From Hymenobacter sp. CRA2 (GTDB lineage Bacteria > Bacteroidota > Bacteroidia > Cytophagales > Hymenobacteraceae): a stretch of DNA of 32,434 nt. A model generated the notes under the pieces. The model saw only the letters and a program-made list of their open reading frames with translations. It searched no databases and was not told the DNA's origin. Below are positions 1 to 32,434 of this stretch, in pieces. Where the stretch lies: the NCBI RefSeq assembly GCF_002007105.1, contig NZ_MVBC01000025.1:1-32434 (forward strand). Direction: 5' to 3'. The position numbers were made by a program, and so were the translations under genes. How positions within the stretch are numbered: the first letter of the stretch is position 1; each line of letters opens with the position of its first letter.

Positions 1-117
1 CAGGCCCGTACCCGTGAAGCACTGGAGGCGGCTATCCAAACCGCGGTTGAGTGGATTTCCAGCAAGGATGCCAAAGCCTGGTTCAACCATTGTGGTTATC
101 ATGTACATCGTTCATGA
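1..117 (+). CDS. IS630-family transposase, C-terminal fragment (5' end outside window)
   Basis: The plus frame starting at base 1 is open for 38 codons and stops at TGA 115-117. It begins QARTREALEAAIQTAVEW and ends DAKAWFNHCGYHVHRS. A short acidic/alanine helix followed by a D-A-[KR]-x-W-F-x-H-C-G-Y ending is typical of the extreme C-terminus of IS630/Tc1-mariner-like DDE transposases. The catalytic triad would lie to the left of the window, so activity cannot be judged. The next reading frame resumes in the same frame right after the stop, so this is the right-hand end of an element that landed in another gene. The family call rests on this short tail from memory; it is likely but not certain. 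Confidence 0.7.
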   Translation, partial: QARTREALEAAIQTAVEWISSKDAKAWFNHCGYHVHRS

Positions 118-127
118 ATCCGCTATA
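1..127 (+). mobile_element. Right end of an IS630-like insertion sequence (partial)
   Basis: The element enters from outside the window and includes the transposase tail. IS630-type elements insert at TA dinucleotides, and TA steps occur at 124-125 and 126-127, seven to nine bases after the transposase stop. The right boundary is therefore placed near 123-127. The inverted repeat cannot be confirmed because the left end is not visible. Confidence 0.5.
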
Positions 128-183
128 TACAAATTGACTGCCCTTCTATTTCAGAGACTGATCTACATAAAGTAGCTTCTGTA

Positions 184-990
184 TTGGCCAAGCTGGAAAA
201 TTCCTCTTCGCAGTTTAATTTGATAAGCCAGCTTTCCTCTATGAATGAAGATCAGCTTGACAATCTGTCTGGCCTTCTTGATAAATGGAATATTGATGCT
301 GCAAAAATTGTTTTGGATGAACTTGAATTTAGATTAAAGCTTTTAGAACAGCTCCGAATAAAGGTCGTAAAAGAAAGTACAGAAGAAGTCGGGGAGTTGC
401 AACCTCTATTCCACAGGGGCCTCTGGATTTTTGGGCCCGAGTATGAAACTATTGAATATACATCGAATGAAACTATGACTTCTGTTATTCAAAAACTATT
501 TGGAGGCAGCATGGACGGAACGAATATTAGGCCGGATTTTGCCATCTTGCCTGATGGTACCGTGGGGCTATATGCCTATCCTAAATATGATTCTAATGGA
601 GGTGAAGCCGGTTTTGACCGGCTTACTATTGTTGAACTCAAGCGTCCAGGAGTGCCTATTGGAAAAGAAGAAAAAAACCAAGCCTGGAAATATGTGAAAG
701 AACTTTTGGAAAAAGGATTAATTACTGACACCAACGTAACATGCTTCGTGTTAGGAGCAACGTTAGATAAATATGAATCAGGAGTAACAACAGAACACAA
801 TGGCTTAGTTACTATAATACCTATGACATATAATACTGTAGTTATGCGTGCGAAGAGTAGATTGCTAAAGCTGCATGAGAGAGTTAAAGGTGCTCCATTC
901 TTGGCAGAGGTGAGAATGGATGAGTTTTTACTAGAAAAGGCTCAAACAGAGTTGGCATTGAAACAAGCAACAATAAAAAAGGCGCCATAA
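184..990 (+). CDS. Shedu-like (DUF4263-type) PD-(D/E)XK nuclease-domain protein, probably 5'-truncated by the IS
   Basis: This 268-aa frame starts at TTG 184; the first ATG is at 241. Residues 1-65 are predicted helical. From about residue 68 there is a nuclease-like core: E71 in ELQPLF, the stretch GLWIFGPEYE (79-88), D118 in RPDFA, E151-x-K153 in IVELKRP, and Q166 in NQAWKYVKELL. The D...ExK...Q arrangement is that of PD-(D/E)XK enzymes. The wording resembles the C-terminal domain of SduA (Shedu anti-phage) and of longer ATPase-nuclease proteins. The frame is open upstream to the IS end at about 118 and reads as plausible protein (YIQIDCPS), with no ATG there. I infer that the original gene began to the left and was cut by the IS, so the stump may be non-functional. 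It is much more AT-rich than the neighbouring chromosome, consistent with transfer. The stop codon sits in the loop of a strong terminator. Confidence 0.7.
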   Translation: MAKLENSSSQFNLISQLSSMNEDQLDNLSGLLDKWNIDAAKIVLDELEFRLKLLEQLRIKVVKESTEEVGELQPLFHRGLWIFGPEYETIEYTSNETMTSVIQKLFGGSMDGTNIRPDFAILPDGTVGLYAYPKYDSNGGEAGFDRLTIVELKRPGVPIGKEEKNQAWKYVKELLEKGLITDTNVTCFVLGATLDKYESGVTTEHNGLVTIIPMTYNTVVMRAKSRLLKLHERVKGAPFLAEVRMDEFLLEKAQTELALKQATIKKAP

Positions 991-1011
991 CAGGCGCCTT
1001 TTTTATTGTTG
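968..1011. terminator. Bidirectional terminator, perfect 19-bp palindrome
   Basis: Bases 968-986 and 993-1011 are perfect reverse complements around a 6-nt loop. The GC core GGCGCC is flanked by an A6 run on the left and a T6 run on the right, so it can end transcription from either side. The stop codon of the plus-strand gene lies partly in the loop (988-990), and the minus-strand gene stops at 1012. Confidence 0.9.
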
Positions 1012-1278
1012 CTATCTAGGTAAATGTTCTTTTATTATTGGTGTTTTGCCAAGGCATTCCGAGATTTTGCCTTGCTCAACTTTTGCGCAAACGTAAGGAA
1101 AGAACTTCCCCTTTTCCTCCTGATTATACACTTTGCGTAGAACAAAATCACATCCTTCAGGTACTGAGACTGTGCCCTTATCAATCATGATGTGATGTTG
1201 TTGACGTGTAGCAATTATTTCGTAGAAGCCATTACTGCCTTCGGGAAATGGAACCAAGGAGCCTATTTGCCATTCCAT
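1012..1278 (-). CDS. Hypothetical protein, 88 aa, directly downstream of nrdA
   Basis: I do not recognise a family. The 88-aa product starts MEWQIGSLVPFPEGSNGFYE and has no signal peptide or membrane segment. It has a mixed beta-strand character and two cysteines (in PYVCAK and SECLGK). The ATG lies 19 nt after the nrdA stop on the same strand, and the stop abuts the bidirectional terminator, so it is placed as the last gene of an nrdA transcript. Its base composition is AT-rich like the Shedu-like gene beyond the terminator and unlike nrdA, so it probably belongs to the acquired segment. The terminator position and the full-length open frame support it being real; function is unknown. Confidence 0.6.
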   Translation of the reverse strand: MEWQIGSLVPFPEGSNGFYEIIATRQQHHIMIDKGTVSVPEGCDFVLRKVYNQEEKGKFFPYVCAKVEQGKISECLGKTPIIKEHLPR

Positions 1279-1297
1279 ATTTTGCCGTGTTTCTTCC

Positions 1298-3667
1298 TTA
1301 CGCGCTGCAAGCTTCGCAGGCGTCGGGGTTATCCAGGGAGCAGGCCATGGCGGCGGCTTGGTCGTACACCGGTTCCAGCGTTTCGGCGGCTTGCTTCTGC
1401 ACGGTGAACTTGATGGCGTCGGCAGCGGCTTTGGTGCGCAGGTAGTACATGCCGGTCTTCAGGCCGCGCTTCCAGGCGTGGAAGTGCATCGAAGTCAGCT
1501 TGCCGAAGTTGGGGTTCTGCACGTGCAGGTTCAGGCTCTGGCTCTGGCAGATGTAAGCCCCGCGGTCGGCGGCCATGTCGATGATGGTGCGCTGCGAGAT
1601 TTCCCAGACCGTCTTGTAGAGGTCCTTGATGTGCTGCGGAATGCTGGGAATGTTCTGCACCGAGCCGTTGGCGGCGATGATGTCCTGCTTCATCTGCTCG
1701 TTCCACAGGCCCAGCTTCACCAGGTCCTTGAGCAGGTGCTTGTTCACCACCATGAACTCCCCGCTGAGCACGCGGCGCACGTAGATGTTGGAGGTGTAGG
1801 GCTCAAACGACTCGTTGTTGCCCAGGATCTGCGCCGTCGAGGCGGTGGGCATGGGCGCCACCAGCAGCGAGTTGCGCACACCGTGCTCCATTACTTCGGC
1901 GCGCAGCGCGTCCCAGTCCCAGCGGCCCGACTCGGGCGTGACGCCCCACATGTCGAACTGGAACTGGCCCTTGCTCATGGGCGAGCCGGGGAAGGTCTCG
2001 TAGTGGCCGTCGCGCTTGGCGAGGTCCTTGGAGGCCGTCACGGCGGCGAAGTAGATGGTCTCGAAGATGTCCTTGTTCAGGCCGGCCGCCTCTTCGCTCT
2101 CGAAGGGCATGCGCAGCGCAATGAAGGTATCGGCCAGGCCCTGCACGCCCAGGCCGATGGGGCGGTGGCGCTTGTTGCTGCGCTCGGCCTCGGGCACGGG
2201 GTAGTAGTTGATGTCGATAACCTTGTTCAGGTTCTTGGTGGCGTGGTAGGTCACCTCGAACAGGCGCTGGTGGTCGAAGTAGGGCTTGCCGTCCTTCTCC
2301 GATACGTAGCGCGGCAGGGCCAGGGAGGCCAGGTTGCAGACGGCAATTTCGTCGGCATCCGTGTACTCCATAATCTCGGTGCACAGGTTCGAGGACTTGA
2401 TGGTGCCCAGGTTCTGCTGGTTGGACTTGCGGTTGGCCGCGTCCTTAAACAGCATGTAGGGCGTGCCCGTCTCGGTCTGGCTTTCCAGGATGGCAAACCA
2501 CAGGTCCTGCGCCTTGATGGTTTTGCGGCCGCGGCCTTCGCGCTCGTACTTCTGGTACAGGCGCTCGAAGTCCTCGCCCCAGCTCGTATCGAGGCCCGGG
2601 CACTCGTGGGGGCACATCAGCGTCCAGTCGCCGTTCTGCTCCACCCGCTTCATGAACAGGTCGTTGATCCAGAGGGCGTAGAACAGGTCGCGGGCGCGGT
2701 TTTCCTCCTTGCCGTGGTTTTTCTTCAGGTCCAGGAAGTCGATGATGTCGGCGTGCCAGGGCTCGATGTAGATGGCAAAGGCGCCCTTGCGCTTGCCGCC
2801 GCCCTGGTCTACGTAGCGGGCCGTGTCGTTGAACACTTTCAGCATGGGCACGAGGCCGTTGGAGGTGCCGTTGGTGCCCTTGATGTAGCTACCGGTGGCG
2901 CGCACGTTGTGCACGGCCAGCCCGATGCCGCCCGCCGATTGCGAAATCAGCGCGCAGTTCTTCAGCGTGTCGTAGATGCCCTCGATGCTGTCGTCCTTCA
3001 TCGTCAGCAGGAAGCACGACGAGAGCTGCGGCTTGGGCGTGCCGGCGTTGAAGAGGGTAGGGGTAGCGTGGGTAAACCAGCGCTCCGACATCAGGTTGTA
3101 GGTCTCGATGGCCTGCTCGATGTCGTCCTTGTGAATGCCCACGGCCACGCGCATCAGCATGTGCTGGGGGCGTTCCACCACCTTGCCGTCGAGGCGCAGC
3201 AGGTAGGAGCGCTCCAGCGTCTTGAAGCCGAAGTAGTCGTAGTTGTAGTCCCGGTCGTAGATGATGGCCGAGTCGAGCTGGGCAGCGTGCTTGTGCACCA
3301 CTTCCCACACGTCGCGGGCTACCAGCGAGGCGTTGTCGCCGTTTTTGGGGTCCTCGTAGGTGTAGAGTCGCTTCATCGTGGAGGAGAAGGACTTCGAGGT
3401 CACCTTGTGCAGGTTGCTCACCGCGATGCGGGCCGCGAGAATCGCGTAATCCGGGTGCTTGGTGGTGAGCGAGGCGGCGGTTTCGGCCGCCAGGTTATCG
3501 AGCTCCACGGTGGTCACGCCGTCGTAAATCCCGTCGATGACCTTTTTGGCCACTTCGATGGGGGAGACGAAGAGCATGTTCAGCCCGTAGCACAGTTTCT
3601 CGATGCGAGCCGTGACTTTATCGAACTTGACGGACTCGCGCCGGCCGTCGCGTTTAATTACCAGCAT
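1298..3667 (-). CDS. nrdA: Ribonucleoside-diphosphate reductase, class Ia, alpha (large) subunit
   Basis: NrdA reduces ribonucleoside diphosphates to deoxy forms together with the radical-bearing NrdB. The 789-aa protein has an N-terminal ATP-cone (about 1-90, starting [13 protein letters not shown]), the [19 protein letters not shown] segment with C218, the active-site loop N427-L-C429-T-E431, and partner cysteine C444. The radical-transfer tyrosine pair is Y741-Y742 in GMYYLRT. A C-terminal C784-x-x-C787 pair (CEAC) would be re-reduced by thioredoxin or glutaredoxin. Length and motifs are complete. nrdB is not adjacent but lies about 6.7 kb away on the same strand. No strong Bacteroidota -7 site was found upstream, but a pair of TTnTCCACA boxes lies at 3838-3892. 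No terminator precedes the small gene at 1278-1012. Confidence 0.97.
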
Positions 3668-3837
3668 AGGCGGGATGAGGTTGGAGTAAAAAGGTTGGAG
3701 GTGTGTGGGTTGCGGCAGCGCGGGCTGGGCAGATGGGTCGGAGCCAAAGCTCCACCATTTCCTGCCCGGCCCGCGCCGTTACTGTCCGGAATATACTCGG
3801 CCGCGTTGTTTGCCTGAATCAGTTCAGAGCCGGAAAG

Positions 3838-3892
3838 TTTTCCACAATCGGTTCCCGCTACCGTGCGGGCCGATTTTTAGACGTTATCCACA
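3838..3892. promoter_or_regulatory. Paired DnaA-box-like sites upstream of nrdA
   Basis: TTTTCCACA (3838-3846) and TTATCCACA (3884-3892) lie in the same orientation, 46 bp start to start, about 170-225 bp upstream of the nrdA start. TTATCCACA is the classical DnaA box. The first box is preceded by GGAAAG, forming a small palindrome GGAAA-g-TTTTCC. A closely related pair precedes nrdB at 11651-11690. A role in regulation is inferred. Apart from these sites and the terminator at 4036-4066, nothing recognisable was seen in the gap 3668-4088. Confidence 0.5.
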
Positions 3893-4035
3893 TAAGCCCG
3901 AAGGCCGCAAAACCGGCCAAAATCGGGTTGTTCGTTTCGGCCCGTTTTGCTAAGCTCGTTGGGCAGCTTCCCGGCGAACAGATACTCCTCCCGCCGAATG
4001 ACGAAAGCCCGGCCGGACGACGGGCAAACAACCCA

Positions 4036-4066
4036 CAAAAAAGCCCGCGGCCTGGGCCGCGGGCTT
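4036..4066 (-). terminator. Terminator for the DUF6624 gene
   Basis: AAGCCCGCGGCC (4041-4052) pairs with GGCCGCGGGCTT (4055-4066). On the minus strand the hairpin is followed by a T run (4036-4042). It lies about 25 nt past the stop of the gene at 4089-5015. Confidence 0.85.
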
Positions 4067-4088
4067 GCTGTATTCTGCCCCTCAGGCG

Positions 4089-5015
4089 CTACTTCTTGGG
4101 CGTGTACTCGAAGCCGAAGTTCTTGGCGTACTCGGCCAGCGGCCCCAGCCCCACCGCGGCCCGCCGCTCATCCACGTGCGCTTCGTCCTCGATGGGCGCA
4201 AACTCCGGCTTGCCCGTGCTGGGGTTGCCCACCACCTGGCTGCCGTAGATCTGCGACTTGCCGCGGCGCAGCAGCACGCGGTCCTGCAGCAGCGCGAAGT
4301 TGCCCGGGGCAATGTCGCCGCGGGCTGCCGCCTGCTTCAACACGTCGAAGTACTTCTCCTGCACCGCCAGGTCGGCGTGCTGGATGACCAGGAAGGCGGT
4401 GAGGCTGCCCATGCGGCCCACCAGGGCTTTGCCCGGCCAGCCGTACTGGTCGATGATTTCGGTGACGCGCTTGGTGTTGCGCTCGTCGATGGCGCGCATC
4501 TCGCTCATCAGCGCGTCCCACTGCGGCGACTTTTGCCCGAAATTCCGCTGCACCGAATCGATTTTGCCGCGCACGCCCTGGTCCGTGGCGTAGATTTCCT
4601 GCAGCTCCTTTTTCAGCGGCTGGTTCAGCTTGGCCTCGGCTTTAGCCACGGTGGCGTCCAGCTTTGCCAGCATCACCGGCCAGCGTTTATCGGTGCGCAG
4701 GCTGGTCAGGTCCGTGTCTTGCTTCACGTGGGCCACGTTGTCCCAGCCTGCTCCGGTGGCCCGATCCAAGTAGCGAAAGGCTTTGTCTTTGTCGCCGGCC
4801 AGGGCCCAGCTGCAAGCCGCGTTGTAGTAGTCGGTGCTGGTGGGCTTGCCGGCTTTGTCCTTGAAGGCCTGGTCGAATAGCTTGCCCGATTCGGCGTAGT
4901 TCTTGGCCGAGTAGGCACCCATGGCCTGCCGATTCAGGGCGCTGAAGGTGGCCTGGCAGTAGGCTAGTGGCGCAGTCAGCAGCAGCGCCGCGCCGAGGAG
5001 TAGGGCTTTGAGCAT
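4089..5015 (-). CDS. Exported DUF6624-domain protein with TPR-like N-terminal region
   Basis: The 308-aa product has a signal peptide at about 1-20 (MLKALLLGAALLLTAPLAYC). Next comes a TPR-like helical segment at about 25-95 (GAYSAKNYAESGKLFDQAF, then YYNAACSWALAGDKDKAF). The C-terminal domain at about 130-295 has landmarks of DUF6624: GWP at 192-194, QHAD at 212-215, DR at 245-246 followed by QIYGSQ, and VDERR at 281-285 before GLGPL. The biochemical role of DUF6624 is unknown to me. A cysteine sits at position 20, but LAYC is a weak lipobox, so a secreted or periplasmic protein is more likely than a lipoprotein. The gene is monocistronic, with its own terminator and a separate terminator upstream for the CotH-like gene. 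Confidence 0.8.
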   Translation of the reverse strand: MLKALLLGAALLLTAPLAYCQATFSALNRQAMGAYSAKNYAESGKLFDQAFKDKAGKPTSTDYYNAACSWALAGDKDKAFRYLDRATGAGWDNVAHVKQDTDLTSLRTDKRWPVMLAKLDATVAKAEAKLNQPLKKELQEIYATDQGVRGKIDSVQRNFGQKSPQWDALMSEMRAIDERNTKRVTEIIDQYGWPGKALVGRMGSLTAFLVIQHADLAVQEKYFDVLKQAAARGDIAPGNFALLQDRVLLRRGKSQIYGSQVVGNPSTGKPEFAPIEDEAHVDERRAAVGLGPLAEYAKNFGFEYTPKK

Positions 5016-5096
5016 GGCAAAAGTGGTATAGGGGTTAGTGCATGTCCCAACGACGCCTCCTTAGCTATAGCGTTGCAAGCGCGCCGCCGATGGTCA

Positions 5097-5130
5097 CAAA
5101 AAAGCCCGCGGCCGTTGGGGCGCGGGCTTT
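5097..5130 (-). terminator. Terminator for the CotH-like gene
   Basis: AAAGCCCGCG (5101-5110) and CGCGGGCTTT (5121-5130) form a 10-bp stem with a 10-nt loop, followed by a T run in the minus-strand direction (5098-5103). It lies 20 nt beyond the stop of the gene at 5151-6866. Confidence 0.88.
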
Positions 5131-5150
5131 TCTGAGGTTGCTAACGAAGC

Positions 5151-6866
5151 TTAGTTAATCACCAGCTTCTCCGTAGCTACGGCCGTGGCCGTTTTCAGCG
5201 TCACCACATACACGCCCTTGCGCAGCTGACCGATGTCGAGGCGGTTTTGCTTGCCCGTCAGCGTGGTTTGCTGCACCAAGCGGCCGCTCAGGTCCCGGAT
5301 GCTCAGCTGGCAGGTGCCGGCCGCGCCGGTTTCCACCATCAGGTAGTCATTGGCGGGATTGGGGTAGAGTTTCAGCAGGCCATCGGTCTGGGTTTTTACG
5401 CTGGTCACGGCCGCGCACGACTGGTTGAAGGCGTTGTCGAGGTAGGTCAGGCGGTGGCGCAGCCAGCCCGTCATGTAAGCCAGCTGCGTAGTGTCGTGCT
5501 GGTAGTCGCCCCAGGCCAGCTGTTCCCGGGCGTAGGCGTTGTTGGCGTTGAGGTAGTCGTACTCGGCCCGGAACTTGGCCATGATGTGCTGCTCGGTGAT
5601 GACGCTGGCGCGCAGGGCGTTCCAGCGGGTCTGCAGCGCCTCGCGGAAGCCCCCCGCCGAGCAGTCCCGGGTCAGGCGGCTGTACATGCCGTTGGTTAGG
5701 ATATCGTCCACGTTGCCGGTGTTGCCGCCGGTGTAGTCCGTGCCGAACACGCCGTCCAGGTCCCAGGGCACGTAGTAGTAGGGCTCGTTGCGCTTGTACT
5801 TGGCGATATAGATGTTCTTGCCGGTGTTGTCGGTGGCCCGCAGCAGGTTCAGGAACAGGTAATAGTCCACGGCGTTGCCGAGGTGGAACTGCTGCTTGTA
5901 GTTGGTCATAAAGTCGGCTTCGGTGCTGTTCTGCACGAAGCTGACGAAGGTGTAGAGGTTGGTCCAGTCGATTTGCTCCTCCGGGTGCTTGTACTCGAAG
6001 CCGCCCCAGGTTTCGCTGTTGTTGTCGACGGGCGGCAGGCCCGTGAAGGTGACGGCTCCGCCCCAGTCGCTGCCCTTGTACAGCTCCCCGAGGATGCCGT
6101 TGTTGTACTTCTTCAGCTTCAGCTGCTTGCGGTCCACCCGCTCGCTGAGGGCGTAGATGCCGCGGTACTCACCGTTGACGAACAGCTCCACGTACTCCAT
6201 GGCAATGCCGTTTTTGGCATCAGGCTCCAGGTTTTTGTAGTAGATCTGGTGGATTTCCTGCCACAGCGCATTCGATACCTTGCTGCGGAAGCGCAGCGGC
6301 TCGTTGTACAGCGCCTGCAGGTTGTACTTGTTGTCGGTGCGCATACCCAGCAGCGTCACGTCGCGCGAGGCCGTGCCCACGGTGTCGTTCCAGAAGCTCA
6401 GCTCATACGACTTCTTGGGGAAGTTTTGGGAGTAACCGCCCCGGAACTCCACGCCCAGGTTTGACTGCACCTGCTGGCCCGAGGCCTCCACCAGCTGAAA
6501 CTGCGCGTACACGCTGGGCGCATCCATGATGGTATAGCGCGTATCGATATGGGCTACGGGCAGCTGCGTAAAGAACAGCTTGTAGGCGGCATTGCCGCTG
6601 CGCACCTGGTAAGAGGAATCGGTGCGCAGCGTAGTGACGGGCTGGGCAAAGGTGTACACGCTGTCCAGCGCCAGGTGTCCTTTGCGGTCCGGGTTGCCAT
6701 TAAGAGCGGTGATGCTCTGGTTGATTACGATAATCTTATTGGCCCGATCTACGTGGTAAAAACGCGGGGCAACGGTCAACGTGTCGCCGGCAAACGTGCT
6801 GCGCGCAGAAATAAATAGCAGCAGACAAAGCAAACAACTGACGTGATTAGTAATGGTTTTTCGCAT
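5151..6866 (-). CDS. CotH-kinase-family secreted protein with T9SS type A sorting domain
   Basis: This 571-aa exported protein has a signal peptide at about 1-26 ending in STFA. The CotH-type domain (about 110-430) shows FRGGYSQNFPKKSYEL (141-156), YRGIYALSERVDRK (234-247), ATDNTGKN (344-351) and the acidic PWDLDGVFG motif (367-375). These match CotH spore-coat kinase relatives, a protein-kinase-like fold known from Bacillus CotH. In Bacteroidota the substrate is unknown. The last 74 residues (498-571, starting LKLYPNPAND and ending KLVIN) are a T9SS type A C-terminal sorting domain, implying export across the outer membrane and surface attachment or release. Its own terminator follows. No clear promoter was found upstream. 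Confidence 0.9.
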   Translation of the reverse strand: MRKTITNHVSCLLCLLLFISARSTFAGDTLTVAPRFYHVDRANKIIVINQSITALNGNPDRKGHLALDSVYTFAQPVTTLRTDSSYQVRSGNAAYKLFFTQLPVAHIDTRYTIMDAPSVYAQFQLVEASGQQVQSNLGVEFRGGYSQNFPKKSYELSFWNDTVGTASRDVTLLGMRTDNKYNLQALYNEPLRFRSKVSNALWQEIHQIYYKNLEPDAKNGIAMEYVELFVNGEYRGIYALSERVDRKQLKLKKYNNGILGELYKGSDWGGAVTFTGLPPVDNNSETWGGFEYKHPEEQIDWTNLYTFVSFVQNSTEADFMTNYKQQFHLGNAVDYYLFLNLLRATDNTGKNIYIAKYKRNEPYYYVPWDLDGVFGTDYTGGNTGNVDDILTNGMYSRLTRDCSAGGFREALQTRWNALRASVITEQHIMAKFRAEYDYLNANNAYAREQLAWGDYQHDTTQLAYMTGWLRHRLTYLDNAFNQSCAAVTSVKTQTDGLLKLYPNPANDYLMVETGAAGTCQLSIRDLSGRLVQQTTLTGKQNRLDIGQLRKGVYVVTLKTATAVATEKLVIN

Positions 6867-7358
6867 GTGTAATTTGTGGATGATTATTATTCAGCGGTGA
6901 GCTACATTTAGCTGTTGAGGTTGCATGGCAGCCGAAAAAACGAGGCGCGCGAATCGGCGCCTGCCTTGCGTCCAGCAAGCAGCAGTACTCAGCGGGGCCT
7001 GAAAGGCAGGGAGGTTAGGGGCGCCAGCAGCGTTTACCAGCGGTATCGGCAGCGCTTATTGCCAAGGGCGACAGGTGCTGTGCCGCCGCACATCGGGGGG
7101 TATTATGAGAAAGAAATTTGAAGCGATATTTGGGAAAAACGTAATTGAGGTTTGCTCACAGCAGTGTAAATTAGAGGCTTAAATAGCCGTAGGTATTGCG
7201 TTTATCCGCCGTGTGCACAGAGTCGATTGCAGAAAGCCCGGATAACGCCACTGTGGGCGTTTGTAAAACGGGGCGCGAAATACGCATATAAAAAACAATA
7301 ATGGGTGGAGTATAGTAGATATTCTTCATTCAATGCCATTTCTCGCCCCTTCAGTACC
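6867..7358. other. Divergent intergenic region without a gene
   Basis: This 490-bp, relatively AT-rich gap separates the divergent CotH-like and metallophosphoesterase genes, so it must hold both promoters. I found no exact TAnnTTTG site in either direction and no convincing small gene. The short open frame at 6915-7121 has no recognisable content. Confidence 0.6.
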
Positions 7359-8489
7359 ATGCTTGGTCTTTCCTGCCGCCGCTGGCAGCATACGTTTTGC
7401 TTCCTGCTGCTCTGCCTGGGCGGCCTCACTGTGCCCGCCGCGGCGCAGCGCTTTGCCGCCATCGGCGACTACGGCTATGCCGGGCCGGCCGAGCGTGACG
7501 TAGCCAACCTGGTCAAGAGCTGGGACCCGGAGTTTATCATCACCCTCGGCGACAACAACTACGAGCTGGGCGACTCCACTACTATCGACCAGAACGTGGG
7601 GCAGTACTACCACGAGTACATCGGCAACTACCACGGGCGCTACGGGCCCAGCGCCAGCACCAACCGCTTCTTCCCCGTTCCTGGCAACCACGACTACTAC
7701 ACCAACAACGGTGAGCCGTACCGCCGCTACTTCACCCTGCCCGGCAACGGCCGCTACTACGACTTTGTGCGCGACAACGTGCACTTCTTTGCCGTCAACA
7801 GCGACCCGCTGGAGCCCGATGGCATTACCGCTGGGTCGGTGCAGGGGCGTTGGCTGCAAGCTGCCCTGGCCGCCGCGCCCGAGCCGTGGAAAGTAGTATA
7901 CCTGCACCACGCACCCTACTCCTCGGGCTGGCACGGCAACACCGCCGCCCTGCAGTGGCCCTTCAAGCAGTGGGGTGCTTCAGTAGTGCTGGCCGGCCAC
8001 GACCACCACTACGAGCGGCTGGTCGTCGATGATTTCCCCTACTTCATCAACGGGCTCGGCGGGCGCAGCCTGTACCGCCTGCGCACGCCCCTGCCCGAAA
8101 GCAAGTTCAGCTTCACGGGCGAATACGGCGCGATGCTGCTCAACGCCAGCCCCGACAGCCTGACGCTGCAGTTCTTCACCCGCAACCGCACACTGATTGA
8201 CCGCTACACCCTGTTTCGGGCGGGTAGCGCTACGCCCACGCTGTACCCGCTCTTCCCCAATCCAGTGCAGGAAACGGCCACGGTAGAGTTTTTTCTGCCC
8301 GCGGCCACCACCGTGGAACTGCGGGTGCTCAACGCACTAGGGCAGGAAATAGCCCGGCTGCGGGAGGGCGAGCAGGCCCCGGGCTGGCACCGCGCAAGCT
8401 GGCCCCGCAACGGCCTGGCCGCGGGCGTGTATTACGTGCAGCTGCGCGGCAGCGGCTTTGCGCGGGTAGTGCGGGCCGTGCTATTGTAA
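7359..8489 (+). CDS. Secreted metallophosphoesterase (acid-phosphatase-like) with T9SS sorting domain
   Basis: The frame extends up to a GTG at 7305, but the signal peptide begins at ATG 7359 (MLGLSCRRWQ..., about 1-29, ending PAAA), giving 376 aa. The calcineurin-like di-metal site is complete: GDYG with D37, GDNNY with D65 and N66, GNHD with N110 and H111, HH at 183-184, and GHDHHYER with H214 and H216. The order and spacing resemble tartrate-resistant/purple acid phosphatases. It probably hydrolyses phosphomonoesters outside the cell. The C-terminal 75 or so residues (LYPLFPNPVQE to the end, with GLAAGVYYVQL) form a T9SS type A sorting domain. It converges on the beta-propeller gene, with which it shares a 26-bp inverted repeat. 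Confidence 0.92.
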   Translation: MLGLSCRRWQHTFCFLLLCLGGLTVPAAAQRFAAIGDYGYAGPAERDVANLVKSWDPEFIITLGDNNYELGDSTTIDQNVGQYYHEYIGNYHGRYGPSASTNRFFPVPGNHDYYTNNGEPYRRYFTLPGNGRYYDFVRDNVHFFAVNSDPLEPDGITAGSVQGRWLQAALAAAPEPWKVVYLHHAPYSSGWHGNTAALQWPFKQWGASVVLAGHDHHYERLVVDDFPYFINGLGGRSLYRLRTPLPESKFSFTGEYGAMLLNASPDSLTLQFFTRNRTLIDRYTLFRAGSATPTLYPLFPNPVQETATVEFFLPAATTVELRVLNALGQEIARLREGEQAPGWHRASWPRNGLAAGVYYVQLRGSGFARVVRAVLL

Positions 8490-8514
8490 GCCTGCAGCGC
8501 TTACCGGCCGTATT

Positions 8515-8570
8515 GCCGCTTAACACCACGGGCGGGCCTGCTAGCAGGTCCGCCCGTGGTGTTAAGCGGC
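8515..8570. terminator. Large inverted repeat between convergent genes
   Basis: Bases 8515-8540 and 8545-8570 form a 26-bp stem with one mismatch around the loop CTAG. It sits between two convergent stop codons (8489 and 8587), so it probably ends transcription in both directions. No long T run follows on either strand. Confidence 0.75.
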
Positions 8571-8586
8571 TAAAAGAAACACGAGG

Positions 8587-10308
8587 CTATTCCACCAGTA
8601 GGCGGCCCGCAGCGGTAGCTCCATTGGCGGCCACGGCCTGCACATGGTACACCCCCTGCGCCAGCCCGGCTACCGACAGCGGTAGCTCAGTGGCAGTAGC
8701 GGCGTAGGGTACAGTCTGCACCATGCGCCCTAGTGCGTCGCGGACGGTCAGGTGCCCGGCCTCACGGCCGGCCGGCAGCCGCACTGTGGCCAGTTGGCGG
8801 GCCGGGCTGGGGTACACTGCCAGCGGCGCCAGCTGCCGGCCCGACCGCGTACCAGTGGTAACACTGCTCAGCCGGGCAAAAAAGGTTTCTTGGTTGCCCC
8901 GGCTGGTCGGCATGGCGAGGTTGCCAAAGCCAATAAGTCCAGCCAGGGTGCCAGCCACGTAGAGCTGGCCCGCACTGTTGAGGGCCAATCCTTGCGGTGC
9001 GGGGTACACGGCGCCTACGTCGTTGCTCTGCTGCGTCCAGCGTACGGTGCCCTGGGGCGTAAACGAGAATACTGCCAGCGCCGGATTCAGCGTATTGTTG
9101 GTAGGCACCGCCGACACTGTGACCAGACCCATGCCCACGGCACGAAGAAAGCGGCTGCTGAAGTAGCTATTGCCAAACTCATCGATAGCAACGCTACCGG
9201 GGTAGCTCATGGTGCCCGTAGCAAGGTGGTGCCAGTCGGAGGTGCCCTGAGCTGTGAAATGCACCAGATAGGCTTTGAGGTAGTTGCCCACCACGGAGCC
9301 GTCCTCTACGAAGCCGCCTACGGCCACATTGCCGGCATTATCGATAGCCAGACTACGAGCGTTATCGAGGCCAAGGCTGCGTATGGACGTCGGCATAAGG
9401 CTTACCCAGGTAGGTGAGCCCCCCGCACTGTACTTGGCCGCAAAGCCGTCGAGGTTGTTGGGCGTGCCGCTTAGGGTAGTGCCGCCAATGGTCACGGGGC
9501 CTTCTATACCACCGGCCACGTAGGCATTGCCTGCCGCATCGGCAGCTAGGGCCCCGGCCCAGTCCTCGCCGGTTCCCCCTTCGCTGCGGGCCCAGACTAG
9601 CCCGGCCTGGGCGTTGTATTTGGCAATGAAAAAGTCTTGAGTGTTTCTGCTGCTGCCATCCGCCGTGGCGCCCAGTACGCTGGTCAGGGTGGTGCCGCCC
9701 ATGTCCACAGTCCCAGTATAGGTCCCGGCTACCAGAATGTTGCCATTCCCATCCACGCCGAGACCCGCGGGGCTGCTGGTGTTGTAGCCACTGCTGGCAC
9801 CGCTGCGGCCGATGGCCTGCAGCCAGACCGGATTACCCTGCGTGTCCAGTTTCGCCAGAAAGCTGCTCCCCAGGGGCTCGGTCAGCGTGCTCGTTCCCAA
9901 GGCCATGGTTGCCGCGAAGCTACCGGTCAGGTACACGTTGCCGGTCGCGTCCAGCGCCAGGGCCGTCACTCCTGCCGGCTGAGCCGCCTCCTGCACGTTG
10001 CGCGCCCACAGCAGCGTGCCGGCATCGTTGTATTTGGCCACATAAGCATTGGGCTCGGTCGAGGTAAGGGTGCTGCCCCCTAGTTCGATGGTGCCCTGAT
10101 AGCTGTTGGTCACGTACACGTTGCCCGCGCCGTCGGTTTTGAGGGCGCCACCCGAATTGGTAGGCAGGGCCCTGGTGGTGGTGCTAGTGGTAGTAGTGCG
10201 GCGCACCTGTTGCCAAACAGGGCTGCTCTGCGCTTGGCTTAGTAGGGGCAATGCAGCGCTGGCGGCTAATAGTAGGGCACGACGGCTCAGGAGGGTAAAA
10301 TCAGGCAT
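8587..10308 (-). CDS. Secreted SBBP-type beta-propeller repeat protein with T9SS sorting domain
   Basis: The start is placed at ATG 10308 (MPDFTLLSRRALLL), giving 573 aa with a signal peptide of about 27 residues. The longer frame from 10371 would run through the nrdB terminator and is rejected. The mature part has about seven degenerate repeats of roughly 50-65 residues. Each has a D-x-x-G-N-x-Y-V-[AT]-G core (for example AGNVYVTNSYQGT, TGNVYLTGSF, AGNAYVAGGIEG), then a glycine-rich strand and an [AFY]-x-A-K-Y or F-x-A-K-L element with a following W. This matches SBBP (Bacteroidota beta-propeller) repeats. The last 80 or so residues (LAVYPSPARQ to GRLLVE) form a T9SS type A sorting domain. 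It is probably a surface or secreted scaffold protein; no enzymatic role is visible. Confidence 0.88.
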   Translation of the reverse strand: MPDFTLLSRRALLLAASAALPLLSQAQSSPVWQQVRRTTTTSTTTRALPTNSGGALKTDGAGNVYVTNSYQGTIELGGSTLTSTEPNAYVAKYNDAGTLLWARNVQEAAQPAGVTALALDATGNVYLTGSFAATMALGTSTLTEPLGSSFLAKLDTQGNPVWLQAIGRSGASSGYNTSSPAGLGVDGNGNILVAGTYTGTVDMGGTTLTSVLGATADGSSRNTQDFFIAKYNAQAGLVWARSEGGTGEDWAGALAADAAGNAYVAGGIEGPVTIGGTTLSGTPNNLDGFAAKYSAGGSPTWVSLMPTSIRSLGLDNARSLAIDNAGNVAVGGFVEDGSVVGNYLKAYLVHFTAQGTSDWHHLATGTMSYPGSVAIDEFGNSYFSSRFLRAVGMGLVTVSAVPTNNTLNPALAVFSFTPQGTVRWTQQSNDVGAVYPAPQGLALNSAGQLYVAGTLAGLIGFGNLAMPTSRGNQETFFARLSSVTTGTRSGRQLAPLAVYPSPARQLATVRLPAGREAGHLTVRDALGRMVQTVPYAATATELPLSVAGLAQGVYHVQAVAANGATAAGRLLVE

Positions 10309-10350
10309 ACACAACGGGAAAAGAACAATAGATCGGCAGGTAATGATAAA

Positions 10351-10379
10351 CAAAAAGCCCGGCGCTTGCACGCCGGGCT
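10351..10379 (-). terminator. nrdB terminator
   Basis: AGCCCGGCG (10356-10364) pairs with CGCCGGGCT (10371-10379) over a 6-nt loop. On the minus strand the hairpin is followed by a T run (10352-10356). It lies 24 nt past the nrdB stop and separates nrdB from the downstream propeller gene. Confidence 0.9.
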
Positions 10380-10402
10380 CGTCGTAATCAGGTAGTTGCC
10401 GC

Positions 10403-11365
10403 TTAAAAGTCCTCGTCGAGCGAGAAGACGTTCTGGTCGCGGTCCGACATCACGCCGGCTTTCTGGTACTCGGCCACGCGCTTCTCGAAGAAGTTGGTCT
10501 TGCCCTGCAGCGAAATCATCTCCATGAAGTCGAAGGGGTTCGAGGCATTGTAGATTTTGCGGTAGCCCAGCGAGACGAGCAGGCGGTCGGCCACAAACTC
10601 AATGTACTGCGACATAGCCTGCGCATTCATGCCAATGAGGTTCACCGGCAGCGCGTCGGTCACAAACTCCTGCTCGATGCTCACCGCGTCGCGGATGATG
10701 TCGTGCACGCGGCTCTCGGGCAGCTTGTTCTGCAGGTACCGCTCGTAGAGCAGGCAGGCGAAGTCGCAGTGCAGGCCTTCGTCACGGCTGATCAGCTCGT
10801 TGCTGAATGTGAGGCCCGGCATCAGGCCGCGCTTCTTCAGCCAGAAGATGGAGCAGAACGAGCCGGAGAAGAAGATGCCTTCTACGGCGGCAAAGGCAAT
10901 CAGGCGCTCGGTGAAGTTCTCGGAGTTGATCCACTTCAGCGCCCACTGGCCCTTTTTGGTCACCGCCGGCACGGTCTCCAACGCGTTGAAGAGGTAATCC
11001 TTCTGCTTGGGGTCCTTGATGTAGGTATCAATCAGCAGCGAGTAGGTCTCTGAGTGGATGTTTTCCATCATCACCTGGAAGCCGTAGAAGCAGCGCGCCT
11101 CGGGCATCTGCACCTCCTGCATGAAGTTGACGGCCAGGTTCTCGTTCACGATGCCGTCGGAGGCGGCGAAGAAGGCCAGCACGTGCGAGATGAAGTGCCG
11201 CTCGTTGTCGTTGAGGTTGTCCCAGTCTTTCTGGTCCTGCGACAGGTCGATTTCCTCCGCCGTCCAGAAGGAGGCTTCAGCTTTCTTGTACATCTGCCAC
11301 ACGTCGTCGTTCTGAATCGGGAAGAGGACGAAGCGGTTGGGGTTTTCTACCAGGAGCGGTTCCAT
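10403..11365 (-). CDS. nrdB: Ribonucleoside-diphosphate reductase, class Ia, beta (radical) subunit
   Basis: NrdB carries the di-iron/tyrosyl radical that NrdA needs. The start is at ATG 11365 ([16 protein letters not shown]), giving 320 aa; the frame is open upstream to 11476, but that part ([10 protein letters not shown]...) does not look like protein. Metal ligands D70, E101, H104, E162, E196 and H199 and radical tyrosine Y108 (in ENIHSETY) are all present with the expected spacing. The C-terminus FSLDEDF is the conserved tail that docks into the alpha subunit. The compact size and the spacing between E101 and E162 are closer to the short, eukaryote-like R2 type than to E. coli NrdB. A terminator follows. 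The 480-bp leader shared with divergent rplU carries TTnTCCACA boxes like those before nrdA. Confidence 0.97.
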
Positions 11366-11504
11366 AGGCTGGCAACAGGGATGAAACGGTCGGGAAAAAG
11401 GGCCGGCAACTACGGCGGCTGGGCAAGCTAACCGCGGCTCCGGGCCTGTTGTTCGGCTTGGCCCATCGGCCCCCAATGGGAGCTGCTGCGGCCCGACCGA
11501 AGTT

Positions 11505-11512
11505 CAAAGATA
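11505..11512 (-). promoter_or_regulatory. Candidate -7 promoter element for nrdB
   Basis: The minus strand reads TATCTTTG here, an exact match to the Bacteroidota -7 pattern TAnnTTTG, about 140 nt upstream of the nrdB start. No TTTG was found at the expected -33 distance, so support is partial. Confidence 0.4.
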
Positions 11513-11650
11513 GCCCGACCGGGCCGAGCCTCGCCGGTGTGTAGCGCTTTTTTCTCTGTTAATTTTTTGCTAAGCGGCTGAAACCAAGGAAGTGGCTGCC
11601 ATATCGGGAAAAGCCAACGAATCTGCGAAAAAGCCAGCTAAGCGGAAAAG

Positions 11651-11690
11651 TTTTCCACATTCTGTCTGTTGACAATTCAAGTTGTCCACA
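11651..11690. promoter_or_regulatory. Paired DnaA-box-like sites upstream of nrdB
   Basis: TTTTCCACA (11651-11659) and TTGTCCACA (11682-11690) lie in the same orientation, 31 bp start to start, about 285-325 bp upstream of nrdB. The first sits in GGAAAAGTTTTCCACA, sharing the 13-nt AAAGTTTTCCACA with the nrdA upstream site. They also lie 150-200 bp upstream of divergent rplU, but the likeness to the nrdA region makes nrdB the likelier target. Confidence 0.5.
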
Positions 11691-11782
11691 AAAATACTAT
11701 GCGCGTGCTGGCGTTACGGGTTCCTGCCCAATGCAAGCGGCGAGTGAAACTCAGGCGAGTACAAGAGGATTAACGCGTTAGG

Positions 11783-11814
11783 TTTGGTAATGTCAAAACC
11801 ACCTCGTACTTTTG
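11783..11814 (+). promoter_or_regulatory. rplU-rpmA promoter
   Basis: TTTG (11783-11786), a 20-nt spacer, then TACTTTTG (11807-11814) match the Bacteroidota -33/-7 promoter (TTTG, 19-20 nt, TAnnTTTG). It ends 32 bases before the rplU start, giving a short leader. Confidence 0.8.
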
Positions 11815-11846
11815 CCTTCCATTTTCAGAAAACCTGCGGAGAACCG

Positions 11847-12155
11847 ATGTACGCAATCGTAGACATAGCCGGCAAGCAGACGAAAGTCGAAGCCAACAAA
11901 TTTGTGTACGCCCACAAACTGGCCGGCAACGTCGGCGACGAGGTTGAGTTGGGCAATGTACTCTTGACCGACAACAACGGCACCCTGAGCGTGGGCGCCC
12001 CGTTCCTGTCCGACATCAAAGTGAAAGGCACCATCCTGGGCCACGTTCGTGGCGACAAGTTGATTGTCTTCAAGAAGAAGCGTCGTAAGGGCTACAAGAA
12101 GCTCAACACGCATCGTCAGGACTACACCAAAGTAATGATCAACAGCATCGGCTAA
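11847..12155 (+). CDS. rplU: 50S ribosomal protein L21 (bL21)
   Basis: bL21 binds 23S rRNA in the large subunit. The start at ATG 11847 (MYAIVDIAGKQTKVEANKF) gives 102 aa, the normal length. Conserved features are the N-terminal YAIVDIAGKQ and the basic C-terminal signature FKKKRRKGYKKLNTHRQDYT. The longer frame from 11784 includes the promoter and is rejected. rpmA follows 102 nt later, the usual rplU-rpmA pairing; a repeat sits between them. Confidence 0.98.
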   Translation: MYAIVDIAGKQTKVEANKFVYAHKLAGNVGDEVELGNVLLTDNNGTLSVGAPFLSDIKVKGTILGHVRGDKLIVFKKKRRKGYKKLNTHRQDYTKVMINSIG

Positions 12156-12175
12156 GGCCGGGTTGACAGTCTAAC

Positions 12176-12245
12176 GTTGTCAGTTGTCAGTACCTTAGGG
12201 GTGCTGGTTGCACAAGCTGACAACTCGCAACTGACAACTGACAAC
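12176..12245. repeat. GTTGTCAG-type inverted/tandem repeat between rplU and rpmA
   Basis: GTTGTCAGTTGTCAG (12176-12190) is a perfect reverse complement of CTGACAACTGACAAC (12231-12245). A further partial copy, CTGACAACTCGCAACTGACA, lies within the right half. The unit is an 8-mer (CTGACAA or GTTGTCAG) repeated in tandem. It can fold into a hairpin with a 40-nt loop in the rplU-rpmA mRNA. It looks like an interspersed intergenic repeat and not a terminator, since no T run follows. Confidence 0.75.
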
Positions 12246-12257
12246 TCTCTAAATACC

Positions 12258-12536
12258 ATGGCACACAAGAAAGGCGTAGGTAGCTCCAACAACGGCCGCG
12301 AATCGCATTCCAAGCGTCTCGGCGTGAAACTTTACGGTGGCCAGGTGGCCATTGCTGGCAACGTAATCGTGCGTCAGCGCGGCACCAAGCACCACCCCGG
12401 CCAGAACGTGGGTATCGGCAAGGACCACACCCTGTTCGCACTGGTTGACGGCACGGTTCAGTTCCGCAAAGGCCGCAAAGACCGTTCGTTCGTGACGATT
12501 GTTCCGGCTGCTGCTACGGAAGAAGCTGCTGCTTAA
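12258..12536 (+). CDS. rpmA: 50S ribosomal protein L27 (bL27)
   Basis: bL27 lies near the peptidyl-transferase centre. The start at ATG 12258 ([20 protein letters not shown]) gives 92 aa. The conserved N-terminus, [19 protein letters not shown] and GKDHTLFAL are all present. There is no Firmicutes-type cleavable N-terminal extension: the protein starts directly at MAHKKG. The upstream extension of the frame to 12177 is repeat-derived and not coding. A strong terminator follows the stop by 26 nt. Confidence 0.98.
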
Positions 12537-12562
12537 GTAGCCTCGCTCTCGAAGCATCAAGA

Positions 12563-12589
12563 AAGCCCGCCTTACCGGCGGGCTTTTTT
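12563..12589 (+). terminator. rplU-rpmA terminator
   Basis: AAGCCCGCC (12563-12571) and GGCGGGCTT (12577-12585) form a 9-bp stem with a 5-nt loop followed by T6 (12584-12589). Confidence 0.92.
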
Positions 12590-12641
12590 CGTTTGCACCG
12601 AGCGGACAGGTGCGGGTTGCTGCCGTCGGTACAGGCCGGTT

Positions 12642-13430
12642 TTAGTGCCCGGCCCAGCCGTCGGTGGTTTCAGTTAGATAGTAGAGTACCGGGCGGCTGG
12701 GGCTGGCATCGAGCTCCAGCATGGTCACTTGCAGGTTGAGCAAGTACAGGCCATCCGCAACGTCGTCGGGCACGAAGATGAGCTCGGTGATGGTGGCCCC
12801 GCGACGAATGTTGTCGGGGTACTGCCAAAAGGCATGGTGCGCGGCCAGCAAGCCGTTGTCCAGCTCCCGGTCGACGCTCGGCAAATCCAGCAGCAGGTGC
12901 TCAATGCCTTGCTCCGCGAGGTACTGCGCCAGCTCAGCGCTGATGTACGGCGGGTTCTGCCCCGAGTATTGGCGCGTACGTTTGGCCCCGGCGTTGGGCA
13001 AGGTGCGCAGCACAACGGCCTCGGGCGGCACCGGCGCAGCCTGTAGCAGCGGCAGCACGTCGGCCAGCTCCACCACTAGGTCGCCCCCCATCCGCGGGCG
13101 TGGGGCCACCGATACTACCCAGGCCACGAACAGGAACCGCTGCAAGCAGTTGGGTAAGGTAGCAGCCGGGTCAGGGCTGATGTGGCCGTAGCATTCCGTA
13201 TGCGTGCCGTTGCCGTGGGGCGTCAGGTGCACGCGCTTGTAGTTGGTGCTGCCGCCTTCCGCCACCGAGCCCACGAAGTCGCCCACGCGAATTACATCGA
13301 TTTCAACTGATTTGGCCCAAAAGCAATTGACCTGCTCGGGCCCGGGCTTCAGTGGTAAAGCTATATCGAGCGGGGCAACAGGATTGAAGCTGAACGAGCG
13401 GCCGTGGTACTGAAGAGTAGCAGTAAGCAT
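12642..13430 (-). CDS. Cyclase-family (kynurenine-formamidase-like) metal hydrolase
   Basis: This 262-aa cytoplasmic protein starts MLTATLQYHGRSFSF, without a signal peptide. The metal-binding region reads HGNGTHTECYGHI at 72-84, corresponding to the H-x-G-T-H-x-D-x-P-x-H motif of the cyclase/KynB family. G73 stands where the first histidine would be (a histidine sits one position earlier, H72), and E79 replaces the usual aspartate. H77 and H83 are kept. The later part (YISAELAQYLAEQGIEHLLLDLPSVDRE) fits the family fold, in which a late acidic/histidine stretch completes the site. The substrate is not evident; no tryptophan-degradation genes are nearby. Metal-dependent amide or lactone hydrolysis is the general expectation. 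It is followed (minus direction) by about 50 nt and then the convergent rpmA terminator. Confidence 0.85.
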   Translation of the reverse strand: MLTATLQYHGRSFSFNPVAPLDIALPLKPGPEQVNCFWAKSVEIDVIRVGDFVGSVAEGGSTNYKRVHLTPHGNGTHTECYGHISPDPAATLPNCLQRFLFVAWVVSVAPRPRMGGDLVVELADVLPLLQAAPVPPEAVVLRTLPNAGAKRTRQYSGQNPPYISAELAQYLAEQGIEHLLLDLPSVDRELDNGLLAAHHAFWQYPDNIRRGATITELIFVPDDVADGLYLLNLQVTMLELDASPSRPVLYYLTETTDGWAGH

Positions 13431-13535
13431 GAAGCAAGAAGGCTGAAGCAGGCGCCGGTTGAGCTACCGAGCGGCGTAACCGGTGCTTAAAATAAAGCAG
13501 GCTGAAAACTGGCTTGGTGGTTGGTGCTGGTATCA

Positions 13536-14240
13536 CTACGGTACCACCGGTGGCTCGGCAGTAAACTGCCCCGCCAGCTGGTTTAGGATGCGCGCAATTT
13601 CCTCGGCGCGGCTGTACACCATGAAGTGCGTGCCGCCCTCGATGAGGTACTCGACGCTGGCCGGGCCGGGCGGAAATACCCGGTCGCGGCTGCCCAGTAT
13701 TTGCACCGACGGGCCGATGTCGCGGCTGTCCCACCGAAACAGGCTGCGCACGGCCCAGCGGGTGTAGCCCGGCTCCTGGTCCCACAGAATCTGGCGAAAC
13801 AGTCGGTACTCCTCGCCCCCACCCACGCCGAAGTACCATTGCCCCAGGCGGGGCATAAACTTGAGCAGCTGCGGCGGCAGCCAGTTTTGCACGCCGGTAG
13901 CCCGCACCAGCTTTAGCAGCAGCGGTAACTGATCGGCGCCGGGGATGCTGGACACCAGAGCTACCAGAGCCAGGGGGCGCAGGCGGGCTATTTCCAGGGC
14001 GACGGTACCCCCAAATGATACGCCTACCAGCCAGCAACGCTCGTCCACCGGAACGCTTTCCGCCATGCGCTGGGCGTAGGCCGGTAAAGGTTCGTCGGGG
14101 TCGGCGGGGGCGAGCCACGGCAGGTAGTGCACAGTGCCGCGCAGCAGCGGGATGAGCCGTTGGAATACCCGCTCATCGGCGCCCAGGCCAGAAATCAGGT
14201 AGAAGACCGGTAGGACCGGGGCTGGTTGCGAATCAGGCAT
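13536..14240 (-). CDS. Alpha/beta-fold hydrolase
   Basis: The start at ATG 14240 (MPDSQPAPVLPVFYLISG) gives 234 aa; the longer frame to 14333 lies inside the upstream gene. It is a compact cytoplasmic alpha/beta hydrolase. It has the oxyanion loop SGLGADERVF (17-26), nucleophile S75 in GVSFGGT, probable acid D186 in LGSRDRVFPP, and H205 in GGTHFMVY. The fold and the triad order are standard. The ATG overlaps the stop of the upstream small acidic protein by 8 nt (ATGCCTGA), so the two are translationally coupled. The substrate cannot be told from the sequence. Confidence 0.88.
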   Translation of the reverse strand: MPDSQPAPVLPVFYLISGLGADERVFQRLIPLLRGTVHYLPWLAPADPDEPLPAYAQRMAESVPVDERCWLVGVSFGGTVALEIARLRPLALVALVSSIPGADQLPLLLKLVRATGVQNWLPPQLLKFMPRLGQWYFGVGGGEEYRLFRQILWDQEPGYTRWAVRSLFRWDSRDIGPSVQILGSRDRVFPPGPASVEYLIEGGTHFMVYSRAEEIARILNQLAGQFTAEPPVVP

Positions 14241-14676
14241 CGAGGCGGCGGAAAATGCCTTCCAGGTAGAAAACGTTGTCGGCCGCGGCGCGCTCTTCGC
14301 TGGCATCCTCATCGTCTTCGTCGAGGAATTCATCCTCGTCGGCGGGGTAGGTAAAGGAAAGCTTCAGTGCAATGCCGGGCAGCACGATGGCGTTTTGCTC
14401 GTCCTGGGTATATTCGAGCAGGCAGGGGCGGGGCGCCGTAGCCAGCGCATCGGCTACTTCCTCCTGCAGCTCACCGGCGCGCGGCCCGGCCTGGCGCAGC
14501 AGCAGATCAAGCTGGGCGAAGGGCAGGCCGAGGTGGAAGAAGTAGGTTTGGGCATCGAAAACGGTGGTGGCCCACAGGGTCACATCGTCAGTATTGTCGA
14601 ACACGATGGCGCGAATGTGGATTTCCTCCACGAAAAAATCGGCTCCGTATTCGACGGCGTCAATCAGGCGTTGCAT
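14233..14676 (-). CDS. Hypothetical acidic protein, 147 aa, coupled to the hydrolase gene
   Basis: I do not recognise a family. The protein starts MQRLIDAVEYGADFFVEEIH, has no signal peptide, and has an alternating strand/helix pattern at 1-115. A strongly acidic linker (ADEDEFLDEDDEDASEE, about 112-128) precedes a short C-terminal segment, NVFYLEGIFRRLDA. Codon use and GC-rich third positions match the chromosome. Its TGA overlaps the hydrolase start by 8 nt, so both are probably made from one mRNA. The upstream frame at 14664-14933 is repeat-derived and is not part of this gene. Confidence 0.75.
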   Translation of the reverse strand: MQRLIDAVEYGADFFVEEIHIRAIVFDNTDDVTLWATTVFDAQTYFFHLGLPFAQLDLLLRQAGPRAGELQEEVADALATAPRPCLLEYTQDEQNAIVLPGIALKLSFTYPADEDEFLDEDDEDASEERAAADNVFYLEGIFRRLDA

Positions 14677-14778
14677 GCAGGGAAGGTAAGCGGGGATAGG
14701 TAACTGTACAAGCTACGCAAGTACCCGCCGAACGGTAACGCCCTATGACGGCTCCTGTCATAAGCAGCGGCAGCACCG

Positions 14779-14998
14779 GCTGTCATTGCGAGCAACGTGA
14801 AGCAACCGTAGAAGGGGGGACGTAGCCAATCCTTCCTTTCACGGCACCACCCGTCAAAACTTATCAACCGAAAAGAGCCCGCCCGAAACGGCAGATGCTG
14901 GTTTCGGGCGGGGCTGTTTATTGGTCGGCACATTGCATAGGACCGATTGGCTAACGCCTTCCTACGGTTGCTTCGGCTGCGCCTCGCAATGACAGCCA
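14779..14998. repeat. MITE-like palindromic interspersed repeat (TGTCATTGCGAG family)
   Basis: A roughly 53-bp arm at 14779-14831 is an imperfect reverse complement of 14945-14998. Both arms contain GGCTGTCATTGCGAG at the outer end, then GAAGCAACCGTAG, and TAGCCAATC at the inner end. The whole unit is about 220 bp. It holds no gene; the open frame across it is spurious. The right end lies 15 nt past the hemW stop. Its arms resemble TGTCATTGCGAG repeats that I recall as common in Bacteroidota intergenic regions; copy number here cannot be seen. Confidence 0.8.
14877..14914 (-). terminator. Probable hemW terminator inside the repeat
   Basis: GCCCGCCCGAAAC (14877-14889) pairs with GTTTCGGGCGGGGC (14901-14914) with one bulged base and an 11-nt loop. 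On the minus strand it is followed by CTCTTTTC. It lies 100 nt downstream of the hemW stop, inside the palindromic repeat. Confidence 0.75.
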
Positions 14999-15013
14999 GT
15001 GTTACCGCTGCTG

Positions 15014-16150
15014 CTACGCCAGAAACAGCTCCAGCGTAATCTGGTCGGCCAGCAGCTTGCCCCGGTCGGTGAGGCGCAGCAGGTCGGACGTCACGTCGGC
15101 CCAGCCGTCGTGCTGGAGCTGCTGCAGGTAGGTGGCGCGCTGAGCGGCCAGGTCTACGCCGAGGTGCTGGCGCAGGTAGGCCAGGCTACAGCCGGCGGAG
15201 GTGCGCAGGCTGGTCATCAGGTACTCATTGGCGCGGTCGGTGGGGGAGAGGTCTTCGCGGGTGGCGGGTACCTCGTGGCGCTCCAGAATGCCCTGCACGT
15301 ACTGCGCGTTGCTGGGCACGGTGTACTGCCGGCTCTGCCCGTCGAAGGAGTGGGCGCTGGGCCCGAGGCCGAGGTAGGGCACGCCCTGCCAGTAGCTGCT
15401 GTTGTGACGGGAGTAGCGGCCCGGCCGGGCGAAGTTGCTGATTTCGTACTGCTCGTAGCCGGCGGCGCGGCTGGCCTCGAGCAGCATCTCAAACTCCTGC
15501 GCCACGAATTCTTCGGGCGCGGAGCGAAACTGGCCTTTCTTCAGCCGCCGACCAAATACCGTTTGCGGCTCGATGGTGAGGGCGTAGCAGGATAAGTGCG
15601 GCACCTGCAGCGCCACGGCCTCCTGCAAATCGTGCTGCCAGATGCCGTGGTCACCAGCCGGGTTCGGCACGCCGTAGATCAGGTCGATGCTGAGGTTGTC
15701 AAAACCAGCATCCTGGGCTGCGCGCACCGAGCGGCGCGACTCCTCGCCCGAGTGGGCGCGGTTCATCAGGCGCAGGTGCGGCTCGTGGAAGCTCTGCAGA
15801 CCGATGCTCAGGCGGTTGACCGGCGCAGATGCCAACTCGCGCAGCTTGGCGGCGCTGAGGTCGTCGGGGTTGGCTTCGAGGGTGATTTCCGCGTCCGGAG
15901 CTACGTCGAAGTACTGGTAGATGGCCTCGAACAGCTTCAGCAGCTCGGTCTCTGTCAGCAGGGAAGGCGTGCCGCCACCGAAGTAGATGGTGCTCAGGCC
16001 GGCGCCGCCGAGGTAGTCGTGGCGCAGCTCCAGCTCCCGCACCAGCGCCTGCACCACGTCGGCTTTGCGCCCCAGCGAGGTGCTAAAGTGAAAGTCGCAG
16101 TAATGGCAAGCTTGCTTGCAGAAGGGAATGTGGAGGTAAAGTCCGGCCAT
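15014..16150 (-). CDS. hemW: Radical SAM heme chaperone HemW
   Basis: HemW is a radical-SAM, heme-binding protein once annotated as oxygen-independent coproporphyrinogen oxidase. The 378-aa protein starts MAGLYLHIPFCKQACHYCDF, with the 4Fe-4S cysteines C11, C15 and C18 (CxxxCxxC) and the SAM-binding GGGTPS at 58-63. Later features are EITLEANPDDL, NRLSIGLQSF, NLSIDLIYGVP and the C-terminal HemN_C-like part beginning near RANEYLMTSLRT. The length of about 380 aa and the short N-terminus fit HemW and not HemN (about 455 aa with an extended N-terminus). It is divergent from the outer-membrane protein gene at 16313, 162 bp away. Its 3' end is bordered by the palindromic repeat. Confidence 0.93.
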   Translation of the reverse strand: MAGLYLHIPFCKQACHYCDFHFSTSLGRKADVVQALVRELELRHDYLGGAGLSTIYFGGGTPSLLTETELLKLFEAIYQYFDVAPDAEITLEANPDDLSAAKLRELASAPVNRLSIGLQSFHEPHLRLMNRAHSGEESRRSVRAAQDAGFDNLSIDLIYGVPNPAGDHGIWQHDLQEAVALQVPHLSCYALTIEPQTVFGRRLKKGQFRSAPEEFVAQEFEMLLEASRAAGYEQYEISNFARPGRYSRHNSSYWQGVPYLGLGPSAHSFDGQSRQYTVPSNAQYVQGILERHEVPATREDLSPTDRANEYLMTSLRTSAGCSLAYLRQHLGVDLAAQRATYLQQLQHDGWADVTSDLLRLTDRGKLLADQITLELFLA

Positions 16151-16312
16151 GAAGGGAGGGCGTAAGCTTGACTAGCGCGCCCGACGGCTTAGCTTGCGCC
16201 AGCGTCAGAACGATTTGAGCGGGCGGATTTGTTCACGCCTAGACGCTGCGCAGCCCGAGTTAGTCGGCTCGGGCAGAAAAGAAAACGGCTGCCGCCGCGT
16301 TTGAGCCTGCAA

Positions 16313-18190
16313 ATGTATACCCGCGTCCTGCGCTTTTTGCTTCTGCTGATCGGGCTGATGGGCTGGCAGGCCGATTGGGTTCGGGCGCAGACCACCTCAC
16401 CAGTGAGCACGCCTAACCTGCCCACCACCCAGGCCCCGCCGCTGCCGCCCCGCCCCAAAGCCCGCCCCGACTCCGCCCAGGCCGCCCGCAAGCTGCCCGC
16501 CGCGCGGCCCAAGATCATACGCCTGGAAACCGAAGCTACGGACGCGGCTCTGCTGCGGCGCTACCGGGTGCGTACTACCGCCGCCGATACCCTGGAAGCC
16601 GTACGCGCCGTGCGCCAGCTGCTATTGAGCCTGCAGGCCGACGCTTACCTCACGGCCTCGGCCGATGAGCTACGCTGGCGCGGCGACACGCTGGCCGTGC
16701 GCCTGTACGTGGGCGAGCAGTTTCGCTGGGCCCGGCTGCAGCGCGGCAACCTCACCGACGATGTGCTGGCCGGCACCGGCTTTCGGGAGCGGCTCTACGC
16801 CGAGCAGCTGTTTCAGCCCGCCGAGCTGGCCAAGCTGCAGCAGCGCGTACTCACCAATGCCGAAAACGAGGGCTTCCCCTTCGCGCAGGTGCGCCTGGAT
16901 TCGGTGCAGCTGCACGGGGCCGACATCAGCGGCCGCCTCACCATCGACCGGGGGCCGGTGGTCGTGTTCGATTCCATTCAGGTCATTGGCAAGAGCAAAA
17001 CCCGCAAGCGGTTCCTGCAGCGCTACCTGCAGATTGCTCCAGGGCAGCCCTACAGCCAACAGCGCGTCGACGATGCCGGGCGGCTGTTGCGCCAGCTGCC
17101 GTACGTGCAGCTACGTTCCGACCCAGAGGTACGCTTTTCGCGGGGCCGGGCCCGGGTGTACCTGCTGCTCGATGACCGCAACGCCAACCAGTTCGACGCC
17201 ATCGTGGGGGTGCTGCCCAATACCAGCAACGGCGTCGGCCAGAAGCGCGTGCAGCTAACCGGCGACGTGACCCTGAACCTGCGCAACATCGGCGGCGGGG
17301 GCAAGCAGCTGGGCGTGCAGTGGCGCAAGGTGGATGCTGCCTCGCAGGTGCTCGACCTGGGCTACCAGCACCCCAATTTCTTCGGCACGCCCATCGACGT
17401 AGGCGCTACCTTCAACCTGTTCAAGCAGGACAGCCAGTTTCTGACGGTGCGGCCGCGCCTGCAGCTCAGCCACGTGAGCCCGCGCGCGGGCCGGGTGAGC
17501 GTGTTTGTGGAGCAGCGCAGCTCGCGCCTGCTGCCGCTGGAGGCCTACAAAACCCTACGCGTCCTGCCCGAAAACATCGACTACCGCTTCACCGCCTACG
17601 GCCTCGACCTCACCCGTACCACCCTCGACGACCCGCTGTTTCCGCGCCGCGGCACCTTGCTGATGGCCCAGGGCTCGGTGGGCACCAAGATTATTTCCCG
17701 CAACGCCAACATTGCCCCGGAGCTGTACGCCGGCGTGCCCCTGCGCACCACCCAGACCAGCCTAAACGGCCGCGCCGAGCAGTACTTGCGCGTCGGCAAG
17801 CAGGGAGTGCTGCTGCTGCGGGTGCGCGGCGAAGCCCTGCTCAACCAGCGCCTGTTTCTCAACGACCTGTTTCGCCTGGGCGGGCTGAGCACCTTGCGGG
17901 GCTTCAACGAGCTGCAGTTCTACGCCGCGCAGTACGGCATCGGCACGGTGGAGCTACGGCAGTTTACCGGACCAGAGGCTTACGTGTTCCTCTTTGCCGA
18001 CCAGGCGTACCTGCGGCAGGGGCTGCCCGGCGCCCCCGGCGAAGACGCACCCACGGGCCTCGGGGCAGGCCTGAGCTTCCGCACCGGGGCGGGCCTGTTC
18101 CAGTTCGTGTACTCGGTGGGCCGCACCAACTCGCAGCCGTTTGCGTTCAGCGCCTCCAAGATTCACTTCGGCATCACCAGCCGGTTTTGA
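16313..18190 (+). CDS. BamA/TamA-like outer-membrane protein (POTRA plus beta-barrel)
   Basis: The start at ATG 16313 (MYTRVLRFLLLLIG) gives 625 aa with a signal peptide of about 25 residues ending VRAQ; the frame to 16229 is not used. A proline-rich linker (about 30-55) follows. POTRA-like segments come next, at about 75-320 (for example the beta-alpha-alpha-beta pattern around DSIQVIGKSKTRKRFLQRYLQ and GQPYSQQRVDDAGRLLRQLPYV). The rest is a surface-antigen-type barrel. The conserved L6 loop motif reads LRGF (528-531) in GGLSTLRGFNE. The protein ends in SRF, an aromatic barrel terminus. This fits the Omp85 superfamily (BamA/TamA/FhaC). No other Bam or Tam component is nearby, so the specific role is open. 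Confidence 0.88.
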   Translation: MYTRVLRFLLLLIGLMGWQADWVRAQTTSPVSTPNLPTTQAPPLPPRPKARPDSAQAARKLPAARPKIIRLETEATDAALLRRYRVRTTAADTLEAVRAVRQLLLSLQADAYLTASADELRWRGDTLAVRLYVGEQFRWARLQRGNLTDDVLAGTGFRERLYAEQLFQPAELAKLQQRVLTNAENEGFPFAQVRLDSVQLHGADISGRLTIDRGPVVVFDSIQVIGKSKTRKRFLQRYLQIAPGQPYSQQRVDDAGRLLRQLPYVQLRSDPEVRFSRGRARVYLLLDDRNANQFDAIVGVLPNTSNGVGQKRVQLTGDVTLNLRNIGGGGKQLGVQWRKVDAASQVLDLGYQHPNFFGTPIDVGATFNLFKQDSQFLTVRPRLQLSHVSPRAGRVSVFVEQRSSRLLPLEAYKTLRVLPENIDYRFTAYGLDLTRTTLDDPLFPRRGTLLMAQGSVGTKIISRNANIAPELYAGVPLRTTQTSLNGRAEQYLRVGKQGVLLLRVRGEALLNQRLFLNDLFRLGGLSTLRGFNELQFYAAQYGIGTVELRQFTGPEAYVFLFADQAYLRQGLPGAPGEDAPTGLGAGLSFRTGAGLFQFVYSVGRTNSQPFAFSASKIHFGITSRF

Positions 18191-18193
18191 CAG

Positions 18194-18271
18194 GTTTAGA
18201 GTTCGTGAGGGTAAGAGTTTGTGAGTTTTCGTTCTGCCAACTCCTAAACTCCTACCCTCAAGAACTCTTAC
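18194..18271. terminator. Long imperfect hairpin between convergent genes
   Basis: The arms 18194-18227 and 18239-18271 are imperfect reverse complements built around GAGTTC, TGAGGGTA and GAGTTT, with an 11-nt loop. A T5 run follows at 18274-18278. The hairpin ends before the convergent stop at 18289, so it probably terminates the barrel gene and the small lipoprotein gene. The arms are themselves made of repeated GAG(G/T)GTAAGAGTT units. Confidence 0.75.
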
Positions 18272-18288
18272 CCTTTTTAACTCACAAC

Positions 18289-18474
18289 CTATTCCACCAC
18301 CGTGGTGGAGCTATCCACGGAGTAGCCGCTGCTGTCGGGCTTGGGCGCAGTGCTGTTACGCGTCGTCGGCGACTCAGTCGAAATCTGGTCGGTGTCGTGG
18401 TTGGTGTTACAGGCGGTGAGCGAGCCGGCCAGCAGTAGTAGCAGGCAGGTGACTAGGCGAAGAAGCAGGCGCAT
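18289..18474 (-). CDS. Small lipoprotein, 61 aa
   Basis: The product starts MRLLLRLVTCLLLLLAGSLTACN, with a basic start, a hydrophobic core and the lipobox LTAC, so C22 is the probable lipidation site. The mature part is only about 40 residues, rich in Ser, Thr and Asp (STESPTTRNSTAPKPDSS), and probably unstructured. I recognise no family. The convergent hairpin downstream supports it as a real transcription unit. It is probably membrane-anchored in the periplasm; function is unknown. Confidence 0.65.
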   Translation of the reverse strand: MRLLLRLVTCLLLLLAGSLTACNTNHDTDQISTESPTTRNSTAPKPDSSGYSVDSSTTVVE

Positions 18475-18618
18475 AGCAAAGCGAAAAGGTGACCTAAACT
18501 CATACGGCTGACGCCGCGTCAGGATGAATCCGAAAAATATTGAGCCTGATAATCAGCCTGAACGGGGTGGTTGATGCTTTTATGTAACCTATAAGGCTGC
18601 TAATCCGAAAAAGCCTAT

Positions 18619-18626
18619 TACTTTTG
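18619..18626 (+). promoter_or_regulatory. -7 promoter element of the tRNA gene
   Basis: TACTTTTG matches TAnnTTTG exactly and ends 13 nt before the tRNA. No clear -33 TTTG was found at the right distance. Confidence 0.7.
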
Positions 18627-18639
18627 CATTACCAAACAG

Positions 18640-18712
<73 letters not shown>

Positions 18713-18718
18713 CCGAAA

Positions 18719-18750
18719 ACGGCCCGGTTGTCTTCTGACAGCCGGGCCGT
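18719..18750 (+). terminator. tRNA-fMet terminator
   Basis: ACGGCCCGGTTGTC (18719-18732) pairs with GACAGCCGGGCCGT (18737-18750), with one G-U pair and a 4-nt loop, followed by TGTGTTTT. Confidence 0.88.
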
Positions 18751-18937
18751 TGTGTTTTCAGCCTAGTACACAATTTCCGATAGCGGTAAGCAACTTACTC
18801 GCCGGGCGGGGCCAACTAAAGAATTGGTGCCAGTATGGATAGGCTTATTTGGTGATAGAGCCCTGAATAGGCTGCCGATATGCGTAAATTAATCTGTTGT
18901 ATCCTAGCGGGTTGAGTGGATTTTATTTTAGGGCTAA

Positions 18938-18982
18938 TACTTTTGTTTAAGGTATTTGTTGCTTGCTCGCGTCGTACCTTTG
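18938..18982 (+). promoter_or_regulatory. Two candidate -7 elements for the DUF5686 gene
   Basis: TACTTTTG (18938-18945) and TACCTTTG (18975-18982) both match TAnnTTTG. The second, 21 nt before the start codon, has a TTTG at 18955-18958, a shorter spacer (16 nt) than usual. Either or both may drive the gene at 19004. Confidence 0.6.
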
Positions 18983-19003
18983 TACGTCCTGTGAGGAAGC
19001 TTT

Positions 19004-21529
19004 ATGAAACTTGTACCTGCGTGGGTTAGCCTTTGGCTGTTGCTGCTTAGCGGCAACGTAGCCCTGGCCCAGCGAATAGTATTTTCCGGCAGAATTACCG
19101 AAGCTGCCACCGGTCAACCCGTCCCTTTCGCTTCGGTTTACGTGAAGGGTACCACCTTCGGAACCACTGCCGACGACGACGGCCGCTACGAACTGAAACT
19201 GTCCCAGCCCGTGGATTCGCTGACGGCCTCGGCTGTGGGCTACCGGCCGCGCAGCCGCAAGGTAAGCCGCACTGAGCCGCTGCAGACGGTGAACTTCCCG
19301 TTGCCTTCGGCGGCGCAGCAGCTGAGCGAGGTGGTGATTCGCTCCACCGAAAACCCCGCCTACGCCATCCTGCGCAAGGTGCAGCAGCACAAGAAGCTGC
19401 ACGACAAGGGGCAGCTCGACGCGTTTGAGTTCGACAGCTACAACCGCATTGAGGTGTCGCTGTCGGATATCTCGGACCGGCTAGCGCGCCGTAAGGTTAT
19501 CCGCGACATGACGGCCGTGGCCGATGGTGCCGGCGACCTGGCCCGCACGGCCAGCGGCAAGCCAACCGTGCCGCTTTTTGCCTCGGAGGTGATGTCGCGC
19601 TACTACGTGCGGCACCGGCCCAACCGCGAGCGGGAAGAAATCAAGCACTCACAGCTGCACGGCGTGGCCCCGCGCGACGGCACGCTGCTCTCGCAGGTGC
19701 TCGGTTCGTCGTTTCAGGATTACGACTTCTACCCGAACTGGCAGGTGGTGCTGGGCAAGGACTTCATCTCGCCCATTGCCGACGGCTGGCGCATCACCTA
19801 CGACTACGACCTGGAAGACACGGTACAGATTGGGCAGGACCGCTGCTATCAGCTGAAGGTGTTTCCGCGCCGCACCCAGGATCTGGCCTTTACCGGCCGC
19901 ATCTGGATTACAACGGGCTCCTACGCCCTGCGCCGCGTGGACCTGGAAGTAGACCCCAAGGCCAACATCAACTTCGTCGACCAGATTCGGGTGTACCAGG
20001 ACCTGACGCCCTCCAGCGCCGGGCCGTGGCTGCCGCAGCGCACGCGCGTGGTAGTGGGCATGAAGCCGACCAAAAAGCAAACCGGCCTGCTGGTGCGCTT
20101 TACTACCGTCAACCGCAATTTCCTGGCCGGCGAGCCGCACGAGCTGCCGTTCTACGACCAGGCCTTCGCAGCCGATATCAACGCGCTGAAGACGCCGGCC
20201 AGCTTCTTCGAGCAGAACCGCCCCGATACGCTTTCGAGGCAGGAGCAGCGCACCATGGCCGTGCTCGACTCGGTGGGCAAGCTGCCCTCGGTGCGCAGCT
20301 TCCTGGAAATAGCCGACCTGGTGGTGAACGGCTACAAGGAGTTGGGCCCGCGCGGCCGCTTCGAGCTGGGCCCCATTCTGAGTACCTACACCTACAACAA
20401 CGTGGAGGGCAGCCGTGTCCGGCTGGGCTTCCGCAGCACGCCGGAGCTGAGCCCGAACTGGCTGCTGCAGGGCTATACGGCCTACGGCACCCGCGACGGA
20501 GAATTCAAATACGGCTTGTCGGCCGACCGCATCCTGAACCGCGCCAACTGGACGGTGTTCAGCGCCAAGTACAGCCACGACATCGACCTGGTGGCCTTGC
20601 TCGACAACGACCTGGCGCTGGAAAGCCCGCTGTTTGAGGCTGCCGCCCGCTTCGGCAACATCAAGCCAGGCCTGCCGCTGTGGCGCGACATGACGTCGGT
20701 AACGGCGCAGTCGGACCTGTTTCACAACTTCACCCAGAAGATTACCCTGCGCCACCAGCGCTTCGACCCGCTGTACAACTTTGAGTACTACACCGGGCCT
20801 GACCACCGGCTGGGCGCGCCTACGGCCCAGAACTTCAACCTCTCGGAGGTGATTTTTGAGTCGCGCTACGCCCCGGACGAGGTGCTGATTCAGAACAAAA
20901 ACCGCCGCTACGCAGTGGGGCTGATGAAGTGGCCGGTATTTACGTTCCGCTACACCCTGGGCGTGCCCGATGTGCTGAGCAGCGACTTCAAGTACCACAA
21001 GTTCAACTTCTCGATGACCCAGAGCGTGCAGCTCGGGCAGCTGGGCCGCACGGAATACATCCTCGACGCGGGCTACATTCCGAGCACGGTGCCTTACCCG
21101 GTGCTCAAGTCGCACCTGGGCAACGAGTCGCCCATCTACACCTCCAATGCCTACAACCTGATGAACTACTTCGAGTTCGTCAGCGACCGGTACGCTTCGC
21201 TGCACGTGGAGCATTACTTCGAGGGGCTGTTCATCAACGCGGTGCCGCTGCTCAAGAAGCTCGACTGGCGCCTGGTGGCTTCGGGCAACGTGCTCTACGG
21301 CGCGGTAAGCAAGGCCAACCAGAACACAACGCCGGCCTACGACGCCAGCGGGCTGCCCTTGCCCACGTTCCGGCCGCTGACGCCGGGCACGCCCTACGTG
21401 GAAGTGGGCTACGGCGTAGAAAACATCCTCAAGTTTATCCGCGTCGACTTCCTGCACCGCCTCACCTACCGCAGTCTGCCCGATGTGAAGACCTTCGGCG
21501 TGAAAGTGTGCGCGCAGTTTAAGCTCTAA
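19004..21529 (+). CDS. DUF5686 / carboxypeptidase-regulatory-like outer-membrane protein
   Basis: The 841-aa protein has a signal peptide at about 1-22 (MKLVPAWVSLWLLLLSGNVALA). A carboxypeptidase-regulatory-like (TonB-receptor-plug-associated) domain follows at about 25-110, with SGRITEAATGQPVPFASVYV and GRYELKL, ending in LSEVVIR. A long DUF5686 region follows, starting NPAYAILRKVQQHKK at about 117. The C-terminal 400 residues are rich in alternating aromatic strands and end in a barrel-like FGVKVCAQFKL, so an outer-membrane beta-barrel is likely. The family is common in Bacteroidota and its substrate is unknown. The nearest neighbours (tRNA upstream, GH15 downstream after a 24-bp hairpin) do not point to a pathway. 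Confidence 0.9.
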   Translation: MKLVPAWVSLWLLLLSGNVALAQRIVFSGRITEAATGQPVPFASVYVKGTTFGTTADDDGRYELKLSQPVDSLTASAVGYRPRSRKVSRTEPLQTVNFPLPSAAQQLSEVVIRSTENPAYAILRKVQQHKKLHDKGQLDAFEFDSYNRIEVSLSDISDRLARRKVIRDMTAVADGAGDLARTASGKPTVPLFASEVMSRYYVRHRPNREREEIKHSQLHGVAPRDGTLLSQVLGSSFQDYDFYPNWQVVLGKDFISPIADGWRITYDYDLEDTVQIGQDRCYQLKVFPRRTQDLAFTGRIWITTGSYALRRVDLEVDPKANINFVDQIRVYQDLTPSSAGPWLPQRTRVVVGMKPTKKQTGLLVRFTTVNRNFLAGEPHELPFYDQAFAADINALKTPASFFEQNRPDTLSRQEQRTMAVLDSVGKLPSVRSFLEIADLVVNGYKELGPRGRFELGPILSTYTYNNVEGSRVRLGFRSTPELSPNWLLQGYTAYGTRDGEFKYGLSADRILNRANWTVFSAKYSHDIDLVALLDNDLALESPLFEAAARFGNIKPGLPLWRDMTSVTAQSDLFHNFTQKITLRHQRFDPLYNFEYYTGPDHRLGAPTAQNFNLSEVIFESRYAPDEVLIQNKNRRYAVGLMKWPVFTFRYTLGVPDVLSSDFKYHKFNFSMTQSVQLGQLGRTEYILDAGYIPSTVPYPVLKSHLGNESPIYTSNAYNLMNYFEFVSDRYASLHVEHYFEGLFINAVPLLKKLDWRLVASGNVLYGAVSKANQNTTPAYDASGLPLPTFRPLTPGTPYVEVGYGVENILKFIRVDFLHRLTYRSLPDVKTFGVKVCAQFKL

Positions 21530-21544
21530 CGCATTTGGCTGATT

Positions 21545-21596
21545 GCCCAACGCACAACGCCGCCCCGGTCAGCCGGGGCGGCGTTGTGCGTTGGGC
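21545..21596 (+). terminator. Perfect 24-bp hairpin after the DUF5686 gene
   Basis: Bases 21545-21568 and 21573-21596 are perfect reverse complements around the loop TCAG. The hairpin starts 16 nt past the DUF5686 stop and lies 105 nt before the GH15 start. A short TGTTTT follows at 21600-21605. It separates two genes on the same strand. Confidence 0.8.
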
Positions 21597-21700
21597 GGGG
21601 TGTTTTCCGGGCAAAGCCGCCGCGCAGAGTAACCCCACGGCCGGGTTCGGGGTACATCATCGGCACGGCGCCCAACCATACGCGGGTGCCCCTGGCCCCT

Positions 21701-23488
21701 ATGAGCAACCGCCATACCTACGACCTCGGCGTCATCGGCAACTGCGCCTACCTGGCTTTGATCCGGCAAGACACCAGCCTGCAGTGGCTGTGCTGGCCCC
21801 GCTTCGACAGCGGCTTCGTCTTCGGCGGGCTGCTCGACGACGAGCAGGGCGGCGAATTTACGCTGCTGCCGCCCGAGCCCGAGTTTCGCACCCGGCAGTA
21901 TTATATCGACAACACCAACGTGCTCTGCACCGAAGTGGAAACGGCGCAGGGCCGCTACCGCGTCACCGACTTTGCCCCGCGTTTCGAGCAGTACGAGCGG
22001 TACTACAAGCCGCTGATGCTCATTCGGAAGCTGGAGCCGCTGGCCGGTACCCCGCGGGTGCGCGCCGTGTGCCGCCCCACCGGCGACTATGGCCGCCAGC
22101 CGCTCACGCCGCGCCGCTCCTCCAACCACATTGCCTTCCTGGGCCTACCCGAAGAAATACGCCTGACCACCAACGTGCCGCTGAGCTATCTGCTCGACGG
22201 GGAGGACTTTGCCTTGTCGGAAACCAAGTATTTGGTGCTGACCTACGGCGCGCCGCTGGAAGCCCCGCTGGAAATCACCTGCGAGCAGTTTTTGCGCCGT
22301 ACGGTGCAGTACTGGCGGCAGTGGGTGAAGAGCACCAGCATCAGCAACGTGTTCCAGACGGAGGTTATCCGCTCGGCGCTGGCCCTGAAAGTGCACCAAT
22401 ACGAAGACACCGGCGCCATCATCGCGGCCAGCACTACTTCCTTGCCCGAAGCGCCCGGCAGCACCCGCAACTGGGACTACCGCTTCTGCTGGATGCGCGA
22501 CACTTACTACATCCTCACGGCCTTCAACAACATCGGCCACTTCGAGGAAATGGAGCAGTACTTCCACTTCATTGCCAACATCTCCACCAAGGTGCGCGAC
22601 AAGTACCAGCCACTGTACTCCATCAGCGGGGCGTCGGAGCTGGTGGAGCAGGAGCTGACGCACCTGCGCGGCTACCTTGGTAACCAGCCCGTACGCATCG
22701 GCAACGACGCCTACACCCACATCCAGAACGACGTGTACGGGCAGGTGCTGGTGGCTCTGCTGCCGCTGTACGTAGACAGGCGCTTCACCGCCCTGGAGCG
22801 GGCGCACTCCGAAAAGCTGATGTACGAGGCGCTGCACTTCATCGAGCGGACTATGGACCAGCCCGACGCCGGCCTGTGGGAGTTCCGCAATCTGGCCCAG
22901 TATCACTGCTACACTTACCTCTTCCACTGGGCCGGGGCCAATGCCGCCTGCAAAGTGGCCACCCGCCTGGGCAACGCCGACATGGACGACCTGGCGCAGC
23001 GCCTGGTGCGGCAGGCCCGCGAGAAAATCGAGGCCTGCTACGACCCGCAGCGTGGCTGCTACACCAACGCCATCGGCTCGCCCCACCTCGACGCCAGCGG
23101 CCTGCAGCTCATCCTGATGGGCTACCTCGACCAAAACTCCGAGCGCGCCCGCACTCACCTACAGGCCCTGGAAGCCGAGCTGATGACGTCCGAAGGCCTC
23201 TTTTACCGCTACCGCCACGCCGACGACTTCGGCACGCCCGAAACCACCTTCCTTATCTGTACCTTCTGGTACATCGAAGCCCTGGCCTGTGTGGGCCGCA
23301 CCGACGATGCCGTGGCCGCGCTGAACCGCATCCTGCAGTACACCAATCACCTCGGCCTGCTTTCTGAGGATGTGGACGCGCGCACCGGCTCGCAGTGGGG
23401 CAACTTCCCGCAGGCCTACAGCCACGTAGGCCTGGTGAATGCCGCTTACCGCATTGCCAAGCGCCTCGACCGGCCGGTGTTTCTGTAA
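21701..23488 (+). CDS. Glycoside hydrolase family 15 protein (glucoamylase/trehalase type)
   Basis: The start at ATG 21701 (MSNRHTYDLGVIGNCAYLAL) gives 595 aa; the frame to 21584 crosses the hairpin and is not used. There is no signal peptide, so it acts in the cytoplasm. An N-terminal beta-sandwich domain (about 1-205) precedes an (alpha/alpha)6 barrel with NWDYRFCWMRD (257-267), GLWEFR with probable general acid E394, and LLSEDVDARTG with probable general base E556. These are GH15 hallmarks. GH15 includes glucoamylases, glucodextranases and, in actinobacteria and archaea, trehalases. Lying convergent with a trehalose-phosphate synthase/phosphatase, it is most likely active on trehalose or a related alpha-glucoside. 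That substrate is an inference. Confidence 0.9.
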   Translation: MSNRHTYDLGVIGNCAYLALIRQDTSLQWLCWPRFDSGFVFGGLLDDEQGGEFTLLPPEPEFRTRQYYIDNTNVLCTEVETAQGRYRVTDFAPRFEQYERYYKPLMLIRKLEPLAGTPRVRAVCRPTGDYGRQPLTPRRSSNHIAFLGLPEEIRLTTNVPLSYLLDGEDFALSETKYLVLTYGAPLEAPLEITCEQFLRRTVQYWRQWVKSTSISNVFQTEVIRSALALKVHQYEDTGAIIAASTTSLPEAPGSTRNWDYRFCWMRDTYYILTAFNNIGHFEEMEQYFHFIANISTKVRDKYQPLYSISGASELVEQELTHLRGYLGNQPVRIGNDAYTHIQNDVYGQVLVALLPLYVDRRFTALERAHSEKLMYEALHFIERTMDQPDAGLWEFRNLAQYHCYTYLFHWAGANAACKVATRLGNADMDDLAQRLVRQAREKIEACYDPQRGCYTNAIGSPHLDASGLQLILMGYLDQNSERARTHLQALEAELMTSEGLFYRYRHADDFGTPETTFLICTFWYIEALACVGRTDDAVAALNRILQYTNHLGLLSEDVDARTGSQWGNFPQAYSHVGLVNAAYRIAKRLDRPVFL

Positions 23489-23563
23489 TCAACGCCAGTG
23501 GGCGGCCGTGGCCGGAAACAGCAAAACGTTTCCCAACTGGACGCGGCCGCCTTTGGGATGCAC

Positions 23564-23765
23564 AAAAGCCCTTCGCGACTACTCGTGGAGGGCTTTTCAA
23601 GTTGTAAATGTGCTTCGCGAGTAGCAGCGGGGTATTTTATCGATTATAAAAGGGCTTCGCTGCTACTCATGGCGGGCTTCCGCAGATATACAAAGCCCGC
23701 CGCGACTACTCGTGATGGATTTCTTCGCGTGCAAAAGCCCGCCGCGGGTAGCAGCGGGCTTTTGC
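23564..23765. repeat. Cluster of degenerate hairpin repeats between convergent genes
   Basis: About five related units share arms of the AAAAGCCC / GGGCTTTT type and an inner CGACTACTCGTGG or GTAGCAGCG core. They lie at 23564-23597 (AAAAGCCCT/AGGGCTTTT), 23612-23633 (degenerate, opposite orientation), 23648-23680, 23691-23730 (right arm eroded) and 23731-23765 (perfect 12-bp stem GCAAAAGCCCGC / GCGGGCTTTTGC, 11-nt loop). The first and last look like working terminators for GH15 (plus) and the trehalose synthase (minus). The middle ones look like decayed copies. The whole gap 23489-23786 holds no gene. Confidence 0.75.
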
Positions 23766-23786
23766 GCTCGGGGATGACCTGCACCC

Positions 23787-25988
23787 TTACTCTTCTGCCG
23801 CCAGCAGCCCGCGCAGCAGGCGGCGTACGTCGGCGGTGTTGCGCACCGAGTACTTGGCAAATGAGCGCATTTCCGTACCTACTTTAATAGAATACGCTTG
23901 GTCCAGTTCGGCCACGGCCCGGAAGGTGTCCTCGTCGGTGCGGTCGTCGCCGATGGCCAGCACGAAGTCGGGCTGCAGCTCCTGCACCCAGCGGGCGGCG
24001 GCGGTGCCCTTGTCCACGCCGGCGTTTTTCACCTCCACCACCTTGTTGCCGTCGAGCACCAGCAGGCCGCTGCCTTGGCCGATGAAGGTGAGGTGGGTGA
24101 GCAAATCCTGCGCCCGCTCGCGGCCCAGATCAGGGTCGGAGCGGCGGTAGTGCCATACCAGCGCGTAGTCCTTCTCCTCGACGAAAGAGCCGGCCGTACG
24201 GCTCACGTACTGCTCGATGATGGGCCGGATATCGGTTTTCCAGTCGTTGCGCAGGGGTTGGATCATGGTCCAGTCCTCGCCGCGGCGCCGCAGCCAGATA
24301 CCGTGCTCGGCAATAAAGTCCACGTTCAGCTCGCCCAGCCACTCGGCCAGCGTTTCCCGGTCGCGGCCCGAGATGATGACCACGTGGTTGCGGGCGTCGG
24401 CGCACAGCTCGGCCAGCAGCTGCCGTAACTGTTCGTCGGGGCGCACCTGCTTGGGGTTGGCGTGGAAGGACATCAGCGTGCCGTCGTAATCCAGCAGCAG
24501 CAGCCGGCGGTTGGCGTGCTGGAACTTCTCCATCATCTCTTGCCGGGCGTGGTTGTCCAGCAAATCGGTGCGCAGTACTTCCTGCTTGATCTTGCTGTAA
24601 GCCAGCCGATCCATGAACAGCTCCACCCAGGCGTGAATGTTGTAGCGCTGCACAATGGCCTGCAGGCCCTGCATGCGCTGCTGTTGCTCCTCCTCGGGCA
24701 TGGTAAGGGCCTCAAACATCGTTTCGGCCACCTGCTCCATGTCGGTGGGGTTGATGATGAGCGCGTCGGACAGCTCCCGCGCCGCACCGGCCCGCTCGCT
24801 GAGCACCAGCACGCCTTTCTGATCAAGCTTGCTGGCCACGAATTCCTTCGCCACCAGGTTCATCCCGTCGCGCATGGGCGTTACCAGCGCCACATCGGCC
24901 AGCCGGTAGAGCGCCGACAGCTCCTCGATGGGGTAGGAGCGGTAGAAATACTGAATCGGCGACCAGCTGATGGTGCGGTACTGCCCGTTGATGCGGCCCA
25001 CCAGCTCATCGATTTCCTCCTTTAGCGCCTGGTACTGGGCTACTTGGTCGCGCGAGGGCACCACTAGCATCAGCAGCGTCACTTGGTTGTGCAGTTCGGG
25101 GTGGCGCTTGAGGAGCAGTTCGAAGGCGCGCAGGCGCTGGGCAATGCCCTTGGTATAGTCCAGTCGGTCGATGCTGAGCACCACGCGCTGGTCCTGCAAG
25201 GCTTCGCGGTACTCGTGCTCTAGGCGACGAGCATCTTCCGAGGCGGCTATTTCGGCGTACTTGTCGTAGTCGATGCCCATGGGGAAGGCATCGATCATCA
25301 CGGCGCGGGTGCCGGTTTCCACCAGCCCGTCGCGGCGCGTCAGGTTCAGCAGCCGCTCTACCGAGCTGACGAAGTGCCGCATGTAGCCGTAGGTGTGGAA
25401 TCCGAGCAAATCGGCTCCCAGCATGCCTTCCAGCAGCTGCGTCCGCCACGGAATGGAGCGGAAGATTTCGTAGGACGGGAAAGGAATGTGCAGGAAGAAG
25501 CCAATGGTGGCGTCGGGCAGCCGCTCGCGCAGCATGCCGGGCAGCAAGAGCAGCTGGTAATCGTGCACCCAGATGGTGTCGTCGGGGCCGGCCAGCTCGG
25601 CCACCACGTCGCAGAATTTGCGGTTGACGGCCTCGTAGGCCTCCCAGGTGTGCGGCTCAAACTGCGCGTACTGCGCGAAGTAGTGGAAGGTCGGCCAGAG
25701 CGTTTCGTTGCTGAAGCCCTCGTAAAAATCCTTGATTTCCTGCTCGGTCAGAAACACCGGCTGCATGTGGTCGGCGGTCAGCTGCTCGGTTACGCGCTGC
25801 TCGTCTTCGGGCGAATCGAGGTACTGGCCGGGCCAACCCACCCACACGTTTTCCCCGCGCCGGTAAATCGAGCCCAGGCCCGTAGCCAGCCCCCCCTCGC
25901 TGGGGCTGAACTGCAGCTCACCCTCGGGGTTGCGGGATACTTTCGTCGGCAGGCGGTTCGATACGATAAGGGTGCGGGACATAGGCAT
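23787..25988 (-). CDS. Bifunctional trehalose-6-phosphate synthase / trehalose-6-phosphate phosphatase
   Basis: The 733-aa fusion first makes trehalose-6-phosphate from UDP-glucose and glucose-6-phosphate, then removes the phosphate. The N-terminal GT20 domain (about 4-475) has SNRLP (10-14), GGLATGL (32-38), VHDYQLLLLPG (141-151), RLDYTKG (275-281, with the nucleotide/phosphate-binding R275 and K280) and DGMNLVAKE (374-382). The C-terminal HAD-type phosphatase domain (about 495-733) has LDYDGTL with D500 and D502, IISGRDRETLAEWL, and GDDRTDEDTF. Both halves look complete. A second ATG lies two codons in (MSRTLIV). It is convergent with GH15 and the pair probably forms a trehalose synthesis/turnover unit. 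otsA/otsB-type names apply to the separate enzymes, so no symbol is given. Confidence 0.95.
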   Translation of the reverse strand: MPMSRTLIVSNRLPTKVSRNPEGELQFSPSEGGLATGLGSIYRRGENVWVGWPGQYLDSPEDEQRVTEQLTADHMQPVFLTEQEIKDFYEGFSNETLWPTFHYFAQYAQFEPHTWEAYEAVNRKFCDVVAELAGPDDTIWVHDYQLLLLPGMLRERLPDATIGFFLHIPFPSYEIFRSIPWRTQLLEGMLGADLLGFHTYGYMRHFVSSVERLLNLTRRDGLVETGTRAVMIDAFPMGIDYDKYAEIAASEDARRLEHEYREALQDQRVVLSIDRLDYTKGIAQRLRAFELLLKRHPELHNQVTLLMLVVPSRDQVAQYQALKEEIDELVGRINGQYRTISWSPIQYFYRSYPIEELSALYRLADVALVTPMRDGMNLVAKEFVASKLDQKGVLVLSERAGAARELSDALIINPTDMEQVAETMFEALTMPEEEQQQRMQGLQAIVQRYNIHAWVELFMDRLAYSKIKQEVLRTDLLDNHARQEMMEKFQHANRRLLLLDYDGTLMSFHANPKQVRPDEQLRQLLAELCADARNHVVIISGRDRETLAEWLGELNVDFIAEHGIWLRRRGEDWTMIQPLRNDWKTDIRPIIEQYVSRTAGSFVEEKDYALVWHYRRSDPDLGRERAQDLLTHLTFIGQGSGLLVLDGNKVVEVKNAGVDKGTAAARWVQELQPDFVLAIGDDRTDEDTFRAVAELDQAYSIKVGTEMRSFAKYSVRNTADVRRLLRGLLAAEE

Positions 25989-26080
25989 GTCAAAGATGGT
26001 TCAGGCCCCTTACTACGGTGATTTGCGCACTTTGGCTGGTTTTTTTCGTCCCGCCGCCCGTCGCCGATGCCCTTCGTAGG

Positions 26081-27139
26081 CTAGCTTTTTACCCCAAAGC
26101 GGTACTCCGTCACGGAGCTAAACAGCTCCTCCGGCCGCAGCACCGTGGAAGTAAATTCCGGCTGGTTAGGTGAGTCGGGAAAGTGTTGGGTTTCGAGGCA
26201 AAAGCCCGCGTGCTTGCCGTACACCGTGCCGTGCTTTCCGGTGAGCGTGCCCGCCAGAAAGTTGCCCGAGTAGAACTGCACGCCGGGCTGATCGGTGTAT
26301 ACTTCCAAGGTGCGGCCGCTGGTGGGCTCGTGGGCCGTAGCCACCAAGCGGAAATCTTCCCCGTCGAGCACCCAGTTATGGTCGTAGCCGCCCGGCACAT
26401 CGCCGATGCGTGTGCCGATGGCGTGCGGGCTGCTGAAGTCGAAGGGCGAGCCGGCCACGGGCCGCAGTTCCCCGGTCGGAATCAGCGTATCGTCGACCAC
26501 CGTATAGCGACCGGCGTGCAGCTGCAGCTCGTGGCCGAGCACATCGGCGCTGGCCCCGGCGCTCAGGTTGAAGTAGCTGTGGTTGGTGAGGTTCAGCACC
26601 GTGGCCTGGTCGGTGGTAGCCGCGTAGCTGATGCGCAGCCCGTTGTCGGGCGTCAGCATGTACACCACCGAGACGGTAAGCGTGCCGGGGTAGCCTTCCT
26701 CACCATTGGCGCTGATGTAGGTCAGGCGCAGGCCCGGCATGGGGTCCACCAGCACTTCGGCCTGCCACACCACCTTATCGAAGCCCTTGAGTCCGCCGTG
26801 CAGGTGGTTCGGCCCGTTGTTGGTAGCCAGCGTGTACTCTTGCCCGTCGAGGCTGAAGCGGCCTTCGCGGATACGGTTGCCGTAGCGGCCAATGAGCGCG
26901 CCGAAGTACGGGCCCGCTTCCTGATAAGCCTCGCTCAGATACCCTTCCACGGAGTCAAAGCCCAGCACCACGTCGCCGGGCTGCCCGTTCTTGTCCGGCG
27001 CCAGCAAGTGCGTCACGATGCCGCCGTAGGTGCTGATGCGGGCTTCCAGCCCCTGGCCGTTGGTCAGGGTAAAAAGCTGAACGGCTTGCCCGTCGGGCAA
27101 CTGGCCAAACTCGGCGGCGGTAATGGACGGCTGGGACAT
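26081..27139 (-). CDS. galM: Aldose 1-epimerase (galactose mutarotase)
   Basis: GalM interconverts the alpha and beta anomers of galactose, feeding the Leloir pathway. The 352-aa protein (MSQPSITAAEFGQLPDG) has no signal peptide. It carries GRYGNRI (84-90), NHLHGG with H112 and H114, the catalytic acid H187 in TNHSYFNL, D253 in GYDHNW, and the catalytic base E316 in FCLETQHFPDSPN. All key residues and the length match the family. It lies downstream of the GH43 gene on the same strand, but a hairpin at 27216-27247 separates them, so it may have its own promoter. galK-galT are 2.2 kb away on the other strand. Confidence 0.95.
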   Translation of the reverse strand: MSQPSITAAEFGQLPDGQAVQLFTLTNGQGLEARISTYGGIVTHLLAPDKNGQPGDVVLGFDSVEGYLSEAYQEAGPYFGALIGRYGNRIREGRFSLDGQEYTLATNNGPNHLHGGLKGFDKVVWQAEVLVDPMPGLRLTYISANGEEGYPGTLTVSVVYMLTPDNGLRISYAATTDQATVLNLTNHSYFNLSAGASADVLGHELQLHAGRYTVVDDTLIPTGELRPVAGSPFDFSSPHAIGTRIGDVPGGYDHNWVLDGEDFRLVATAHEPTSGRTLEVYTDQPGVQFYSGNFLAGTLTGKHGTVYGKHAGFCLETQHFPDSPNQPEFTSTVLRPEELFSSVTEYRFGVKS

Positions 27140-27215
27140 ATGCGTGGGCTAGTTGGCTGAAGTTTCCGGCCGAAGTCTACGCATGAATCCCCAATTGGGC
27201 TGTCCCAAAACGCAA

Positions 27216-27247
27216 CTGCCCCGGCCGTCGTGCGACGGCCGGGGCAG
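27216..27247 (-). terminator. Terminator after the GH43 gene
   Basis: CTGCCCCGGCCGTCG (27216-27230) and CGACGGCCGGGGCAG (27233-27247) are perfect 15-bp complements. The hairpin lies 25 nt past the GH43 stop; on the minus strand it is followed by TTGCGTTTTG, a weak T tract. Confidence 0.75.
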
Positions 27248-27271
27248 CTCATTACCGGCTAAATAGGGCAT

Positions 27272-28870
27272 CTAGCGCTGGTTGCGCAGCGAGAACCGCT
27301 CAAACGCTACCGTTTCGGATTCTTCGCCCTGGGCAATGAGCCCCACGCGAATACCCCGGTCCCACGGCGGCAGGTACGTTCCGTTGATGGCGAAACCGTC
27401 GGTGCGCAGCGGCTCCCAGTGCTTGCCGCCATCCACGCTGTAGGCGAAGCGGAAGCGGCTGCCGCCCCAGCACTCCAGGCGCAGGCCCAACTCAGCGCAG
27501 GGGTCCAGCAGTACCTCGGTCAGGCGCTGCTTCTTGCCCATTTTCACGTGCCAGAGCTGCAGCATATTGTCGCCGTAAGCCAGCGCCAGCGCGTTGTACG
27601 GGTCGCCCACAGCACCCAGGCCCGCGAAGGTTCCTTCGGCCAGGTTGGCGGCATCAACGATAACACTAGCGGTGTAGGTAGCCGCGTAGGTACGCTGGCC
27701 GAGCACGGTGCCGAGGCGGACCGAGCTGGCGCCTATGCGCAACTGGTTGCTCAGCACTTCGGTGCGGGGCAAGCTGCCCACCGGCCACTGCCAGGTCAGG
27801 TCCAGCTTGTCACCGTCGAAGTTGTCGGCTACGTTCATCACGCTCACATCGGCCAGCGGTTCAGCCTGCGGGCTGCTGTTCACGAATTCCGGCCAGCCCT
27901 GCTCGTTCCAGGTGAATTCGCTGAGCAAGCCCTGACGACCCACAAACTCGTGGCTGTTGGCGGCGTAAGCGTGGTGCATCAGGAACCACCGGCCGTCCTT
28001 CTCGGCTACGGTGCCGTGGCCCGGGCACTTCCACAGGTGATTATCAGTCAGGATGGGGTTCTGCGGGCACTTCTCCCACGGGCCAAGCAAGCTGCGCGAA
28101 CGAGCCACGCCCTCGGCGTAAGTGCAGTACTTACCACAGCACGCGTTGCCGGCGTAGAACATGTAGAAGTAGCCGTTGTGGCGCACCATGGCCGAGCCTT
28201 CCACCAGCGTGCCCTCCCACGGGGCGTCGTTGCGGAATAGCTCCTTGCGCTTGCCCACCAGCTTCAGGGTCTTCTCGTCGATGCGCTGCGCCCAGATTGG
28301 CGTGGGCTTGTTGCGGCTGTTGCCGTCATTTTTCCACACCAGGTGCAGCACACCTTTCTCGTCGCGCACGGCCACACCGTCGATGGAGCCGGCGGCTTCA
28401 CCTACCAGCGGACCGTGGTCGGTGTACGGGCCTTCGGGGTGGTCGGCGCTGGCCACGGCTACGCAGAGCATGCCGCCCTTTTTGCGGGCCGTATAATAGA
28501 GGTATACCTTCCCGCCTTCGTAGAAGAACTCCGGCGCCCAGAAGTTTGAGTCGCACCAGTCGGGCAGGCGGCCGGGGAATACGTGGCTTACCAGCTCCCA
28601 GTTGATCAGGTCGTCGGACTTGAAAATCGGGAATACGGCACCCCACTCGGCCGTGGTGGCCGAGGCGTAGTAAGTATCGCCAATCTTGGCAATGGTTGGA
28701 TCGGGAAAGTCGCCGGGCAGCACCAGCCGGTCGTAGCTCGTGTGAGCAGGCGCGGCCGGGGCAGCCGTCATCAGGTCGGCTACCTCCGTGAAGAAGGATT
28801 CCGGGCGTTCAATGAGCCAATCGTTGTCCGGGGTAGGAGCGAAGGCACCGGATTCGAAGTCGAAAGACAC
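27272..28870 (-). CDS. Glycoside hydrolase family 43 protein
   Basis: The 532-aa protein has a five-bladed-propeller-type GH43 domain at about 45-345. The general base is D57 in GDFPDPT, the pKa-modulating aspartate is D164 in SIDG, and the general acid is E224 in LVEGSAM. WAPEFF (111-116) is also typical. A C-terminal beta-sandwich (about 350-530, from VADNFDGDKLDLTWQW) resembles the GH43_C2 / DUF1349 module. GH43 enzymes act on arabinosyl, xylosyl or galactosyl side chains. The N-terminus (MSFDFESGAFAPTPDN) is not a signal peptide and no T9SS tail is present, so it seems to be cytoplasmic. An odd cluster of cysteines, ACCGKYC, lies at 243-249. The gene sits between galM and galK, so a galactose- or arabinose-releasing role is plausible. 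Confidence 0.9.
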   Translation of the reverse strand: MSFDFESGAFAPTPDNDWLIERPESFFTEVADLMTAAPAAPAHTSYDRLVLPGDFPDPTIAKIGDTYYASATTAEWGAVFPIFKSDDLINWELVSHVFPGRLPDWCDSNFWAPEFFYEGGKVYLYYTARKKGGMLCVAVASADHPEGPYTDHGPLVGEAAGSIDGVAVRDEKGVLHLVWKNDGNSRNKPTPIWAQRIDEKTLKLVGKRKELFRNDAPWEGTLVEGSAMVRHNGYFYMFYAGNACCGKYCTYAEGVARSRSLLGPWEKCPQNPILTDNHLWKCPGHGTVAEKDGRWFLMHHAYAANSHEFVGRQGLLSEFTWNEQGWPEFVNSSPQAEPLADVSVMNVADNFDGDKLDLTWQWPVGSLPRTEVLSNQLRIGASSVRLGTVLGQRTYAATYTASVIVDAANLAEGTFAGLGAVGDPYNALALAYGDNMLQLWHVKMGKKQRLTEVLLDPCAELGLRLECWGGSRFRFAYSVDGGKHWEPLRTDGFAINGTYLPPWDRGIRVGLIAQGEESETVAFERFSLRNQR

Positions 28871-29370
28871 AGCAGGAGGAAAATTTACGTGGGAAAAGGG
28901 GCCGACCCGACTAGCCTACCAACTGCTGGCCGTCGCGCTGCCCGAACGTTTGGAGTTCGGTCAAATTACGCGCCAAAACCAGTGTTTTTTTAGGACTTAG
29001 CAAGGAAAGTTTGTACCTGCGATACAACTTGTTTTTAACCCGGAAAAGCTTTCTGTGGCAATGAAAAACGCCGAACGCAATGGCTATTCCAAGAGTTCGG
29101 CGTATTCTATTTTTCGAAGTTAGCGAAACTTCAACTAACGCAAGTAAGTACCGCTTTTTTTTTGCTTAACAGCCCGTTTGCATCGCTGAACCGGGCAAAC
29201 AGCTCGGTCGAATGTTTTTATAGTCGAGCGCCGATATAAGCCGTTTCCGCCGCATTTTCGCCCGCGTTTCACCGGCTATTACCATGCCAAGGCGTGCAGG
29301 TTCGACTTTTAGAATCGAATCTGCGTAGTTCCAGCATCGGTTGCCGCTTTCGTCCTTACTCCCCGTTGCT
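28871..29370. other. Divergent intergenic region of the galactose locus
   Basis: This 500-bp region between divergent GH43 and galK should hold both promoters. I found no exact TAnnTTTG site on either strand. It contains poly-T/poly-A tracts (29153-29164) and one terminator-like hairpin (29068-29103). No coding frame is convincing. Confidence 0.6.
29068..29103. terminator. Terminator-like hairpin in the GH43-galK gap
   Basis: ACGCCGAAC (29068-29076) pairs with GTTCGGCGT (29095-29103) over an 18-nt loop. An A5 run precedes the left arm and a T5 tract lies 7 nt beyond the right arm, so it could act in either direction. No gene ends nearby, which makes attenuation of a leader or the end of an unseen small RNA possible. 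Confidence 0.5.
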
Positions 29371-30555
29371 ATGCCTGCTCAAGCCGTTGCCACTGCCTTC
29401 CAACGTCATTTTGGCTACACTGCCCCGCTCCTGGTGCGTGCCCCCGGCCGCGTCAACCTCATCGGCGAGCATACCGATTACAACCTCGGGTTCGTGCTGC
29501 CAGCCGCCATCGACAAGGAAATCTACTTCGCCGTCGGCCTGAACAGCGGCAGCGAAATCCGCCTCGTCTCGCACGACCTCAATGACTGTTGCACGGTAGC
29601 CATCGAGCAGCTGCACCGCACCGACACCCAGTGGGCCAATTACCTGCTGGGCGTGGCCGCGCAGCTGCAGAAGCGCGGCATCGTGCTGGCCGGTTTCGAC
29701 TGCGTCTTCGGCGGCAACATTCCCGTCGGCGCCGGCATGTCGTCCTCGGCTGCTGTGGAGTGCGGCCTCGCCTTCGCCCTCGACAAGCTGCTGGGCACCA
29801 ACATCGACAAAATGACCCTGGCCCACGTGGCGCAGAAAGCCGAGCACGAATACGCCGGCGTGATGTGCGGGCTGATGGATCAGTTCGCCAGCCTATTCGG
29901 CCGGCCCAGCGAAGTCGTGCGCCTCGACTGCCGCTCCCTCGAGTACGAGTACTTCCCCTTCGATACCCAGGCCAGCCGCATCGTGCTCTGCAACTCCGGC
30001 GTGAAGCACAGCCTTGCCGATTCGGAGTACAACAAGCGCCGCCAGGAGTGCGAGCGGGGCGTGCACATCCTGCAGCAGCACTACCCGCAGGTAAAAAGCC
30101 TGCGCGACGCTACCCTGGAGCAGATCGAAGCCCACCGCGGCGAGTTTGACGACATTACCTACCGCCGCTGCCGCTACGTGGTAGAGGAAAACCAACGCGT
30201 ACTTAAAGCCTGCGACGACCTGGCGCGCCATGACCTAGCTGCTTTCGGACAGGAGATGTACGCGTCGCACGCCGGCCTGCGCGACGACTACGAAGTAAGC
30301 TGCGAGGAACTGGATGCGCTGGTAGAGGCCGCTCAGCAGGTTCCGGGCGTCTTCGGTGCCCGCATGATGGGCGGCGGCTTCGGCGGCTGCACTATTAACC
30401 TGGTAGCCCCTGACCAGGTCGACAACTTCATTCGCCAGGTTGGCGCAGCCTACCAGCAGCGTTTCGGCCGCGAGTTGGAAACCTACCAGACCAGCATTGT
30501 CAACGGCGTATCCGAAGCTATTGTCTCGGAACAAGTGGCCCCCAACGGACAGTAG
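29371..30555 (+). CDS. galK: Galactokinase
   Basis: GalK phosphorylates alpha-D-galactose at C1 with ATP. The start at ATG 29371 (MPAQAVATAFQRHFGYTAPL) gives 394 aa; the TTG at 29341 is not needed. The galactokinase signature GRVNLIGEHTDY is at 26-37, the ATP-binding GHMP motif PVGAGMSSSAA at 118-128, the catalytic base is D170 in GLMDQF, and the third GHMP motif MMGGGFGG is near the C-terminus. galT follows after 46 nt on the same strand, so the two form an operon. galE is not present in the window. Confidence 0.97.
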   Translation: MPAQAVATAFQRHFGYTAPLLVRAPGRVNLIGEHTDYNLGFVLPAAIDKEIYFAVGLNSGSEIRLVSHDLNDCCTVAIEQLHRTDTQWANYLLGVAAQLQKRGIVLAGFDCVFGGNIPVGAGMSSSAAVECGLAFALDKLLGTNIDKMTLAHVAQKAEHEYAGVMCGLMDQFASLFGRPSEVVRLDCRSLEYEYFPFDTQASRIVLCNSGVKHSLADSEYNKRRQECERGVHILQQHYPQVKSLRDATLEQIEAHRGEFDDITYRRCRYVVEENQRVLKACDDLARHDLAAFGQEMYASHAGLRDDYEVSCEELDALVEAAQQVPGVFGARMMGGGFGGCTINLVAPDQVDNFIRQVGAAYQQRFGRELETYQTSIVNGVSEAIVSEQVAPNGQ

Positions 30556-30601
30556 CCCCACCCAGCAGCCGGCACCCCACGGTTCACTTTGATTATTGAG
30601 C

Positions 30602-31657
30602 ATGGCTTCCTTCGATAGCACCGAACACCCGCACCGTCGTTTCAACGCCCTCAACGGCGACTGGATTCTTGTTTCGCCCCACCGTTCCAAGCGTCCCTGG
30701 CAGGGCCAGCAGGAAAAGCCTGAAGTAGAGCAGCGCCCCGCCTACGACCCTACCTGTTACCTCTGCCCCGGCAATACCCGCGCCAACGGCGCCGTCAATC
30801 CGCAGTACACCTCCACCTTCGTCTTCGACAACGATTTCGCGGCTCTCTACCCCGATGTACCCGTAGGTGGCATCAACGAAGGCGGCCTGCTGCGGGCAGA
30901 AGCCGAGTCAGGTATCGGGCGCGTTATCTGCTTTTCGCCCCGCCACGACCTCACCCTACCCGAAATGGACGTGCCCGCCATTCGTGGAGTCGTCGATCTG
31001 TGGGCTGCGCAATACCAGGAGCTAGGTAGCCATCCTGATATTAACTACGTGCAGATTTTCGAGAACAAAGGCTCGATGATGGGGGCCAGCAATCCGCATC
31101 CTCACGGCCAGATATGGGCGCAGCGCACCGTCCCAACTGAGCCCGCCAAGGAAACGATACAACAGCTGGCGTACTATAAGGAGCACAGCCGCACCTTGCT
31201 CACGGATTATCTCGAAATCGAAGTGCGTAATCAGCAGCGCGTAGTCATCGACAATGAACACTGGGTGGCGCTGGTGCCGTTCTGGGCCGTGTGGCCCTTC
31301 GAAACGCTGGTAGTGCCGCGCCGCGCCGTCCAAGACGTCACCCAACTCAACGACGCTGAGCGGGACGCCCTGGCCGACATCCTGCGTCGCCTCACCATTC
31401 GTTACGATAACCTGTTCGAGATATCCTTCCCGTACTCGGCTGGCCTGCACCAGCGCCCTACCGACGGCGAGGAGCATCCGGAGTGGCACTTGCATCTGCA
31501 CTTCTATCCCCCACTGCTACGCTCAGCCACGGTACGCAAGTTTATGGTCGGCTACGAGATGCTCGGTAACCCCCAGCGCGACATCACCCCAGAATTCAGC
31601 GCTGACAAGCTGCGTAGCCTTTCGGAAGTCCACTACAAGCAAGCTTCCGCCCAGTAA
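30602..31657 (+). CDS. galT: UDP-glucose--hexose-1-phosphate uridylyltransferase
   Basis: GalT swaps UMP between UDP-glucose and galactose-1-phosphate. The start at ATG 30602 ([20 protein letters not shown]) gives 351 aa; the TTG at 30596 is not used. Metal-site residues C52 and C55 (CYLCPGN) and H115 are present. The active-site HPH is H166-P-H168 in NPHPHGQIW, with H168 the expected nucleophile and Q170 following. The second HIT-like motif is HLHLH at 296-300 in [12 protein letters not shown]. It is the second gene of a galKT operon. Its length matches the bacterial family. Confidence 0.97.
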
Positions 31658-31718
31658 CACTTCTTTTATAGAGTATAGAGTATCGTTGCCCTCGTCCTAA
31701 CGTTTAGTATCAACTACT

Positions 31719-31751
31719 ACGAGGCGTCCACAGCACAAGTGGATGCCTCGT
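31719..31751 (+). terminator. Probable galKT terminator
   Basis: ACGAGGCGTCCAC (31719-31731) pairs with GTGGATGCCTCGT (31739-31751), a 13-bp stem with one G-U-type mismatch and a 7-nt loop. The downstream T tract is weak. It lies about 60 nt past the galT stop. Confidence 0.6.
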
Positions 31752-32160
31752 GGTTCATTATAGAGTAACCGTGGTCATCAATGCACATTGCACGGATAGT
31801 TGGTCAGAGTAATCACTCTCTCGGGATTGATAAGACCAGTCCAATGCTTGTTCAAATACAGTGTACTCTATTAATAAGCAAGACCAGTCCAGCGTGAAGC
31901 GACAAAAACCGCACTCGCTCACAATGAGTCTTTGCACACATAGGCTAAGGCTAGCTCTTTGGTTAGTACACCCGCACGGATAGCAGAACCATCTTGGATC
32001 TGACTGAATAATGGCGCTAACATCACGGCAGCAGTATCAGTAGATATTTTTTATCGGGGCGGAACTGTCCTACAGCCTCTGAGGTTGAGACACCTGCATA
32101 AGCAGAGCAAGTGTCGTTGAGCTTGCGAAGGAAGCACAAGCATAAGAAAAAGCGTCTCAT
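31752..32160. other. Gene-free region before the tandem promoters
   Basis: This is AT-richer than the neighbouring genes. I see no convincing gene, RNA or IS here. A 12-bp direct repeat, AAGACCAGTCCA, occurs at 31832-31843 and 31880-31891. Short minus-strand frames are open but broken by stops. Confidence 0.6.
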
Positions 32161-32163
32161 CGC

Positions 32164-32194
32164 TTGCGTAGTTCAAACTGGTCTACTACTTTTG
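32164..32194 (+). promoter_or_regulatory. Tandem promoter P1
   Basis: TTGC (32164-32167), a 19-nt spacer, then TACTTTTG (32187-32194) and CACTCCC. It matches the Bacteroidota promoter architecture and is the first of three similar promoters in the same direction. Confidence 0.75.
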
Positions 32195-32263
32195 CACTCC
32201 CAATCAGACGGAATGGGGCGAGCAGCAGCGAAAAACGGCTTCTAAAAAAAAGTGGCGCACTGC

Positions 32264-32293
32264 TTGCGGAAGGCAAAAAGGTTCTTACCTTTG
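32264..32293 (+). promoter_or_regulatory. Tandem promoter P2
   Basis: TTGC (32264-32267), an 18-nt spacer, then TACCTTTG (32286-32293) followed by CACCCCG. An A8 tract lies about 20 nt upstream of the -33 site and could serve as an UP-like element. It lies 99 bp after P1. Confidence 0.8.
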
Positions 32294-32367
32294 CACCCCG
32301 CTTCAGTAGGAGGCGGCCGGCAACGGAAAGCGAAGAAAAAAGGTTAGAAAATTTTTCTTCGACTTGC

Positions 32368-32397
32368 TTGCCAACTAAAAGAAGTTGCTTACCTTTG
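32368..32397 (+). promoter_or_regulatory. Tandem promoter P3
   Basis: TTGC (32368-32371), an 18-nt spacer, then TACCTTTG (32390-32397) followed by CAACCCCG. A/T tracts (GAAAATTTTTCTTC) lie upstream. It is 104 bp after P2 and only 37 bp from the window edge, so the transcribed gene lies outside. Confidence 0.8.
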
Positions 32398-32434
32398 CAA
32401 CCCCGAACGGAAACGCTGAACGGGCTGCAAAAAA

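Follow-up and report, generated by a model that had tools for sequence, protein, structure and literature searches.

How can the two subunits of one enzyme be expressed in concert when their genes lie apart? The window (the whole stretch of DNA analysed here, 32,434 nucleotides from Hymenobacter sp. CRA2) raises this question for class I ribonucleotide reductase (RNR). The large subunit, with its ATP-cone, is encoded by nrdA (1298–3667, minus strand; Pfam PF02867, PF00317 and PF03477), and the small subunit by nrdB (10403–11365, minus strand; PF00268). They are 6.7 kb apart, and the stretch between them (window 4089–10371) contains a DUF6624 gene and three genes matching Por_Secre_tail: a CotH kinase, a metallophosphatase and an SBBP-type propeller, the latter two assignments falling below the Pfam cut-off. 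Divergent from nrdB is rplU, encoding ribosomal protein L21 (11847–12155, plus strand; PF00829), and relatives have this same divergent neighbour. The nrdB–nrdA distance ranges in relatives from ~0.2 kb to ~160 kb, with the genes on different contigs in three. The original prediction was that paired boxes upstream of each gene could form a DnaA-linked signal for co-regulation. Elsewhere in the window, positions 1–2000 have a G+C content of 0.487, below the remainder, an open reading frame at the left end (184–990, plus strand) has no Pfam match at E 0.001, and Rfam at gathering thresholds finds nothing in the window besides one tRNA.

Boxes upstream of nrdA and nrdB

All four predicted boxes are exact and lie where they were placed, on the plus strand. 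Upstream of nrdA are a promoter-proximal DnaA box, TTTTCCACA (3838–3846; TGTGGAAAA on the nrdA coding strand), and a second box, TTATCCACA (3884–3892). Upstream of nrdB are TTTTCCACA (11651–11659), nearest to nrdB, and TTGTCCACA (11682–11690), nearest to rplU. The nrdB pair holds as predicted but is incomplete as a description, as alignment and direct reading reveal a third, middle inverted box between the two (TGTTGACAA, 11667–11675, plus strand), degenerate in the window with one mismatch to TGTGGANAA. The nrdA pair is real in the window, but recurs in only 7 of 54 distinct regions, all seven from the window's genus; the eighth member of that genus has one nrdA box, so that the second box is present in 7/8 there and in no other region compared. 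A GGAAA...TTTCC palindrome, predicted as a shared feature of both regions, is in the window but in only 4/54 distinct nrdA and 1/65 distinct nrdB regions, and was dropped as a signal because it is not conserved.

The boxes themselves are widely kept. We compared upstream regions from Hymenobacter (g5) and the window's genus (g1, which includes Solirubrum puertoriconensis and Hymenobacter sp. 15J16-1T3B), deduplicated by their last 250 bases. Boxes occur in 64 of 65 distinct nrdB regions (at least two in 64, three in 44). Of 54 distinct nrdA regions, 52 carry one or more exact boxes, and in 49 of these 52 the gene-nearest box is TGTGGAAAA. The regions lacking an exact box are L034 and L037 for nrdA and L252, from a metagenome-assembled genome, for nrdB. 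The surrounding DNA has largely diverged while the boxes persist, as judged from alignments of 28 nrdA regions and, among the matches listed, 34 nrdB regions.

Boxes are conserved, then, and rare elsewhere, rather than unconserved or equally common in random intergenic DNA. An even sample of the Hymenobacter genome G097 contains 10 per 400 kb (reversed control, 10), equivalent to ~0.004–0.006 boxes per 170–250 bp; adding 20 further stretches picked around nrdB gives 31 boxes per 800 kb, against 17 for the reversed control. Within the window, TTNTCCACA occurs five times against 0.70 expected, a count reached by 0 of 100 shuffles. Across the 5.88 Mb of the window's genome, TTDTCCACA is not enriched (64 sites versus 59 for the reversed control); pairs of sites no more than 60 bp apart number four, with ~0.04 expected, half of them being the pairs at nrdA and nrdB. 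The other two are inverted, one upstream of a Proton_antipo_M gene (L121:2816-2857, contig C7) and one between a colicin V production gene and pdxJ (L122:2866-2924, contig C11), and are possible further DnaA targets.

The presence of a separate nrdA box goes with gene arrangement. In four other genera nrdB adjoins nrdA (40 loci), and there an nrdB box lies within ~800 bp in 39/40 loci and within 260 bp in 29/40 loci of this type, while the 900 bp upstream of nrdA contain a box in 0/40. Since nrdA is boxed in Hymenobacter and the window's genus but not in the genera with adjoining genes, nrdA has its own box where the genes moved apart. An order-wide sample (nrdB found in 136 of 148 genomes; 40 loci from outside the family compared) gave a box within 700 bp of nrdB in 10/40 regions of non-family Cytophagales; all ten come from the 17 loci at which nrdA adjoins nrdB, against 0/23 otherwise. 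In Pontibacter, 15 of 17 rplU–nrdB regions (L084–L100) carry a pair of inverted boxes at a separation of exactly 105 bp, ~ten helical turns. Degenerate boxes also occur near the Pontibacter nrdB promoter, among the 9 regions listed of the 17 aligned.

The nrdB array and its spacing to two putative promoters

The two nrdB boxes of the window are the outer members of an array of the form TGTGGANAA-6-TTNTCCACA-7-TGTGGANAA, and nrdB in Hymenobacter and the window's genus has this array, or an altered form of it, upstream. Searching 120 family genomes returned 27 exact arrays in 27 genomes (26/43 Hymenobacter, 1/8 from the window's genus and 0/69 others), all of them upstream of nrdB when coordinates were compared by eye; the reversed control returned 0. 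The exact array is missing from 17/43 Hymenobacter genomes and, in the window's genus, from 7/8, among them the window's own genome; those of them that were aligned have one or more boxes changed or shifted. The middle box is exact in 35 of 40 aligned regions. The start codons of rplU and nrdB are 437–531 bp apart in these two genera.

Three conserved elements suggest where the promoters lie. A TAT[AC]TTTG column is conserved upstream of nrdB among the matches listed in the 34-region alignment (TATCTTTG in the window, 11505–11512, minus strand), and a TAnnTTCC column is kept upstream of nrdA in the 28-region alignment (TATATTCC, 3788–3795, minus strand; a variant of TAnnTTTG). On the other side of the array, TAnnTTTG lies 38–42 bp before the rplU ATG in 64/64 regions (TACTTTTG in the window, 11807–11814, plus strand, from alignment and direct reading). 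All three resemble the Bacteroidetes −7 element, and we treat them as putative −7 elements of three presumed promoters. Many sequences of the nrdB alignment have an A-rich tract (AAAAATTAAC..AAAAAA) between the array and the putative nrdB −7 element.

The nrdA box keeps a near-constant distance to its putative −7 element, 39 bp in 40 regions and 42 bp in six, including the window; the remaining 6 of 52 have no TAnnTTCC. The array boxes sit further away, 94–194 bp from the putative nrdB and rplU elements, at distances that cluster. Across 64 regions, the gap from array to nrdB element takes the values 94, 107, 116–118, 126, 136–140, 147–148, 150–151, 159–163, 172–173 and 194 bp, and that from array to rplU element 115–117, 125, 127, 129, 137–139, 148–149 and 160–164 bp. 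Each is a distinct nrdB region that extends 450 or more bases upstream and has no more than six mismatches to the array; all come from Hymenobacter or the window's genus, with the boxless L252 outside the set. The pattern was first spotted in 40 regions, and the 24 examined afterwards conform.

P values against uniform distances ignore relatedness, and by that measure the control leader too is significant, with all values and with distinct values; the claim of phasing accordingly rests on independent pairs. We drew these on a tree of rplU and nrdB, took gap differences of at least 5 bp and scored those falling no more than 2 bp from a multiple of 11. On the rplU side 12 of 12 independent changes qualify (binomial P = 8e-5 versus 5/11), and on the nrdB side 7 of 8 (P = 0.019 versus 5/11); the nrdB leader, which varies from 96 to 150 and served as an internal control, gives 4 of 12 (P = 0.87). 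Other thresholds returned the same counts for both spacers, and randomising the order of pairs gave mean fractions of 0.95 (rplU side), 0.89 (nrdB side) and 0.28 (control leader). The best joint period is 11.0 bp, with 11.6 on the rplU side and 10.4 on the nrdB side, a disagreement between sides that counts against the DnaA explanation proposed below. Both spacers change in steps of ~11 bp, which is helical phasing. For comparison, fitted repeats for lac looping in vivo are given as 10.95–11.60 bp per turn (PMC1762422). Such phasing is expected if array-bound DnaA contacts promoter complexes by looping.

DnaA as candidate regulator, and the alternatives

The domain IV motif GGRDH[ST]TV, which contacts the DnaA box, is intact in all 8 DnaA proteins examined, out of 11 loci. 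The box words are DnaA boxes, matching or nearly matching the consensus as predicted; that of E. coli is TTATCCACA (PMC11317965). The same word, TTTTCCACA, occurs ~100 bp before dnaA in 5/5 genomes of Hymenobacter and the window's genus with upstream DNA examined (L144:1371-1379; also L139, L145, L146 and L147), directly beside a putative −7 element, CAnnTTTG, one mismatch from TAnnTTTG; this arrangement would be suited to autorepression. The dnaA box is missing in the Pontibacter and Rufibacter genomes examined (G009, G017). By the E. coli ChIP-seq account, DnaA prefers two boxes 2–3 bp apart (PMC11317965), a rule shown for E. coli that we do not take as defining in other phyla. The array, with its spacings of 6 and 7 bp and alternating orientation, does not fit that pair rule; this spacing and the mostly single nrdA box, set against the E. 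coli preference, count against DnaA. So do the regions and genomes without an exact box or array, the low share of boxed nrdB regions beyond the family, and the dnaA box missing in Pontibacter and Rufibacter.

The usual NrdR boxes had been reported as not seen, and the gene itself is equally elusive: a search for nrdR (TIGR00244) gave no match in 58 relatives, the window's own genome included, with 9 of 14 control genomes positive. We do not count these genes as members of an NrdR regulon, since no nrdR gene was found (0/58) and the boxes differ in sequence.

Taken together, conservation, rarity elsewhere, the dnaA box, the failure to find NrdR and a putative oriC dense in near-matches support the predicted DnaA-linked co-regulation of the split RNR genes, with DnaA as the presumed binder. 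We think it likely that DnaA binds these boxes and thereby controls RNR transcription in Hymenobacteraceae, including by looping from the array. At nrdA, the single box just upstream of the promoter would allow direct contact between DnaA and RNA polymerase, and its position leads us to favour activation. At nrdB, the three-box array would nucleate a DnaA oligomer able to reach the promoters on either side of it, those of nrdB and rplU, via short DNA loops; we propose that spacer lengths shift in whole turns of the helix because DnaA loops to both. The two subunits of the split RNR would then answer to the same DnaA level or nucleotide state, and dNTP supply would be coupled to replication initiation. 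It is the phasing, and it alone, that points to looping, and the need of so short a loop for bending help counts against it. Possible, though not quite probable in our estimation, is a broader arrangement in which a single DnaA complex at the array forms alternative loops to the two divergent promoters and sets both nrdB and the ribosomal operon of rplU, so that dNTP supply, and perhaps ribosome synthesis with it, would be tied to the state of DnaA; the helical constraint would here be seen as the 11-bp quantised evolution of both spacers.

Could the array serve replication rather than transcription? Three clustered boxes might make an origin or part of one, and nrdB lies inside the origin interval defined by rRNA strand switches in 10 of 11 genomes, read by hand (22 genomes searched, 18 with matches, 11 with rRNA on both strands); in G135 it lies outside. 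GC skew in G097, which is weak, has its minimum at 225–450 kb in an even sample of 20 stretches, close to nrdB at 204 kb, but with 40 stretches of 20 kb, unevenly sampled, the minimum moves to ~4.48 Mb–0.04 Mb, ~0.2 Mb from nrdB and nearer a candidate at 48–49 kb. That candidate is an intergenic region away from dnaA, syntenic in G097, G077, G117 and the window's genome, with 7, 11, 9 and 8 matches to TTATCCACA at no more than one mismatch (shuffle means 0.08–0.27), against 3 (G097) and 2 (window) in the rplU–nrdB region; these counts cover the tested regions, and exact-box positions were mapped in five genomes. We regard this dense syntenic cluster (L172:8034-8998, G097:C1 ~48.0–49.0 kb; L128:2992-3923 in the window's own genome) as likelier than the array to be oriC, and the array as probably not the origin because the denser cluster lies elsewhere; that it is an origin, or part of one, seems to us very improbable. 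G097 and G077 also have box pairs with a 16-bp separation, in an open reading frame and in a convergent gap; these look incidental.

Less far-fetched, yet still unlikely, is a datA- or DARS-like site for DnaA titration or nucleotide exchange that by chance lies between rplU and nrdB and acts in the timing of initiation, not in transcription. Such a site would suit an array of three ordered boxes set mid-intergenically, far from both promoters, and ~0.13–0.32 Mb from the putative oriC in three complete genomes (G077, G097 and G117). It would not need to hold helical phase with two promoters, however, and nrdA's own box at near-constant promoter spacing indicates that boxes follow the RNR genes. 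We consider it about equally doubtful that the phased boxes are bound by another regulator recognising TGTGGAWAA-like words. DnaA is the presumed binder on sequence grounds, and in many sequences a longer stretch of context, TGTGGAWAACTT, is common to nrdA and nrdB; but the boxes spell the DnaA-box consensus, which is found again at dnaA and the putative oriC, the domain IV signature is intact, and no alternative candidate turned up, in work that included no systematic search for one. That common box words have been conserved through relatedness alone is suggested by the genome total of 64 sites against 59 for the reversed control, but the persistence of boxes amid diverged DNA, the specificity of the array to nrdB and the phasing with its internal control leave chance a negligible probability.

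Relation to known systems

If DnaA does act here, another phylum would join those with DnaA–RNR control, suggesting a coupling that is ancient or repeatedly evolved, and the replication initiator would be linked to a ribosomal-protein promoter, that of rplU. The case bears on how bacteria lacking NrdR tie RNR expression to replication, and the quantised spacers would preserve, in natural sequences, the trace of a constraint imposed by looping. Among the open-access titles and abstract beginnings listed under the name Bacteroidetes, none describes DnaA control of RNR in that phylum.

The closest parallel is E. coli nrdAB, described in PMC8203912 as having three DnaA boxes and as being activated when DnaA-ATP is low, or by DnaA-ADP, and repressed when DnaA-ATP is high. 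In both systems, class Ia RNR genes are preceded by DnaA boxes. Unlike in E. coli, the genes here lie apart and each has boxes of its own, and NrdR was not found; the nrdB array, moreover, lies 94–194 bp upstream of the −7 element, alternates in orientation and is phased to two divergent promoters. RNR genes of Caulobacter (nrdB) and B. subtilis are likewise named or proposed as DnaA targets (PMC8203912, PMC3193534); those bacteria belong to phyla other than Bacteroidota, and the excerpts of these sources used here mention no phased array. NrdR, as outlined in PMC12176259, co-regulates RNR operons via paired upstream sites, a likeness to the present boxes that ends with their sequence and with the nrdR gene, found in none of the 58 relatives. 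With looping by the lac repressor, as described in PMC1762422, the proposed system shares action from a distance and a periodicity of ~11 bp in vivo; for lac this was shown with a built series of spacings, whereas here it is deduced from how spacers vary naturally between species, and the protein that would form the loop is taken to be DnaA.
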